In this document: in pieces, positions 1 through 64,000 of the stretch
Numbering within the stretch: the first letter of the stretch is position 1
Layout of the letters: each line of letters opens with the position of its first letter
NCBI RefSeq assembly: GCF_014218295.1
Contig: NZ_AP023287.1
Coordinates: 3,348,001 to 3,412,000 of the forward strand
From: Mycolicibacterium litorale
Lineage (GTDB): Bacteria; Actinomycetota; Actinomycetes; Mycobacteriales; Mycobacteriaceae
Length of the DNA: 64,000 nt
Reading direction: 5' to 3'
The notes under the pieces: model-generated
Seen by the model: only the letters and a program-made list of their open reading frames with translations
What the model was told of the DNA's origin: nothing
The model's database searches: none
Program-made: the position numbers and the translations under genes

Positions 1-1
1 G

Positions 2-499
2 CTGGTCGCGTTCATCATCTTCGGCAGGCGGGCCCAGAAGTCGGTGTACCGCAAGGCCGAGGGCCAGACCGGCGCGGCCGCGTGGGCACTGGACAACCTG
101 CGCGGACGGTGGCGTGTCACGCCGGGTGTCGCCGCGACCGGCCACTTCGACGCCGTCCACCGGGTGATCGGCCGTCCCGGCGTCATCTTCGTCGGCGAGG
201 GCAACCCGGGCCGCGTCAAGCCGCTGCTCGCCCAGGAGAAGAAGCGCACCGCCCGCCTGATCGGCGACACCCCGATCTACGACGTCATCGTCGGCAACGG
301 CGAGGGTGAGGTGCCGCTGTCCAAGCTCGAGCGCCACCTCAACAAGCTGCCGGCCAACATCACCGTCAAGCAGATGGACGCCCTGGAATCGCGGCTCGCC
401 GCGCTGGGCACCAAGATCGGCCCCGCGGCGATGCCGAAGGGACCGATGCCCGCTCAGGCCAAGATGCGCGGCGTCCAGCGCACCGTGCGCAGGCGGTAG
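2..499 (+). CDS. DUF4191 membrane protein, C-terminal part (Rv2219-like), 5' truncated by the window
   Basis: The reading frame is open from base 2, so the N-terminus lies outside the window. The visible part begins with the end of a hydrophobic segment (LVAFIIFG) followed by a basic stretch (RRAQKSVYRKAEGQ) and a soluble Gly/Pro/Lys-rich tail ending in RRR. This layout, an N-terminal membrane hairpin plus a conserved cytoplasmic tail, is typical of the actinobacterial DUF4191 family. In M. tuberculosis the family member Rv2219 sits between lipA and the RDD protein/glnA1, which fits the neighbours here. Molecular function is unknown. The family call is fairly sure; the role is not. Confidence 0.8.
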   Translation: MVAFIIFGRRAQKSVYRKAEGQTGAAAWALDNLRGRWRVTPGVAATGHFDAVHRVIGRPGVIFVGEGNPGRVKPLLAQEKKRTARLIGDTPIYDVIVGNGEGEVPLSKLERHLNKLPANITVKQMDALESRLAALGTKIGPAAMPKGPMPAQAKMRGVQRTVRRR

Positions 500-534
500 C
501 GGCGCGCCGCGGTCGGATCCGCGCCGCCACCGGC

Positions 535-540
535 CATACT
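535..540 (+). promoter_or_regulatory. -10-like hexamer for a probably leaderless amidohydrolase gene
   Basis: CATACT lies 7 bases before the ATG at 548. That is the spacing expected if transcription starts at or next to the start codon. No Shine-Dalgarno sequence is present between them. Confidence 0.4.
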
Positions 541-547
541 TCCGCGG

Positions 548-2362
548 ATGTGCACTGCGTGTGAGTGGGCGCCGCATTTCGCCTCCTTCGGGAGTCGCAC
601 CACCCGTCGGACCGCGTTGCGCGCCGCCGCGACGGTCCTCGCGGTGACCGCGGCGACCGCGTGCACCGCCCAGTCGCAGTCCCCCGCCCCGGGCACTTCG
701 CCAGGTGCACCAGACGACGACGCCGACTTCGTGTTCCGCAACGGCCGCGTCCACACCGTGGCCGGGCCGGCGCCGTGGGCCGAGGCCGTCGCGGTCAAGG
801 GCGACACCATCATCCACGTCGGCGACGAGGCGGGTGCGATGGCGCTCGCCGGAACCTCCACCCGGGTGGTCGACCTCGACGGCCGACTGCTGATGCCCGG
901 GTTCGTCGAGGGCCACACCCATCCGTTCCTCGGCGCGTTCCTCACCTCCGGCGTCGATCTGCAGGTGCCGACGCGGGCCGACGCGATCGGCGCGATCGAG
1001 CGATACGCCAAGGACAATCCGGCCGGCGCGATCCGCGGATTCGGTTGGCGTGTGGACATGTTCGGGCCCGACGGGCCCACACGGGTCGACCTCGACCGCA
1101 TCCTGCCGGACCGGCCCGCGTTCTTCTTCGCCATCGACGGCCACAGTCTGTGGGCCAACAGCAAGGCCCTCGAGATGGCCGGCGTGACACGCGAGACCCC
1201 CGATCCGATACCGGGTTTCAGCTACTACGCCCGCGACGCGAACGGTGACCCGACCGGCTACATCCTCGAGGTGAACGCGGTCCTCGGCGTCGTCAACGCC
1301 GTCGAGCCGATCTCCCCGGACACCATGGGGACGCTGATGCAGGGGTGGCTGCCGAAGGCCTCCGCGGCGGGCATCACCTCGGTCTTCGACGCCGGTGTGC
1401 CGCCGATCGGCGACGACCAGGCCGCGCTGCTGCGCCTTTACACCGACGTCGAGCGGCGCGGCGAGCTGCCGTTCCGCGTGGTGGCGTCGTATTCGGTGCG
1501 CTCGGCGCCGGTCGACGGTGCGGTGGCGGCGCTCGACGAGATCCGCCGGCAGGTCTCCGGGGATCTGGTGTCGGTCGACGTCGTCAAGATCGTCGGCGAC
1601 GGCACCCAGGGCGGGTACACCGCCTGGCTCGTCGAACCCTACGCCGACAAACCGGACTCCACCGGCGGGTCACCGTTCACCGAGGAGCAGTGGCACCGGC
1701 TCATCGGCGCAGTCGACGCCGCGGGATACGACGTCCACGTCCACGCCTGCGGGGAACGCACCGCACGCGTCGCGCTCAACGGCATCGAACGGGCGATCGC
1801 CGCCAATCCCCCGCGCGACCGTCGCCACGCCATCGCCCACCTGGTGTTCGTCGAGGACAGTGACAACCCCCGGTTCGGTGAGCTGGGCGTCGTCGCGCAG
1901 TTCTCGGCGAACTGGATGTCGGCCGATCCCGACACGATCGAGAACATGGGGGCGCGCTACGGCTCGCCGCGCAAGGACCTGATGTACCGGCCGCAGGCGG
2001 TGCTGAAGTCGGGCGGGCGAATCTCGCTGGGCACCGATTGGCCTGCGTCGGGCTACTTCTCGACGTACAAACCGCTCGACTCGATCCAGGTCGGCGTGAC
2101 CCGCCGGCTCATCGGCGAACCCGACGCGCCGGTGCTCGCGCCCGCCGATCAGACACTGTCGGTGGCCGAAGCCGTGCACGCCAACACGCTGGGCGCCGCG
2201 TACCAGATCCGGCTGGACGACAGGGTCGGCTCGGTGGAGGTGGGCAAGCGCGCCGATCTGATCGTGCTCGACCAGGACATCTTCGAGGTCGACCCGAACG
2301 ACATCCACCGCACCAACGTGGTGATGACGATGATGAACGGCCGGATCCGGCACGAAACCTGA
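548..2362 (+). CDS. Tat-exported lipoprotein amidohydrolase (YtcJ-like)
   Basis: A 604-residue metal-dependent amidohydrolase of the YtcJ/exoenzyme-like family. The N-terminus has a twin-arginine pattern (TRRTALRAAA, residues 19-28) then a hydrophobic stretch and a Cys (ATAC) that could be a lipobox, so export as a lipoprotein is likely. Metal-site features are visible in order: EGHTHP, a Lys in DVVKIVGDGT, DVHVH, a His in HAIAHLVF, and the Asp of GTDWP near the C-terminus. The substrate cannot be read from the sequence; relatives hydrolyse N-acyl or formamide bonds. The start at 548 is supported by a -10-like CATACT just upstream, consistent with a leaderless transcript. It is not part of the gene order I know from M. 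tuberculosis. Confidence 0.85.
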   Translation: MCTACEWAPHFASFGSRTTRRTALRAAATVLAVTAATACTAQSQSPAPGTSPGAPDDDADFVFRNGRVHTVAGPAPWAEAVAVKGDTIIHVGDEAGAMALAGTSTRVVDLDGRLLMPGFVEGHTHPFLGAFLTSGVDLQVPTRADAIGAIERYAKDNPAGAIRGFGWRVDMFGPDGPTRVDLDRILPDRPAFFFAIDGHSLWANSKALEMAGVTRETPDPIPGFSYYARDANGDPTGYILEVNAVLGVVNAVEPISPDTMGTLMQGWLPKASAAGITSVFDAGVPPIGDDQAALLRLYTDVERRGELPFRVVASYSVRSAPVDGAVAALDEIRRQVSGDLVSVDVVKIVGDGTQGGYTAWLVEPYADKPDSTGGSPFTEEQWHRLIGAVDAAGYDVHVHACGERTARVALNGIERAIAANPPRDRRHAIAHLVFVEDSDNPRFGELGVVAQFSANWMSADPDTIENMGARYGSPRKDLMYRPQAVLKSGGRISLGTDWPASGYFSTYKPLDSIQVGVTRRLIGEPDAPVLAPADQTLSVAEAVHANTLGAAYQIRLDDRVGSVEVGKRADLIVLDQDIFEVDPNDIHRTNVVMTMMNGRIRHET

Positions 2363-2402
2363 CGCCGAACGTGAGCTCGTGCGGTGACGCCGTCTTACCG
2401 CG

Positions 2403-2633
2403 GTGCAGTGGCCCTTTCTCGGCACCGAGGCCGTCGCGGTCGGGGTCGTCAACCGATACCAGTTGGCGACGCGCCACCCTGCGCTGTTCCGCAACGTCTA
2501 CGTGCCGAAGGGGCAGGCCGTGACGCCGACTCGACGCGCTCAGGCAGGTGACGAGGCTGCGCGTCGTCGACGTCTCTGCGCTCGCAGAACGTCATCGGGT
2601 GCCGCGAGTTCCGGCCGGCACTCGCACGCAAGC
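2403..2633 (+). pseudogene. Remnant of an AbiEi/DUF559-type mycobacterial protein
   Basis: About 45 codons from 2403 encode WPFLGTEAVAVG, VVNRYQLATRHPALFRNVYV and then PKG. This strongly resembles the N-terminus of the abundant mycobacterial AbiEi-antitoxin-like/DUF559 proteins, usually near 290 residues. After about 2549 the similarity stops and the frame becomes Arg/Ser-rich out-of-frame sequence. A second short stretch in another frame (RLRVVDVSALAERH) may be a scrap from further inside the gene. The stretch ends against the RDD gene, so most of the gene has been deleted. I see no other content in this gap. The first fragment is a confident match to my memory of the family; the second is tentative. 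Confidence 0.55.
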
Positions 2634-3116
2634 TCACGCTCGTCGGACGACCGCCGTCTTGGTGGCCAGGTCGTGCAGTCCGCGTAGGTCCGCGTCGGTG
2701 AACAGCGGCGGGATGACGAGCGCGATCAGCAGCCCTCGCACCACGGCGCGGCCGAACCCGACGTGTTCGCGGTCGTCCATCGACACCACCGTCAGCCCGA
2801 GCGCGTACTGGCCGGGGGTGAACCCGAACAACCGCACCGACACCGCGCCGAGGACGAACCAGATCACCAGGATCGCCGTCGACATCACACTCATCGAGAT
2901 CAGCCCGAGGGTCATCGCGAGCGCGGCCAGCCCGTAGGCGATGAACCAGTCGACCAGCATCGCGGCGACGCGGCGACCAAAGCGCGCGATGGATCCCGGG
3001 CCGTACTCGGGCAGACCGAGCCGGTGACCCGGATATTCATTCGGTGGTTGGCCCGGGCCGCCGGGTCCGCGATTCGATTCCGGACCGGACAGCCAGGACC
3101 CGAGCGCGCGGGCCAT
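2634..3116 (-). CDS. RDD family membrane protein (Rv2219A-like)
   Basis: A 160-residue small membrane protein. After a Pro/Gly-rich cytoplasmic N-terminus it has two or three hydrophobic segments at about residues 50-95 (AAMLVDWFIAYGLAALAM and the following ILVIWFVLGAVSV) and a third near 130. The FGRRVAAMLVDW and FTPGQYALGL motifs are typical of RDD domains. It sits directly upstream of and divergent from glnA1, as Rv2219A does in M. tuberculosis. A TATCCT hexamer six bases before the ATG suggests a leaderless transcript. The cellular role is unknown; RDD proteins have been linked to small-molecule or ion transport. Confidence 0.85.
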   Translation of the reverse strand: MARALGSWLSGPESNRGPGGPGQPPNEYPGHRLGLPEYGPGSIARFGRRVAAMLVDWFIAYGLAALAMTLGLISMSVMSTAILVIWFVLGAVSVRLFGFTPGQYALGLTVVSMDDREHVGFGRAVVRGLLIALVIPPLFTDADLRGLHDLATKTAVVRRA

Positions 3117-3122
3117 ACTGTC

Positions 3123-3128
3123 AGGATA
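3123..3128 (-). promoter_or_regulatory. -10 hexamer for a leaderless RDD gene
   Basis: On the minus strand TATCCT is followed by six bases and then the ATG at 3116, matching the TANNNT consensus at leaderless spacing. Confidence 0.45.
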
Positions 3129-3174
3129 GGCGGGCCCTCGGTGCCCGCCCCCGACCCGGGTGTGATGCTCCGCC

Positions 3175-3212
3175 GTAACTTCGGCGCAACATGCGGTTGA
3201 CGACCGTGCAAC
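3175..3212 (+). promoter_or_regulatory. Four-half-site GlnR box upstream of glnA1
   Basis: GTAAC-n6-GCAAC-n6-TTGAC-n6-GCAAC puts four AC dinucleotides at 3178, 3189, 3200 and 3211, exactly 11 bases apart. This is the tandem arrangement of the actinobacterial GlnR consensus (gTnAC-n6-GaAAC repeated). The box ends about 50 bases before the glnA1 start codon. GlnR activates nitrogen-assimilation genes under nitrogen limitation in mycobacteria and Streptomyces. The spacing is seen; binding is inferred. Confidence 0.7.
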
Positions 3213-3262
3213 ATCGTGTCCATAGCGTCAACGCGCGGGTTACCAGTAAAGGAGACAACTAA

Positions 3263-4699
3263 GTGGCAGATAAGACGGCCGACGACATCATCAAGCTGAT
3301 CAAGGACGAATCCGTCGAGTACGTCGACATTCGGTTCTGCGATCTGCCCGGTGTCGTCCAGCACTTCTCGATCCCGGCTGAGGCGTTCGACGAGAGCGTC
3401 TTCGAAGACGGTTTGGCGTTCGACGGCTCGTCTGTCCGCGGCTTCCAGTCGATTCACGAGTCCGACATGATGCTGCTGCCCGATCCCGAAACCGCGCGCA
3501 TCGACCCGTTCCGGCACGCCAAGACGCTCAACATGAACTTCTTCGTGCACGATCCGTTCACCCGCGAGGCCTACTCCCGCGACCCCCGCAACGTGGCCCG
3601 CAAGGCGGAGAACTACCTGATCAGCACCGGCATCGCCGACACCTGCTACTTCGGTGCCGAGGCCGAGTTCTACATCTTCGACTCGGTGAGCTTCGACTCG
3701 AAGATGAACGGCACCTTCTACGAGGTCGACTCCGAGTCGGGCTGGTGGAACAGCGGTGAGCCCTTCGAGGCGGACGGCAGCCCCAACCGCGGCTACAAGG
3801 TGCGCCCCAAGGGCGGCTACTTCCCCGTCGCGCCGTACGACCACTACGTCGACCTGCGCGACAAGATGGCGACGAACCTGATCAACGCGGGCTTCGTGCT
3901 GGAGCGCGGCCACCACGAGGTGGGCACCGCCGGCCAGGCCGAGATCAACTACAAGTTCAACACGCTGCTGCACGCGGCCGACGATGTGCTGCTGTTCAAG
4001 TACATCATCAAGAACACCGCGTGGCAGGAGGGCAAGACCGTCACGTTCATGCCCAAGCCGCTGTTCGGTGACAACGGCTCCGGTATGCACGCCCACCAGT
4101 CGCTGTGGAAGGACGGCCAGCCGCTGTTCCACGACGAGTCCGGCTACGCGGGCCTGTCAGACACGGCGCGCCACTACATCGGCGGCATCCTGCACCACGC
4201 CCCGTCGCTGCTGGCGTTCACCAACCCGACGGTGAATTCCTACAAGCGTCTGGTGCCGGGCTACGAGGCCCCGATCAACCTGGTCTACAGCCAGCGCAAC
4301 CGCTCGGCGTGTGTGCGTATCCCGATCACCGGCAACAACCCGAAGGCCAAGCGCCTCGAGTTCCGCTGCCCGGACAGCTCGGGCAACCCGTACCTGGCGT
4401 TCGCGGCGATGCTGATGGCCGGCATCGACGGCATCAAGCGCAAGATCGAACCGCAGGCTCCGGTCGACAAGGACCTCTACGAGCTGCCGCCGGACGAGGC
4501 CGCCAGCATCCCGCAGGCCCCGACCTCGCTGTCGGCGGTGATCGACCGCCTCGAAGAGGACCACGAGTACCTCACCGAGGGTGGCGTGTTCACCGAGGAC
4601 CTGATCGAGACCTGGATCTCCTACAAGCGGGAGAACGAGATCATGCCGATCCAGATCCGTCCTCACCCGTACGAGGTCGCGCTGTACTTCGACGTTTAA
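3263..4699 (+). CDS. glnA1: Glutamine synthetase type I (glnA1)
   Basis: 478-residue class I-beta glutamine synthetase, making glutamine from glutamate, ammonia and ATP as a dodecamer in the cytosol. Hallmarks are AFDGSS (52-57), EAEFYIFD, the ATP-loop region [12 protein letters not shown] (about 270-281), the NRSA loop, and the adenylylation loop DLYELPPDE with Tyr406, the residue modified by GlnE in M. tuberculosis. The GTG start at 3263 is chosen because AAAGGAGA lies 8 bases upstream and [13 protein letters not shown] is the usual N-terminus. A GlnR-type box lies upstream, so both transcriptional and adenylylation control are expected. The stop codon lies inside the first unit of a tandem repeat. 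Confidence 0.98.
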
Positions 4700-4798
4700 G
4701 TCGGCTCGCCGACGCGACGTTTAAGTCGGCTCGCCGACGCGACGTTCAAGTCGGCTCGCCGACGCGACGTTCAAGTCGGCTCGCCGACGCGACGTTCA
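4691..4798 (+). repeat. 25-bp tandem repeat (4 copies plus 8 bp) at the 3' end of glnA1
   Basis: Four head-to-tail 25-bp units start at 4691, 4716, 4741 and 4766, followed by an 8-bp partial unit. Units 1 and 2 begin GACGTTTAA, units 3 and 4 GACGTTCAA, and the partial unit GACGTTCA. The first unit contains the last two codons and the stop of glnA1. Each unit holds the perfect hairpin GTCGG-CTCG-CCGAC (5-bp stem, 4-base loop). The copies look like slippage duplications of the gene end. There are no spacers, so it is not a CRISPR. Confidence 0.9.
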
Positions 4799-4810
4799 TC
4801 CTGCGTCGTG

Positions 4811-4853
4811 AAGGGCCGGGTGACTCCCCACTTCGGGAGCCGCCCGGCCCTTT
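4811..4853 (+). terminator. Long hairpin terminator after glnA1
   Basis: AAGGGCCGGG (4811-4820) pairs perfectly with CCCGGCCCTT (4843-4852). An inner CTCCC/GGGAG stem extends the hairpin, and a T follows. It ends 15 bases before dtd and probably closes the glnA1 transcript. Confidence 0.7.
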
Positions 4854-4868
4854 CGCTTGGATGGAGCC

Positions 4869-5300
4869 ATGCGGGTGCTGGTGCAGCGGGTGTCCTCGGC
4901 GAGTGTGACGGTCGACGGCGAGGTGGTCGGCGAGATCCGGCCGCGGGCGCAGGGTCTGCTGGCACTGGTCGGGGTGACGCACACCGACGATGCCGACATC
5001 GCCCGCAGAATGGCCGAAAAGCTCTGGCAATTGCGGATTCTCGACGGCGAGCGGTCGGCCGCCGACGAGGCCGCGCCCATTCTGGTGGTCAGCCAGTTCA
5101 CGCTGTACGCCAACACCGTCAAGGGCAGGCGCCCTTCGTGGAACGCCGCGGCGCCAGGACCGGTCGCCGAACCGCTCGTCACGCGGTTCTGCGAGGCGTT
5201 GCGCGCACTGGGCGCCGACGTGGAAACGGGAGTTTTCGGTGCGCACATGAAAGTGGAACTGGTCAACGACGGTCCGGTAACAGTGCTGTTGGAGCTGTGA
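4869..5300 (+). CDS. dtd: D-aminoacyl-tRNA deacylase
   Basis: 143-residue homolog of Dtd, which removes D-amino acids wrongly attached to tRNA. The N-terminus [13 protein letters not shown], the [17 protein letters not shown] block and the cross-subunit NDGPVT motif near the C-terminus are all canonical, and the length is normal (about 145). The ATG at 4869 gives the conserved family N-terminus with GGAG just upstream; a TTG at 4857 in the same frame would add four non-conserved residues and is rejected. The gene lies between the glnA1 terminator and DoxX. Housekeeping role. Confidence 0.95.
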
Positions 5301-5320
5301 AAATCCTGGCCGCCGACGCG

Positions 5321-5326
5321 TAGCGT
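5321..5326 (+). promoter_or_regulatory. -10 hexamer for a leaderless DoxX gene
   Basis: TAGCGT fits TANNNT and lies six bases before the ATG at 5333. No ribosome binding site is visible. Confidence 0.4.
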
Positions 5327-5332
5327 GTCCCC

Positions 5333-5893
5333 ATGGCGACCAATTTCGATGCTCGGCTGGCGAGCTACTCCTCCCCTCTCCTGAGTCTTTTCCGCATCAT
5401 CGCCGGACTTCTGTTCGCGCTGCACGGCTCCCAGAAGTTGTTCGACTGGCCGGTCGCGGCCCCCGGCCCCATCGCGGTCGGCGACTGGCCACTGTGGTGG
5501 GCCGGTCTGATCGAACTCGTCGCGGGCCTGCTGATCGCTGTCGGCCTGTTCACCCGTATCGCGGCGTTCATCGCCTCCGGTGAGATGGCCGTGGCGTACT
5601 TCTGGAAGCACTGGCCGCCGTTGGAGGGGCCGTCGAAGAGCTTCTGGCCGATGGAGAACGGCGGCGAGACCGTGCTGCTGTTCTGCTTCGGATTCCTGGC
5701 CATCGCCGCGCTCGGTGCGGGCGCCTGGTCGGTCGACGCCCGTCGCCGCGGTCGGGTCGGCGGGGTCGGAACCGCGGGCGGGGTTGCCCCGAATCGGGTG
5801 GTCACCGGAACCGCCGCACCCGCGGGCTACGCGACCGGTCAGCCGGTCCGCCGCGGCGGCCTGCTCAGCCGCTTCCGGCGGCCGCGCTACTAG
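5333..5893 (+). CDS. DoxX family membrane protein
   Basis: 186 residues with four predicted membrane segments in the first 125 residues (LLSLFRIIAGLLFALHGSQK, the WAGLIELVAGLLIAVGLF block, the AFIASGEMAVAYF block, then VLLFCFGFLAIAALG), which is the DoxX fold. The C-terminal 60 residues are a basic Gly/Arg-rich cytoplasmic tail. DoxX relatives in M. tuberculosis form a membrane oxidoreductase complex with SodA and SseA in thiol-stress defence, but no such partners are adjacent here, so the role stays open. It stands alone behind its own likely leaderless promoter. Confidence 0.85.
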   Translation: MATNFDARLASYSSPLLSLFRIIAGLLFALHGSQKLFDWPVAAPGPIAVGDWPLWWAGLIELVAGLLIAVGLFTRIAAFIASGEMAVAYFWKHWPPLEGPSKSFWPMENGGETVLLFCFGFLAIAALGAGAWSVDARRRGRVGGVGTAGGVAPNRVVTGTAAPAGYATGQPVRRGGLLSRFRRPRY

Positions 5894-5971
5894 CTGGCCC
5901 TCGGACGCCGGGCACGGTAGCTTCGTCGAGGGGCCTGCCGTCCATGACGTGCGGTCCATTGAGGAGGCTGC

Positions 5972-7624
5972 ATGGGCGGGGATGGTCCCATCGGCGTCGC
6001 CACCGGGCTGGACGCCGCGTGGTCCTCTGCCCCCCACCCGGTGATCGTGGTGGCCGGCGACGGTGTCGTCCGCGCGGTCAGCCCGTCCGCGCAGTTGCTG
6101 TTGCCTGCGGCGGTACCGGGCTCGGATCTGTCGGGGACTGCGCCGCTGTGGCTCTGGCATGCGCACCGGCAGCTCGTGCAGCATCTCGACACCCCTGAGG
6201 CCGACGGCACGATCGCGTCCGGCAGCGTGAACGGACGACGCTTCGACGCCCACCCCACCGTGCTCGGCGGCGAGATCGCCTGGTGGTTGCTCGAGGACAG
6301 TGGCCGTGAACTGCGTGACACTCAGCAGGCACTGACCCGCGAGCAGGCCCGTACGTCGTTCCTGGACGAGGCGTCGTCGGTGTTGATGGCCACCCTCAAC
6401 GTCGACCGCTGCATGTCGGTGACCGTCCAGTTGGCCGCCCGCCACCTCGCCGATGCGGCGGCGGTCGTCGCCCCGGTCACCGGCAACCGGTTACCGGTGG
6501 TGTGCGGGGACGGCCGTGCGGTGGAGCAGCGGCGGCTCGACGTCGATCCCGCGCAGGTGTCCGGGTTGAGTGAGGCGCTGCGCGGCTTCCCGCCGGTGCC
6601 GTCCCGCTGGTTCGATCCGGCGGCCCTGCCGGACTGGCTCATCCCCTCGACGTTCACGGGCCAGGTGGGTTCGGTGCTGATCACCCCGCTTCCCGGACTG
6701 GGTGTGCCCGCCGGGGCACTGGTGCTGCTGCGGCGCACGACCGAAGCGGTCTTCGGTCAGGACGAGGAGCTCTCAGCGCGGCTCTTCGCCGCCCGCGCCG
6801 GTGCGGCGCTGTCCGCGGCGGGGCTCTACGCCGAACAGTCGGCCATCACCCGCACCCTCATGCGCGACCTCATCCCGCCGCACCTGAACCGGTTGCACGG
6901 CTTCGAACTGGCGGGCGGTTACCGCGCCTCGGAAGACCATCAGGTCGTCGGCGGTGATTTCTACGACGTCCATCCCGGGGCCACCCCGGAGGACGACACG
7001 TTGGTCGTCCTCGGCGATGTGTGCGGCAAGGGTCTCGAGGCGGCCGTGCTGACCGGCAAGATCCGCAATACGCTGCAGGCGCTTGCGCCGCTGGCCCATG
7101 ACCACCGGGGGGTGCTGCAGCTCCTGAACAGTTCCCTGCTCTCCGCCGACCACACCCGCTTCGCGACCCTGGTCCTCGCGTCCGTCGCCCGTCGGGACGG
7201 CCAGGTGGTGTTGCGGTTGACCAGCGCCGGGCACTGTCCCCCGTTGATCGTGCGCAGCGACGGCCGGGTGGAGGAGGCCGACACCCGCGGTCAACTGGTC
7301 GGCGTGTTGGAGCAGATCCGCGCCCACACCTTCGAGACCACGCTCGCACCGGGCGAGACGTGCGTGCTCTACACCGACGGCGTGACCGAGGCCAGGGGCG
7401 GTCCGATCGGCACCCACATGTTCGGCGAGGAGCGGCTCGCGGCGGTCCTCGAACAGTGCGCGGGTATGCCCGCCGAGGCGGTGGTCGAACACATCATGAT
7501 GGTCACGACGCAATGGGTGAATCGCCGGGAACACGATGACATCGCCGTCGTCGCGATCACCTCGCCGCGCCGGACCCATCTGAGCGCGGTCGACGGTCAC
7601 ACCGCCGGAAGGTACACGGCATGA
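5972..7624 (+). CDS. SpoIIE/PP2C-type serine phosphatase with sensor domains
   Basis: 550 residues. An N-terminal PAS-like region (about 15-95) is followed by a short coiled segment, a GAF-like domain (about 125-285) and a C-terminal SpoIIE phosphatase domain (about 295-540). The phosphatase metal motifs are intact: GGDFYD (327-332), GDVCGKG (348-354), YTDG (467-470) and HDDIAVV near 520. Such enzymes dephosphorylate STAS-domain anti-sigma-factor antagonists. A strong GAGGAGG site precedes the ATG. The stop overlaps the next ATG by four bases (ATGA), so it is co-translated with the B12 domain protein and, through it, the STAS protein. It is the output enzyme of a probable partner-switching module. 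Confidence 0.9.
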   Translation: MGGDGPIGVATGLDAAWSSAPHPVIVVAGDGVVRAVSPSAQLLLPAAVPGSDLSGTAPLWLWHAHRQLVQHLDTPEADGTIASGSVNGRRFDAHPTVLGGEIAWWLLEDSGRELRDTQQALTREQARTSFLDEASSVLMATLNVDRCMSVTVQLAARHLADAAAVVAPVTGNRLPVVCGDGRAVEQRRLDVDPAQVSGLSEALRGFPPVPSRWFDPAALPDWLIPSTFTGQVGSVLITPLPGLGVPAGALVLLRRTTEAVFGQDEELSARLFAARAGAALSAAGLYAEQSAITRTLMRDLIPPHLNRLHGFELAGGYRASEDHQVVGGDFYDVHPGATPEDDTLVVLGDVCGKGLEAAVLTGKIRNTLQALAPLAHDHRGVLQLLNSSLLSADHTRFATLVLASVARRDGQVVLRLTSAGHCPPLIVRSDGRVEEADTRGQLVGVLEQIRAHTFETTLAPGETCVLYTDGVTEARGGPIGTHMFGEERLAAVLEQCAGMPAEAVVEHIMMVTTQWVNRREHDDIAVVAITSPRRTHLSAVDGHTAGRYTA

Positions 7625-8682
7625 GCCCCGACTACACGCGCACCCGTGAGCAGCTGTGGAACGCCGTCCTCGACGGTGACGAATATGCCGCCGCCGCTTC
7701 GGTTTTCGCTGCCATGGACGACGGTGTGGCCGCGGAGGACGTGCTGCTCGAGGTCATCGCGCCGGTGCAGTACCGCGTGGGAACCGAGTGGGCGGCCAAC
7801 CGGATCACCGTCGCCCAGGAACATGCCGCCACCGCCATCAACGACCGGGTCGTCGCGGCGTTGGCGCACCACCCGGCGAGCGCACCGCAGACCAAGCGGG
7901 GCCGGGTGACGGTGGCGTGCGTCGACGGCGAATGGCACGCGCTGCCGGCCCGGTTGCTCGCCGAGGTGCTGCGGCTGCGCGGCTGGCACGTCGACTTCCT
8001 CGGCGCCCAGGTGCCCACCCCGCACCTCATCTCCCACCTGCACCAGACCGGACCCGCCGCGGTGGCGTTGTCGTGTTCCATCCCGACCCGGCTGCCGACC
8101 GCGCACGCCGCCATCACCGCCTGCCAGGCGGCCGGCGTCCCCGTGCTCGCCGGCGGCGCCGCGTTCGGACCGGACGGGCGTTACGCCCGGCTGCTGGGCG
8201 CCGACGCGTGGGGACCCGACGCCCGGGCCGCCGCCGACTGCCTCAGCCGGGGCGTGACACACGGACGCGGTTCGGCGCATCACCTCACCGACGAGCTGCC
8301 GCACCTCGGCGACGGGGAGTACACCATGGTCAGCCGGAGCGCCCCCCAGCTGGTCAAGGCGACCGTGGACGAGGTGGAGAGCCGCTTCCCGGCCATGCGC
8401 TACTACACCGACCTGCAGCGCCAGCACACCACCGAGGACATCGCCCACATCGTCGACTTCCTCGCGACCGCCCTCTACGTCGACGACGACGGGCTGTTCA
8501 CCCGCTTCATCACCTGGACCGGCGAGATCCTCGAAGCCCGCGGCGTATCCGCCCATTCGCTCGACCCCGCGCTGGAATCGCTGAAGGGTCAGCTGGTGGA
8601 GTTTCCCCGCACCCAACGTCTTCTGAATGCAGCATTGATCGCCCTGGGCCGCACGGCCACCGACATGGAACCCATCGCATGA
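7621..8682 (+). CDS. CarH/LitR-type B12-binding sensor protein without a DNA-binding domain
   Basis: 353 residues. The N-terminal four-helix B12-binding cap (about 1-85) contains W57-x9-E67-H68, the Wx9EH signature of light-sensing adenosylcobalamin proteins such as CarH. A Rossmann-type cobalamin domain follows (about 95-215) with GEWHALP (His106 the likely lower axial ligand), FLGAQVP, SCSIPTRLP and LAGGAAF. The MerR-type DNA-binding domain of CarH/LitR is absent. Instead there is a C-terminal helical domain (about 240-350) of unknown role. The gene overlaps the SpoIIE gene upstream and the STAS gene downstream by four bases each. I infer that it passes a light or B12 signal to the phosphatase/STAS pair. 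A methyltransferase corrinoid protein is the main alternative, but no partner methyltransferase is present. Confidence 0.8.
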   Translation: MSPDYTRTREQLWNAVLDGDEYAAAASVFAAMDDGVAAEDVLLEVIAPVQYRVGTEWAANRITVAQEHAATAINDRVVAALAHHPASAPQTKRGRVTVACVDGEWHALPARLLAEVLRLRGWHVDFLGAQVPTPHLISHLHQTGPAAVALSCSIPTRLPTAHAAITACQAAGVPVLAGGAAFGPDGRYARLLGADAWGPDARAAADCLSRGVTHGRGSAHHLTDELPHLGDGEYTMVSRSAPQLVKATVDEVESRFPAMRYYTDLQRQHTTEDIAHIVDFLATALYVDDDGLFTRFITWTGEILEARGVSAHSLDPALESLKGQLVEFPRTQRLLNAALIALGRTATDMEPIA

Positions 8683-9059
8683 ATCTGACCTGTTTCGTCG
8701 ACACCGCGGCCCGCTCGGCCACGGTGCGCATCACCGGTGAACTGGACGCCGAGACCACCGACGAGTTCGTCGACGCCGCATCCCGGCTGCTCGACGGCCA
8801 CCCCGATCTGCGCGCGCTGCACTTCGACTGCGCCGACCTGACATTCTGCGATTCGGTGGGCTTGTCGGGCCTGCTGCTCATCGAGCGGCGGACATCCGGC
8901 GCAGGCGTCGAGCTGCATCTGGAGAACCGGCCGACCTACTTCGACCGGATCCTCGACATCACCGGCATCCTCGAATTCCTCACCGCCCGCAGCACCGTGT
9001 CGGCGCCCGCGGCACCGAAGGAGACCGGTCAGGACGGCGACGAGACCGAGATCGGCTAG
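8679..9059 (+). CDS. STAS-domain anti-sigma factor antagonist
   Basis: 126 residues with a complete STAS fold. The conserved region DCADLTFCDSVGLSGLLLIE carries the DSxG motif with Ser59, the residue phosphorylated in SpoIIAA/RsbV-type antagonists. It overlaps the B12 sensor gene by four bases and is the last gene of the operon. The expected cycle is dephosphorylation by the SpoIIE enzyme, binding of an HPK-type anti-sigma kinase and release of a sigma factor. No anti-sigma kinase gene is in the window, so the target is encoded elsewhere. The stop overlaps by four bases the stop of the convergent oxidoreductase gene. Acidic low-complexity residues follow the domain from about 110. Confidence 0.9.
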   Translation: MNLTCFVDTAARSATVRITGELDAETTDEFVDAASRLLDGHPDLRALHFDCADLTFCDSVGLSGLLLIERRTSGAGVELHLENRPTYFDRILDITGILEFLTARSTVSAPAAPKETGQDGDETEIG

Positions 9060-9916
9060 CGGTCGAGCCCCAGGTCCTCGCGGAACCGCTTCATCCCGTC
9101 GATCTTCTCGGCCAGCGACGCGTCGGCGCCGGTGTAGAACATCCACGGCATGGTCAGGATGTGGGTGATACCCGCGGCTTCGGCGCGGTCGTAGTCGGCC
9201 CGCACCAGCGCATCGGTCAGCGGGGTGAGGATCGTGAAGTCCTCGACGGACAGCCCTGCGGCGGTACGGAGTTCGCGGAGCCGGCCGGCGGTCTCGATCG
9301 CACGGTCGGTGGTGATCAGATCGCCGATCCAGCCGTCGTTGCGTGCAGCGCGGCGCAGTGCCACGTCGGACAGGCCGCCCACGTAGATCGGGATGTGCGG
9401 CGGCGTCGGCTCCATCTCCAGCCGCGGCGTCGGGTAGAACTCCCCGTCGAACTCCGTCCAGCCCGGCCGCCACAACGCCCGGAAGAGGTCGAGCATCTCG
9501 TCGGTGCGTCTGCCGCGCCGCTCGAATCGCTGCCCCATCAACCGGAATTCGTCCTCGCACCAGCCGACCCCGATGCCCAGTTCCACCCGGCCGCCCGCCA
9601 GACAGGATGCGGTGCCGATGGCCTTGGCGGCGGAGTACGGGTCACGCAGCGCCGGAACGTAGACGGTGGTGACGAAGCGCAGCCGCGAGGTGACCTGCGC
9701 GAGCGCGCCGACGAGCACCCACGGGTCGGGCCAGTGGGTGAACGGCGGCCAGCGCCGCTGCCCGTCGCGGGTGTAGGGATACGGCGTCCGCAGCGTCTCG
9801 AGGTTCACCACGTGGTCGGGCACACCGAGGCCGTCATAGCCCAGTTCGTCTGCGGCTCGGGCGATCTCGACGATCTCGCTGGTGTCCACGAAGGCCGGGC
9901 TGACGTAGTATTTCAT
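9056..9916 (-). CDS. LLM-class F420-dependent oxidoreductase
   Basis: 286-residue luciferase-like monooxygenase/F420-dependent reductase. Typical segments include [47 protein letters not shown], the RRGRRTDEML block and PPHIPIYVGGLSDVALRRAA. The ATG at 9916 is chosen since it gives the family N-terminus; an in-frame alternative at 9934 would run further into the thioesterase gene. The start lies within the end of that gene, so the two are co-transcribed. The substrate is unknown; mycobacteria have dozens of such enzymes. Confidence 0.85.
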   Translation of the reverse strand: MKYYVSPAFVDTSEIVEIARAADELGYDGLGVPDHVVNLETLRTPYPYTRDGQRRWPPFTHWPDPWVLVGALAQVTSRLRFVTTVYVPALRDPYSAAKAIGTASCLAGGRVELGIGVGWCEDEFRLMGQRFERRGRRTDEMLDLFRALWRPGWTEFDGEFYPTPRLEMEPTPPHIPIYVGGLSDVALRRAARNDGWIGDLITTDRAIETAGRLRELRTAAGLSVEDFTILTPLTDALVRADYDRAEAAGITHILTMPWMFYTGADASLAEKIDGMKRFREDLGLDR

Positions 9917-10560
9917 TCGGCGACCCGCGCCCACGAAGGTCGGATGAAGATTCCGTCGGCCTCGACGGTCACCCCGTCGGCGTCACGCAGCACACCGCGC
10001 GCGAAGGTCTTGACGCCGTCGGTGCGGTCGATCCACGCCTCGGCGCGCAGCGCCCCGAGAGGAGTCCCGCGCAGATAGCGCAACGTGATGGTGCCGGTGA
10101 ACTTCGGCTCGGTCAGCCCGTTGCTGGCCGCCTCACCGAGCAGGTGGTCGAGGACCAGCGCGCAGATGCCGCCGTGCACCAGATTCGGCGGCCCCTCGTA
10201 GGCGGCGCCGAGGCTGAACTCGCTGACCCACAAACCGTTGTCCCGCTCGATACGCATCGGCGGGGCGATCGCATTGCGCAGGCCCACAGCGGGATTCGCC
10301 CAGGCCAGGGGGCGGCCGGTGTCGGCGTGGCGCAGCGTATGGGTGCGGTCGTGTCGCCGGCTGCTCAGCGTCTGCGTGACCGCCTCGATCGCTTCCCGGG
10401 CCCTGGTGATGGTCTCGTCGTCGACTCCTGTGCGCACTCCGGCGTCGACGAGATCGCGGATCGCCTGCGTCAGGGGTTCGTACAGCGCGCTCAGCCGCGC
10501 GTACTCCTCACCGCTGACCTCGTCGAACGGCCATTCCGGGCCGCCGATCACCTCAGCCAC
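9913..10560 (-). CDS. PaaI-type hotdog thioesterase
   Basis: 215 residues. An N-terminal helical extension (about 1-95) precedes a hotdog domain with the conserved [20 protein letters not shown] stretch (HGG active-site region) and the [11 protein letters not shown] strand. Proteins of this kind hydrolyse acyl-CoA thioesters. The ATG at 10560 overlaps the glnE stop by eight bases and its own stop overlaps the LLM oxidoreductase start, so glnE, this gene and the LLM gene form one tightly coupled run. A link to nitrogen control is not evident and may be only positional. Confidence 0.85.
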
Positions 10561-13516
10561 CGAACACCTTGCGCACCACGGTCTTCGCCCGCCGCGTCAC
10601 GCGCAGGTAGTTGTCGAGGAATTCCCCGCCGTCGTCGTTGTCCCAGCCGGCCGCGACCGCCACCGCGTTGAGCATCCGGCCCGGCCCGGGCAGCTGGTCG
10701 GTGGGCTTGCCCCGCACCAGTACCAACGCGTTGCGGGCCCGGGTCGCCGTCAGCCACGCCTGCCGCAGCAGGTCGACGTCGCCTTCGGCGATCAGCTCGG
10801 CGGCGCCGATCGCGTTGAGCGCCTCCAGCGTCGAGGTGCAGTGCAGGGCCGGCACCTTGTGCGCGAACCGCAACTGCATGAGCTGCACGGTCCATTCGAT
10901 GTCGGCCAGCCCGCCCCGGCCGAGTTTGGTGTGGGTGTTCGGGTCGGCGCCGCGCGGCAGCCGCTCGGCGTCGACGCGGGCCTTGATCCGCCGGATCTCC
11001 TGCACCGCTTGCGCCGACACGCCGCCCGCCGGGTAGCGCGTCTTGTCGATCATCAACAGGAACCGCTCGCCGAGTTCGAGGTCCCCGGCCACCCGGTGGG
11101 CGCGCAGCAGCGCCTGGACCTCCCAGGGCTGCGCCCACTGCGTGTAGTACGCCTCGTAGGAGGCCAGCGTCCGCACGAGCGGGCCGTTGCGGCCCTCGGG
11201 CCGCAGCCCGGTGTCGACCTCGAGCGGCGGATCGGCGCTCGGTGTGCCCAACAGCGCCCGCACCCGCTCGGCGATGCTGACGGCCCATTTCACCGCGGCG
11301 GATTCCTCGGCGCCATTGCAGGGTTCGCAGACGAACATCACGTCGGCGTCGGAGCCGTAGCCGAGTTCGCCGCCGCCGAGGCGTCCCATCCCGATCACCG
11401 CGAGGCGCGCCGGCGCGCCGCCGGCGGGTGCGTTCGCGCGCATCACCGCATCGAGCGCGGCCTGCAGCACCGCGACCCACAGCGCGGTCAGCGCGCGGCA
11501 CACCTCGGTCACCTCGAGCATGCCCAGCAGGTCGGCGGAGGCGATGCGGGCGAGTTCGCGGCGCCGCAGGGTGCGCGCGGCGGCGATGGCGCGCACCGGA
11601 TCGGCGTGCCTGCCCGCCGACGCCACCAGTCCGCGGGCCATCGCCTCGGGTGTGGTGTCGAGCAGTTTCGGGCCGTTGGGTCCGTCGGCGTAGAGCTGGA
11701 TGACCTCCGGTGCGCGCATCAGCAGGTCGGGTACGTACGCCGACGTGCCGAGCACCCGCATCAGCCGTTTCGCGACGGCGCCCTCGTCGCGCAGCGTGCC
11801 CAGGTACCACCGCTGTTCGGCGAGCGCCTCGCTGATCCGGCGGTAGGACAGCAGCCCGGCGTCGGGGTCGGGGGTGTCCGACAGCCAGTCCAGCAGGGTG
11901 GGCAGCAGCACGCGCTGTACACGTCCGCGGCGTCCGCCCTCTCCGGTCAGCGCGGCCAGGTGGGTCAGCGCGCTCTGCGGACCCTCGTAACCCAGTGCCG
12001 CGAGCTGCCTTTCGGCGGCCTCGGCGCTCATCCCGGGTGCGATGCCGAGCGGGGAATGCCCGACCGACTCCAGCAGCGGCTGGTAGAACAGCTTGGCGTG
12101 CAGCCGCGACACCCGCAGGCTCTGCCGCTTGAGTTCTTCGCGCAGCACGCCGAGCGCGTCGCGCTGCCCGTCGGGGCGCACGTGCGCGGCGCGGGCCAGC
12201 CAGCGCAGCGCCTCGTCGTCGTGCTCGTCGGGCAGCATGTGGGTGCGCTTGAGCCGCTGCAGCTGGAGCCGGTGTTCGAGCAGCCGCAGGAATTCGTAGG
12301 AGGCGGTCATGTTGGCGGCGTCGTCGCGGCCGATGTACCCGCCGGCCCCGAGTGCGGCCAGCGCGTCGACGGTGGACGCCACGTGCAGCGATTCGTCGTT
12401 GCGGCCGTGCACGAGTTGCAGCAGCTGCACCGCGAACTCCACGTCACGCAGGCCACCGGTGCCCAGTTTCAACTCGCGTGCCCGCACCCCGGCGGGCACC
12501 AGTTCCTCCACCCGGCGCCGCATCGCCTGCACCTCGGGGACGAAATCCTCACGCTCACAGGCGGTCCACACCATCGGCGCCAGCGCCTCGATGTAGTCGC
12601 GGCCCAGTTCGGCGTCACCGGCCGCGGGCCGAGCCTTCATCAGCGCCTGGAACTCCCACGTCTTGGCCCAGCGCTGGTAGTAGGCGACGTGCGATTCCAG
12701 CGTACGGACCAGCTGACCGTGTTTGCCCTCCGGCCGCAGCGCCGCGTCGACCTCGAAGAACGCGTCGGCGGCGAACCGCATCATCTCCCCGGCCACCCGG
12801 GTGGTGGTCGCGTCGGCCGGGTCGGCGACGAAGATGACGTCGACGTCGCTGACGTAGTTCAGTTCGCGCGCACCGCATTTGCCCATCGCCACGACGGCGA
12901 GGCGGGGCCGCTCCCCGTCCCCGCACACCGACCGCATCGCCACCTCGAGCGCACTGGCGAGTGCGGCGTCGGCCAGATCCGACAGGTGCCTGCCCACCGT
13001 CGGGAACGGCAGCACCGGTTCGTTCTCCACCGTGGGTGCGGTGTCGAGGGCGGCCAGGATCAGCAGCCGGTCACGGTAGAGCTTGCGCAGCGGCAGCATC
13101 GCGGCCGCCGCGTCGGCGGCGGATTCGGCGAGCGCGACGAACTCCTCGCGCAGCGCCTCGGCGGCAGGCAACTCCACTCTGCCGGCGAGCAGGCGCCACG
13201 ATTCGGGATGGGCGACGACGTGGTCGCCGAGCGCCAGCGACGAGCCCAGCACCGCGAACAGCCGGCCGCGCAACGGTTTGTCGGTCAGCAGGGACTGGTT
13301 GAGTTCGTCCCAGCCGTCCCCTAGCGCGTCGGCCAGACGCACCATGGTGTGCAGCGCACTGTCGGCGTCCGGCGCCCGCGACAGCGACCACAGCAGTTCG
13401 ACGTGACGGTCGGTGTTCCAGCCGAGCCGGTCCAGGTGCGCGGGGGCCTGCTTCTCCACCAGCCCCAGGCGCCCGACGCTGGGCAGTCTGGGGCGCTCGG
13501 TCGAAGGTCTCGCCAC
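10553..13516 (-). CDS. glnE: Glutamine synthetase adenylyltransferase/adenylyl-removing enzyme
   Basis: 987-residue GlnE. It has two nucleotidyltransferase domains, each with the expected motif: [18 protein letters not shown] in the N-terminal (adenylyl-removing) half and [21 protein letters not shown] in the C-terminal (adenylylating) half. Each is followed by a helical PII-uridylyltransferase-like bundle. It controls GlnA1 activity by modifying the Tyr406 loop. The GTG start at 13516 is supported by a TAACGT hexamer seven bases upstream. It lies between glnA2 and a thioesterase gene; in M. tuberculosis glnE lies directly after glnA1, so about 4.7 kb has been inserted between the two here. 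Confidence 0.97.
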
Positions 13517-13523
13517 GCTGCTG

Positions 13524-13529
13524 ACGTTA
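13524..13529 (-). promoter_or_regulatory. -10 hexamer for a leaderless glnE transcript
   Basis: TAACGT on the minus strand lies seven bases before the GTG at 13516, in the 24-base gap after the glnA2 stop. It would give glnE its own promoter in addition to readthrough from glnA2. Confidence 0.4.
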
Positions 13530-13540
13530 CCGCGCCCGGT

Positions 13541-14881
13541 CTAGAGGGACAGGTAGGCCTGCAGCTCGTACGGGGTGACGTGGCTGCGGTAGGTCTCCCA
13601 CTCGGCGCGCTTGTTGCGCAGGAAGTAGTCGAACACGTGCTCCCCCAACGCTTCGGCCACCAGTTCGGAGTTCTCCATCTCGGCCAGTGCGGCGCCGAGG
13701 CTGCCCGGCAGCTCCTTGTAGCCCATCGCGCGGCGCTCCTCGGGCGTCAGGCTCCACACGTTGTCCTCGGCCTGCGGCGCGAGCACGTACCCCTTCTCGA
13801 CGCCGCGCAGCCCGGCGGCCAACAGCACCGCGAACGTCAGGTACGGGTTGCAGGCCGAATCGGGGCTGCGCACCTCGACCCGGCGCGACGACGCCTTGCG
13901 CGGGGTGTACATGGGCACGCGCACCAGCGCGGAGCGGTTGGCGGCACCCCAGGACGCGGCGGTCGGCGCCTCACCGCCGTGCACCAGACGCTTGTAGGAG
14001 TTCACCCACTGGTTGGTGACGGCGCTGATCTCCTGGGCGTGTTCGAGGATGCCGGCGATGAACGACTTGGCGACGTCGGACAGCTGCAGCGGATCGTCGG
14101 GGCTGTGGAAGGCGTTGGTGTCGCCCTCGAACAGGCTCATGTGGGTGTGCATCGCCGAACCGGGGTGTTCGGCGAAGGGTTTGGGCATGAACGAGGCCCG
14201 CACCCCGTCGCCGAGCGCGACCTCTTTGACGACATAGCGGAAGGTCATCACGTTGTCGGCCATCGACAGCGCGTCGGCGTAGCGCAGGTCGATCTCCTGC
14301 TGGCCGGGAGCGCCCTCGTGGTGGCTGAACTCCACCGAGATACCCATCTGCTCTAGGGCGTCGATGGCGTGCCTGCGGAAGTTCGGGGCCGAATCGTGCA
14401 CGGCCTGGTCGAAATAGCCGCCGTTGTCGGCGGGCACCGGCGGGGTGCCGTCGTCCGGGCCGGGTTTGAGCAGGAAGAACTCGATCTCGGGATGCACGTA
14501 GCAGGAGAACCCCAGATCGCTGGCCTTGGCGAGCTGGCGGCGCAGCACGTGACGGGAGTCCGCCCACGACGGCGAACCGTCGGGCATCGTGATGTCGCAG
14601 AACATCCGGGCCGAGTGGTGCTTGCCGGAGCCGTCGGCCCACGGCAGCACCTGGAAGGTCGACGGGTCGGGGCGTGCGACCATGTCTGCTTCGGAGACCC
14701 GGGCGAAGCCCTCGATCGAGGAGCCGTCGAAGCCGATGCCCTCCTCGAAGGCGCCCTCGAGTTCGGCGGGCGCGATCGCCACGGACTTGAGGTAGCCGAG
14801 GACATCCGTGAACCACAGGCGGACGAAACGGATGTCGCGTTCCTCCAGCGTGCGGAGCACGAATTCCTTCTGGCGATCCAT
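13541..14881 (-). CDS. glnA2: Glutamine synthetase paralog GlnA2
   Basis: 446-residue type I-alpha-like glutamine synthetase. Motifs include [53 protein letters not shown] and NRSALVRVP. The loop that carries the adenylylated Tyr in GlnA1 reads DNVWSLTPEERR here, with Trp in place of Tyr, so this isozyme should escape GlnE control. A GlnR-like box lies 24 bases upstream of the ATG. The order glnE-glnA2 on one strand is as in M. tuberculosis Rv2221c-Rv2222c. The enzyme is dispensable in M. tuberculosis; its exact role is less clear than that of GlnA1. Confidence 0.95.
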   Translation of the reverse strand: MDRQKEFVLRTLEERDIRFVRLWFTDVLGYLKSVAIAPAELEGAFEEGIGFDGSSIEGFARVSEADMVARPDPSTFQVLPWADGSGKHHSARMFCDITMPDGSPSWADSRHVLRRQLAKASDLGFSCYVHPEIEFFLLKPGPDDGTPPVPADNGGYFDQAVHDSAPNFRRHAIDALEQMGISVEFSHHEGAPGQQEIDLRYADALSMADNVMTFRYVVKEVALGDGVRASFMPKPFAEHPGSAMHTHMSLFEGDTNAFHSPDDPLQLSDVAKSFIAGILEHAQEISAVTNQWVNSYKRLVHGGEAPTAASWGAANRSALVRVPMYTPRKASSRRVEVRSPDSACNPYLTFAVLLAAGLRGVEKGYVLAPQAEDNVWSLTPEERRAMGYKELPGSLGAALAEMENSELVAEALGEHVFDYFLRNKRAEWETYRSHVTPYELQAYLSL

Positions 14882-14904
14882 GACGGCGAGCGTAGGTTCC
14901 GGCT

Positions 14905-14920
14905 GTTAATTCTGTGTTAC
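14905..14920 (-). promoter_or_regulatory. GlnR-like half-site pair upstream of glnA2
   Basis: On the minus strand GTAAC-n6-TTAAC places two AC dinucleotides with nine bases between them, the same pattern as the glnA1 box but with only one pair. It lies 24-39 bases before the glnA2 ATG, close enough that binding could repress rather than activate. Confidence 0.45.
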
Positions 14921-14933
14921 ACCGCTGATAGAA

Positions 14934-16478
14934 CTAGCACTGCAGCCCGCTGGGCGGGACCGTGCCGTCGGCCAGGAACCGCACCACGGCGGTGTCGACG
15001 CAGGCGTCGCCGTTGAAGACGACGGTGTGCTGCTTGCCCTGGAACGTGATCAACGACGCACCCATCTGCCGGGCCAGTGCCACCCCCGCCTCGTACGGGG
15101 TGGCCGGATCGCCGGTGGTGGACACCACCACGACCTTGCCGGGGCCCGGGTTGGCGGCGGGGCGAGGCGCCGACGTGGCGGGCACCGGCCACAGCGCGCA
15201 GACGTCGCGCGGGGCGAATCCCGTGAACTGACCGTAGGACAGGAACGGCGCCACCTGCCGGAAGCGTTGGTCGGCCTGCACCCACACCGCGGGATCGGTC
15301 GGGTACGGCGCGTCGACACAGCGGATGGCGGTGAACGCGTCCTGCCGGTTCTGGTAGTGGCCGTTGGCGTCGCGGCGCTGGTATTCGTCGGCCAGGGTCA
15401 GCAGGTCACCGGGGTCGGTGCCGCGCGCCAGGCCCAGCAGTCCGCTGGTCAGATACGGCCAGAACCGCGGGCTGTAGAGCGCGTTACCGGTGCCGGTGAT
15501 CGCATCCTGGTAGCTCAGGCCGCGCGGATCCGACGTCACGGCCGGCCGGGTCACCAGCGGGTCGACGAGCTGGTGGAAGCGGGCGACGAACTGCGTGGGG
15601 TCGGTGCCCAGCGGGCAGCCCGCCGATTTCGCGCAGTCGGCCGCGTAGGTGTCGAAGGCGCGCTGGAAGCCGGCCTGCTGGGCGACCGATTCGTCGATCG
15701 GGTTCAGGCTCGGGTCGACGGCGCCGTCGAGCACCATGGTGCGGACCCGGTCCGGATAACGCTCGGCATAGGCGGCGCCCAGCTCGGTGCCGTAGGAGAA
15801 GCCGAGGTAGTTCAGCTGGTTCTCCCCCAGCGCGGCGCGCACGACGTCCATGTCCCGTGCCGCGGACGCGGTGCCCACGTTCGCCAGGAAATCCGCACCC
15901 ATCCGGTTCAGACACTGCTGGGCGAGCCCGCGGTAGATGCCCTCGATATGCGCGACGCCGCCGGGGCTGAAGTCGACCATCGGCTCGCGGCGGTACGCGT
16001 CGAATTCGGCGTCGGTGCGGCAGCGCAACTGCGGCGTGGAATGCCCGACGCCGCGCGGGTCGAAGCCGACCAAGTCGAAGCGCCGGCCGATCTCGGTGCC
16101 GGCCAGCGCGGCGCCCATCCCGGCGACGGTGTCGACCGCGGAGGCGCCCGGTCCGCCGGGGTTGACCATGAGCGTGCCGATGCGGTCGCCGGTCGCCGGC
16201 ACCCGGATGACCGCCAGCTGCGCCTGGGCGCCGTCGGGGCGGTCGTAGTTCACCGGCACGGACACGGTTCCGCACTGGGCGGTGGGAACCCGCCCGGGGT
16301 CGGCGAGGAACTGTTGGCAGCTCCCCCACAGCGGGGACTGGCCGTAGCGCTGGGTGGCGTCACCCTCCGGGGACGCCCACGCGGGGGCGGCGACGCCGCC
16401 GGCGACGACTGTCAGGACCACCGCCGCCGCACACGCAGCCAGCACCGACCGCCGCCCTACCCGCCACATGGCGATCAT
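14934..16478 (-). CDS. Secreted alpha/beta-hydrolase of the Hip1/CaeA family (Rv2223c-like)
   Basis: About 514 residues. An N-terminal signal peptide (MWRVGRRSVLAACAAAVVL) ends near AWA/SPEG. The mature protein is a TAP/SlpE-type serine hydrolase: NPGGPG oxyanion region, GFDPRGVGHS, nucleophile elbow GFSYGTELG, Asp in TTGDPATPY and His in KQHTV. The ATG at 16478 is preferred because an in-frame GTG/ATG further up would run into the upstream paralog; ATG 16469 is equally possible. It lies 65 bases after its tandem paralog. Probably an exported protease or esterase acting on the cell envelope. Confidence 0.88.
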   Translation of the reverse strand: MIAMWRVGRRSVLAACAAAVVLTVVAGGVAAPAWASPEGDATQRYGQSPLWGSCQQFLADPGRVPTAQCGTVSVPVNYDRPDGAQAQLAVIRVPATGDRIGTLMVNPGGPGASAVDTVAGMGAALAGTEIGRRFDLVGFDPRGVGHSTPQLRCRTDAEFDAYRREPMVDFSPGGVAHIEGIYRGLAQQCLNRMGADFLANVGTASAARDMDVVRAALGENQLNYLGFSYGTELGAAYAERYPDRVRTMVLDGAVDPSLNPIDESVAQQAGFQRAFDTYAADCAKSAGCPLGTDPTQFVARFHQLVDPLVTRPAVTSDPRGLSYQDAITGTGNALYSPRFWPYLTSGLLGLARGTDPGDLLTLADEYQRRDANGHYQNRQDAFTAIRCVDAPYPTDPAVWVQADQRFRQVAPFLSYGQFTGFAPRDVCALWPVPATSAPRPAANPGPGKVVVVSTTGDPATPYEAGVALARQMGASLITFQGKQHTVVFNGDACVDTAVVRFLADGTVPPSGLQC

Positions 16479-16543
16479 GGTCGCACGGGTGGCGGCGGAC
16501 CGGCCCTGTCCGAGGGCAAACGGTGACCTGGCTGTGATGCGGG

Positions 16544-18061
16544 TCAGCGGCACCGGGTGTCCGGCGGCGGCACGACGACGTCGATCAGGTATGTGGCGGC
16601 GATGTCGTCGACGCAGGCGTTGCCCTGGAACACCACGGTGTGCTGGGTGCCCTCGAAGGTCAGCATGGTGCCGCCGAGTTGGCGGGCCAGATCGACGCCG
16701 GCCTGATACGGCGTGGCCGGGTCATTGGTGGTGGACACCACCAGGATCGGCGGCAGGCCGTCGACGTCGATCTCGTGCGGTTCGCTGGTCGGCGGGACCG
16801 GCCAGAACGCGCAGGTGCTCAGCGGCGCGTGGCCGGTGAACTCGCCGTAGCTCATGAACGGCGCGACCTCGCGCAGCTTGCGGTCCTGTTCGACGATCTT
16901 GGCGCGGTCGGTGATCGCCGGTCGGTCGACGCAGTTGACCGCGACGCGGGCGTCGGTCGAATTGTTGTAGTGGCCCTGGGCGTCTCGGCGCATGTAGAGA
17001 TCGGCCAACACGAGCATGGTGTCGCCGCGTCCGGCCTTGAGTTCGGTCAGGCCCTGGGTGAGGTAGCGCCACAGGTTCGGCGAGTACAGCGTCTGGATCG
17101 TGCCGACGATGGCGTCGCTGTAGCTCAGACCGCGCGGGTCCTCGGTCTTCGCCGGCTCGTCGACCAGCGGGTCGACCAGGCTCTTGTAGACCTCGACGGC
17201 CTTGGCCGGGTCCGTGCCGAGCGGACAGTCGGGTTGCTTGGCGCAGTCGGCGGCGTAGTCGTTGAACGCGGTCTGGAAGGCGGCGGCCTGGCGGATGTCG
17301 GCCTGCAGCGGATCGGCGTTGGGGTCGACGGCACCGTCGAGGATCATCGCCCGCACCTTGTCGGGGAAGTTCTCGGCGTAGGCGGCGCCGATGCGGGTGC
17401 CGTAGGAGTAGCCGAGGTAGGTCAGCTTCTCGTCGCCGAGCGCGGCGCGGATGGCGTCGAGATCCTTGGCGACGTTGACGGTGCCGATGTTGGCGAGGAA
17501 CTCTTTGCCCGATTTGTCCACGCAGCGCTGGATGAACTCCTTGGTCTCGTTCTCGATGTACTCGACACCCTCCGGCGAGTAGTCGACCTGGGGGTCGGCG
17601 CGCTGCCGGTCGTTGTCGGCGTCGGAGTTGCACCACACCGCGGGTGTCGACGACGCCACGCCACGCGGATCGAAGCCGACGATGTCGAAGCGTTCACGCA
17701 CCGACTGCGGCATGGTCGACAGCATCGACACCGCGGATTCGACACCGGATTCGCCGGGACCGCCGGGGTTGATCACCAGCGAGCCGATCTTGTCGCCGGT
17801 GGCCCGGAAGCGGATCATGGCCAGCCGGGCGACGTCACCGTCGGGTTTGGCGTAGTCGACCGGCACCGACAGCAGCCCGCATTCGGCACCGGCCGGGATG
17901 CGCGATTCGTCCGAGGGGGCGCCGGCCTGGCACGGCGCCCACTGGATCGGGGTGCCCGGGCGCGGGACGGCGATCACCGCGCGACCGTCGACCAGGTTGC
18001 TGCACCCCGCGACGAGCGGCAGTGCGATGACGGTCGCCGCGACCCCGATCCGAAGCCTCAT
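16544..18061 (-). CDS. caeA: Serine protease/carboxylesterase lipoprotein Hip1 (CaeA)
   Basis: 505 residues. A lipoprotein signal (MRLRIGVAATVIALPLVAGC) ends in the lipobox LVAGC. The catalytic framework is NPGGPGESG, GFDPRGVASS, Ser in GYSYGTRIG, Asp in TTNDPATPY and His in TQHTVVF. This is the expected architecture of M. tuberculosis Rv2224c (Hip1/CaeA), a cell-envelope protease that cleaves GroEL2 and modulates host responses. An in-frame ATG at 18079 is an alternative start; 18061 gives a compact signal peptide. Tandem with a paralog that has a cleavable rather than lipid-anchored signal. Confidence 0.93.
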   Translation of the reverse strand: MRLRIGVAATVIALPLVAGCSNLVDGRAVIAVPRPGTPIQWAPCQAGAPSDESRIPAGAECGLLSVPVDYAKPDGDVARLAMIRFRATGDKIGSLVINPGGPGESGVESAVSMLSTMPQSVRERFDIVGFDPRGVASSTPAVWCNSDADNDRQRADPQVDYSPEGVEYIENETKEFIQRCVDKSGKEFLANIGTVNVAKDLDAIRAALGDEKLTYLGYSYGTRIGAAYAENFPDKVRAMILDGAVDPNADPLQADIRQAAAFQTAFNDYAADCAKQPDCPLGTDPAKAVEVYKSLVDPLVDEPAKTEDPRGLSYSDAIVGTIQTLYSPNLWRYLTQGLTELKAGRGDTMLVLADLYMRRDAQGHYNNSTDARVAVNCVDRPAITDRAKIVEQDRKLREVAPFMSYGEFTGHAPLSTCAFWPVPPTSEPHEIDVDGLPPILVVSTTNDPATPYQAGVDLARQLGGTMLTFEGTQHTVVFQGNACVDDIAATYLIDVVVPPPDTRCR

Positions 18062-18108
18062 GGCACCACATGCTGCCATGAACTGCTGTGGGGCCTGGCG
18101 AGCGCCGC

Positions 18109-19500
18109 TTATCGGGTCGCGCCGAGCAGCTCGTCGAGGGCCACGGCGAAGTCGTCGGCGAGGTCCCACAGATCGGGCAGCAGTTCCGGACAGGACACGA
18201 TTCCGACGTCGAGTTTGCCGTTGAGCGACATCACCGTGATGTTGAGCCCGGAGCCGTGGAAGATCGGGCCGATCGGATACATCGCCTTCACCTCGCTGCC
18301 GAGGTAGTACAGCGGGATCTGGGGGCCGGGCACGTTGGAGACCACGAGGTTGAGGACGGGGCGGGCGCCGGACAGGCGGCTGGCGGCGTAGACGCGCATC
18401 GCGGTGCCGAAGACCGCAGGCGCGGCGAACTGCGTCCAGTCCTGCAGCAGGGTGGCGCCGATCGCCGAGTTGTGCTGTTTGGCAACCGAATTCGCCTCGG
18501 AGATGGCCTTGAGCCGTTCGACCGGATCCGCGATGTGGGTTTCGAGGCGGGAGAACATCGCCGACACCTGGTTGCGCCCCGGCCGGTCGGACTTGTCGTG
18601 CACCGAGACGGGCACCGCCGCGATCAGCGGGCTGTCGGGCAGTTGACCGCGGTCGGCGAGGAACGTGCGCAGCACCCCCGACACCAGTGCCATCACCACG
18701 TCGTTGAGCTTGACCCCGAAGTGGTTCTTGACCGTCTTGACGTCGTCGAGATCGAGTTGGGCGAACGCGATGTTGCGGTGGCTGGTGACGTTGGCGTTGA
18801 ACGGCGTCTGCGGCGCCGCGAACGGCGGCGCCATCGACAGTCCGGCACGCGCGCGCTTGACGGTGTCGAGCACGGTGTTCAGCGTCACCGGCAGCGCGTT
18901 GACCAGTTTGAGCGGGCGGGTGGCGAACGTGATCGCTCCGTTGAGGGCGATCTCGACCTGGTTGCCGCCGCCGACCCCGGCGACGGGTTCGGGGTCGGGC
19001 GCGTCGGGTTCGGTGCTGCACAGCTGGGACATCAGGCTGGCCCCGGTGACGCCGTCGACGGCCGCGTGATGCACCTTCGTCACCACCACCAGAGGTCCAC
19101 CCTCGCGGGCGTCGGTGCCGTCGATACCCTCGATCACCCACTTCTCCCACAGCGGCCGCGACCGGTCGAGCGGCATCGAGGCGATGTGGCCGATGAACTC
19201 GGCCAGCTCCTCGCGGCCGCCGGGCGCGGGCAGGCCGGCCCGGTGCAGGTGCCGGTCGACGTCGAAGTCCTTGTCCTCCACCCACACCGGATGGTCGAGG
19301 TTGAACCGGCTGTCGGCGAGTTTCTCCCGGAACTGCGGCATGGATTCGATCCGCCGCGACAGCGCGTCGCGCAGTTTGCCGAATGTGTAGCCGCCGGGCA
19401 TCGTCGACGTGTCGAGCTCGAGGATCGAGCACACGTGCAGTAGCTGCTGGGCGGTTTCGAGGTAGAGGAAGCTGGCGTCGAGACCGCTGAGCCGTTGCAT
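18109..19500 (-). CDS. WS/DGAT family O-acyltransferase (triacylglycerol/wax ester synthase)
   Basis: 463 residues beginning MQRLSGLDASFLYLET, the common N-terminus of mycobacterial Tgs proteins. The catalytic HHAAVDG (HHxxxDG) is at 144-150, with a second conserved region LNDVVMALVSGVLRTFL and the ending NVPGPQIPLYYLG, followed by SGLNITVMSLNGKLDVGI. It transfers acyl groups from acyl-CoA to diacylglycerol or fatty alcohols to make storage lipid. Mycobacteria carry many paralogs; which one this is cannot be told here. A TACGCT hexamer six bases before the ATG suggests a leaderless transcript. Divergent from panB. Confidence 0.93.
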   Translation of the reverse strand: MQRLSGLDASFLYLETAQQLLHVCSILELDTSTMPGGYTFGKLRDALSRRIESMPQFREKLADSRFNLDHPVWVEDKDFDVDRHLHRAGLPAPGGREELAEFIGHIASMPLDRSRPLWEKWVIEGIDGTDAREGGPLVVVTKVHHAAVDGVTGASLMSQLCSTEPDAPDPEPVAGVGGGNQVEIALNGAITFATRPLKLVNALPVTLNTVLDTVKRARAGLSMAPPFAAPQTPFNANVTSHRNIAFAQLDLDDVKTVKNHFGVKLNDVVMALVSGVLRTFLADRGQLPDSPLIAAVPVSVHDKSDRPGRNQVSAMFSRLETHIADPVERLKAISEANSVAKQHNSAIGATLLQDWTQFAAPAVFGTAMRVYAASRLSGARPVLNLVVSNVPGPQIPLYYLGSEVKAMYPIGPIFHGSGLNITVMSLNGKLDVGIVSCPELLPDLWDLADDFAVALDELLGATR

Positions 19501-19506
19501 GGGCTC

Positions 19507-19512
19507 AGCGTA
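19507..19512 (-). promoter_or_regulatory. -10 hexamer for the leaderless acyltransferase gene
   Basis: TACGCT on the minus strand lies six bases before the ATG at 19500. Confidence 0.4.
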
Positions 19513-19546
19513 GGTGCCATCGCCGCCGGTGTGAGGAAATCCACTT

Positions 19547-19557
19547 AACACCGTGTT
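19547..19557. promoter_or_regulatory. Palindrome in the acyltransferase/panB divergent gap
   Basis: AACAC-C-GTGTT is a perfect 11-bp inverted repeat about 45 bases from the acyltransferase start and about 100 from panB. Position and symmetry suit an operator for a regulator of one or both genes; no specific regulator can be named. Confidence 0.35.
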
Positions 19558-19653
19558 CACGCCGGTGTACCCGAGTGGCACACTTGTGGCGTCAGACGAA
19601 CCCGGGGACCCGGACGGGCCTCGAGGATCGACCCGACCACCAGAGGGACAACG

Positions 19654-20502
19654 ATGTCTGAGCAGACTGTCTACGGCGCTGCGTCCGATCAGTCCACCGC
19701 CAAGCCGCGCATCAAGGTACGCACCACCCACCTGCACAAATGGAAGGCCGAAGGCCACAAGTGGGCGATGCTCACCGCCTATGACTTCTCGACCGCCCGC
19801 GCATTCGACGACGCCGGGATTCCGGTGCTGCTCGTCGGCGACTCGGCGGCCAACGTCGTCTACGGCTACGACACCACGGTGCCGGTCACGATCGACGAGC
19901 TGATCCCGCTGGTACGCGGCGTGGTTCGCGGTGCACCCCACGCGCTGGTGGTGGCCGACCTGCCGTTCGGCAGTTACGAGGCGGGCCCGGCGCAGGCGCT
20001 GGCCACGGCCACCCGCTTCCTCAAGGAGGCCGGTGCGCACGCGGTCAAACTCGAAGGCGGCGAACGCGTCGCCGAGCAGATCGCCACGCTGACCGCGGCG
20101 GGTATTCCGGTCATGGCGCACATCGGTTTCACCCCGCAGAGCGTCAACGGTCTCGGCGGCTTCAAGGTCCAGGGCCGCGGCGACGCCGCCGACCAGACCA
20201 TCGCCGATGCGATCGCGGTCGCCGAGGCCGGTGCGTTCTCGGTGGTGATGGAGATGGTGCCCGCCGAACTGGCCACCCAGATCACCGGCAAGCTGACCAT
20301 CCCGACCATCGGCATCGGAGCCGGACCCAACTGCGACGCGCAGGTGCTGGTGTGGCAGGACATGGCCGGCCTGACGTCGGGCAAGACGGCGAAGTTCGTC
20401 AAGCGCTTCGGCGATGTCGGCGGCGAATTGCGCCGTGCGGCAACCCAATACGCCGACGAGGTGGCGGCCGGAGCGTTCCCGACCGAGGAGCACAGCTTCT
20501 AG
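19654..20502 (+). CDS. panB: 3-methyl-2-oxobutanoate hydroxymethyltransferase
   Basis: 282-residue ketopantoate hydroxymethyltransferase, the first committed step of pantothenate and CoA synthesis. Family blocks are all present: [32 protein letters not shown] (Mg-binding Asp in VGDS), [53 protein letters not shown] precedes the ATG. The stop overlaps the stop of the convergent enoyl-CoA hydratase by four bases. Position next to the Hip1 gene pair and the CYTH-CHAD gene matches Rv2225 apart from the inserted acyltransferase and hydratase genes. Confidence 0.97.
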
Positions 20503-21278
20503 CCGAACTCCGGGCGCCGCTTAGCGAGGAACGCGTCGACCCCTTCGCGGCCGTCGGCGGAGTCCGCGCGCCGCGCGATCGTCCGGCCCTCGAGTTCCAT
20601 CTGCTCTTCGAGGCCGTTCTTCGACGAGGCCAGCAGCAGCGCCTTGACCGCACCGTGCGACGGCGCCGAACCGCCGGCCAGCTGTTCGGCCAACGCGGTC
20701 GCGCGGTCACCGAGTTCGGTGTCGGCCACCACGTCGGTGACGAGTCCCCAGTCGAGCGCCTGCGCGGCCGACAGCGTGCGGTTGGTGAGCATCAGTTCCT
20801 GTGCGCGGCGCAGCCCCACCAACCGGGGCAGATGGTAGGAGGCGCTGCCGTCCGGGCTCAGGCCGACCTTCGTGTAGGCCATCGTGAACGACGCCGACTC
20901 GGCGGCGAGCACGAGATCGCCCGCCACGGCGAGGCTGAACCCGGCGCCCGCCGCGGCGCCGTTGACGGCCGTGACGAGCACGGCGTCCATCCGGGCGAAC
21001 GTCGAGATCGCCCGGTGCAGATCGTCGGCCACCCCCTTGATGAACCGGCCCCGCGACGGCGCCGTCGCGAACGCCTTGAGATCGCCTCCCGCACAGAAGA
21101 ACCGGCCGGATCCGGTGAGCACCACCGCCTTGGTCGCCGGGGTGTCGCAGCGGGCGGCGACGTCGGCGAGTTCGGCGGTCATGGTGTCGTTCATCCCGTT
21201 GGCGGCGTCCGGGCGGTTCAGCACGATGCGGGCGACGGGACCCGACTGGTCGAACGTCACTGTGTGGTATTCGCTCAC
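20499..21278 (-). CDS. Enoyl-CoA hydratase/isomerase family protein (PaaG-like)
   Basis: 259-residue crotonase fold. The oxyanion-hole regions are [13 protein letters not shown] and [16 protein letters not shown]. At the place of the usual catalytic Glu pair it reads [17 protein letters not shown], with Asp-Gly rather than Pro-Gly/Glu, as in PaaG-type isomerases, so isomerase chemistry is more likely than simple hydration. The start is GTG at 21278, six bases after TACAGT. Its pathway partner is not visible in the neighbourhood. Confidence 0.88.
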
Positions 21279-21284
21279 ACGAGG

Positions 21285-21290
21285 ACTGTA
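21285..21290 (-). promoter_or_regulatory. -10 hexamer for the leaderless enoyl-CoA hydratase gene
   Basis: TACAGT on the minus strand lies six bases before the GTG at 21278. Confidence 0.4.
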
Positions 21291-21366
21291 GCGATCGGGA
21301 TCACCCCGGGTGGTTCACCTCCATGTGGCAGGCTGTGTGTCCCCTCACGGATCAGCGAAGGTGAAC

Positions 21367-22872
21367 ATGGCAGGTAAGTCGAAGACCTCCCGGCACACCG
21401 AGGTGGAGCGCAAGTTCGACGTCCCGGAATCGGACGGCGTCGAGTCGACCGTGTCCCCGTCGTTCGACGGACTCAACGCGGTCGCCCGCGTCGAGCGGCT
21501 CCCGGTGCAGCACCTCGACGCGGTCTACTTCGACACGCCGGGACGCGACCTCGCCGCACACCGGATCACGTTGCGGCGCCGGACCGGCGGCACCGATGCG
21601 GGGTGGCATCTCAAACTGCCCGCCGGCCCCGACGCCCGCACGGAGGTGCGCGCCCCGCTCGGCGGCGACGCCGAGAGCGCCGAAGTACCCGAGGACCTGC
21701 GTGACGTCGTGCTGGCCATCGTGCGGGACCGCCCGCTTGCGCCGGTCGCACGGATCAGCACGCAGCGCACCGTCGACCTGCTCCACGGCCCCGACGGCGA
21801 CGCGGTGGCCGAGTTCTGCGACGACGAGGTGACCGCGTCCGCCGAGGGCGGTGCCGAACAGCGCTGGCGCGAGTGGGAAGTCGAACTCGTCGGCGACGGT
21901 GACGCCGCGCTGCTGGACCGGTTGGCGAACCGGGTGCTCGATGCGGGCGCGTCACCCGCGGGGCACGGCTCGAAGCTGGGCAGGGTACTCGACACCGGCC
22001 GCTCCGACGACGAGGTGAAGACCCGGGACGAGGATCCGGTCCGTCGCGCCGTCGCCGAACAGGTCGAGCAGTTGGTGACGTGGGACCGTGCGGTGCGGGC
22101 CGACGTCGAGGACTCGGTACACCAGATGCGGGTGACCACACGCAAGATCCGCAGCCTGCTGCAGTCGGCCGGCGGCGTGTTCGGGATCTCCGACGACGCC
22201 TGGGTGCTCGACGAACTGCGCCAGCTCGCAGCGGTCCTCGGGGTGGCGCGCGATGCGGAGGTGCTGGCCGAACGGTACGCCGCCGCGCTCGACGGGCTGC
22301 CGGACGACCTGGTGCGCGGGCCGGTGCGCGACCGGCTGGTGGAGGGCGCCGAGCGGCGGTACCGGTCGGGGCTGCGCCGGTCGCTGATCGCCATGCGGTC
22401 GCAGCGGTACTTCCGTCTGCTCGACGCGCTGGAAGGTCTGGTGGCCGCCGAGCCGCCCACCCCGGAACCGGGTGAGGAACCGGCGCGCACGACCATCGAC
22501 TCGGCCTACAAACGAGTCCGCAAGGCCGCCAAGCGGGCGGCGGCCGCCGCGGGCACCGAGCGCGACGAGGCGCTGCACCGAATCCGCAAGGGCGCCAAGC
22601 GGCTTCGCTACACCGCGGCGGCCACGGGGGCCGGCAAGGTGTCGGAGCGGGCCAAGGCGATCCAGTCCCTGCTGGGCGACCATCAGGACGCCGTGGTCAG
22701 TCGCGAGCATCTGATCCAGCAGGCCGAAGCCGCCCACGCCGCCGGTGAGGACACGTTCACCTACGGGCTGCTGTACCAACTCGAGGTGGAGGCCGCCGAC
22801 CGGGCGCGCGCCCAGCTGGACGACGCCTTGGGCAAACTCGACAAGGCGGTGCGCAAAGCCAAGGGCACGTGA
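21367..22872 (+). CDS. CYTH and CHAD domain protein (Rv2226-like)
   Basis: 501 residues. The N-terminal CYTH (triphosphate tunnel) domain starts EVERKFDV (ExExK motif) and spans about 1-205. The C-terminal CHAD domain (about 225-495) is an all-helical polyphosphate-binding unit with the conserved VHQMRVTTRKIRS and LHRIRKGAKRLRY His/Arg/Lys helices. CYTH-CHAD proteins bind or hydrolyse inorganic polyphosphate/triphosphate. The ATG at 21367 is chosen because the conserved domain begins at once and GAAGG precedes it. The stop codon abuts the 3' end of rnpB on the opposite strand. Confidence 0.93.
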   Translation: MAGKSKTSRHTEVERKFDVPESDGVESTVSPSFDGLNAVARVERLPVQHLDAVYFDTPGRDLAAHRITLRRRTGGTDAGWHLKLPAGPDARTEVRAPLGGDAESAEVPEDLRDVVLAIVRDRPLAPVARISTQRTVDLLHGPDGDAVAEFCDDEVTASAEGGAEQRWREWEVELVGDGDAALLDRLANRVLDAGASPAGHGSKLGRVLDTGRSDDEVKTRDEDPVRRAVAEQVEQLVTWDRAVRADVEDSVHQMRVTTRKIRSLLQSAGGVFGISDDAWVLDELRQLAAVLGVARDAEVLAERYAAALDGLPDDLVRGPVRDRLVEGAERRYRSGLRRSLIAMRSQRYFRLLDALEGLVAAEPPTPEPGEEPARTTIDSAYKRVRKAAKRAAAAAGTERDEALHRIRKGAKRLRYTAAATGAGKVSERAKAIQSLLGDHQDAVVSREHLIQQAEAAHAAGEDTFTYGLLYQLEVEAADRARAQLDDALGKLDKAVRKAKGT

Positions 22873-23284
<412 letters not shown>

Positions 23285-23295
23285 GCGCATCACCG

Positions 23296-23301
23296 TACCC
23301 T
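23296..23301 (+). promoter_or_regulatory. -10 hexamer deciding the AraC gene start
   Basis: TACCCT is seven bases before the ATG at 23309 but only one base before the ATG at 23303, so the second ATG is the likely leaderless start. Confidence 0.45.
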
Positions 23302-23308
23302 CATGGGT

Positions 23309-23764
23309 ATGCCGCAGGTGCCGCCGGCCCGATATCTGCAGCGGGCCCGTGACCTCGTCGACGCCCGGTACGCCGACCCGATCACGGTCGACGACCTGGC
23401 GGCCGCCGCCGGTCTGTCGCGGGCGCACTTCAGCCGCATGTTCACCCGCGCCTTCGGTGAGTCGCCGCGCGCCTATCTGCAGACCCGCAGGCTGGAACGC
23501 GCGGCCGCGCTGTTGCGCTACACCGACCGCTCGGTGGCCGACATCTGCGCGATGGTCGGGCTGCACAGCGTGGGCTCGTTCACCACCAGCTTCGCCCGCG
23601 TCTACGGTCTGCCGCCGGCCGCCTACCGGGCCAGCCTGCCGCCTGCGGCGGTGTACGCCCGAGTGCCGACGTGCATCCTCAAACGCGACACCCGCCCGCC
23701 CGCCGACAGCCGGGTGCCCAAGACAGCACACGGGGAGAAGACGGCGAGACCTGTGCCGTCGTAG
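23309..23764 (+). CDS. AraC family transcriptional regulator (HTH domain only)
   Basis: 151 residues. An AraC double helix-turn-helix covers about residues 8-110 (DPITVDDLAAAAGLSRAHFS, AYLQTRRLERAAALLRYTD, VGLHSVGSFTTSFARVYGLP and then PAAYR). There is no N-terminal ligand domain; a short basic tail follows. Regulators of this size placed beside a VOC (glyoxalase-fold) gene are common in actinobacteria and often control it. The VOC gene starts 10 bases downstream on the same strand, and both show leaderless -10 elements. Confidence 0.9.
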   Translation: MPQVPPARYLQRARDLVDARYADPITVDDLAAAAGLSRAHFSRMFTRAFGESPRAYLQTRRLERAAALLRYTDRSVADICAMVGLHSVGSFTTSFARVYGLPPAAYRASLPPAAVYARVPTCILKRDTRPPADSRVPKTAHGEKTARPVPS

Positions 23765-23774
23765 CTTCGGGTGC

Positions 23775-24203
23775 ATGAAGATCGCCAGTGTCCACCTGTG
23801 GGTTCATGACCAGCAAGTCGCACTCGATTTCTGGACCGAGAAGGTCGGGATGGAAGTGCGAGAAGATGTTTCGCTTCCCGACGTCGACGGGGTGTTCCGG
23901 TGGCTGACCGTAGGCCCGCCCGGCCAGGACGACGTCTCGATCGTCCTGATGGCCGTGCCGGGGCCTCCGGTGATGGACGATGCCACCCGCAGCCAGGTGC
24001 TCGACCTGACCGCGAAGGGTTTCGCCGGCACCGTCTTCCTCACCACCGAGGACTGCCGGCGGACCTACGAGGAGCTGACGGCGCGCGGGGTCGAGTTCAC
24101 CGAGGCACCGCACCAGATGCCGTACGGCATCGACTCCGGATTCCGCGATCCGTCGGGCAACAGCGTGCGGATGACCCAGCTGGCCGAGGCGCCGGTCACC
24201 TAG
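23775..24203 (+). CDS. VOC/glyoxalase-fold protein
   Basis: 142-residue vicinal oxygen chelate protein. It begins KIASVHLWVHDQQVALDFWT and ends with GIDSGFRDPSGNSVRMTQ, showing the two babab modules of the fold with His near residue 7 and Asp/Glu candidates near the end. Members range from glyoxalase I to antibiotic-binding proteins; the function cannot be narrowed. TAGCTT lies seven bases before the ATG. Likely regulated with or by the AraC protein upstream. Confidence 0.85.
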   Translation: MKIASVHLWVHDQQVALDFWTEKVGMEVREDVSLPDVDGVFRWLTVGPPGQDDVSIVLMAVPGPPVMDDATRSQVLDLTAKGFAGTVFLTTEDCRRTYEELTARGVEFTEAPHQMPYGIDSGFRDPSGNSVRMTQLAEAPVT

Positions 24204-24222
24204 GCCGCCGCGATTCGACGAG

Positions 24223-24270
24223 CGTGCGTCCACTGCGAAAATCCGTGCGATTTCTCGCAGTGAGCGCACG
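24223..24270. repeat. Long imperfect palindrome after the VOC gene
   Basis: Arm 24223-24242 pairs with 24250-24270: CGTGCG, two mismatched bases, then CACTGCGA and AAAT (one bulged base), around a 7-base loop. It starts 20 bases after the VOC stop and ends 37 bases before the reductase gene. It may be a bidirectional terminator-like structure or a copy of a dispersed extragenic palindrome; from memory similar GCGTGC/CACTGCGA palindromes occur elsewhere in fast-growing mycobacteria. Confidence 0.6.
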
Positions 24271-24307
24271 TTCGATGAATTCGAGCGACTCTGCCAGTCT
24301 CACCGAC

Positions 24308-24952
24308 ATGCCCCAACTCCTCAGAGTGCAGAACTTCAGCGTGTCCCGCGACGGCTTCGGCGCCGGCGAGAACCAGAGCCTGGACCGGCCCTTCGGTCAC
24401 GCCGATCCAGGCGACATGTTCGCGTGGGCCGGCGCGACCGCCAGCTGGCCCAACCGCACCGATCCGGGCGGCAGCCGCGGCCTCGACGACTACTTCACCC
24501 GCGACTTCTCCCACAACATCGGCGCCGAGATCATGGGTCGCAACAAGTTCAGCCCCCATCGCGGGCCGTGGCAGGACCAGAAGTGGCGCGGCTGGTGGGG
24601 TGACGAACCGCCGTTCCACACCCCGGTGTTCGTGATGACCCACCATCCGCGTCCGTCGTTCACGCTGTCGGACACCACGTTCCACTTCGTCGGCGGTGAC
24701 CCGGCCACGGTGCTCGCGCAGGCCCGCGAGGCCGCGCAGGGCAGAGACGTCCGGCTGGGTGGCGGCGCCACCGTCATCCGGGCGTTCCTGGACGCCGACC
24801 TGGTCGACACACTGCACGTCGCCGTCTCCGACGTCCGGATCGGGCGCGGGTCCCGGCTGTGGGAGTCCCCCGAGGAACTCGACGACCGGTTCCACCACGA
24901 CGTGGTCCCGAGTCCGAGCGGGGTCACACACCACGTGTTCTGGCGTCGATGA
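24308..24952 (+). CDS. Dihydrofolate reductase/RibD C-terminal family protein
   Basis: 214 residues with the RibD-C/DHFR-like fold: N-terminal strand LLRVQNFSVSRDGF, then MGRNKFSPHRGPW, the FVMTHHPRP segment, a nucleotide-binding turn VRLGGGATVIRAFLDADLVD and HVAVSDVRIGRGSRLW. Such stand-alone proteins are probable NADPH-dependent reductases of unknown substrate. ATG 24308 gives the family N-terminus. The stop lies four bases before the CPBP protease start, so the two are co-transcribed. Confidence 0.87.
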   Translation: MPQLLRVQNFSVSRDGFGAGENQSLDRPFGHADPGDMFAWAGATASWPNRTDPGGSRGLDDYFTRDFSHNIGAEIMGRNKFSPHRGPWQDQKWRGWWGDEPPFHTPVFVMTHHPRPSFTLSDTTFHFVGGDPATVLAQAREAAQGRDVRLGGGATVIRAFLDADLVDTLHVAVSDVRIGRGSRLWESPEELDDRFHHDVVPSPSGVTHHVFWRR

Positions 24953-24956
24953 TGGG

Positions 24957-25847
24957 ATGATGCCGACGCCTCCCGACGCCCGCCTCGACGAACACCATCC
25001 GGCCGTCCGCGCGTGGGCGGAGCCGCCCGGCCTGCGGCGCCGCGGGGTCGGATGGTTCCTGATCCTGGCGTTCGGATGCGCGTGGGTGCCTTGGTTCGCC
25101 GTGTACCTGGCAGGCGGGTCGCTGGACGACCCGGTCATCCAGTTGCTCACCGCCGCCTTCGTTCCCGCTCTGGCCGCCTGTGTGGTGCGCCGGTGGATCA
25201 CCAGGCAGGGTTTCCGCGATTCCGGCCTGCGGCTGAACCTGAACGGTTCGTGGTGGCATTACGCGGCGGCCGTCACGATTCCCTGGGGCGTGTTGATCTT
25301 CGCCGTGCTCCTCGCCGCGGCGAGCGGGATGTGGACGCGGGACTCGACGGAGCTGAGCGCATCGTCGTGGCTTTATCTGGCCGCGGGTCCGCTCATCTGC
25401 ATCGCCCTGTCGCCGATCTTCTGGGGTGAGGAGTACGGCTGGACGGCGTATCTTCGCGACCGCCTGGTACCGGGCCGCCCCATCCTGACCACGTTCCTCA
25501 CCGGCCTGGTGTGGGGTGTGTGGCACTGGCCGCTGCCCTGGGTCGGTTACTTCGGCGGCGATGCGCCGGTGTCGGACGCCGTGTGGGGAATGCTGCTGTG
25601 GCTGCCGCTGTCCATCCTGCTGGAGTTCCTGATCGGCTGGCTGTGGTCCGAGACGGCCTCGGTGTGGCCCGGCGCGATGCTGCACGCCGGCAGCAACATG
25701 GTGGCCTCGCTCGGGATGATGCTGGTTTTCGGTGACGCCGTCGGCATCACCGGCACCACGATCCTGCTGTGCGCGGGCCTGACCCCGTTCGTTCTCGCGG
25801 TGGTGCTCACCGGCCACACCGGCGGTAAGCGAGCGCGAACCCGCTGA
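24957..25847 (+). CDS. CPBP family intramembrane metalloprotease
   Basis: 296 residues with about seven hydrophobic segments. The CPBP/Abi motifs are present: EEYGWTAYLR (E158 E159) in motif 1, GVWHWPLPW (His190) in motif 2 and the third-motif His of AMLHAGSNM near 240. These proteins are glutamic-type or metal-dependent intramembrane proteases related to Rce1; in bacteria some give bacteriocin immunity or act in stress signalling. Two adjacent in-frame ATGs (24957, 24960) are possible starts. Confidence 0.88.
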   Translation: MMPTPPDARLDEHHPAVRAWAEPPGLRRRGVGWFLILAFGCAWVPWFAVYLAGGSLDDPVIQLLTAAFVPALAACVVRRWITRQGFRDSGLRLNLNGSWWHYAAAVTIPWGVLIFAVLLAAASGMWTRDSTELSASSWLYLAAGPLICIALSPIFWGEEYGWTAYLRDRLVPGRPILTTFLTGLVWGVWHWPLPWVGYFGGDAPVSDAVWGMLLWLPLSILLEFLIGWLWSETASVWPGAMLHAGSNMVASLGMMLVFGDAVGITGTTILLCAGLTPFVLAVVLTGHTGGKRARTR

Positions 25848-25874
25848 ACCCGTCGAGATTTCACATAGGCCAAC

Positions 25875-25886
25875 TAAGCACTTAAG
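25875..25886. promoter_or_regulatory. AT-rich pseudo-palindrome at the start of the MFS-MarR gene
   Basis: TAAGCACTTAAG contains TAAG-CA-CTTA and the perfect palindrome CTTAAG and touches the ATG at 25887. It is the only AT-rich site in the gap and a plausible operator for the MarR-like domain encoded by the gene itself. Confidence 0.35.
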
Positions 25887-27890
25887 ATGCTTCGGATGGC
25901 TAACCAACTGCTCGAGCGCCCCGCGCGACCCCGAGGCGGCGGACTGCTGATCGCGGCGCTGGCCGCCGCAGGCACCAGCGTCTCCCTGATGCAGACCTTG
26001 GTCATCCCGCTCGTCCCGCAGCTGCCGACGCTGCTGAACACCTCGTCGGCCAACGCCTCGTGGGCCGTCACCGCCACCCTGCTGACCGGTGCGGTCGCCA
26101 CACCGATGTTCGGTCGCCTCGGCGACATGTTCGGCGCCAAACGGGTTCTCATCGCCTGTGCGGCCCTGCTGACCGTGGGTTCGATCACCGCCGCGCTGAC
26201 GAGTTCGCTGATCCCGCTGATCATCGGCCGCGCTCTGCAGGGCTTCGGCGCCCCGGTCATCCCCCTGGGGATCAGCGTGCTGCGCGCATCGCTGCCCGCC
26301 GAGCGCGTCGGCGGCGCCATGGGGATGGTCAGCGCCTCACTCGGCGTGGGTGGCGCGCTGGGGCTGCCGCTGTCGGCGGTGATCGCCGAGCACCTCAGCT
26401 GGCATGCGCTGTTCTGGTCGGCGGCCGCGCTCGGCCTCGGCTGCTGCCTCATCTTCGCCACCCTGGTTCCCGACATCGTCCCGTCGTCGGCGATGGGACG
26501 GTTCGACGTCCTGGGGGCGGTGGGGCTCGCCGCCGCACTCGTCATGCTGTTGCTGCCGATCTCGAAGGGGTCCAGCTGGGGGTGGACCAGCCCGGGCACG
26601 CTCGGTCTGCTGGCCGGCTCGGTCGGCGTCTTCGTCGCGTTCGGGTGGTGGCAGACCCGGGCCTCCACTCCCCTGGTCGACATCCGCACCACGTTCAAGG
26701 CTCCGGTCCTGCTGACCAACGTGGCGTCGATCGCGATCGGGTTCGGCATGTTCGCGATGTCGCTGATCGGTCCGCAGCTGCTGCAGATGCCCAGTGCCAC
26801 CGGGCACGGGCTGGGTCAGAGCATGGTGGCGGCCGGACTGTGGATGGCGCCCGGCGGCCTGGCGATGATGGCCTCGGCGCCGATCGCCGCCCGGATCATC
26901 GCAGCGCGCGGACCCCGGTTCGCGCTCATCGTCGGCGCCGTGATCATCGCGGCCGGCTATCTCGGCGGCACCCAGATGCTCGGCGCGCCGGCGGGGGTGC
27001 TCGCGTTCAGCGTCATCGTCAGCATCGGTGTGGGGTTCGCGTTCGCCGCGCTGCCGACCCTGATCAACGGTGCGGTCCCGGTCTCGGAGACGGCCGCCGC
27101 CAACGGCATCAACTCGCTGGCGCGCTCGTTGGGCACGTCCGTGTCGAGTGCGGTCATGAGCGCGGTCCTGGTGCAGATGACGGTGGAGTTCGCCGGACAC
27201 GCCATCCCGTCGCTGGCGGGGTTCCGCACCGCGCTGCTGATCGCGGCCGGCGCCGCGGTGGCCGCCGCACTCATCGCCGCCGCGATCCCCACCGTGGCAC
27301 CTGCGCCCGCACCGTCGGCGGTCGAACCGGTGCTGGCGCCGGCGCCGCTGCACCGGCGGGCGCAGCGCCTCGAGAACGTGATGACCGCGCTCGGCCGGCA
27401 GGCCGCGGTGGGGTTGGAGATCCCGTCGATGCCCAAGCGGCTCGACCGGGGTGACTACGTCATCGCCGCCTACCTCGGCGGGTCCGGACCGATGACGCTG
27501 GCCGAGCTCGGCCGGGCGCTCGAAAGCCCGGCGCGACCGGTCGAAGAGCGCCTCACGACGCTGATCCGCGACGGCCTGGTCGGCCGGGTGCCGACCGCCG
27601 ACCACGCCGCGCCGCCGCGGTTCACGCTGACCCCGCGTGGCCGGGCCATCTTCGAACGTCAGCGGTCGTCGAACATCGCGGGGCTCGAAGCGGTGTTGAG
27701 CCGCTGGGACGACGGCGACGTCGCCGTGCTCATCGGATACCTCGGCCGCCTGTCGGACGGTATCGACGAAGAGAGCAGGCGCCGGCGGGCCGCCAGCACC
27801 CCGCCGCCCGCGGTCTCCCCGCACACCTATACCGAACCGATTCGCGCACAACGAGCTCCGGTACCGACGGCGCGCGACCGCTGGCGCTGA
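25887..27890 (+). CDS. MFS drug-efflux transporter fused to a C-terminal MarR-like domain
   Basis: 667 residues. Residues about 15-475 form a 14-helix DHA2-type major facilitator with motif A in GRLGDMFGAKRVLI and motif C-like SLGVGGALGLPLSAV. A Pro/Ala linker (TVAPAPAPSAVEPVLAPAP) leads to a winged-helix domain at about 490-620 (ENVMTALGRQAAVGLEIP, RGDYVIAAYLGGSGPMTLAE, then FTLTPRGRAIFERQ) that resembles MarR regulators. The linker and reading frame are continuous, so this is a real fusion rather than two genes. Starts at 25887 or 25896 are possible. Exports hydrophobic compounds by proton antiport; the soluble domain may sense the drug or regulate transcription. Confidence 0.88.
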   Translation: MLRMANQLLERPARPRGGGLLIAALAAAGTSVSLMQTLVIPLVPQLPTLLNTSSANASWAVTATLLTGAVATPMFGRLGDMFGAKRVLIACAALLTVGSITAALTSSLIPLIIGRALQGFGAPVIPLGISVLRASLPAERVGGAMGMVSASLGVGGALGLPLSAVIAEHLSWHALFWSAAALGLGCCLIFATLVPDIVPSSAMGRFDVLGAVGLAAALVMLLLPISKGSSWGWTSPGTLGLLAGSVGVFVAFGWWQTRASTPLVDIRTTFKAPVLLTNVASIAIGFGMFAMSLIGPQLLQMPSATGHGLGQSMVAAGLWMAPGGLAMMASAPIAARIIAARGPRFALIVGAVIIAAGYLGGTQMLGAPAGVLAFSVIVSIGVGFAFAALPTLINGAVPVSETAAANGINSLARSLGTSVSSAVMSAVLVQMTVEFAGHAIPSLAGFRTALLIAAGAAVAAALIAAAIPTVAPAPAPSAVEPVLAPAPLHRRAQRLENVMTALGRQAAVGLEIPSMPKRLDRGDYVIAAYLGGSGPMTLAELGRALESPARPVEERLTTLIRDGLVGRVPTADHAAPPRFTLTPRGRAIFERQRSSNIAGLEAVLSRWDDGDVAVLIGYLGRLSDGIDEESRRRRAASTPPPAVSPHTYTEPIRAQRAPVPTARDRWR

Positions 27891-27896
27891 GCCGCT

Positions 27897-28517
27897 CTAG
27901 CCGAGCCGTCGTAGCAGGATGACGTTGTCCAGCCAGGTGGCCGGCTGCCCGTCGGGACTCGTCCAGTCACGCTCGACCGTCTCCACCCGCAGCCGCTCCC
28001 AGTGGTCCGGATCGGGGTCGAGGCCGGTGAGCACCTCCTGCACCGACGGCAGATCGTGCGGGTGGCCGTCCTTCCACGTCCACTCCGGCGTCGCGCCGTG
28101 GTCCACGATCAGCAGCAGCCCGCCGGGGGCGACCCTGGCCGCGGCGCGATGCAGCACGCTGTCGCGGTCGAGTGGCACCGGTGAGTGCAGGAACTGGGCC
28201 GACACCAGATCGAAACGCCCCTCGGGCAGACTTTCGGCGAAGTCGTGACGCTGGAATTCGATGCGGTCCGCCACCCCGGCCGTCCGCGCGTCCTCGGCCG
28301 CGCGCGCAAGCGCGGTCGGCGACACGTCGGCGGCCACCACCTGCCAGCCGTGCCGGGCCAGCCAGATGGCGTCGGCGCCCTCACCGCAGCCGAGGTCGAG
28401 GGCCCGCCCCGGCGCCAGCGGTTCCACCGTCTCGGCGAGCCGGGCGTTGACGCGACCGCTCCACACCCGCTCCTTCGCGCCGTAATGCTGCTCCCAGAAT
28501 TCCACCGTCTCAGACAT
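27897..28517 (-). CDS. SAM-dependent methyltransferase (class I)
   Basis: 206 residues, starting MSETVEFWEQHYGAKERVWS. The SAM-binding motif is LDLGCGEGADAIWLARHGW, with motif II acidic residue in VAADVSPTALARA and the post-motif PGGLLLIVDHG. This resembles the tellurite-resistance TehB-like/ubiE-like small methyltransferases often found with thioredoxin-reductase-like flavoproteins. The ATG at 28517 overlaps the stop of the flavoprotein gene by eight bases, so it is the second gene of that operon. Confidence 0.88.
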   Translation of the reverse strand: MSETVEFWEQHYGAKERVWSGRVNARLAETVEPLAPGRALDLGCGEGADAIWLARHGWQVVAADVSPTALARAAEDARTAGVADRIEFQRHDFAESLPEGRFDLVSAQFLHSPVPLDRDSVLHRAAARVAPGGLLLIVDHGATPEWTWKDGHPHDLPSVQEVLTGLDPDPDHWERLRVETVERDWTSPDGQPATWLDNVILLRRLG

Positions 28518-29445
28518 CTGCGTCCTCCTTCCATGCCGGAACCGGCAATCCGAACTCATCGGCGAGCAGGCTCTGCACCACTGCTGCAGCGGTCTTTGAT
28601 CCGGCCGCGACGGCTGCGGCCACCTGCGGCAACTGCACGGTGACGTCACCTGCGGCGAACACGCCCGGCACCGAGGTCCGGCCGAACTCGTCGACCCACA
28701 CCGCCTCGGACGACAGCGGATTCGGCTCGCTGAACCGCACGCCCAACTGTTCGGCCAGAGCCGAGCGTTGGCACACCGACGGGGCGACCATCAAGCCGCG
28801 ACGCGGGAGAACGGCCCCGTCGGTGAAAACGATGTCGAGGCCGTCGCCGGCCGCGCGCACCGCCGCGACCGGCCGCGAGTCGATGCGGACACCGGCGGCG
28901 TGCACCCGTGCCCGATCCTCCCCGAGATCGCCGGTCAGCAGGACGATGTCGTCGCTCCATCCGCGCAGCAGGAGCGCCGCGTGCACCGCCCTGGCGCCGT
29001 CGGCCAGCACCGCCACGGGCGCGTCGCGTACCTCCCAGCCGTGACAGAACGGGCAGTGGAACACCGTGTCCCCCCACAGTTCTTCCAGGCCGGGCAGCTC
29101 CGGCAGCCGATAGTGCATCCCGGTGGCGAGCACGAGGCGCCGGGCCCGCTCGGTCGTGCCGTCACCGAGTCGGACGGTGAACGCCTCACCGCGACGAACC
29201 TCCACCACCTCGCCGGAGCGGACCTCGACCGGATACTTCGCCAGTTCGCGCCTGCCGGTGGCGTAGAGGTCGGCGGGCGGCCGTCCGTCGTGGCCGAGCA
29301 ATCCACCGATCCCGTGCGCCACCGCGTTACTCGGCGCACCGGCATCCACCACGAGCGTGCGGCGGCGCGCGCGACCGAGCACCAGCGCGGCGCTCAGGCC
29401 CGCGGCTCCACCGCCGACGATCACACAGTCCCAGACGTTGTCCAT
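28510..29445 (-). CDS. Thioredoxin-reductase-like FAD/NAD(P) oxidoreductase
   Basis: 311 residues. The FAD-binding motif is VIVGGGAAGLSAALVLGRAR near the N-terminus. A redox pair lies at C131-P-F-C134 within FHCPFCHGWE, and the second FAD motif VPGVFAAGDVTVQLPQVAAA near the C-terminus closes the family pattern. It is TrxB-like but shorter in the NADPH region. It is co-operonic with the methyltransferase and divergent, over 47 bases, from an XRE-cupin regulator that probably controls both. The physiological electron acceptor is unknown. Confidence 0.9.
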   Translation of the reverse strand: MDNVWDCVIVGGGAAGLSAALVLGRARRRTLVVDAGAPSNAVAHGIGGLLGHDGRPPADLYATGRRELAKYPVEVRSGEVVEVRRGEAFTVRLGDGTTERARRLVLATGMHYRLPELPGLEELWGDTVFHCPFCHGWEVRDAPVAVLADGARAVHAALLLRGWSDDIVLLTGDLGEDRARVHAAGVRIDSRPVAAVRAAGDGLDIVFTDGAVLPRRGLMVAPSVCQRSALAEQLGVRFSEPNPLSSEAVWVDEFGRTSVPGVFAAGDVTVQLPQVAAAVAAGSKTAAAVVQSLLADEFGLPVPAWKEDADV

Positions 29446-29492
29446 GCCCCGAGGTTGCCCCGAGGGGCGACCCAGTGCCAAGCTGTTTTGCC

Positions 29493-30074
29493 ATGCGGGC
29501 AAACGAGGGCACCGAGGACAGTGTGGACCAGAGGGTCCGCAGGCGGTTGCGGGAACTGCGCCGGCAGCGCGGATACACCCTGGAGGAGGTGGCGGCCAGA
29601 TCGGCCATCGACGTCTCGACGCTGAGCCGGCTGGAATCCGGTAAACGCCGGTTGGCGCTGGACCACCTCCCGCGCCTCGCCGCGGCATTGTCGGTGAGCA
29701 CCGACGAACTGATACGGGCGCCCGAGGCCGAAGACCCTCGGATACACGCCAATTCGCACACCCGCCACGGTGTCACCTTTTGGCCGCTGAGCCGTCAGGG
29801 TTCCCCGGGCGGACTGCACGCGTTCAAGATCAGGGTGAGCGCCCGTCGGCGCAAGCCGCCCGCCGAACTACCGGTGCACGAGGGCCAGGACTGGATGTAC
29901 GTGTTGTCGGGCCGGCTCAGGTTGATCCTCGGCGAGCGCGACTTCATCGTCGAACCCGGTGAGGCCGTGGAGTTCTCGACATGGACACCACACTGGTTCG
30001 GGGTGGTGGACGGCCCGGTCGAAGCGATCGTGATCTTCGGCCCGCACGGTGAGCGCGTCCACCTGCACGTCTAG
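29493..30074 (+). CDS. XRE-family regulator with cupin sensor domain
   Basis: 193 residues. The N-terminal helix-turn-helix (about 14-72) reads RLRELRRQRGYTLEEVAARS then IDVSTLSRLESGKRRL. A cupin barrel follows at about 115-190 (LPVHEGQDWMYVLSGRLRL then EPGEAVEFSTWTPHWFG). This is the common XRE-cupin repressor architecture in which the cupin binds a small ligand or metal. ATG 29493 is preferred to one at 29475. It is divergent from the flavoprotein/methyltransferase pair. Confidence 0.9.
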   Translation: MRANEGTEDSVDQRVRRRLRELRRQRGYTLEEVAARSAIDVSTLSRLESGKRRLALDHLPRLAAALSVSTDELIRAPEAEDPRIHANSHTRHGVTFWPLSRQGSPGGLHAFKIRVSARRRKPPAELPVHEGQDWMYVLSGRLRLILGERDFIVEPGEAVEFSTWTPHWFGVVDGPVEAIVIFGPHGERVHLHV

Positions 30075-31159
30075 AGGTAGGCGGTCTGGTTCACCAACCG
30101 CACCGAGGACCCACCGTCGGGATAGAACTCGGCGATACTCAGCGACGCGAGGTCGAGGTGCAGCCGGTACAGGATGCCCTCACCGGCGTTGAGGGCGAGC
30201 CGCAGCAGCGTTTTGATCGGCGTCACATGGGACACCACCAGCACCGTGGCGGCGCCGTGGTCGGCGATGATGCGGTTGCGCGCCCGCCGCACCCGATGCG
30301 CGACGGCGTCGAAGCTCTCCCCGCCGGGCGGCTCCACGCTGGTGTCGCTGAGCCAACGGCCGTGCACGTCCGGATCACGCTGGGCCGCTTCCCCGAACGT
30401 CAATCCCTCCCACGCGCCGAAGTCGGTCTCGATCAGATCCTCGTCGACGGCGACGTCGAGTCCGAGCGCCTTGGCGGCCGCCGCTGCGGTGTCGTAGGCC
30501 CGCTGCAACGGCGAGCTGACGACAGCGTCGATGCCGCCCCGCTGGGCGAGGTAGGCGGCCGCGGCGTCGGCCTGCCTGCGACCCAGTTCGGTCAGCGCGG
30601 GGTTGCCGCGCCCCGAGTACCGCCGCCCGACCGACAGTTCGGTCTGGCCGTGGCGCAGCAGCAGGAAGCGGGTCGGGGCACCGCGGGCGCCGGTCCACCC
30701 GGCGGGCGAGCTGGGCGTCTCGGCGGGTGCGGAGGTGCGCGCCGGGGCGTCGATTCCCGCCGCGGCGTCCATCGCCTCGTTGGCCAGCCGGTCGGCGTGG
30801 GCGTTGCGCGACCGAGGGATCCACGAGTAGGTGACCCGGTCGAACCGATGGGCCAGCTCCCGCGCCTGTCGGTGCAGGGGAATCAGGTCGGGGTGTTTGA
30901 CCTTCCACCGGCCCGACATCTGCTCGACGAGCAGTTTGGAGTCCATGGAGACCGCGACCTCGGTGGCGCCCAGGTTCGCGGCTTCCTCCAAACCCGCGAT
31001 GAGGCCCCGGTATTCGGCGACGTTGTTGGTGGCGCGCCCGATTGCCTGTTTGCTCTCGGCCAGGACCGAGGCGCGGTCGGCCGAGAGCACCACCGACCCG
31101 TAGCCCGCCGGTCCCGGGTTGCCCCGCGAACCGCCGTCCGCCTCGACGATCACCTTCAC
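30071..31159 (-). CDS. Bifunctional RNase HI/acid phosphatase (Rv2228c-like)
   Basis: 362 residues. The N-terminal RNase HI domain (about 1-135) begins [20 protein letters not shown] with the first catalytic Asp, followed by NNVAEYRGLIAGLEEA (Glu) and SMDSKLL (Asp). The C-terminal histidine phosphatase domain (about 160-360) has LLLRHGQTELS, VSSPLQRAYDTA and VVSHVTPIK. M. tuberculosis Rv2228c shows both RNase H and CobC-like phosphatase activity. The GTG at 31159 overlaps the upstream zinc-ribbon stop (GTGA) and starts directly at the conserved strand. Last gene of a minus-strand run that begins at cobC; its stop overlaps the end of the convergent XRE gene. Confidence 0.95.
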   Translation of the reverse strand: MKVIVEADGGSRGNPGPAGYGSVVLSADRASVLAESKQAIGRATNNVAEYRGLIAGLEEAANLGATEVAVSMDSKLLVEQMSGRWKVKHPDLIPLHRQARELAHRFDRVTYSWIPRSRNAHADRLANEAMDAAAGIDAPARTSAPAETPSSPAGWTGARGAPTRFLLLRHGQTELSVGRRYSGRGNPALTELGRRQADAAAAYLAQRGGIDAVVSSPLQRAYDTAAAAAKALGLDVAVDEDLIETDFGAWEGLTFGEAAQRDPDVHGRWLSDTSVEPPGGESFDAVAHRVRRARNRIIADHGAATVLVVSHVTPIKTLLRLALNAGEGILYRLHLDLASLSIAEFYPDGGSSVRLVNQTAYL

Positions 31160-31893
31160 TTCTTGAATCCCTCTGCCCGTACCAGGATCGCATTGCACTC
31201 CGGACACCGCAGCACCTCGTCGTCGGCGGCGGCGGTGATCCTGGCCATCTCGCCGCGGTCGATCTCCAGACGGCAGGCGCCGCACCGCCGCCCCTGCAAC
31301 TGCCCGGCCCCCGGACCGCCGCGGGCGCGTTGGCGCTCATAGAGGTCGACGAGCTCGGGCTGCAGGGTGTTCAGCAGCTCCTGGCGCCGGGTCAGGTGCT
31401 CCTGCCGGGTCCGGTCCAGTTCGGCGACCGCCTCGGCGAGTGCGTGCTGGGCCTCACTCACCGTGGCGTCCAGTTCCTCGATGCGGGCGAGTCCTTCGGC
31501 GCGTTGAGCGGCCAGCTCCTCGCGCCGCTCCATCACCTCCAGCAGCGAGTCCTCCAGACTGGCCTGGCGCCGTTCGAGCGTCTCGAGCTCGTGCTGCAGC
31601 TCCCCGACCTGCTTGGCGCCGACACCCCCACCCTGCAGCAGGGCCCGGTCCCGGTCCTCGCGCTGACGGACACCCTCTATCTCGGATTCGAACTTGGCGA
31701 CCTGTTCGTCGAGGTCCTCCATCGCGATCCCGAGCGTGGCCACCCGGTCGCCGGCGGCACGGTGTTCGGCGCGGACCCGCTCGAGCTCCTCCTGTTCGGG
31801 CAGGCGTTTGACCCGGTGGTCGACCCGTGCCAGCCCGGCGTCCACCTCGGCCAACTGCAGCAATGAATGTTGCTGCCACACATCAGCTTTCAC
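31156..31893 (-). CDS. Coiled-coil zinc-ribbon protein (Rv2229c-like)
   Basis: 245 residues. A long coiled-coil hairpin (about 10-190, heptad-rich with Glu/Arg/Leu) is followed by a C4 zinc ribbon: CGACRLEI and then CPECNAIL, the two CxxC pairs. The ending RAEGFKK is basic. This is the actinobacterial c4-type zinc-ribbon family next to nif3 genes; a nucleic-acid-associated role is suspected but not shown. The GTG at 31893 overlaps the Nif3 stop region by 11 bases. Confidence 0.92.
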
Positions 31894-33022
31894 TTGTATC
31901 CCTACTCGTTCCCAGATTCCATGGATCGGTGCGCAGGTCGCAGACCCGCACCGGTAACGCATCGGCGAAGTGCTCGCGCAGGATTCCGGCGGCCTGGGCG
32001 CACCACGGGAATTCGCTCGCCCAGTGGGCGACGTCGACGAGCGCCACCGGCGATGCCCGCAGGTGTTCGTCGGCCGGGTGGTGGCGCAGGTCGGCCGTCA
32101 CATACGCCTGCACGTCGGCGCGGCCGACCGCCGCGAGCAGGGAGTCCCCCGCGCCCCCGCACACGGCCACCCGCGAGATCGTCCTCGACGGATCACCGGC
32201 GGCGCGCACTCCCCACGAGGTCGTGGGCAACGCCGCGTCGACGCGAGCGACGAACTCCGACAACGGTTGCGGCGAGGGCAGCGAGCCGATGCGGCCGATG
32301 CCCACGTCTCCGGGGATCGGTGCGATGCTGAAGATGTCGAAGGCCGGCTCCTCGTACGGATGCGCCGCCCGCACAGCGTTGAGCAGGTCCCGACGCCGCG
32401 CCGACGGTGCGATCACCTCAACCCTGTCCTCGGCGACGCGTTCGACCGAGCCGACGCTGCCGATGGCCGGCGACGCCCCCTCATGAGGCAGGAACTGCCC
32501 GGTGCCGGGCGCACTCCAGCTGCAGTGCGAATAGTCGCCGATCTGACCGCCGCCGGCGCCGAACATCGCCTCGCGCACCGCGTCGGCGTTCTCGGCCGGG
32601 ACGTAGACCACCCACTTGTCCAGTTCGCTGTCGGCCGCCACCGGGGAGAGCACCTCCTCGACGGTCAGTCCGAGCGCGTCGGCCAAGGCGTCCGACACCC
32701 CCGGTGCGGCGGAGTCGGCGTTGGTGTGTGCGGTGAACAGCGCCCGGCCGGTGCGGATCAGCGAGTGCACGAGCGCCCCCTTGGGTGTGCTCGCCGCCAC
32801 CGTGTCGACGCCGCGCAGCAACAGCGGATGGTGCACCAACAGCAGCCCCCGCGCGGGCACCCCGGCGACGACGGCCTCGGTCGCGTCCACGGCGACGGTC
32901 ACCGACTCGACGGGTTCGTCCGGGTCGCCACAGACCAGCCCGACCGAATCCCAGTCGGCCGCCAGCCGCGGCGGGTAGGCCTCGTCGAGTACGGCGATCA
33001 CCTCGCCCAACCGCACGCTCAT
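31883..33022 (-). CDS. Nif3-like dinuclear metal center protein (Rv2230c-like)
   Basis: 379 residues. The two NIF3/DUF34 halves are separated by a PII-like insert (about 130-240), as in the longer family members. Metal-ligand motifs include [12 protein letters not shown] and AHTNADSA in the first half, [11 protein letters not shown] in the second, and a terminal His in DVAHWASE. Possible GTP cyclohydrolase-like or metallohydrolase activity; function unproven. The ATG at 33022 overlaps the cobC stop by four bases. Confidence 0.92.
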
Positions 33023-34041
33023 CGCAACGCCTCCGCCAACGCCTCGGTGAGCACCGGCCACTCCTGGCGCACCGCCGCCCGCAGGTACTGTCCGTCCAGG
33101 CCGACGAACGTGTCACACCGTCGCACCGCGATCCCCCTGTCTGCCAAACGCTTTCGCACCCGCTCCGCCTCCGGCACCGAGAACAGCACGAAGGGTGCGC
33201 GGCCGGGCACGCACTCGAGGCCCAGCCTGGTCAGACCCGCGACCATCTCGGCCCGCAACGCCGCGAGCCGGTACGCCCCCGCCTCGGCGTCGCGAACGGC
33301 CGAGGGGGTGTTGCACGCGGCGAGCGCCTCCAACTGCAGGGTGCCGAGGGCCCAGTGGGCGCGCTGCGCGGTCAGCCGCCGCAGGATGTCGCGGGGACCG
33401 AGCGCGTAGCCGACCCGCAGCCCGGCCAACGCCCACGTCTTGGTCAGGCTGCGCAGCACCAGGACGTCCGGCAGGGCCTCGCCGGCCAGTGACTGCGGCT
33501 CCCCTGGGACCGCGTCGGCGAACGCCTCGTCGACGACCACGATGCGGCCGGGACGGCGCAGCGCGAGGATCTCCTCACGGCTGTGCAGCACCCCCGTCGG
33601 ATTGGTGGGGTTGCCGATCACCACCAGGTCCGCCTCCGCGGGGACCTGCGCGCCGGTGAGCCGAAACGGCGGGTCGAGCACGACGTGGGTGACGGGCACC
33701 CCCGCCGCGGCGAACACGGCGTCGGGTTCGGTGAACGACGGCGCCACGAGTGCGGCGAGGCGGGGCTGCAGCCGGGCGAGCAGCGCGAACCCCTCGGCGC
33801 CGCCGGCCAGCAGCGCGACCTCGTCCTCGGCGCGTCCGTGTCGGGCCGCCACCGCGTGCACGGCACGGCGCTCGTCGGCGGCCGAGGGGTAGCCGCCCAG
33901 GTCGGCCAGCCGGTCGGACAGGCGTGCGACCAGCCACGACGGCGGCACGGCGGCCCGCACGTTGACGGCGAAGTCGCGCATGCCGGGCAGCACGGCCTGG
34001 TCGCCGTGGTACCGGGTCGCCTGCGGCGCGAGACGTGGCAC
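33019..34041 (-). CDS. cobC: Class I PLP aminotransferase/L-threonine-phosphate decarboxylase-like (Rv2231c)
   Basis: 340 residues of the histidinol-phosphate aminotransferase/CobD-like family, annotated cobC in M. tuberculosis. It has [30 protein letters not shown] and the PLP-lysine motif [18 protein letters not shown]. Its likely role is making the aminopropanol arm for cobalamin, consistent with cobD (cbiB) close by on the same chromosome stretch. GTG 34041 is preceded by TACTGT six bases upstream, a leaderless promoter that probably drives the cobC-nif3-zinc ribbon-RNase H run. Confidence 0.87.
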
Positions 34042-34047
34042 AGCACG

Positions 34048-34053
34048 ACAGTA
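34048..34053 (-). promoter_or_regulatory. -10 hexamer for a leaderless cobC operon
   Basis: TACTGT on the minus strand lies six bases before the GTG at 34041. Confidence 0.45.
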
Positions 34054-34110
34054 GTGCGCGGTGCGGGACGCGAAGCCGGACGACCCCGCGACGTCGGGGA
34101 GAATGGAGGC

Positions 34111-34788
34111 GTGACCGACACCCTGGACCGCTCCACCGCCACCCGCCCGCAGCTGGTGCTGTTCGACCTCGACGGCACGCTGACCGATTCGGCACAGGGC
34201 ATCGTGGCGAGTTTCCGGCATGCGCTGGGCGAGGTCGGGGCGCCCGTCCCGGAGGGTGACCTGGTCAGCCGCATCGTGGGCCCGCCGATGCACCACACCC
34301 TGCGCTCGCTCGGGCTGGGTGAGCGGGCCGACGCGGCGATCGCGGCGTACCGCGCCGACTACACCTCCCGCGGGTGGTCGATGAACCGCACTTTCGACGG
34401 CATCCCGGCGCTGCTCGCCGACCTGAAGGCTGCGGGGGTCCGGCTGGCCGTGGCGACGTCCAAGGCGGAGCCGACGGCCGAGCGGATCCTGGCCCACTTC
34501 GGCCTGGACGGCTTCTTCGAGGTGATTGCGGGGGCCAGCCCGGACGGGACGCGGGCGGCCAAGGCCGACGTCGTCGCGTCCGCGCTGGCCCGGCTCGAAC
34601 CGCTGCCAGACCGGGTGGTGATGGTCGGCGACCGGTCGCACGATGTCGAGGGCGCGGCCGCGCACGGCATCGACACCGTGGTGGTCGGCTGGGGGTACGG
34701 CCGCGCCGATTTCGCCGAGCCGGGCTCGGTGCCCGTGCTGGCGCATGTCGAGACGGTGTCCGACCTCAGGGAGGTGCTGGGTGTCTGA
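34111..34788 (+). CDS. ptkA: HAD-family hydrolase/protein tyrosine kinase PtkA ortholog
   Basis: 225 residues. HAD motif I is FDLDGTLTDS (D19, D21), motif II is VATSK, and motifs III/IV lie in AAKADVVASAL and VMVGDRSHDVEGA. The closest simple reading is a phosphoglycolate-phosphatase-type HAD. By synteny (next to ptpA) it is the ortholog of Rv2232, described as the tyrosine kinase PtkA that phosphorylates PtpA. It lacks the longer N-terminal extension of the M. tuberculosis protein. GTG 34111 has GGAGG only one base upstream, which is close for a ribosome site. The stop overlaps ptpA by eight bases. Confidence 0.88.
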   Translation: MTDTLDRSTATRPQLVLFDLDGTLTDSAQGIVASFRHALGEVGAPVPEGDLVSRIVGPPMHHTLRSLGLGERADAAIAAYRADYTSRGWSMNRTFDGIPALLADLKAAGVRLAVATSKAEPTAERILAHFGLDGFFEVIAGASPDGTRAAKADVVASALARLEPLPDRVVMVGDRSHDVEGAAAHGIDTVVVGWGYGRADFAEPGSVPVLAHVETVSDLREVLGV

Positions 34789-35281
34789 CTCGGCACCGCT
34801 GCACATCACGTTCATCTGCTCCGGCAACATCTGCCGGTCGCCGATGGCCGAGAAGATGTTCGCCCACCAGATCGCCGAACGCGGGCTGTCGGGTGCGGTG
34901 CGGGTGAGCAGTGCGGGCACGGGCGGCTGGCACGCCGGTGATCCCGCCGACGCGCGGGCCGTCCACGTCCTGCGCGCCCACGGCTACCCCACCGGCCACG
35001 AGGCCGCGCAGGTCGACGACGACCACCTGTCGGCCGATCTGGTCGTCGCGCTCGGCCGCAACCACGCCAGGATGCTGATCGACCTGGGCGTGCCGCCAGG
35101 GCGGCTGCGGATGCTGCGCTCGTTCGACCCGCGGTCGGCCGCGCATCCCCTCGACGTCGAGGACCCCTACTACGGCACGCAGGACGATTTCGAGGACGTC
35201 TTCGCCGTGATCGAGGCGGCACTGCCCGGCCTGCACGACTGGGTGGACGAACAACTGGCGACACGGGGGCTGGCGAGCTGA
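34781..35281 (+). CDS. ptpA: Low-molecular-weight protein tyrosine phosphatase
   Basis: 166 residues. The P-loop is ICSGNICRS (C13, R19) and the general-acid loop EDPYYGT carries Asp128. This is the single-domain LMW-PTP fold of PtpA (Rv2234), which in pathogens is secreted and acts on host proteins; in a saprophyte it more likely acts on bacterial substrates. GTG 34781 is inside the end of ptkA, and the stop shares one base with the SURF1 start, so ptkA-ptpA-SURF1 are co-translated. Confidence 0.95.
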   Translation: MSDSAPLHITFICSGNICRSPMAEKMFAHQIAERGLSGAVRVSSAGTGGWHAGDPADARAVHVLRAHGYPTGHEAAQVDDDHLSADLVVALGRNHARMLIDLGVPPGRLRMLRSFDPRSAAHPLDVEDPYYGTQDDFEDVFAVIEAALPGLHDWVDEQLATRGLAS

Positions 35282-36105
35282 TGAAGCGTTGGGCGTTCCT
35301 GCTGCGGCCGGCGTGGCTTGCGCTGTTCGTGGTGGTGCTCGCCTTCGCCTATCTGTGCTTCACCGTGCTCGCGCCCTGGCAGCTGGGCAAGAACACCAAG
35401 ACCTCACGGGAGAACGACCAGATCGCGCGTTCGGTGAGCGCCGAACCGGTGCCGCTGACGTCGGTGCTGCCCCGCCAGGATTCGGCCGCGCCCGACGAAC
35501 AGTGGCAGCGGGTCACCGCGACCGGGCGGTACCTGCCCGAGGCCCAGGTGCTGGCGCGACTGCGGATGATCGACGGCGATCCGGCGTACGAGGTGCTGGT
35601 GCCGTTCGCCGTCGACAACGGTCCGACCGTGCTGGTCGACCGCGGCTACGTCAAACCCGAACGAGGCACCGACGTGCCGCCGATCGCGCCCGCCCCCACC
35701 GAGACGGTGACCATCACCGCCCGGCTGCGTGACGCCGAACCCGTCCCGCCGGGTAAGGAACCGTTGCGGGAGAACGGCATTCCCCAGGTGTACGCGATCA
35801 ACCCCGGCCAGATCTCCGCGCTGACGGGGGTTCCGCTGGCCGGGTCCTACCTGCAGCTGGTCGAGGATCAGCCCGGCGGGCTCGGCGTGATCGGGCTCCC
35901 GCACCTCGACGCGGGCCCGTTCCTGTCCTACGGGATCCAGTGGATCGCGTTCGGCATCATCGCGCCGATCGGCCTCGGCTATTTCATCTACGCCGAGATC
36001 CGCCAGCGCCGCCGCGACAGGGCCGCCGCCGACGCTGCCGCGGGGTCGACGGCACCCGCGACGACCGAGGACAAGCTCGCCGACCGCTACGGCCGGCGGC
36101 GCTGA
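35281..36105 (+). CDS. SURF1-family cytochrome oxidase assembly protein (Rv2235-like)
   Basis: 274 residues with two membrane spans, at about 11-33 (AWLALFVVVLAFAYLCFTVL) and 218-240, enclosing an extracytoplasmic beta-rich domain. Conserved SURF1 features are APWQLGKN after the first span, WQRVTATGRY, VDRGYVK and GPFLSYGIQW before the second span. SURF1 helps assemble cytochrome c oxidase. The start ATG overlaps the ptpA stop (TGATG). The last 120 bases are overlapped by the extended cobD gene on the other strand. Confidence 0.92.
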   Translation: MKRWAFLLRPAWLALFVVVLAFAYLCFTVLAPWQLGKNTKTSRENDQIARSVSAEPVPLTSVLPRQDSAAPDEQWQRVTATGRYLPEAQVLARLRMIDGDPAYEVLVPFAVDNGPTVLVDRGYVKPERGTDVPPIAPAPTETVTITARLRDAEPVPPGKEPLRENGIPQVYAINPGQISALTGVPLAGSYLQLVEDQPGGLGVIGLPHLDAGPFLSYGIQWIAFGIIAPIGLGYFIYAEIRQRRRDRAAADAAAGSTAPATTEDKLADRYGRRR

Positions 36106-37042
36106 CCGCCACCGCCAGCACCGAGGCCGCCACCTGTACCGCTCGCGACAACCGCACGGACCGGCGCAGATCACCGACCGCCGGGACGCGTCCGTCCCCC
36201 AGCGCCGGCCTGATCTCGAGTTCGTGGGCGTACTGCGTCGGCCCACCCAGCCGCACCCCCAGCGCACCGGCAAACGCGGCTTCGGCGACTCCGGCGTTCG
36301 GGCTGGGATGGCGGCGCGCATCCCGGCGCCACGCCCGCAGCGCAGCGGCGGGTGACCCGCCGACCACCGGCGCGCACACCGCCGTCAGCGCACCGGTCAC
36401 CCGGGCCGGCAGGTAGTTCAGCGCGTCATCGAACCGCGCTGCCGCCCAGCCGAACCGGGCGTAGCGCGGTGAGCGGTTGCCGATCATCGCGTCCAGGGTG
36501 TTCGCCCCCCGGTATACGAGCAGCCCGGGCACACCGGCGACGGCCGCCCACATCAGCGGCGCCACCTGGGCGTCCGAGGTGTTCTCGGCGATGGACTCCA
36601 CCGCCGCGCGGGTCAGACCCTCGGCGTCGAGCACCGAGGGGTCCCGCCCGCACAGCGACGGCAGCAGGAGGCGGGCGCCCTCGATGTCCGAACCGGTGCC
36701 GCCGGCGTCGAGCAGGTCCGCGAGGCGGGCGCCGACTCGGCACAGCGACGTGCCTCCCGCGGCGACGAAGGTGGTGGCCGCCGTGACCATGGCGGTGGCG
36801 AGCGGGCCTCGGCGCGACGCCGCCCGCTCGGCGGCGACGCCACCGACGGCCAGCGCGGTGAGCAGGGCGCCGGTGTGCGCGACCCCCGCCCACCGGCAGT
36901 CGGCGTAGGTGAGGCGCTCGAACCGTGCTGCGGCGCGCCCGAATCCGGCGACCGGGTGACCGCGGCGCGGATCACCGAGTAGGGCATCGGCCAGCATCCC
37001 GGCGGCGATTCCGGCGGCGCGGGTGCGGGTGTTCGGCGACAT
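35984..37042 (-). CDS. cobD: Adenosylcobinamide-phosphate synthase (CbiB/CobD)
   Basis: 352 residues as the frame stands. The core (residues 1-about 315) is a membrane-embedded CobD/CbiB: DALLGDPRRGHPVAGFGR, VESIAENTSDAQVAPLMW, YRGANTLDAMIG and HPSPNAGVAEAAFAGALGVRL. It attaches aminopropanol (phosphate) to adenosylcobyric acid. M. tuberculosis CobD is about 313 residues; here the stop has been lost and the frame runs on through a basic Arg/Pro-rich tail antisense to the SURF1 gene, a 122-base tail-to-tail overlap. ATG 37042 is used; a GTG at 37045 is equally possible. Works with cobC in the same region. Confidence 0.92.
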   Translation of the reverse strand: MSPNTRTRAAGIAAGMLADALLGDPRRGHPVAGFGRAAARFERLTYADCRWAGVAHTGALLTALAVGGVAAERAASRRGPLATAMVTAATTFVAAGGTSLCRVGARLADLLDAGGTGSDIEGARLLLPSLCGRDPSVLDAEGLTRAAVESIAENTSDAQVAPLMWAAVAGVPGLLVYRGANTLDAMIGNRSPRYARFGWAAARFDDALNYLPARVTGALTAVCAPVVGGSPAAALRAWRRDARRHPSPNAGVAEAAFAGALGVRLGGPTQYAHELEIRPALGDGRVPAVGDLRRSVRLSRAVQVAASVLAVAVSAAGRSGRRACPRSSRVPSTPRQRRRRPCRGGAGGSRRR

Positions 37043-37422
37043 CACCCCGGGAGCTTTTCACACGCTGCGCCGCCGGACAGCGACGGCGTGGCGCTGGAGT
37101 TCGTCGCCTCCGGTGGGGCGGACCGGTCGGCCGCGACATGGAGGTCGGCTAATTTCTGCCGCTCGACAGACGGTGCCGATAAGCCGCACGAAGGGCGTCG
37201 CCGGGCAACGCCGGAAGCGCTCCACCCGCACAGCGGACGCAGCAGAAGTCGTCGCGAGGGCGAAGCGCTGTACCGCAGCAAAAGACCCGCCTGACGGCGT
37301 GGCGACGCCCCGCACAGATTGCGATGAAAACGACCGCGAAGGGCAATTTTCGCAAAGTTATGTCTGACCCTGCCAACAGTGCTGTGATAACGGTACGTGC
37401 GATGTCAGCAACGGGGGTTCGA
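37043..37422. other. 380-bp intergenic region between cobD and the island regulator
   Basis: No gene, tRNA or convincing riboswitch is seen. From about 37300 the base composition drops well below the window average (GATTGCGATGAAAACGACC, TTTTCGCAAAGTTATG), so this is likely promoter DNA of the regulator at 37423. I looked for a cobalamin riboswitch facing cobD and did not find the B12 box. An open frame from 37324 is in the regulator's frame but has atypical codons and no ribosome site. Confidence 0.5.
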
Positions 37423-38106
37423 ATGTTCACCTCGACCGAAGGCCACACCGATTCAGCAGTATCGATCGTCATCGTCGATCGACAGGCCGTGGTCCATGCG
37501 GGCATCGAACACTGGCTCGTCGGTAGCACGCCACCGGTCAAGATCGTCGGACACTACTCGCATCCGGCGGAGTTCCTCTCGGCCTACCCCGCGGCCGACC
37601 CCACCGTCGATGTCGTGTTGCTCGCCCTCAAGTACGACGACCAGGGGCCCGCGTTCGAGGCCCTGCGGTCGATCTGCCGTGGCGGGCATCGGGTGATCGT
37701 GTACTCCTACCTGGCCACCGACGAAGTGATCCTGACCTGCCTGGACGAGGGCGCACTCGCATTCGTCGCGAAATCCGAGAGCGGCAATCACCTTCGTGAC
37801 GCGATCTATGCGGCGAAAACGAACACCCCGTTCGTCGCCCCGCGAATGGCCCGAGCGCTCCTCAACGACAAGACCGGCGGCAGGCCTCATCTGACCAAGC
37901 GGGAGCGGGAGGTCCTCGTCGCGTGGTTCCAGACCGAGAACAAAGACATCGTCGGCCGGCGACTGTTCATCGAACCCTCGACCGTGCGCACTCATCTTCA
38001 GCGGGCGCGGGCGAAGTACGCCGCGGTGGGCCGGCCCGCACCGACGAAGGCCGCGCTCATCGCCAGGGCGATCCAGGACGGGATCCTCAGCGTCGACGAC
38101 CTGTGA
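37423..38106 (+). CDS. Orphan LuxR/NarL-type regulator with a degenerate receiver domain
   Basis: About 227 residues. The N-terminal half has the receiver fold (SIVIVDRQAVVHAGIEHWL, DVVLLALKYDD, VIVYSYLATDEV, ALAFVAKSE) but the phospho-acceptor Asp is replaced by Ala68 (LLAL) and the acidic pair is D19-R20. Only the Lys of FVAKS is kept, so phosphorylation by a kinase is unlikely. The C-terminal LuxR helix-turn-helix is intact (LTKREREVLVAWFQ, FIEPSTVRTHLQRARAKY). No histidine kinase is adjacent. Start is uncertain: ATG 37423 has GGGGG upstream, ATG 37402 is an alternative. First gene of the polysaccharide island on the same strand. Confidence 0.85.
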   Translation: MFTSTEGHTDSAVSIVIVDRQAVVHAGIEHWLVGSTPPVKIVGHYSHPAEFLSAYPAADPTVDVVLLALKYDDQGPAFEALRSICRGGHRVIVYSYLATDEVILTCLDEGALAFVAKSESGNHLRDAIYAAKTNTPFVAPRMARALLNDKTGGRPHLTKREREVLVAWFQTENKDIVGRRLFIEPSTVRTHLQRARAKYAAVGRPAPTKAALIARAIQDGILSVDDL

Positions 38107-38407
38107 CCACCGCACCGGCCTCAGCGATCGCGCGGCCGCGCACATCTGCGTACACCCCCGCCCACCCGCAACGGCGGCAAACCGAATGTCGGTCCGCGCC
38201 TTGTCTACGGGCCCGTCCGCCGATCGGGTGACGGCGGTGTCGCTTGATCGAACGAAACTGCGTATGGCCTGGTCAAAGCCTGTCGAATCGTTTGCCAAAC
38301 ATTCGCTGAGAAGTGCAGACTTCCCCTACCGCTCACCCGCGGGACATCCATAGCAAACCAGAGACAGCTCATCTCACGATCCCTGCTGCGCCGAGAGGGG
38401 TACTCCC
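38107..38407. other. 301-bp gap between the LuxR regulator and the secreted protein gene
   Basis: No coding or RNA feature is recognised. The second half is less GC-rich and probably carries the promoter of the gene at 38408; I could not pick a convincing -35/-10 pair. A good ribosome site (GAGAGGGG) lies just before the ATG. Confidence 0.4.
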
Positions 38408-39337
38408 ATGCTGCACCGCGCAGATACGTCAGGCGGGCAGACCACCGCCCGCGCCGTCGGCGCCGCCATCTGTGCGGGGGTACTCGCGCTGGGCGCCTCG
38501 CTCTATCCGCTGCCCGGCGGATCACAGCTGCTCGACCTCTTCCCCGCCGAGGAGGGAGACCCCGATTCGCTCGCGACGGCGCCGACCGAGCCCGTCGCCT
38601 TCCGAGTCGCGGACAACGAAATCCTCGACGAAACCGGCGAATTCGAGCTGGCTTCGGCTTTGCTTCCTCTGGTGCACTACGACATCGGCATCCTCGCCGA
38701 GATCGCCGCACTGCCGCCGTCGGCACTGCGCGAGTTGGTGCGGACCTACGGATTGCCGAATCTGGCGCTCGCGCTGGACGCCCTGATCCACGGCTACCCG
38801 AGCGGCGGGTGGGTCGGCGAATGGGCAGCCCCACAGCCGAATCCGGCCACGGGCCTGTTGCCCGGCCTGCTGATGGTGCTCGACTTCCTGTGTCCGGTGG
38901 TCCGGGCCGTGGCCCCCGCACCTCCGCCGGCACCCGCAGAACCCGTCGTCACGCCGGTGGTGCGGGAGGCGTCGCCGGCCCCGGCACCCGACCCGGAATT
39001 CGACCCACTGCCCGTCGCGGTCCAATCCTTCACGGTGCTCACCGCGCCGGCCGATCCGCCGGCTCTCGAACCGGTGGTTTCCCCGCCACCGACGCCTTCC
39101 GCGGAACCTGTCGCAGCCCCGACATCGGAGGCGGCGCCGCCCACGGAGGAGGAGAACAGCGAGGCCGTCGAGGAGTTCGGCGAGCTTCCCGATCTCGTGA
39201 CGTCGACCTCGGAGCCCGGTACCGAAGAACCCGAGGATCCGGGCCCCGCGGAGAAGACACCTGATCCGGAACCGCAACAGGACACCACCCACGACGACGA
39301 CAGCGGCGGTGACACCGGTGACGGACCGCAGACCTGA
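38408..39337 (+). CDS. Secreted or surface Pro/Glu/Ala-rich protein, function unknown
   Basis: 309 residues. A hydrophobic segment at about 15-33 (VGAAICAGVLALGASLYPLP) looks like a signal sequence or anchor. A short folded-looking region follows (about 60-150: FELASALLPLVHYDIGILAE then PPSALRELVRTYGLPNLALAL). The rest is low-complexity Pro/Ala/Glu with many acidic residues and ends in Asp/Gly-rich repeats (HDDDSGGDTGDGPQT). I do not recognise a family. Strong GAGGGG ribosome site. It lies between the LuxR regulator and the GlmS paralog on the same strand, so it may be a cell-wall-associated component of the polysaccharide system; this is inference from position only. Confidence 0.75.
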   Translation: MLHRADTSGGQTTARAVGAAICAGVLALGASLYPLPGGSQLLDLFPAEEGDPDSLATAPTEPVAFRVADNEILDETGEFELASALLPLVHYDIGILAEIAALPPSALRELVRTYGLPNLALALDALIHGYPSGGWVGEWAAPQPNPATGLLPGLLMVLDFLCPVVRAVAPAPPPAPAEPVVTPVVREASPAPAPDPEFDPLPVAVQSFTVLTAPADPPALEPVVSPPPTPSAEPVAAPTSEAAPPTEEENSEAVEEFGELPDLVTSTSEPGTEEPEDPGPAEKTPDPEPQQDTTHDDDSGGDTGDGPQT

Positions 39338-39365
39338 GCACCACCGAACACGCAAGGGGGACAAA

Positions 39366-39410
39366 GTGACTCATCAGAGCACGCCCGACGCCGGGATTCG
39401 AGCCCGGTGA
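39366..39410 (+). CDS. 14-codon leader ORF translationally coupled to the GlmS paralog
   Basis: AAGGGGG five bases upstream is the only strong ribosome site in front of the GlmS gene, and it is placed for the GTG at 39366. That frame encodes VTHQSTPDAGIRAR and stops at TGA 39408-39410, which shares its A with the GlmS ATG (TGATG). The GlmS ATG has no ribosome site of its own and sits behind a CCGGG/CCCGG hairpin (39392-39408 region), so translation of the leader probably opens it. Confidence 0.5.
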   Translation: MTHQSTPDAGIRAR

Positions 39411-41191
39411 TGTGCGGCATCATCGCGTGCCGGACCCGGGAACCGGCGATCGGCTACCTTCTCACCGCGCTAGGCCGGCTCGAGTACCGCGGCTACGACT
39501 CGGTGGGCGTCGCGGTACGCACCACCGGCGGCGACATCGCCCGGCTGCGCACCGTCGGACGAATCGGGACGCTCGAACACCGGTTCCGGCAGTGGGCCGG
39601 ACCCGTCCTCGACGGGGCGGGCATCGGCCACACCCGCTGGGCGACGCACGGTCCGGTGACCGAGGCGAACGCGCATCCGCACAACGACTGTCCGGGCCGG
39701 ATCAGCGTTGTCCACAACGGCACCATCGAGAACGCCGATCGGCTCCGCGACGTGCTGCGCGCACAGGGGCACCGTTTCACCTCTACCGTCGACAGCGAAG
39801 TGCTGAGCCACCTGATCGAAGACGCGTCGCAGACCACGCCGGACCTCTGCGAGGCCGTCCGCCAGGCACTCGACGCGGTCGAGGGATCATGGGCTCTCGC
39901 GGTACTCGAACGCGGCAGCGGGCGAATCGTGGTGGCCGCGGACGGGTCACCGCTGATCGTCGCGCACACCGCGCGCGGCGACTTCGCGGCGAGCGACATC
40001 GCCGCCATCGCCGACTGGGTCGAGGAGTTCCAGGTCCTCGACGACGGCGAGGTGATCGATCTGTCCGCCGCGCACCGGTCCGTCGACGAGGATCGGCCGT
40101 CGCCGACCATGGTGCGGTGCATCTGGCACAGCGCGGACACCGACCTGAACGGTTACGCCGACCACATGGCCAAAGAGATCGACGAACAACCCGCGGTGGC
40201 CGCCCGGGTGATCGACGAGCTGGGCGGCGGCGTGGCCGACGGCAGTCTGTGGACCGGGCTGGGGCTGGACCGGTTCGACCGGTTGCAGGTGATCGCCTGC
40301 GGCACCTCGTTGAACGCCGGCATGGTCATCGGCAACACGCTGCATCAGCTGGCCGGCCTGCCGGTGACGCGTTGCGTGGCCAGCGAAGCGGGGATGGACG
40401 TCCCGGAACCCGGCACCCTGTGCCTGGCGATCAGCCAGTCCGGGGAGACCGCCGACGTCCTGAACGCCGTCAGTGCGCGGGTGGCCGAGCGCTGCCCGAT
40501 CCTGGCCGTCACCAACAGTTCGCACTCCACGCTGGCCCGGCGCGCCGACGGTGTGGTGTCGTGCTCCGCCGGACCCGAGATCGGCGTCGCCGCCACCAAG
40601 ACCTTCGTCTGCCAGATCATCGCCGGAGTGGCGGTGACGGTATCGGCACTGGCCGCGACGGGCCGGATCTCGCGTTCCCATGCCGCCGCCCTCGTCGACG
40701 ACCTCCGGCGACTGCCGGACCAGCTGGCCGCCGCGGCGACCGTCGCCAAGAGCGTCGTCCCTCCCCTGGCCGACGAGTTTCTCGAGGCGACCGGATTCAT
40801 CTTCATCTCACGCGGCGCCGGCCTGCCGTACGCCGCCGAGGGCGCCCTCAAGCTCAAGGAGCTGACCTACCGGTGGGCGGAGCACTATCCCGCCGGCGAG
40901 CTCAAACACGGACCCCTGGCCCTCGTCGGCGACGGCACCCCGGTGGTCGTGGTGGACAACGGCGACCCCAGACTCGCCACGAACATCGCCGAGGTGCAGG
41001 CACGTGGCGGCCGGATCGTGCGCATCGGATCGATCGGCAGCAGTGTGCCGGTCATCGACGACGCACTCGGCCCCTGGGGGCCGATCCAGAGCGCGGTGGC
41101 GGTGCAGGTGCTGGCCCGCACCACCGCGCTCGCCCTGGGGCGCGACGTGGACAAGCCGCGCAACCTCGCGAAGTCCGTGACGGTGCAGTGA
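39410..41191 (+). CDS. Second glutamine-fructose-6-phosphate aminotransferase (GlmS paralog)
   Basis: 593 residues. It makes glucosamine-6-phosphate, the precursor of UDP-GlcNAc. The N-terminal class II glutaminase domain starts MCGIIACRT with the nucleophile Cys after Met, then LEYRGYDSVG, HTRWATHG and VVHNGTIEN. Two SIS isomerase domains follow (CGTSLNAGMVIGNTL, SQSGETADVLNAV, GVAATKTFVCQI, SRGAGLPYAAEGALKLKEL) and the C-terminus ends KPRNLAKSVTVQ. ATG 39410 is required to expose the catalytic Cys; a GTG at 39407 would not. Mycobacteria have a housekeeping glmS elsewhere, so this copy is probably dedicated to the adjoining polysaccharide synthase, whose ATG overlaps its stop. Confidence 0.93.
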   Translation: MCGIIACRTREPAIGYLLTALGRLEYRGYDSVGVAVRTTGGDIARLRTVGRIGTLEHRFRQWAGPVLDGAGIGHTRWATHGPVTEANAHPHNDCPGRISVVHNGTIENADRLRDVLRAQGHRFTSTVDSEVLSHLIEDASQTTPDLCEAVRQALDAVEGSWALAVLERGSGRIVVAADGSPLIVAHTARGDFAASDIAAIADWVEEFQVLDDGEVIDLSAAHRSVDEDRPSPTMVRCIWHSADTDLNGYADHMAKEIDEQPAVAARVIDELGGGVADGSLWTGLGLDRFDRLQVIACGTSLNAGMVIGNTLHQLAGLPVTRCVASEAGMDVPEPGTLCLAISQSGETADVLNAVSARVAERCPILAVTNSSHSTLARRADGVVSCSAGPEIGVAATKTFVCQIIAGVAVTVSALAATGRISRSHAAALVDDLRRLPDQLAAAATVAKSVVPPLADEFLEATGFIFISRGAGLPYAAEGALKLKELTYRWAEHYPAGELKHGPLALVGDGTPVVVVDNGDPRLATNIAEVQARGGRIVRIGSIGSSVPVIDDALGPWGPIQSAVAVQVLARTTALALGRDVDKPRNLAKSVTVQ

Positions 41192-43539
41192 TGCGCTCGG
41201 TCGTCGCCGGCCCCGCGATACGCACGCCCCGGCCCGGACCGGTCTTCTACGACAAGACGGGAAAACGGTTGTATTTCTTCGTCATCGGTGCCGTGGTGCT
41301 CGGTCTGGTCGTCGCCGTGCTGCCCGTGCGCGTCACCCCTCTGGTGTTCGATCCGCTGTGGACCGTGCCGACGAACGGGGATTCGGGGTTCCCCCGGCGG
41401 TTCCTCGCCGGCGCAGAGGGACACGATGTGCCGATACTCGGCAACGAGGACAACGAGGTGTTCGGCCGGGTGGTGCGGGTAGACCGACGTCGTCATCAAT
41501 GGAATCTGGTGGACCCGTTCACCAATGAGTTGTACCGGGTCGCCGACGACGACGACCGGGAGCGCATCGGTGAGAGCCCGTACGCGATCGACCACTACGG
41601 CCGTCCCGCCGACCGGCAGCTGATGCTCACCTTCGACGACGGGCCCGACGTCGAGTTCACCCAGCAGATTCTCGACATCCTGTCCCGGGAACACGTGCCC
41701 GCGACGTTCTTCGTTCTCGGCTCACAGGTCGTCCTGCACCCTGACGTCTTCCGGCGGATCGTCCGTGAAGGCCACATGGCGGGCAACCACACGATGTTCC
41801 ACGTCGATTTCGACGACCACACCGACTTCCGCAACCGTCAGGAGATCATCGCCGCCGACCGCGTCATGCGCGCCACCGCGGGATATGCCAGCCGGCTCTT
41901 CCGGATTCCCAGGGGCGACCCGGACAACAACGCGCTCGCGCTGCTGCAGTCACAGCAACTCGGCTATCTCCAGGTGGATCAGGACATCGACACCCTCGAC
42001 TGGAAGGTCGCCGGCGGAGGCGAACTGGCCGTTCCGGCCCTCGACGGGCGCGGCCACGTCGTCCTGCTGCACGACGGTGGCGGTGACCGTTCAGCGACCA
42101 TCCGGATGCTCGAGAAGTTCATCGCCGATGCCAAGAGCAAGGGCTACACGTTCACCACGCTGGCGCCGCTGCTCCCCGAGCGCTACGTACCCGCCCGCGA
42201 CGTCGAACCCTATCCCGCCGACACGGCCGTCTACCGGACGTTGCAGCTGGCGGAGGAAGCGCCGGGCACCCTGCTGGGGGTCCTGTTCTGGTTGGGAATG
42301 GGCTCGTTGACGGTGATGTCGCTGCTGTACCTCGTGTTGGCCCTCATCTGTCAGTACCGCCAGCGCCGCGTCCGCTGGGACGGCCTCGACGACAACCGGC
42401 TTCCCGCGGTGAGTGTGGTGCTGGCCGCCTACAACGAGCAGAACGTGATCGCGCGGACGCTGAGCGAACTGCGCCGAAGCGCATATCCGCCGGGCAGATT
42501 CGAAGTGGTCGCGGTCGACGACGGATCCACGGACGACACCCTGGCGATCCTGCACGAGGTGGCGGGTACCTGGCCGGGGTTGCGTGTGGTGCATCAGGTC
42601 AACAGCGGCAAATCGTCGGCGATCAACAACGGCATCAACCACGCGTCGCCGACGTCCACGGTGATCGTCACCATGGACGCCGACACGCTCTTCCGGCCCG
42701 ATACGGTCCGTAATCTGGCCCGCCACTTCGCGCGCAACACCCACGGCAAGCGGGTCGGCGCGGTCGCGGGACACATCAAGGTCGGCAATCGGCGCAATGT
42801 CGTAACCGCCTGGCAGAGCCTGGAATACATCTCCGGAATCTGCGTGACGCGGATGGCCGAGCGGCTGCTCAACGCGATCTCGATCGTGCCCGGCGCCTGC
42901 TCGGCATGGGATCGGACGGCGCTGGCGCAGATCGGCGGTTTCTGTGACGACACCATGGCCGAGGACTGCGATGCGACGCTGTCTCTGCAGCGGCGCGGCT
43001 ACCGGATCCTTCAGGAGAACGACGCCATCGCCGACACCGAGGCGCCGGAAACCCTTCGCGCCCTTGCCAAACAGCGCAAACGGTGGACGTACGGCAACAT
43101 CCAGGCGTTGTGGAAGCACCGCGACATGGTATTTCGCCCGCGCTACGGAGTGCTGGCGATGGTCACGATGCCCTATGCCGCGTTGTCGCTCCTGGTGCCG
43201 CTGTTGTTCATGCCGCTGACGATCGTGGCCGCCGCCATGAGCGTGGCGGCGGGGAACTGGCAGAGCATCGCCGTCTACGCGGGATTCGTCGCGGCACTGC
43301 ACATGATCATCTCGGTGACCGCCATCGCGATGGCCCGCGAGCGTCCGTGGCATCTGCTCGTGGTGCCGATCTACCGGGTGATCTACGAACCGCTGCGGGC
43401 CTACCTGCTCTACGCGTCGGCATACCGGGCCCTCAAGGGCACCGTCGTGGCGTGGGACAAGCTGGAACGCCGGAACACCGTCAGCGTGTTCGTCGAACCG
43501 CAGAGCCGTCGCACGCCGATGCTCGGCGCTCAGCAGTAG
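41191..43539 (+). CDS. Bifunctional polysaccharide deacetylase/family 2 glycosyltransferase (poly-GlcNAc synthase)
   Basis: 782 residues. TM1 (about 27-47) is followed by an extracytoplasmic NodB-type deacetylase (about 140-330): TFDDGPD (147-153), GNHTMFHVD, RIPRGDPDN and VVLLHDGGG. A second span (about 360-388) leads to a cytosolic processive GT2 domain: AAYNE, DDG (443-445), DAD (496-498), the TMAEDCDATL acidic motif and QRKRW (QxxRW, 628-632). C-terminal spans follow (about 655-730). Architecture and topology match a synthase that polymerises UDP-GlcNAc and deacetylates the exported chain, like Streptomyces MatB or IcaA plus IcaB. The start overlaps the GlmS stop by one base. Polymer linkage (beta-1,4 or beta-1,6) is not readable. 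Confidence 0.9.
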   Translation: MRSVVAGPAIRTPRPGPVFYDKTGKRLYFFVIGAVVLGLVVAVLPVRVTPLVFDPLWTVPTNGDSGFPRRFLAGAEGHDVPILGNEDNEVFGRVVRVDRRRHQWNLVDPFTNELYRVADDDDRERIGESPYAIDHYGRPADRQLMLTFDDGPDVEFTQQILDILSREHVPATFFVLGSQVVLHPDVFRRIVREGHMAGNHTMFHVDFDDHTDFRNRQEIIAADRVMRATAGYASRLFRIPRGDPDNNALALLQSQQLGYLQVDQDIDTLDWKVAGGGELAVPALDGRGHVVLLHDGGGDRSATIRMLEKFIADAKSKGYTFTTLAPLLPERYVPARDVEPYPADTAVYRTLQLAEEAPGTLLGVLFWLGMGSLTVMSLLYLVLALICQYRQRRVRWDGLDDNRLPAVSVVLAAYNEQNVIARTLSELRRSAYPPGRFEVVAVDDGSTDDTLAILHEVAGTWPGLRVVHQVNSGKSSAINNGINHASPTSTVIVTMDADTLFRPDTVRNLARHFARNTHGKRVGAVAGHIKVGNRRNVVTAWQSLEYISGICVTRMAERLLNAISIVPGACSAWDRTALAQIGGFCDDTMAEDCDATLSLQRRGYRILQENDAIADTEAPETLRALAKQRKRWTYGNIQALWKHRDMVFRPRYGVLAMVTMPYAALSLLVPLLFMPLTIVAAAMSVAAGNWQSIAVYAGFVAALHMIISVTAIAMARERPWHLLVVPIYRVIYEPLRAYLLYASAYRALKGTVVAWDKLERRNTVSVFVEPQSRRTPMLGAQQ

Positions 43540-44249
43540 AGGTTCCCGCCGGGGGGCACCCCCAGCAGCGCGCTGATGCGTTGGTAGGCCTCCACCCGGC
43601 TGCGTACCTGAGCGGGGTTGCCGCCGTCGCATTCGAGCACACCGTTGAACGCCCGGATGGTCTCGCCGAACCCGAGGCCGCGCACCATGGCTTCGTGGGG
43701 GGTCGCCGACGCCGCGGCTGCCTGGGTGTTCCAGAACCACAGGGCGGTCCGCCACGCCAGAACCTCGTCAGCGGCGACCAACTCGGGATCGGTGAGCAGA
43801 TCGGCGCCGAGCGCTTCGCCCGCGGCCAGGTAGTTGTAATTCCAGCTGAGCTGTCCCGGACCGCGACCGTAGTAGGCGTCCCGGCCCGCCGGACAGCCGA
43901 ACGGCAGGTCGGCGTCACAGTAGACCCGGCGCCGCTGGGGGCTCTCCTCGACGATGGTCAGCCCACCGGTCTCATGGGCGACGTTGCCGAAGAACGCGGC
44001 CGCTTCCCGGCGGCGCACCGTATCGTCGCCCGTGGCGGCGAAGCCGGGAAAGGACGGCAGGGCGGCGAGCAGGCCGTCGTAGCTGTAGAACGGGATCCGG
44101 TACGGGAAGGCCGCATCGAATTCCGCTCTGCTGACCACGAACCCGGCCGCGGGATCAGCGTCGGCCGGCGCGGACGCCGGTGTCGAGTTCACCCCGCATC
44201 CGACGACGGCCGCCATCGCCAGCCCGGCCGCCATCCGCACACCGCGCAT
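43530..44249 (-). CDS. GH19 chitinase-like lipoprotein
   Basis: 239 residues. A lipoprotein signal ends in AVVGC (Cys18). The GH19 core shows FPYRIPFYSYDGLLAALPSF, AAAFFGNVAHETGG with catalytic Glu93, CDADLPFGCPAG, YYGRGPGQLSWNYNY and ALWFWNT. GH19 enzymes cleave beta-1,4-GlcNAc polymers (chitin) and some act on peptidoglycan. ATG 44249 is chosen because AGGGGAGG lies about eight bases upstream; a GTG at 44258 is the alternative. The 3' end overlaps the synthase gene by 10 bases tail to tail. It may trim or release the polymer made by the neighbouring synthase; a role against fungal chitin is the alternative. Confidence 0.87.
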   Translation of the reverse strand: MRGVRMAAGLAMAAVVGCGVNSTPASAPADADPAAGFVVSRAEFDAAFPYRIPFYSYDGLLAALPSFPGFAATGDDTVRRREAAAFFGNVAHETGGLTIVEESPQRRRVYCDADLPFGCPAGRDAYYGRGPGQLSWNYNYLAAGEALGADLLTDPELVAADEVLAWRTALWFWNTQAAAASATPHEAMVRGLGFGETIRAFNGVLECDGGNPAQVRSRVEAYQRISALLGVPPGGNLYC

Positions 44250-44547
44250 CCCGAACACCTCCCCTTCTCCGCGGGGCCTGTACCCGAGTCTGACGGACCG
44301 CCGCGGCGCAGGAAGCGGTTTCGACGTAACCGCACTGCACAGCTATTTGCCTGCGGCAGAATGAATTTGAGTAGTGCAACAGTTCCACATTTCCGACGGC
44401 CAGACCTTCCCGCCCGTGGGTCGCAGAACGATAATCGATCGTGGCGACGAATGGCTGACTGCTCCGAGAAGCCACCCGAGTGCGACTTTCCGAAACGGCC
44501 ACGCCATCACGGCCACTTCATCGGAATCGCACGAAGGGCTACGAGTG
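44250..44547. other. Intergenic region between the GH19 gene and the NTF2-like gene
   Basis: About 300 bases with no gene. A GATAAT hexamer at 44430-44435 could be a -10 element for the downstream gene, but the facing -35 (TTCCCG, 17 bases upstream) is poor. Nothing else is recognised. Confidence 0.35.
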
Positions 44548-44943
44548 ATGTCTGAGCAGGAACGCAACATCGAGGTCATCAAGAAGGGCTACGACGCCTT
44601 TGCCTCCGGCGACATCGAGACCGTCATGACCCTCTTCGACGACAACGTCGAATGGATCCATCCGGGTGAGAGCGCCATCAGCGGCACCTACCACGGTAAA
44701 GGCGAACTCGGTTCGTACCTGGCCAAGATGGCGGAGAAGCAGTTGGAGGTGCGGGTGACCCGGTTGATCGCCGACGGCGATACGGTCGTCGCGCTGACCG
44801 ACGTGACCGTCGCCGGTGAGCACGGCAAGGACGCCGACGTGTTCACGCTGCGCGACGGTAAGACGGTGCGCGTGCAGATCTACGGCGACACCTCCCTGAT
44901 GGAGCGGGTGTACGGCAGAAAGCAGGCCGCGGCACAGCAGTGA
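44548..44943 (+). CDS. SnoaL/NTF2-like (ketosteroid isomerase fold) protein
   Basis: 131 residues starting MSEQERNIEVIKKGYDAFAS, typical of the SnoaL-like family, with the conserved DDNVEWIHPG and GKGELGSYL segments and a beta-sheet-rich second half. Members serve as isomerases, cyclases or stress-related binding proteins; no catalytic pair can be assigned. ATG 44548 is chosen because the preceding reading frame is non-conserved. It converges on the hydroxyacid dehydrogenase gene with no spacing. Confidence 0.85.
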   Translation: MSEQERNIEVIKKGYDAFASGDIETVMTLFDDNVEWIHPGESAISGTYHGKGELGSYLAKMAEKQLEVRVTRLIADGDTVVALTDVTVAGEHGKDADVFTLRDGKTVRVQIYGDTSLMERVYGRKQAAAQQ

Positions 44944-45990
44944 TCAGTACCCGGCGTCGTGGTCGTAGAGGTTGCGCAGCGGGCGCCCGTCGAGATACCG
45001 GCGGAGATTGTCGACGAATATCTCGACGATCGCGGCGTTCTCCGACGGCACGTTGGCGGCGCCGTGCGGACTCAGGATCACGTTGTCGAGCGTCCACAGA
45101 GGCGATTCGGCGGGTAGCGGCTCGGTCTCGGTGACGTCCAGGACGGCACCACCCAACTGGCCGGCGCGCAGCGCGTCGATCATGGCGGACTCGTCGACCG
45201 TCGTCCCGCGCCCCACGTTGACCACGAGCGCGCCGTGCGGCAGCGAGGCGATCTCTCGGGCGCCGATCATCGCCCGCGTCGCACCGGTGATCGGCGCGGC
45301 GACGACGAGAATATCCGCGCGTGGCAAGTGATCTCGCAGCGCCTGACCGGTGATGACATCGTCGTAGGGCGGCGCGGCCGACCTGGGCGTGCGGACCACA
45401 CCGGTCGACGAGACGCCGAACGCGCGCAGGAGTTCGGCGATGCGCGTGCCGATCCGCCCCGCCCCCACGATGACGGCGTGGCGCCCGGCGAGTTCGGTCG
45501 TCGCACCGGGCCGCCACGCCCGGTCGACGCGGTCCTCGATGAGTCGCGGCAGTCCGCGCGCGAAGTAGAGGATCCCGGCGAGGGCGAATTCGGCCAGCGG
45601 GCCGGCGTGGACACCGGAGGCGGTGGTGACGGTCAGCGGTGAATGCCGCAGACCCAGGTCCTCCATCCGGGTGCCCACGCCGGCCGACGTCGCCTGGATC
45701 CAGCGCAGCCGGGGCGACTGCACCAGCGTCTGGGCCGGTCTGCGCCAATCGAAGTCGAACGTCACCTCCGCGTCGGCGAGCAGCGCCGTCCACCGGTCGT
45801 GTTGGGCGGGGGTGAGGTCCCGAGGGTTGCCGACATGGTCGCTGCGCCAACGCGGTTCCGGGAGCAGCCCGGGTTCGTAGTGCACCCGCAGCCGCGGGTC
45901 GACGGCGGTGATCGCGTCGACCAGCTCGGGTTCGAGGTGCGACGCGATCAGCACGGGGACGTCAGCCTGGGCTGGACGGGTCACCGCCAT
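44944..45990 (-). CDS. D-2-hydroxyacid dehydrogenase family protein
   Basis: 348 residues. NAD-binding motif VGAGRIGTRIAELL, then VNVGRGTTVDE (Arg), ETEPLP (Glu) and LSPHGAANVP (His) give the catalytic Arg-Glu-His set of the family. The N-terminal catalytic domain contains WIQATSAGVG. It reduces 2-oxoacids or oxidises D-2-hydroxyacids; the specific substrate is unknown. The ATG at 45990 overlaps the end of the IMPACT-family gene by 10 bases, so both are one transcript. Confidence 0.9.
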   Translation of the reverse strand: MAVTRPAQADVPVLIASHLEPELVDAITAVDPRLRVHYEPGLLPEPRWRSDHVGNPRDLTPAQHDRWTALLADAEVTFDFDWRRPAQTLVQSPRLRWIQATSAGVGTRMEDLGLRHSPLTVTTASGVHAGPLAEFALAGILYFARGLPRLIEDRVDRAWRPGATTELAGRHAVIVGAGRIGTRIAELLRAFGVSSTGVVRTPRSAAPPYDDVITGQALRDHLPRADILVVAAPITGATRAMIGAREIASLPHGALVVNVGRGTTVDESAMIDALRAGQLGGAVLDVTETEPLPAESPLWTLDNVILSPHGAANVPSENAAIVEIFVDNLRRYLDGRPLRNLYDHDAGY

Positions 45991-46598
45991 AGGTGACCCC
46001 GCGGCTCGAGCCGGCCGGCACCGGAGGTGATGCCGTCGACGGCCAACCTCAATGCCGCCGGGTCGGTGCACAGCACGGTGATCGCCGCCCGGTCGCCGTA
46101 GGCCAGCTCGACCACGTCGAACCCCCGCGCCCGCAGCTCGCCCTCCACCCGACCGGCGTCGGCGTGGTCGGCCTCGAGCCGGAACACCTCCATGCGCACG
46201 CGTGGACGCAGGACCGCCGACTCGACGGCGGCGGTGACGGTTCCGCCGTACGCCCGGGCGAGGCCGCCCGTGCCGAGCTTGACCCCTCCGTAGTACCGCG
46301 ACACCACCGCGGCGACGTTGGTCAGGTCATGGGCCTTGAGCGCCCGCAGGATCGGCGCGCCCGCGGTCCCGCCCGGCTCCCCGTCGTCGCTGGATCGTTC
46401 GGTGCGGCAGTCACTTTCGTCACCGATGAGATAGCCGAAGCAGTGATGCCCCGCGCCGCGGTCGACGGTGCGGGCGTGGGCGACCAGATCGATGGCGTGC
46501 TCCTCGGTGTCGGCGTATCGCAACCGTGCGATGAAGCGCGATCTCTTGATCACCGCCTCGGCGCATGGCCGAGCCTCGGGATCAAGGGTGTACGGCAT
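45981..46598 (-). CDS. IMPACT/YigZ family protein
   Basis: 205 residues. The UPF0029 signature HHCFGYLIGDE, RSSDDGEPGGTAGAPIL and VVSRYYGGVKLGTGGLARAYG is complete, and a C-terminal ferredoxin-like domain follows. Relatives act in translation control (eukaryotic IMPACT) or are of unknown function (YigZ). A perfect-looking TACAAT lies eight bases before the ATG at 46598. Next to the tRNA-Val gene. Confidence 0.93.
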   Translation of the reverse strand: MPYTLDPEARPCAEAVIKRSRFIARLRYADTEEHAIDLVAHARTVDRGAGHHCFGYLIGDESDCRTERSSDDGEPGGTAGAPILRALKAHDLTNVAAVVSRYYGGVKLGTGGLARAYGGTVTAAVESAVLRPRVRMEVFRLEADHADAGRVEGELRARGFDVVELAYGDRAAITVLCTDPAALRLAVDGITSGAGRLEPRGHLWR

Positions 46599-46606
46599 AC
46601 GCCCAG

Positions 46607-46612
46607 ATTGTA
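46607..46612 (-). promoter_or_regulatory. -10 hexamer for the IMPACT/dehydrogenase operon
   Basis: TACAAT on the minus strand eight bases before the ATG at 46598 gives a leader of one or two bases at most. Confidence 0.45.
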
Positions 46613-46649
46613 GGTCCAGGCGTCCCCGACACCGGCGCGCCGTCGGCGA

Positions 46650-46724
46650 TGGTGGGCGTGGACGGTATCGAACCGCCGACCGCTGGTGTGTAAAACCAGA
46701 GCTCTACCACTGAGCTACACGCCC
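46650..46724 (-). tRNA. tRNA-Val (anticodon UAC)
   Basis: On the minus strand the acceptor GGGCGTG pairs with CACGCCC, followed by discriminator A and an encoded CCA. D-arm GCTCAGTGGTAGAGC, anticodon stem CTGGT/ACCAG with loop TTTACAC (anticodon TAC, reads GUA valine codons) and T-arm GCGGTTCGATACCG are all intact. 75 nt with CCA. Confidence 0.97.
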
Positions 46725-46769
46725 CGTGCCGGGCAGGCTACCCGGCCCCCCGCCGGAGGCGGAAATCGC

Positions 46770-47234
46770 TCAGGTGGAGCGCAGCGCGGCCAACGCGTCG
46801 GTCCACACCGCCTGATCGCGCGGTTCGCCGGGCCCCTTCATCTCCGAGAACCGGATGATCCCCTCCCGGTCCACCACGAACGTGCCCCGGTTGGCGATGC
46901 CGGCGTCGGCGTTGAACACCCCGTACGCCTGCGCCACCGCACCGTGCGGCCAGAAGTCCGACAGCACCGGGAAGGTGAACCCGCTCTGGGTCGCCCAGAT
47001 CTTGTGCGTGGGCGGCGGGCCGACTGAGATGGCCAGCGTCACCGTGTCGTCGTTCTCGTACTTGGGCAGGTTGTCCCGGATCTCGTCGAGCTCACCCTGG
47101 CAGATGCCGGTGAACGCGAGCGGGAAGAAGACCAGCAGGACGTTCTTGGCGCCGCGGAAGTCCCGCAGCGTGACGGCCTGGCCGTTCTGGTCCTTGAGCG
47201 TGAAGTCCGGCGCTTCGGTCCCGACGTCGAGCAT
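46770..47234 (-). CDS. ahpE: One-cysteine peroxiredoxin AhpE
   Basis: 154 residues. The peroxidatic Cys45 lies in FFPLAFTGICQGELDEIRD, and no resolving Cys is present, as expected for AhpE (Rv2238c). It reduces peroxides and peroxynitrite and is regenerated by mycoredoxin or mycothiol. The start ATG shares a base with the stop of the DUF3052 gene (TGATG), so the two are translated together. Confidence 0.96.
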   Translation of the reverse strand: MLDVGTEAPDFTLKDQNGQAVTLRDFRGAKNVLLVFFPLAFTGICQGELDEIRDNLPKYENDDTVTLAISVGPPPTHKIWATQSGFTFPVLSDFWPHGAVAQAYGVFNADAGIANRGTFVVDREGIIRFSEMKGPGEPRDQAVWTDALAALRST

Positions 47235-47659
47235 CAGCGCCGCCCCGCGGCCTTGGACTTGGGCTGCACCAGCCGGCTGGCGATCCAGTCACCGAGATTG
47301 GCCGACGACGTCTGCATCAGCCCCGCCGTCGGCGCCGACTCGGCGATCTCGGCCGGCTGCACGTGCCCCTTCTTGCCCGTCTTCGGGGTGACCACCCAGA
47401 TCACGCCGTCCTCGGCCAGCGGGGTGATGGCGTCCATCAGCTCGTCAACCAGATCACCGTCACCGTCGCGCCACCACAGCAGCACCACGTCGATGACCTC
47501 ATCGGCGTCCTCGTCGAGCAGCTCGCCGCCGCACGCGTCCTCGATATCGGCCCGGATGTCGTCGTCGACGTCCTCGTCCCAGCCCAGTTCCTGCACAACC
47601 TGATCATTTTGGATGCCCAGTCGTTGGGCGTAGTTCGGGGCGTCCGCCGCCGCCACCAC
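47234..47659 (-). CDS. DUF3052 family protein (Rv2239c-like)
   Basis: 141 residues, acidic, with WDEDVDDDIRADIEDACG and VDVVLLWWRDGDGDL and then VDELMDAI; the central part resembles a PAS-less alpha/beta domain of unknown function. GTG 47659 is preferred over the ATG at 47692, since AGAAGGAGGA lies seven bases before it and the conserved ADAPNYAQRLG follows shortly. First gene of the DUF3052-ahpE operon as in M. tuberculosis. Function unknown. Confidence 0.9.
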   Translation of the reverse strand: MVAAADAPNYAQRLGIQNDQVVQELGWDEDVDDDIRADIEDACGGELLDEDADEVIDVVLLWWRDGDGDLVDELMDAITPLAEDGVIWVVTPKTGKKGHVQPAEIAESAPTAGLMQTSSANLGDWIASRLVQPKSKAAGRR

Positions 47660-47777
47660 CGTCGGTCCTCCTTCTGCCCTGCTGCCCGTCATCCGGCCAG
47701 ATCGTCGAGTACAGATTTCGTAGAGCCCTATCGTTGCACGTGCCCCACTGGTTACGTGCGGCCGCTGCCCCGGTTCG

Positions 47778-48356
47778 TCAATATGATGCGTCGCACAGTT
47801 CCAGCGCCACCTCCCTGGAATCGTTCAACCGGGTGACCGCCGCGTTGAACTCGTCCGGGCCGCCGTCGCGGCTGATGGTGCCCGCGACATCGCGGCTGGC
47901 GCCCACCCAGGCGTTGAGCGCGTCGCGCAGTTCCGGCGACAGCATGTCGGAGATCCCGCTGCTCACGAGGTTGGCGCTGACGTTGAGCGCGTCCACGGCC
48001 GGGCCAGCGCGCACCGCCGCGTCGGCGGCGTTCTCGTTGACCGCGTCGACGTAGGCGTTGACCGCGTTGATCGCGTCGACGCTGGAACTGCTCAGGTCTT
48101 CGCACGCGGTGTGGATGGCCGCGGTGGTCAGCGACTCCTGGCGCTTGGACTCGCGGGCGCTCGACTGGGCGATGGACTCCTCGATCGACGCCGAGACCGA
48201 AGCGCGGTACACCGGTGCGGCCTCGCGGTCGACCTGGCCGGTGCCCCTGGTCACCGAGGTGCAGCCGACGATGACCATGGCGGCCGCGGCGATGCCGCCG
48301 AGTATCCGGGCGACCGTCTGCAGTCGCCTCCCCCGGCGCCGTCCACCGATCAGCAC
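47778..48356 (-). CDS. Conserved mycobacterial lipoprotein (Rv2240c-like)
   Basis: 192 residues. A basic N-terminus and hydrophobic segment end in the lipobox VIVGC (Cys about 32). The mature part is helical, with SVSASIEESIAQSSARESKR and a middle region rich in Ala/Val/Asn, and contains two Cys (HTACEDL, ELCDASY) that could form a disulfide. No enzymatic motif is seen. Upstream of and divergent from aceE, as Rv2240c is. Start GTG 48356. Confidence 0.8.
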   Translation of the reverse strand: MLIGGRRRGRRLQTVARILGGIAAAAMVIVGCTSVTRGTGQVDREAAPVYRASVSASIEESIAQSSARESKRQESLTTAAIHTACEDLSSSSVDAINAVNAYVDAVNENAADAAVRAGPAVDALNVSANLVSSGISDMLSPELRDALNAWVGASRDVAGTISRDGGPDEFNAAVTRLNDSREVALELCDASY

Positions 48357-48526
48357 GGTCTGCAGACGTTACCGGGTGACCGGCCTCGTCGCGGGTTCAT
48401 TGACACACCCACCCCCAGCAGTGCGGCCGCGACAGGATGAGGGAAGGATGGAGTAGTCGCGTGCGTGCGGGGTCACAAACTCCTCTCGTTCGTGACGTAC
48501 CGATACCGCCTGACAAGGAGCGGAAG

Positions 48527-51316
<2,790 letters not shown>

Positions 51317-51325
51317 CGGTTGCCC

Positions 51326-51366
51326 GCGGACGCAAACCTCCCCGTTCCGGGCAGGTTTGCGTCCGC
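51326..51366 (+). terminator. Perfect inverted repeat terminator after aceE
   Basis: GCGGACGCAAACCT (51326-51339) pairs perfectly over 14 bp with AGGTTTGCGTCCGC (51353-51366) around a 13-base loop. It starts 10 bases after the aceE stop and separates aceE from mabR. There is no U tract, as usual in mycobacteria. Confidence 0.75.
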
Positions 51367-51407
51367 TCGCCGTCAGCGGCTTGGAGGAAATCGCCAGAAT
51401 CGTGGCG

Positions 51408-51413
51408 TAGCTT
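51408..51413 (+). promoter_or_regulatory. -10 hexamer for leaderless mabR
   Basis: TAGCTT lies six bases before the ATG at 51420. Confidence 0.4.
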
Positions 51414-51419
51414 TTAGGG

Positions 51420-52706
51420 ATGCCCGACAACAGGTACGTCCCGCCGGCCTCGACGGTCGAGGTCCTGCAGACCGTGCCGGACTCCGTCCTGCGCCGGTTG
51501 AAGCAGTACTCCGGCCGGCTGGCCACCGAGGCGGTGGCCTCCATGCAGGACCGGCTGCCGTTCTTCGCCGGCCTGGAGGCCTCACAGCGGGCCAGCGTGC
51601 ACCTGGTCGTGCAGACGGCGGTGGTCAACTTCGTCGAGTGGATGCGCAATCCGCAGAGCAACGTCAGCTACACCGCGCAGGCGTTCGAGGTGGTTCCGCA
51701 GGATCTGACCCGGCGCATCGCGCTGCGCCAGACCGTCGAGATGGTGCGCACGACGATGGAGTTCTTCGAGGAGGCCGTGCCGCTGCTGGCCCGCTCCGAC
51801 GAACAGGTCACCGCACTGACCGCGGGCATCCTGCGGTACAGCCGCGACCTTGCGTTCGCGGCGGCCTCGGCCTACGCGGACGCGGCCGAGGCCCGCGGCG
51901 CGTGGGACACCCGGATGGAGGCCAACGTCGTCGACGCCGTGGTGCGCGGTGACGTCGGCCCGGAACTTCAGTCCCAGGCCGCCACGCTCAACTGGGACGC
52001 CACCGCACCGGCCACCGTCATCGTCGGCCTCCCCCACCCGGACCGCATCGACCTGGCCTCCGACGACGTGCGGGACGTGGTGACCCGCAACGACCGCGCG
52101 GCACTGTCCGATGTGCACGGCACCTGGCTGGTCGCGATCGTCTCCGGCCCCCTGTCACCCACCGACCGCTTCCTCAAGGAACTGTTGGCCGTCTTCGCCG
52201 ACGGGCCGGTGGTCGTCGGGCCGACCGCGCCGACGCTGTCGGCGGCGCACCTGTCCGCCACCGAGGCGATCGCCGGGATGAACGCCGTCGCCGGCTGGAG
52301 CGGTGCGCCGCGGCCGGTCTCGGCCAGGGAACTGCTGCCCGAACGCGCCCTGCTGGGCGATGCGACGGCCGTCGCGGCGCTGGAGGCGGAGGTGATGCGC
52401 CCGCTCGGCGACGCCGGCCCCGCGCTCACGGAGACGCTCGACGCCTACCTGGACGCCGGCGGAGCCATCGAGGCCTGCGCACGTCAATTGTTCGTTCATC
52501 CAAATACGGTGCGCTACCGGCTCAAACGCATCGCGGACTTCACGGGTCGCGACCCCACGCTGCCGCGCGACGCCTACGTTCTGCGGGTCGCCGCGACGGT
52601 GGGCCGGCTCAACCGCCAAGCGGCGCAGTCCAGCCGGGTGAGCGGACCATCGGCGCAGGTCCCGGCGGTGCGACCGGCCAGTCCGAACCTGTATCGCACG
52701 GTGTGA
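51420..52706 (+). CDS. mabR: PucR/CdaR-type regulator of the FAS-II operon (MabR)
   Basis: 428 residues. The N-terminal part (about 25-160) is helical and the C-terminal PucR-type helix-turn-helix is at about 350-375 (GAIEACARQLFVHPNTVRYR). By position directly before fabD-acpM-kasA it is the ortholog of Rv2242, MabR, reported as the regulator of the mycolic acid operon that responds to long-chain acyl-CoA. Its likely operator is the inverted repeat at 52749. The last 50 residues are a Ser/Pro-rich tail. Confidence 0.93.
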   Translation: MPDNRYVPPASTVEVLQTVPDSVLRRLKQYSGRLATEAVASMQDRLPFFAGLEASQRASVHLVVQTAVVNFVEWMRNPQSNVSYTAQAFEVVPQDLTRRIALRQTVEMVRTTMEFFEEAVPLLARSDEQVTALTAGILRYSRDLAFAAASAYADAAEARGAWDTRMEANVVDAVVRGDVGPELQSQAATLNWDATAPATVIVGLPHPDRIDLASDDVRDVVTRNDRAALSDVHGTWLVAIVSGPLSPTDRFLKELLAVFADGPVVVGPTAPTLSAAHLSATEAIAGMNAVAGWSGAPRPVSARELLPERALLGDATAVAALEAEVMRPLGDAGPALTETLDAYLDAGGAIEACARQLFVHPNTVRYRLKRIADFTGRDPTLPRDAYVLRVAATVGRLNRQAAQSSRVSGPSAQVPAVRPASPNLYRTV

Positions 52707-52748
52707 GACGTCGCGGCGCGGTCTCGGTCCCGTCGCATCACATGCCGA

Positions 52749-52767
52749 TTTGTGGACTTGCTACAAA
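52749..52767 (+). promoter_or_regulatory. Inverted repeat in the fabD promoter, candidate MabR operator
   Basis: TTTGT-N9-ACAAA is a perfect 5-bp-arm palindrome in an unusually AT-rich stretch between mabR and fabD. It lies about 17 bases before CATAAT (52784-52789), a likely -10 for the fabD operon, so it covers the -35 region. MabR is known to control this promoter; that this repeat is its site is inference. Confidence 0.5.
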
Positions 52768-52783
52768 AACATAAGACGAGGTT

Positions 52784-52789
52784 CATAAT
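52784..52789 (+). promoter_or_regulatory. Probable -10 element of the fabD operon
   Basis: CATAAT, in the AT-rich gap upstream of fabD, would give a leader of about 40 bases. No strong -35 is visible, which suits regulator-dependent transcription. Confidence 0.45.
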
Positions 52790-52834
52790 CTCTTACACGG
52801 CGCAAAGTCGTCTTCACAGTGTTCTCTTAGAGAC

Positions 52835-53785
52835 GTGCCTCAATCGCATACCCAGATCGCGCTGCTCGCGCCCGGCCAGGGGTCGCAGACCCCCGGAATG
52901 CTCGAGCCGTGGCTGCCACTGCCCGGCGCCGCGGAGCGTCTGGAGACGTGGTCGCAGATCAGCGGCCTCGACCTCGCCCGGCTCGGCACCACCGCCGACG
53001 CCGACGAGATCACCGACACCGCGGTGACCCAGCCGCTGGTCGTCGCCGCCACGCTGTTGGCCCATGAGGAGTCCGCCCGCCGCGGCCTGTTCGGCGCCGG
53101 TTCCCAGGCGCGCGACACCGTCGTCGCCGGGCATTCCGTCGGTGAGATCGCCGCCTACGCGATCGCCGGGGTCATCTCCGCCGACGACGCGATCAAGCTG
53201 GCCGCGACCCGCGGCGCCGAGATGGCCAAGGCCTGCGCGCTCGAGCCGACCGGTATGGCCGCCGTCCTCGGTGGCGACGAGGCCGAGGTGCTCGCCCGTC
53301 TGGAGGCGCTCGATCTGGTGCCCGCCAACCGCAACGCGTCCGGTCAGATCGTGGCCGCCGGCGCGGTGTCGGCTCTGGACAAGCTCGCCGAGGATCCCCC
53401 GGCCAAGGCGCGGGTCCGCAAGCTCGCCACCGCAGGCGCCTTCCACACCCACTACATGGCCTCGGCCCTGGAGGGCTACGAGGCGGCCGCCCGCGCCGTC
53501 GCCACCTCCGAGCCGACCGCGACGATACTGTCGAACGCCGACGGGCAACCGGTAGCCTCGGCGGCGGACGCGATCGACAAGCTGGTCGCCCAGCTGACCC
53601 GGCCGGTGCGCTGGGATCTCTGCACCGCAACGATGCGGCAGCGCTTCGAGAACGCCGAGAATGCCGCGATCGTGGAATTCCCGCCCGCGGGCACACTCGT
53701 CGGCATCGCCAAACGCGAACTCCGGGGGGTTCCGACGCACGCCGTCAAATCCCCCGCTGACCTGGACGGGCTCACCTCGCTGTAG
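52835..53785 (+). CDS. fabD: Malonyl-CoA:ACP transacylase
   Basis: 316 residues. It loads malonyl units onto AcpM for FAS-II. The start region LLAPGQGSQTPGM, nucleophile elbow GHSVGE (Ser101), the GAFHTHYM histidine and the family's Gln/Arg positions are present. GTG 52835 gives the conserved N-terminus; no ribosome site is obvious. First gene of the fabD-acpM-kasA-kasB-accD6 operon. Confidence 0.96.
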   Translation: MPQSHTQIALLAPGQGSQTPGMLEPWLPLPGAAERLETWSQISGLDLARLGTTADADEITDTAVTQPLVVAATLLAHEESARRGLFGAGSQARDTVVAGHSVGEIAAYAIAGVISADDAIKLAATRGAEMAKACALEPTGMAAVLGGDEAEVLARLEALDLVPANRNASGQIVAAGAVSALDKLAEDPPAKARVRKLATAGAFHTHYMASALEGYEAAARAVATSEPTATILSNADGQPVASAADAIDKLVAQLTRPVRWDLCTATMRQRFENAENAAIVEFPPAGTLVGIAKRELRGVPTHAVKSPADLDGLTSL

Positions 53786-53828
53786 GTCCGCCGGGACAAC
53801 CACATATCGATCGTCGATGTCCAGAAGT

Positions 53829-53843
53829 CTCCACTTCGTGGAG
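53829..53843 (+). other. Intercistronic hairpin between fabD and acpM
   Basis: CTCCAC-TTC-GTGGAG forms a perfect 6-bp stem in the 90-base gap. It could mark processing or stabilise the acpM part of the message, since ACP is needed in excess; the effect is conjecture. Confidence 0.35.
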
Positions 53844-53875
53844 GCGTGTTCACCACCCATATAGAAGGAGCCACC

Positions 53876-54169
53876 GTGCCCGCAAGTCAGGAAGAAATCA
53901 TCGCCGGTCTCGCCGAGATCATCGAAGAGGTCACCGGTATCGAGCCCTCGGAGGTCACCCCCGAGAAGTCGTTCGTCGACGACCTGGACATCGACTCGCT
54001 GTCGATGGTGGAGATCGCGGTGCAGACCGAGGACAAGTACGGCGTGAAGATCCCCGACGAGGACCTCGCGGGTCTGCGTACCGTTGGTGACGTGGTCGCC
54101 TACATCCAGAAGCTCGAGGAAGAGAACCCCGAGGCTGCCGCCGCGCTGCGCGAGAAGTTCTCGCAGTGA
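53876..54169 (+). CDS. acpM: Meromycolate extension acyl carrier protein AcpM
   Basis: 97 residues. The 4'-phosphopantetheine site is in [12 protein letters not shown] (Ser41). It carries meromycolate chains through FAS-II. GTG 53876 has GAAGGAG six bases upstream and begins the conserved [15 protein letters not shown]. The C-terminal extension after [14 protein letters not shown] is short (FSQ end), about 18 residues less than in M. tuberculosis AcpM. The stop overlaps the kasA GTG (GTGA). Confidence 0.97.
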
Positions 54170-55416
54170 CCAGGCCTTCCACTGCTAACGGCGGTTTCCC
54201 GAGTGTCGTGGTGACCGCCGTCGAGGCCACCACGTCGATCGCAGCCGACATCGAGAGCACGTGGAAGGGCCTGCTGGCGGGCGAGAGCGGCATCCGCGTC
54301 CTCGAGGACGACTTCGTCACCAAGTGGGACCTTCCGGTGCGTATCGGTGGTCATCTCGTCGACAACGTCGACGACCACATGACCCGCATCGACATGCGGC
54401 GCATGTCGTACGTGCAGCGCATGTCGAAGCTGCTGGCAGGTCGTCTGTGGGAGAACGCGGGCAAGCCCGAGGTCGACCCGGACCGGTTCGCCGTGATCAT
54501 CGGCACCGGTCTGGGTGGCGGCGAGAAGATCGTCGAGACCTATGACGCGATGAACGAGGGCGGGCCCCGCAAGGTGTCCCCGCTCGCCGTTCAGATGATC
54601 ATGCCCAACGGTGCGGCGGCGGTCGCCGGCCTGGAGCTGGGCGCCCGCGCCGGGGTCATCACCCCGGTGTCGGCGTGCTCGTCCGGGTCGGAGGCCATCG
54701 CCCACGGTTGGCGCCAGGTCGTCATGGGCGACGCGGACTTCGCCGTCGTCGGTGGCGTGGAGGGCGGTATCGAGGCACTGCCGATCGCGGCGTTCTCGAT
54801 GATGCGCGCCATGTCGACCCGCAACGACGATCCCGCGGGCGCCTCCCGGCCGTTCGACAAGAACCGGGACGGCTTCGTCTTCGGCGAGGCCGGCTGCTTG
54901 ATGATCATCGAGACCGAGGAGCATGCCAAGGCCCGTGGCGCCAAGCCGCTGGCCCGGCTGATGGGTGCCGGCATCACGTCGGACGCCTTCCACATGGTGG
55001 CTCCGGCGGCGGACGGCCAACGCGCCGGCCACGCGATGAAGCGGGCGATGGAGACGGCGGGGCTGTCCCCCAAGGACATCCAGCACGTCAACGCCCACGC
55101 CACCGCGACGCCGATCGGTGACACCGCGGAGGCCAACGCCATCCGCGTCGCCGGTGTGGAGCACGCCGCGGTCTACGCGCCGAAGTCGGCGCTGGGCCAC
55201 TCGATCGGCGCCGTGGGTGCCCTCGAGTCCGCGTTGACGGTGCTGGCGCTGCGTGACGGCGTCATCCCGCCGACACTGAATTACGAGACACCGGACCCCG
55301 AGATCGATCTCGACGTCGTTGCGGGCGAGCCACGGTATGGCGACTACCAGTACGCCATCAACAACTCGTTCGGGTTCGGCGGTCACAATGTGGCATTGGC
55401 GTTCGGTCGCTACTGA
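54166..55416 (+). CDS. kasA: Beta-ketoacyl-ACP synthase KasA
   Basis: 416 residues. Condensing enzyme of mycolic acid elongation and target of thiolactomycin. Catalytic Cys171 in [10 protein letters not shown], His in [13 protein letters not shown] and His in [12 protein letters not shown] form the Cys-His-His set. GTG 54166 overlaps the acpM stop by four bases. A 37-base gap leads to kasB. Length and motifs match M. tuberculosis KasA. Confidence 0.97.
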
Positions 55417-55453
55417 GTAAGTCACGGCCAACGGAAGGATCAGCGGAGCAGTA

Positions 55454-56707
55454 ATGGCACGGTTAGCTACGGGGAACGGTTTCCCCAACGTGGTCGTCAC
55501 CGGCATTGCCATGACGACCGCCCTGGCTACCGACGCGGAGACCACCTGGCAGCGTCTGCTGGACGGCCAGAGTGGGATCCGTAGGCTCGAGGACCCGTTC
55601 GTCGAGGAGTACGACCTTCCGGTCAAGATCGGCGGTCATCTGCTCGAGGACTTCGACAGCGAGCTCACCCGCGTCGAGCTGCGTCGGCTGTCCTACCTGC
55701 AGAAGATGTCGACGGTCCTGGGCCGGCGGGTCTGGGACAACGCGGGATCTCCCGAGGTCGATCCGCGTCGGCTGATGGTGTCGATCGGCACCGGCATGGG
55801 TTCCACCGAGGAACTCGTGTTCAGCTACGACGGAATGCGGGCCAAGGGCCTCAAGGCCGTGTCACCGCTGGCCGTGCAGATGTACATGCCCAACGCGGCC
55901 GCCGCCGCGGTGGGTCTGGAGCGCAAGGCCCGGGCCGGGGTGATCACCCCGGTCTCGGCCTGCGCCTCCGGTTCGGAAGGCATCGCCCAGGCGTGGCGCA
56001 ACATCGTGCTGGGCGAGGCCGACATCGCGATCTGCGGCGGGGTCGAGACCCGCATCGAAGCCGTGCCGATCGCCGGTTTCGCGCAGATGCGCATCGTGCT
56101 GTCGACCACGAACGACGATCCCGCGGGCGCCTGCCGCCCGTTCGACAAGGACCGCAACGGGTTCGTCTTCGGCGAGGCCGGCGCGCTCATGGTCATCGAG
56201 ACCGAGGAGCACGCCAAGGCGCGCGGTGCGAACATCCTGGCCCGCATCATGGGTGCGAGCGTCACCTCGGACGGCTACCACATCGTGGCGCCGGACCCCA
56301 ACGGTGAACAGGCCGGCTGGGCGATGACCCGTGCCATCCAGTTGGCGGGTCTGCAGCCCAGCGACATCGACCATGTCAACGCGCACGCCACCGGCACCAG
56401 TGTCGGCGACGTCGCCGAGGGCAAGGCGATCAACAACGCGATGGGCGGCCACAAGCCCGCGGTCTACGCACCCAAGGGAGCGCTGGGCCACTCGGTGGGG
56501 GCCGTCGGCGCGGTGGAGTCGATCCTGACGGTGCTGGCGCTCAAGAACGGCGTCATCCCGCCCACCCTCAACTTGAAGAACCTGGATCCGGAGATCGACC
56601 TCGACGTCGTCGCAGGCTCTCCGCGGCCCGGTAACTACCAGTACGCCATCAACAATTCGTTCGGATTCGGTGGGCACAACGTCGCGCTCGCTTTCGGGAA
56701 GTACTGA
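55454..56707 (+). CDS. kasB: Beta-ketoacyl-ACP synthase KasB
   Basis: 417 residues, clearly paralogous to KasA. Catalytic motifs are [20 protein letters not shown] and [14 protein letters not shown]. It carries out the last elongation steps to full-length meromycolate; loss removes acid-fastness in M. tuberculosis. Start ATG 55454 with CGGAG seven bases upstream. Third condensing-type gene in the operon order acpM-kasA-kasB. Confidence 0.97.
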
Positions 56708-56763
56708 TACTCACAGCTTCTCGACAGTCAGCCGACATCGGAACGGGCAACAGGAGGATTTGG

Positions 56764-58185
56764 ATGACGATCATGGCCCCCGAGGCAGTCGGTGAGACGC
56801 TCGACCCGCGCGATCCGCTGCTGCGCCTGAGCACGTTCTTCGACGACGGCACCGTCGAGCTGCTGCACGAGCGGGACCGCTCCGGTGTGCTCGCCGCGGC
56901 AGGCACCGTCAACGGCGTGCGCAGCATCGCGTTCTGCACCGACGGGACCGTGATGGGTGGCGCCATGGGCGTCGAAGGCTGCCGCCACATCGTCAACGCC
57001 TACGACACCGCGATCGAGGAGCAGAGCCCGATCATCGGGATCTGGCACTCCGGTGGCGCCCGCCTCGCCGAGGGCGTCAAGGCGCTGCACGCGGTCGGGC
57101 TGGTGTTCGAGGCCATGATCCGGGCGTCCGGCTACATCCCGCAGATCTCGGTCGTCGTCGGCTTCGCCGCCGGTGGCGCCGCCTACGGTCCGGCCCTGAC
57201 CGACGTCATCGTGATGGCCCCCGACAGCAAGGTCTTCGTGACCGGACCCGACGTCGTGCGCAGCGTCACCGGTGAGGACGTCGACATGGTCTCGCTCGGC
57301 GGCCCCGAGGCGCACCACAAGAAGTCCGGCGTCTGCCACATCGTCGCCAGCGACGAGCTCGACGCCTACGAGCGCGGTCGCCGCCTGGTCGGATTGTTCT
57401 GCCAGCAGGGGCATTTCGATCGGACCAAGGCCGAGTCCGGCGACACCGACCTCAAGGCCCTGCTGCCCGAGTCGGCGCGGCGCGCCTACGACGTGCACCC
57501 GCTGATCACCGCGCTGCTCGACGACGGTGTGCCCTTCGAGGAGTTCCAGGCCAAGTGGGCGCCGTCGATGGTGGTCGGCCTCGGCCGGCTGTCGGGCCGC
57601 ACGGTCGGCGTGCTGGCCAACAACCCGCTGCGTCTCGGCGGCTGCCTGAACTCCGAAAGCGCCGAGAAGGCAGCGCGTTTCGTCCGACTGTGCGATGCGT
57701 TCGGCATCCCCCTGGTCGTCGTGGTCGACGTGCCGGGCTACCTGCCCGGCGTGGACCAGGAGTGGGGCGGCGTGGTGCGTCGCGGCGCCAAGCTGCTGCA
57801 CGCGTTCGGTGAGGCCACCGTTCCGCGCGTCACCCTCGTCACCCGCAAGATCTACGGCGGCGCCTACATCGCGATGAACTCCCGGTCGCTGGGCGCCACG
57901 AAGGTGTTCGCCTGGCCCGACGCCGAGGTCGCCGTCATGGGCGCCAAGGCCGCGGTCGGCATCCTGCACAAGAAGAAGCTGGCCGCCGCCGCCCCCGAAG
58001 AGCGTGAGGCGTTGCACGAGCAGCTGGCCGCCGAGCACGAGCGCATCGCCGGCGGTGTCGATTCGGCCATCGAGATCGGTGTCGTCGACGAGAAGATCGA
58101 CCCCGCCCACACCCGCAGCAAGCTGACCCAGGCGCTGGCCGAGGCTCCCGCGCGCCGCGGTCGGCACAAGAACATCCCGCTGTAA
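56764..58185 (+). CDS. accD6: Acetyl/propionyl-CoA carboxylase carboxyltransferase beta subunit
   Basis: 473 residues. The two crotonase-like halves hold the acyl-CoA oxyanion turns AAGGAAYGPAL and KIYGGAYIAMNSR. It makes malonyl-CoA for FAS-I/FAS-II with an AccA3 biotin subunit encoded elsewhere. AGGAGG seven bases before the ATG is a strong ribosome site. Last gene of the FAS-II operon; the ending RRGRHKNIPL is conserved. Confidence 0.97.
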   Translation: MTIMAPEAVGETLDPRDPLLRLSTFFDDGTVELLHERDRSGVLAAAGTVNGVRSIAFCTDGTVMGGAMGVEGCRHIVNAYDTAIEEQSPIIGIWHSGGARLAEGVKALHAVGLVFEAMIRASGYIPQISVVVGFAAGGAAYGPALTDVIVMAPDSKVFVTGPDVVRSVTGEDVDMVSLGGPEAHHKKSGVCHIVASDELDAYERGRRLVGLFCQQGHFDRTKAESGDTDLKALLPESARRAYDVHPLITALLDDGVPFEEFQAKWAPSMVVGLGRLSGRTVGVLANNPLRLGGCLNSESAEKAARFVRLCDAFGIPLVVVVDVPGYLPGVDQEWGGVVRRGAKLLHAFGEATVPRVTLVTRKIYGGAYIAMNSRSLGATKVFAWPDAEVAVMGAKAAVGILHKKKLAAAAPEEREALHEQLAAEHERIAGGVDSAIEIGVVDEKIDPAHTRSKLTQALAEAPARRGRHKNIPL

Positions 58186-58220
58186 CCGCCCTGCGCGTCA
58201 CCTCCGTCGCGCCGCTGCTG

Positions 58221-59045
58221 ATGGTTCTCAGCGGCACGTCGATGTATGTCGGGGCGTCGTTCGGTGTGCTGCTGTTCGACACCATCGCGCCCGCGGGCGT
58301 GGCGTGGCTGCGGGTCGCGGTCAGCGCACTCATCCTCGTCGCGCTGGTGCGGCCCGGGCGCTCCGCCTGGACGGGGCGGCCGATGCTGCTGGCCGGTGGG
58401 TTCGGCGTCGTCACGGCGCTGATGAACATCAGCTTCTACGAATCGGTGGCCCGGCTGCCGCTCGGCACCGCCGTGGCGATCGAGTTCCTCGGCCCGATCG
58501 CCGTGGTGGCCTACGAATCCCGGTCGGTGCGCGGTGTCGCCTCACTGCTGGCGGCCGGTGCGGGTGTGGCGCTGATCGCCGACGTGCAATGGGCGGCCGA
58601 ACCGCTGGGCGTGGTGTTCGCCCTGCTGGCCGCGGCCTTCTGGGCCGGATACGTCCTCCTCGGCAAGACCGTGGCCGCTCGCGGGGATTCGCTGAGCTCA
58701 CTCGCGGTCGGCTGGACCATCGCGGCGGTGGTGACCTCGCCCCTGCTCGTCGTGGTGCTGCAGGGCCGTCCCCCGGAGTCGGTGTCCCGCGTGGCGCTGA
58801 TGGTGCTGGCACTGGCGGTGTTGTCGAGTGTGCTGCCCTATCTGCTGGATCAGCTGGTGCTGCGGATGGTCGGGCGAGCCCGGTTCGCGCTGCTGCTCGC
58901 CCTGCTTCCGGTGGCGGCGGTCTTCGCCGGCCTCGTCATGCTGCAGCAGGTGCCGTCGGGCGCCGAACTGTGCGGGATCGCCCTGGTGATCGTGGCGCTG
59001 GTGATCAGTGACCATGCCAGGGAGCCGGCGGTGCCCGCCACGTGA
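58221..59045 (+). CDS. EamA-family (DMT) permease
   Basis: 274 residues with ten hydrophobic segments in two EamA repeats (AVSALILVALVRPG and GFGVVTALMNISFYESVARL; then LGVVFALLAAAFWAGYVLLG and LSSVLPYLLDQLVLRMV). Relatives such as RhtA/YdcZ export amino acids or metabolites. The ATG at 58221 leaves only 35 bases after accD6, so it may be transcribed with the FAS-II operon. The true start could lie a few codons upstream, but no better start codon is seen. Confidence 0.88.
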   Translation: MVLSGTSMYVGASFGVLLFDTIAPAGVAWLRVAVSALILVALVRPGRSAWTGRPMLLAGGFGVVTALMNISFYESVARLPLGTAVAIEFLGPIAVVAYESRSVRGVASLLAAGAGVALIADVQWAAEPLGVVFALLAAAFWAGYVLLGKTVAARGDSLSSLAVGWTIAAVVTSPLLVVVLQGRPPESVSRVALMVLALAVLSSVLPYLLDQLVLRMVGRARFALLLALLPVAAVFAGLVMLQQVPSGAELCGIALVIVALVISDHAREPAVPAT

Positions 59046-59058
59046 GCGCCTCGACCGG

Positions 59059-59937
59059 TCATCGCCGGGGCACGATCATCACCGGCACGGGACTGTGCCG
59101 CAGGATCTTGGCCGCCGCGGAACCGAGGAACACCTGGGCGCTCGGACCCGCAGCGCCCGAGCCCAGCAGCAACAGGTCGCCGGCCTCCCACGAGACGTCC
59201 TCGACGGCTTCGCGCCAGTCGTGCGACACCCCGACGACGAGGTCGACGTCGGGAGTCGCGATGCGGGCACGGATGTCGTCGAGCTGCCTGGCCACCTCGT
59301 CGGCGGTGCGCTTCGACCACTGCTCGACGACCAGGCCCTCCGCCGACGGTTCGAAAGAGCCGCCGAACACCGCGACCGGGCGTACCGAGAACGACGCGAT
59401 GCGCAGCCGCACCGACCACCGCGCGGCGAGTTCGACCGCGGTCTCGATCAATCGGACCGCGTCGGCATGGCCGCCGTAGGCGACGGTCAGGCGGCGGATC
59501 GGGTCGCGACCGGACGGATAGCCGCGCGGGGCCAGCGCCACCGGGACCGCGGCGGTGTGCACGAGCCGGTCGGTGACACTGCCCAGCGCGATGCGGCCGA
59601 GCAACCCCGACGACGAGGAGCCCACCACGACCGCTTCCGCACGGTGGTGCGTCGCCAGTTCCGTCAGGCCCTCCGGAACCGAGGTCGACTTGTGGACGAC
59701 CACCGAGATCTCGACGTCGCCGGACATCTCGTCGACCACCCGCTCGAGCGACGTCCGCACCTGCACGGTGAGGTGGTGCAGGTACTCGTTCTCGACGGGG
59801 TCACCGCGCGGGGGCCACGGCCGCTCGACGATGGCCGCGGCGACGATCCGGTCGAAGGTGCACCGGGCGAGTTCGGCAGCCAGGTGCAGCGGTGCACTGC
59901 CCTGCCGGCTGGCGCTGAACCCGGCGACGATCGTCAT
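59059..59937 (-). CDS. Universal stress protein, tandem Usp domains
   Basis: 292 residues with two UspA domains. The first has the ATP-binding turn VGSSSSGLLGRIALGSVTDR with the G-2x-G-9x-G-S pattern. The second has LGSGAAGPSAQVFLGSAAAK. ATG 59937 overlaps the stop of the amino acid permease upstream by four bases, so the two are one operon. Function: nucleotide-binding stress or dormancy-related protein; not proven. Confidence 0.9.
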   Translation of the reverse strand: MTIVAGFSASRQGSAPLHLAAELARCTFDRIVAAAIVERPWPPRGDPVENEYLHHLTVQVRTSLERVVDEMSGDVEISVVVHKSTSVPEGLTELATHHRAEAVVVGSSSSGLLGRIALGSVTDRLVHTAAVPVALAPRGYPSGRDPIRRLTVAYGGHADAVRLIETAVELAARWSVRLRIASFSVRPVAVFGGSFEPSAEGLVVEQWSKRTADEVARQLDDIRARIATPDVDLVVGVSHDWREAVEDVSWEAGDLLLLGSGAAGPSAQVFLGSAAAKILRHSPVPVMIVPRR

Positions 59938-61754
59938 GGCGTGGTGGCGGCTTCGACCGTCGTGGCGACGACGTGCGTCACCGGCACCTGGTGTTGCGCG
60001 CGGGCACGGTCGACCACGTCGAAGCGCTGCCACACCGACTGTTCGGGCGGCAGTGTCGATACGACGATCTGGTCGGGCTCGAAGTCGTCGACGGCCTCGG
60101 ACAGCGCCCGCAGCGGACGGTAGTCGCCGAGCGTGCCGTCAGCGGTGAAGTCGTGGCCGCGCAAGGTGGCGAGCGTGTGCTCGAGGCGTTCAGACGCGGC
60201 CCTGCGGGTGGCCTCCTGCAGGTCGAGGGGACCGTGGGTGGCGGCGGTGCCCGTCTCGATCGGGCTGACCGGCACCACGACGAAGTACTCGGTCTCGCGG
60301 TCGGCACCGATCCGGTGCAACTCGTCGAGGAGTTCGGTGGAGTTCACGGTCTGGTTGGCCAGCACCAGGACCCGATGCGGCTTCCCGGTTCCGGAGACGC
60401 CCGCGGCGGTCCGTCGCCGCTTGAGGAACATCTTGTTCGCGCCGTAGAGCGCCAGCACCACCGCCCAGGACAGCAGGCTCAGCACCAGTTGGGACCGCAG
60501 CGCGTCGTCGATGAACATCTGCACGAGGATGGCCACGATCCCCAGCGCGGTGAGCACCGACAGCACCGGAAACAGCCACATCTTCACCTTGAGCTTGGAA
60601 TCTGGTGTGCGACGGCGCAATACGATCTCGGACACCGCGATCAGCAGGTAGACGAACAGGATGATGGCGCCGCTGGAGTTGAGCAGGAACGCGAAGATGG
60701 TGTCCGGCGACACCGCCGCGGCGATCACGCACAGGAAGCCGACCACCGACGATGCCAGGATCGCGATGGCGGGCACGCCCCTGCGGGTGACCTGAACCAG
60801 TTGCGCCGGCGCCTCACGCCGCGCGGCGAGAACGAACAGCATCCGCGAGGCGGTGTACATCCCGGAGTTCAGACAGCTCAGCACCGCGGTGAGCACGACA
60901 GCGTTCATCACGTGGTCGGCGTACGGGATGCCCATCTCGGTGAATGCGGCGACGAATGGCGAGGCGGCGATGCCCTCGTCGTTCCACGGCAGAATCGTGA
61001 CCAGTAGCAGCGCCGAACCCACGTAGAACAGCAGGATGCGCACGATCACCGAGTTCGCGGCCTTGGCGACCGCCCGTTCGGGGTCGGCCGACTCGGCGGC
61101 GGCGATCGTCGCGATCTCGGCGCCCACCATCGAGAAGATCACCGTGACGATGCCGACGGTGATCACCCCGAATCCCATCGGCATGAATCCGCCGTGGGCG
61201 GTCAGATTCGAGAAGTCGGCGTCCTTGCCGGGCCACAACCCGATCACGAACAGCGCGCCGAGCGCGATGAACGCCAGGATCGCGGCGACCTTGATGCCGG
61301 CGAACCAGAACTCGAACTCCCCGTAGGACTTCACCGAGAACAGGTTGGTCGCCGTCATGAGGATCATGAACACCAGCGACGATGCCCACAGCGGCACGTC
61401 GATCCAGTACTGGATGATCTTCGCGCCGGCGATGGCCTCGAAGCCGACGACGATCACCCAGAAGTACCAGTACAGCCAGCCGACGGAGAAGCCGGCCCAG
61501 TTGCCGAGCGCGTCGCGACTGTAGTCGGCGAACGAACCCGTGGAGGGTTTGGCGACCGCCATCTCGGCGAGCATCCGCATCACCATGATGATGAGGACGC
61601 CGCTCATCGCGTAGGTGAGGAAGGATCCGGGTCCGGTGTCGGCGATCACCACCCCGGACCCGACGAACAGGCCGGCGCCGATGACCCCGCCGATGGCGAT
61701 CATCCGCAGTTGGCGTTGATTCAGCGCCTTCTTCAGGGTGGGTGCTGCTGTCAT
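59934..61754 (-). CDS. APC amino acid permease with a C-terminal Usp-like domain
   Basis: 606 residues. Residues 1-about 460 form a 12-span amino acid permease of the GABA permease (GabP/AnsP) group: RQLRMIAIGGVIGAGLFVGSG, GPGSFLTYAMSG and the EMAVAKPSTGSFADYSRDAL loop are typical. After a basic linker (KRRRTAAGVSGTGKP) comes a soluble domain of about 140 residues (HRVLVLANQTVNSTELLDEL to QIVVSTLPPEQSVWQ) that resembles a Usp/GABA-permease regulatory tail. The next gene encodes a Usp protein, so both may respond to the same signal. Start ATG 61754; an in-frame ATG at 61787 is not favoured. Confidence 0.9.
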   Translation of the reverse strand: MTAAPTLKKALNQRQLRMIAIGGVIGAGLFVGSGVVIADTGPGSFLTYAMSGVLIIMVMRMLAEMAVAKPSTGSFADYSRDALGNWAGFSVGWLYWYFWVIVVGFEAIAGAKIIQYWIDVPLWASSLVFMILMTATNLFSVKSYGEFEFWFAGIKVAAILAFIALGALFVIGLWPGKDADFSNLTAHGGFMPMGFGVITVGIVTVIFSMVGAEIATIAAAESADPERAVAKAANSVIVRILLFYVGSALLLVTILPWNDEGIAASPFVAAFTEMGIPYADHVMNAVVLTAVLSCLNSGMYTASRMLFVLAARREAPAQLVQVTRRGVPAIAILASSVVGFLCVIAAAVSPDTIFAFLLNSSGAIILFVYLLIAVSEIVLRRRTPDSKLKVKMWLFPVLSVLTALGIVAILVQMFIDDALRSQLVLSLLSWAVVLALYGANKMFLKRRRTAAGVSGTGKPHRVLVLANQTVNSTELLDELHRIGADRETEYFVVVPVSPIETGTAATHGPLDLQEATRRAASERLEHTLATLRGHDFTADGTLGDYRPLRALSEAVDDFEPDQIVVSTLPPEQSVWQRFDVVDRARAQHQVPVTHVVATTVEAATTP

Positions 61755-61787
61755 CCGAGTCGGATACCCAGATGTGAGCTGTATCAC

Positions 61788-63332
61788 TCAGACGACGGCG
61801 TCGACGAACTCCTGCGCCGTCTCGGTGGCCCGCTCGCGGTCGGCTTCGACGAGTCCGATACGGGTACGCCGGTCGAGGATGTCGCCGACGGTCATCGCGC
61901 CTTCGTGGGTCACCGCGTACTCGAACTCCGCACGGGTCACGTCGATCCCGTCGGCCACCGGCGCGGTGGGCCGGTCGCATCGGGCCTGCGCGACCACGTG
62001 GTGCGCCTCGGCGCCGTAGCGGGCGAGCAGCGATGCGGGCAGGTCGACCGGTGCCCGCCGCGTCGACACCGGGTTGGCCGGCGCGCCGACCAGCGGCAGG
62101 TCGCGGGTGCGGCACGGTCCGGCGGACAGGCCGCGCAGCGCGATCGTCCGGTCCAGCACGTCTTGCGCCATGAAGCGGTATTCGGTGAGCTTGCCGCCGA
62201 TCACGCTGATCACGCCCGACGGGGATTCGGTGACCGCGTGGTCGCGCGAGAGGTCGGCGGTGCTGCCCTGCCCGGTGTCGATGAGGGGGCGCAGTCCGGC
62301 GTAAGCGCCGCGGACGTCCGCCTCGGTCAGCGCCGTCGCCAGCGCGGTGTTGACGGTGTCGAGCAGGAAGCCGATCTCCTGCGGACTCGGTTGCGCGACA
62401 TCGGGAATCGGGCCAGGCGCATCCTCGTCGGTCAGGCCGAGGTAGACCCGGTCGAGTTGTTCGGGCATCGCGAACACGAACCGGTTGAGCGCCCCCGGGA
62501 TCGGGATGGTCAGCGCCGCTGCCGGATGGCCGAAGGCGGCGGCGTCGAAGACCAGATGTGTTCCGCGCGAGGGCCGCAGGCGCAGTGTCGCGTCGATGTC
62601 GGCCGCCCATACGCCTGCGGCGTTGACCACGGCGCGCGCCGTGACGTCGAAGGAGTCGCCACTGCACTGATCGGTGAGCCGCACGGAGGTGGCCGTGGCG
62701 TGCGAGGCGCCGACCCGGGTGAGGATCCGCGCGCCGTGCTGGGCGGCGGTGCGCGCCACCGCCGTCACCAACCGGGCGTCGTCGATGAGCTGACCGTCGT
62801 AGGCGAGGAACGCCCCTGTCAGGCCGTCGCGACGAACGGCGGGTACCAGTTCGGCGGCGCGCCGGGCGGTGACGCGGCGGGACCGGGGCAGCGTGGCGGC
62901 CGGCGTCCCCGCGAGCCGGCGCAGCCCGTCGCCGGCGAGGAAGCCCGCCCGCACCAGCGCGCGCGCCGACGGCGCCATCTCGGGCAGCAGCGGCACCAGT
63001 TGCGGCATCGCGGACACGAGGTGAGGGGCGTTGCGAGTCATCAGGATTCCGCGTTCGACGGCGCTGCGCCGAGCGATGCCGACGTTGCCGCTGGCCAGGT
63101 ACCGCAGCCCGCCGTGGACCAGTTTGGAGCTCCAGCGGCTGGTGCCGAACGCCAGGTCGTGTTTCTCCACCAGCGCCACCGACAACCCGCGGCTGGCGGC
63201 GTCCAGCGCGATGCCGGTGCCGGTGATCCCGCCGCCGATCACCACGACGTCGACGGGTGCGCCGTCGGCGAGATCGGCCAGTTCGGTGGCGCGGCGGGCG
63301 GCGTTGAGTGCCGGGCCACGGGGCGACGTCAT
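61788..63332 (-). CDS. glpD1: FAD-dependent glycerol-3-phosphate dehydrogenase
   Basis: 514 residues. FAD motif VVVIGGGITGTGIALDAASRG, then SSKLVHGGLRYL and the substrate loop RGTHLVFD, with ISVIGGKLTEYRFMAQD near the end of the catalytic part. A C-terminal DAO domain follows. It oxidises glycerol-3-phosphate to DHAP, feeding electrons to quinone. Ortholog of Rv2249c. ATG 63332 overlaps the TetR stop by four bases, so it is likely controlled by that regulator. Confidence 0.95.
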   Translation of the reverse strand: MTSPRGPALNAARRATELADLADGAPVDVVVIGGGITGTGIALDAASRGLSVALVEKHDLAFGTSRWSSKLVHGGLRYLASGNVGIARRSAVERGILMTRNAPHLVSAMPQLVPLLPEMAPSARALVRAGFLAGDGLRRLAGTPAATLPRSRRVTARRAAELVPAVRRDGLTGAFLAYDGQLIDDARLVTAVARTAAQHGARILTRVGASHATATSVRLTDQCSGDSFDVTARAVVNAAGVWAADIDATLRLRPSRGTHLVFDAAAFGHPAAALTIPIPGALNRFVFAMPEQLDRVYLGLTDEDAPGPIPDVAQPSPQEIGFLLDTVNTALATALTEADVRGAYAGLRPLIDTGQGSTADLSRDHAVTESPSGVISVIGGKLTEYRFMAQDVLDRTIALRGLSAGPCRTRDLPLVGAPANPVSTRRAPVDLPASLLARYGAEAHHVVAQARCDRPTAPVADGIDVTRAEFEYAVTHEGAMTVGDILDRRTRIGLVEADRERATETAQEFVDAVV

Positions 63333-63910
63333 GGCCGCAGGTACCCGTTGAGCGAGTGGGCGAGTTCCACCGAGAGGGTTTGGGCGTCGATCAGCGGGGC
63401 GACCATCTGTGCCGACTGGATCGTCGACTGCGTGATGAGCAGGCACATGGCCGCGAGCTGGCGGGGCTCGCCGGAACGGACGCTGCCGTCGTCCTGGGCG
63501 ACCTTGATGGCGCCGGCCAGCGCGTCGATGAGCATCTGCTGGCTGGTGCCGAGCCGTTCGGTGATGTAGACCATCGCCAGTTCGGGGGCGCTGCGGAACA
63601 CCGACATCACGATCTCGTCGTTGCGTAGCCGGTCCCCTACCCGCACGATGCGGTCGACCAGCGCGGTGCGGCCGCCCCCGTCGCCGGGTATGGCGTCGAG
63701 GACGCCGGCGATCCGCGCGGTCAGCAGCGCCGCGAGCACGGCGTCGGTATCGCGCCACCGGCGGTAGATGGTCGGCCGGCTCACCCGGGCGCGGCGGGCG
63801 ATCTCGGCGAGTGTCACCCGGTTGACCCCGTAGGCCACGACGCACTCCGCGGCAGCGTCGAGTATGCGTTCCTCGACCGGCCGCGACGCGTCCTTACGGA
63901 TTGACATCAT
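63329..63910 (-). CDS. TetR-family transcriptional regulator (Rv2250c-like)
   Basis: 193 residues. N-terminal TetR helix-turn-helix at about 13-58 (ERILDAAAECVVAYGVNRVT, LAEIARRARVSRPTIYRRW). The ligand domain has no recognisable signature. It is co-transcribed with glpD1 and divergent, over only 17 bases, from an FAD oxidase gene. Two adjacent ATGs (63910, 63907) are possible starts. Confidence 0.92.
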   Translation of the reverse strand: MMSIRKDASRPVEERILDAAAECVVAYGVNRVTLAEIARRARVSRPTIYRRWRDTDAVLAALLTARIAGVLDAIPGDGGGRTALVDRIVRVGDRLRNDEIVMSVFRSAPELAMVYITERLGTSQQMLIDALAGAIKVAQDDGSVRSGEPRQLAAMCLLITQSTIQSAQMVAPLIDAQTLSVELAHSLNGYLRP

Positions 63911-63927
63911 CTGTAATACTGTAACTC
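63911..63927. promoter_or_regulatory. 17-bp divergent promoter/operator between the TetR and FAD oxidase genes
   Basis: The gap contains the direct repeat CTGTAA-TA-CTGTAA. TACTGT (63917-63922) fits a plus-strand -10 and TACAGT (minus, 63923-63918) a minus-strand -10 at leaderless spacing for each gene; they overlap by five bases. One bound TetR dimer could block both. Confidence 0.5.
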
Positions 63928-64000
63928 ATGCCTGGTCGACGCGATCACTCCGCCGCCCTTCTTCCCCCGATGACGTGGGACGCCTGGGGTGATCCGGCGG
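63928..64000 (+). CDS. FAD-binding oxidase (Rv2251-like), 3' truncated by the window
   Basis: Only 24 codons are visible: MPGRRDHSAALLPPMTWDAW followed by GDPA. The MTWDAWGDPA block is the conserved start of the actinobacterial FAD-linked oxidase/alkyl-DHAP synthase-like family (Rv2251 position). The start is separated from the TetR gene by 17 bases and has no ribosome site, so it is probably leaderless. The rest lies outside the window. Confidence 0.7.
   Translation, partial: MPGRRDHSAALLPPMTWDAWGDPA

Follow-up and report, generated by a model that had tools for sequence, protein, structure and literature searches.

What might a mycobacterium make with a glycan synthase, a second GlmS and a chitinase-type lipoprotein encoded side by side? 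The question arises in Mycolicibacterium litorale, whose genome (5.63 Mb) is a single contig, within a stretch of 64,000 nucleotides that was analysed as a whole and is called the window hereafter. Five genes, delimited from open reading frames and sequence, form an island at window positions 37423-44258, with cobD on one side and the ahpE side on the other, as also in three related genomes (G095, G429 and G524). A sequence-only reading had described this set as a second GlmS, a fusion of a NodB-type deacetylase with a GT2 glycosyltransferase, a GH19 lipoprotein, a Pro/Glu-rich protein and a regulator, and the open reading frames together with Pfam and NCBIfam searches bear it out (Table 1). 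The overlaps it had reported are exact on the sequence: the GlmS2 stop and the synthase start share one base (TGATG), and the ends of the synthase and GH19 genes share 10 bp, as they also do in the three syntenic relatives. The GH19 gene is indeed present on the minus strand, but it starts at 44258, the 44249 given earlier being a later ATG.

Table 1. Features of the island, in window positions, with the basis of each assignment
Feature	Position	Strand	Basis or remark
Orphan LuxR/NarL-type response regulator, 227 aa	37423..38106	+	Pfam GerE
Pro/Glu-rich protein, 309 aa	38408..39337	+	N-terminal half conserved, C-terminal half variable
GlmS2, glutamine-fructose-6-phosphate aminotransferase paralogue	39410..41191	+	NCBIfam glmS
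CE4(NodB)-GT2 putative poly-GlcNAc synthase, 782 aa	41191..43539	+	Pfam, NCBIfam, motifs, tree
Synthase N-terminal segment: VF-D-TGKR motif, hydrophobic core (residues 28-46), further stretch	41191..41604	+	
CE4 polysaccharide deacetylase domain, about residues 139-331	41605..42183	+	Pfam PF01522
GT2 glycosyltransferase domain, about residues 405-635	42403..43095	+	Pfam PF13641/PF00535
GH19 chitinase-type lipoprotein, 242 aa	43530..44258	-	Pfam GH19

The synthase scores 102 bits with Polysacc_deac_1 and 109 bits with the GT2 family. Its CE4 residues D149, D150, H200, H204, R238, P240, H294 and D295, as well as its GT2 residues D444, D496/D498, E591, D592, Q628, R629, R631 and W632, are invariant in all 11 aligned sequences (window included), so that both domains with their catalytic motifs stand in one protein, as in synthases of the MatB type. 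Hydrophobic cores, located by simple hydropathy only, lie at residues 28-46 and 368-386, with three more between 654 and 715, the first ahead of the CE4 domain, the second in the stretch that links it to GT2 and the others past GT2, and this MatB-type arrangement fits an external CE4 and an internal GT2 domain. The intact motifs and membrane topology claimed from the sequence were accordingly found again, the topology at the level of simple hydropathy. The AlphaFold model of the synthase is of low confidence (mean pLDDT 61). The genome contains seven CE4 matches and one CE4-GT2 match (E <= 1e-60).

The phylogeny of the synthase was inferred from 40 rows: the window, six mycobacterial sequences, 25 loci of the order sample (drawn from 59 non-window genomes), three plasmid sequences and five of the 45 loci L045-L089, whose remaining 40 were left out, most being near-copies and seven fragments or unread. 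An island clade of 11 rows separates from the 29 others (100/100, with long-branch warnings), and the island synthase falls outside the MatB-like clade, in a tree where MatB itself is not among the rows. The proposed likeness to MatB therefore stands for the two-domain architecture and fails for the clade, from which the island protein also differs by a fused N-terminal segment. Small proteins encoded immediately before several MatB-like synthases, and before a Streptomyces plasmid synthase, begin with VF-D-TGKR-like motifs; from this we infer that the segment is a MatA-like piece that became fused, in a comparison that does not include the MatA sequence itself. In L128, L149-L151, L153, L155, L158, L160, L161 and L193 the gene directly before a MatB-like synthase encodes a small protein that combines a VFxDxxGxR-like motif, a hydrophobic segment and a tail rich in Pro and Ser; these proteins possibly belong to the MatA family.

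The Streptomyces MatAB system of PNAG synthesis (PMC5972031) resembles the island in joining an external CE4 and an internal GT2 domain in one membrane protein. A small anchored protein upstream of the synthase occurs in several MatB-like loci and, by eye, in G435. The island differs in its synthase, which is 33-40% identical to the MatB-like sequences compared (a designation that is inferred, MatA and MatB not being among them), in the VF-D-TGKR anchor fused to the synthase N-terminus, in its GlmS paralogue and in its GH19 lipoprotein.

The GH19 protein scores 150 bits with Glyco_hydro_19 (PF00182), and its best PDB match is 2cjl, annotated as secreted chitinase (297 bits), against 32 bits for the endolysin 4ok7. 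Invariant in all six mycobacterial sequences are the lipobox Cys21, the Glu of the HET motif (E96) and, in the alignment column of E104, a further Glu; both catalytic Glu of GH19 chitinases are thus present, the second 8-9 residues after the first, as in the aligned chitinases. It is the single GH19 match of the genome (E <= 1e-20), and no GH18 match was found there at E <= 0.001. A GH19 tree of 38 rows (the window, five other mycobacterial sequences, 29 order loci from 51 non-window genomes and three plasmid sequences) splits the six mycobacterial proteins from the 32 others (98/93), with long-branch warnings, the long rows being G128 and G435. A loose lipobox pattern is present in six of these 32, each time as A-A/S-C, which looks like an ordinary signal-peptide end.

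Next, we examined how the genes are distributed within Mycobacterium. Synthase matches (E <= 1e-60) occur in seven of 396 genomes, the window and G095, G524, G429, G128, G435 and G539 (83, 82, 80, 68, 38 and 36% identity to the window, respectively), the last containing one internal stop codon. GH19 matches (E <= 1e-20) occur in six, exactly the synthase carriers minus G539. The expectation that the five-gene set recurs in other genomes held in this survey, all five genes being syntenic between cobD and ahpE in four of the seven synthase carriers (window, G095, G429 and G524). The co-occurrence of synthase and GH19 has a hypergeometric probability of 1.4e-12, a value that ignores relatedness and is to be read beside only three independent layouts.

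These layouts deserve closer description, since in each of them the GH19 gene adjoins a CE4-GT2 synthase (6/6), and the synthases belong to two clades. In the four island species GH19 is convergent with the synthase and overlaps it by 10 bp. In G128 the lipoprotein gene lies downstream on the same strand, overlapping the synthase end, and the pair occupies another chromosomal site, with cobD and ahpE absent from the 20 kb read. In G435 GH19 lies about 0.9 kb upstream on the same strand, with a small anchored protein (by eye) between the two; this synthase belongs to the other, MatB-like side of the tree although its GH19 groups with the mycobacterial ones. The G435 cassette of GH19, anchored protein and synthase is bracketed by two copies of about 230 bp (L144:8191-8420 and 12701-12930), made up of segments of 105, 100 and 25 bp that are 90-96% identical, at a spacing of 4509-4510; ungapped, only 134 of 230 positions are identical, because the spacing shifts by one base. 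The repeats look like the mark of an insertion, by which the cassette would have been gained together. The near-duplicate also overlaps the start of a membrane-protein gene. Since GH19 stands beside the synthase in 6/6 cases and beside synthases of two clades, it is the chitinase lipoprotein, and not the whole island, that keeps company with the synthase. On this count the conserved unit is the synthase plus the chitinase, while GlmS2, the regulator and the Pro/Glu-rich protein accompany the pair in the four island species only.

The gene order common to these four species is regulator, Pro/Glu-rich protein, glmS2, an epimerase gene or its shortened copy (lacking in the window), synthase and convergent GH19; genes in the fetched loci were called with a small purpose-built caller for which ten window genes served as training set. 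In comparison with the three syntenic relatives, synthase, GH19 and GlmS2 have dN/dS values of 0.16-0.21. Since these are like those of the flanking cobD (0.17-0.20), we regard the island genes as more than a product of chance; the second control, surf1, is lower (0.10-0.14). Judged from its sequence, the island is real, conserved and rare. An empty site is represented by the synthase-less G013, where the gap between ahpE and cobD measures 496 bp; this is a single case, the other cobD loci spanning only 1.5 kb.

Several observations concern the surroundings and the variable part of the island. In G002 (cobD 84% identical) transposase-like and other foreign-looking genes lie on the same side of cobD (L238:3160-5241, by eye), and this side may be an insertion hot spot. 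In G429 two copies of the SnoaL-like gene that adjoins the island enclose a glyoxalase-like gene (L142:6635-7960), and a glyoxalase-family gene also occupies the island-adjoining place in IS-1496. Epimerases of the SDR type usually carry a Tyr-x-x-x-Lys motif. The epimerase-like SDR between glmS2 and the synthase of the three relatives (L142:11334-12263, L043:7334-7933 and L143:10627-11229) has Ser in place of the Tyr in G429. It measures 309 aa in G429 and about 200 aa in IS-1496 (G095) and IS-1742 (G524) and is absent from the window, a series that looks like step-wise loss. Reaching 309 aa in G429 only, it was rejected as a fixed part of the island. The one Rfam match is sub-threshold and was taken as chance.

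GlmS2 reaches 544 bits with the NCBIfam glmS model (cut-off 418) and has the N-terminal Cys of a GlmS behind its start (MCGII, Met-Cys). The genome encodes one other full-length GlmS, 39% identical to it. Among 20 genomes searched, GlmS2 is confined to the window and the three further carriers of the island (77-79%); G128, G435 and G539 have ordinary GlmS only.

All four island copies of the regulator have Ala where the phospho-acceptor Asp would stand, and so lack what a phosphorylation-controlled regulator requires. Of five aligned paralogues, three retain the Asp (the one from the same genome, G034 and G013) and two do not (G011 and G080). The paralogue of the same genome (60%; C1:229800-230447, L237:7795-8526), with its phospho-Asp, has long genes in its vicinity whose products look, by eye, like kinase-like membrane proteins. 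Members of the family occur in 44 of 148 mycobacteria, some of them adjoining histidine-kinase-like genes (by eye), and several other mycobacteria have matches to the DNA-binding part alone. With this spread, and with no synthase seen in the seven other family neighbourhoods read, the regulator was discarded as an island marker. The response regulator near the G168 synthase, which adjoins a kinase-like gene (by eye), was likewise dropped as coincidence.

The Pro/Glu-rich protein has no family match in Pfam or NCBIfam. Its residues 151-309 include 36 Pro and 19 Glu, and it is only 30-34% identical to its counterparts in the three relatives (dN/dS 0.61-0.90). Its occurrence was read within the fetched loci only. 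A hydrophobic N-terminal stretch, seen by eye, suggests that it is probably exported or anchored.

Where do relatives of the pair occur beyond the genus? Of the 298 genomes in the order sample, 60 give a CE4-GT2 match and 52 a GH19 match. Adjacency of the two was seen in none of the 16 non-window genomes with both: in six they lie on the same contig at least 0.6 Mb apart, in ten on different contigs. The GH19 link thus holds only within Mycobacterium. In a class-wide search at E <= 1e-115 the window stood alone among 256 genomes.

Chitinases of another family appear beside some related synthases. A Kocuria rosea plasmid (NZ_CP127859.1) shares with the island a related synthase (53% identical) and, directly downstream, a convergent gene annotated as chitinase, with a lipobox by eye. 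This enzyme is of GH18 type instead (22.9 bits, under the Pfam cut-off, with SIVDFDIE at the catalytic place), and neither GlmS nor a LuxR-type regulator is annotated in the 9-kb flanks, whose gene table is incomplete. In family f16 a GH18 gene lies immediately downstream of the synthase, in the same orientation, in 4/4 loci (L124, L125, L126 and L127), with the motif DG[IV]D[IV]DYE in all four and 101 bits in the one scanned. All four f16 loci have a membrane protein after GH18, an acyltransferase-3 in the one scanned, which recalls the icaC orthologue next to matB. In G168 a lipoprotein-like gene upstream of the synthase (L123:7140-7985) has a weak, sub-threshold match to a double-psi beta-barrel (DPBB) and is perhaps another wall-active partner.

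Relatives in Verrucomicrobia and Deinococcus carry GH18, CE4 and GT2 in a single chain (3/3 scanned), an architecture already listed for Acetivibrio in PMC3413522. Like the island, these proteins unite hydrolase-type, deacetylase and synthase domains, and six of the verrucomicrobial ones begin with a VF-D-TGKR motif; unlike the island with its separate GH19 lipoprotein, they have GH18 fused and non-canonical. The canonical GH18 motif is present in none of 39 fused domains, the place reading like GVVVDW[EQ] where seen, and we therefore rejected them as proof of chitinase activity.

In the scheme that we propose, gene set, motifs, lipobox, conservation and synthase-chitinase linkage are read from sequence, while substrate, glycosidic linkage, topology, order of events and regulation are predicted from them. 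GlmS2 would raise the supply of UDP-GlcNAc as precursor; at the inner membrane face, the GT2 domain would polymerise GlcNAc and extrude the chain; the CE4 domain, outside the membrane, would remove part of the acetyl groups; and the GH19 lipoprotein, tethered outside, would cut the emerging chain for length control, release or clearing, comparable to the hydrolase domain of PgaB. BcsZ, AlgL and PelA are further locus-encoded hydrolases that can be likened to the PgaB precedent. PgaB itself combines deacetylase and hydrolase and cleaves the polymer made by its own locus (PMC5933820). That the island is so closely tied to a chitinase points to a GlcNAc chain that may be chitin-like. Since the hydrolase paired with the synthase is a chitinase-type GH19 here and, in some relatives, a GH18 that carries its catalytic motif, a beta-1,4 (chitin- or chitosan-like) chain is favoured over beta-1,6 (PNAG); we consider it at least as likely as PNAG and put beta-1,4 slightly ahead. 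To the reading as a whole, a synthase-dependent exopolysaccharide locus with GlmS2 supply, GT2 polymerisation, CE4 deacetylation, GH19 cutting and a beta-1,4 rather than beta-1,6 chain, we assign a probability of roughly 55%. The poly-GlcNAc synthesis island of the sequence-only reading is likewise supported by the genes, motifs, overlaps and co-occurrence found.

The reading closest to this one is that the synthase makes beta-1,6 PNAG, like MatB and the Ica/Pga systems, and that GH19 acts elsewhere, for instance by opening peptidoglycan for chain exit. The synthase has indeed the two-domain architecture of MatB, and antibody and dispersin tests identify the MatB product as PNAG (PMC5972031); the GH19 family, moreover, consists partly of endolysins (PMC8547705). 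PgaC/IcaA is also the closest curated GT2 family. The island domain scores 178 bits on that model (TIGR03937), far under the cut-off of 422, and does not qualify as an equivalog; on the NodC model (TIGR04242) its 71 bits against a cut-off of 550 do not make it a NodC either. E. coli PgaC, for reference, scores 648 on PgaC/IcaA and 73 on NodC, and Rhizobium NodC 716 on NodC and 91 on PgaC/IcaA. That the GT2 domain appears nearer to PgaC/IcaA than to NodC counts against a beta-1,4 chain, and G435, pairing GH19 with a synthase of the MatB side, sharpens this conflict. Nevertheless, the GH19 is of chitinase type (297 bits to the chitinase against 32 to endolysin 4ok7) and GH18 proteins recur next to some related synthases, and we hold the PNAG reading to be rather unlikely. 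The coupling of synthase and chitinase has exceptions of its own: G539 has a synthase without GH19, and among 28 actinobacterial loci (GH19-linked ones excluded) 23 have no protein with a GH18 motif within three genes, while five do.

Could the product be no polymer at all? The rhizobial set counts nodM, as its GlmS-type part, beside nodB and nodC. A GlmS paralogue, a NodB-type deacetylase and a GT2 recall it, a plasmid search with the synthase matches nodBC loci, and a chitinase could cut the chain to oligomers, so that short, (deacetylated) chitooligosaccharide signals would arise in a distant analogue of NodM-NodB-NodC. Such signalling is improbable, as no acyltransferase family is found in the five island proteins with Pfam and NCBIfam and the NodC score is as low as given above. 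Least probable of all, and in our view hardly tenable, is that synthase and chitinase are unrelated neighbours, GH19 serving antifungal defence or chitin feeding. GH19 homologues from other families of actinobacteria are mostly extended at the N-terminus (by eye) by a part that looks like a carbohydrate-binding module as in secreted chitin degraders, and they do not lie next to synthases. The mycobacterial GH19s are short lipoproteins, and all six found in 396 genomes adjoin a synthase; moreover, general chitin feeding is unlikely because the window genome is without a GH18 match.

With the PgaABCD and IcaADBC systems the exopolysaccharide locus proposed here shares a GT2, a CE4-type deacetylase and, where PgaB is present, a hydrolase directed at the chain that the system itself makes. 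It differs in that its hydrolase is a chitinase-type GH19 and not GH153, that deacetylase and GT2 form one protein, and that this synthase misses the PgaC/IcaA equivalog cut-off. In gene content, what sets the island apart from known CE4-GT2 exopolysaccharide systems is a GlmS of its own and, more than anything else, the recurrent tethered chitinase. More tentatively, and a little short of even odds, we suggest a coat made by the mycobacteria themselves, of beta-1,4 GlcNAc that the synthase itself deacetylates and a tethered chitinase edits. The hydrolase slot would be filled by unrelated families, GH19 in mycobacteria and GH18 in Kocuria and f16, and the hydrolase family would foretell the linkage made by the CE4-GT2 synthase.

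In the mostly non-subscription literature on mycobacterial poly-GlcNAc, chitin, GH19 loci or CE4-GT2 architectures, as far as its accessible text goes, we recognised no description of the island. The bacterial chitin synthases of eukaryotic origin known in Gammaproteobacteria and a few others (PMC5122149) are of a different kind. According to PMC12167362, mycobacterial cultures have been found to contain PNAG, whose machinery is uncharacterised. For a GlcNAc polymer in the few species that carry it, the island is a concrete candidate; with a synthase in seven of 396 genomes, it is too rare to explain PNAG across the genus. If its product is indeed chitin- or chitosan-like, mycobacteria would contain chitinous material of their own making, and the partner hydrolase would provide a simple rule for predicting the linkage made by uncharacterised CE4-GT2 synthases.
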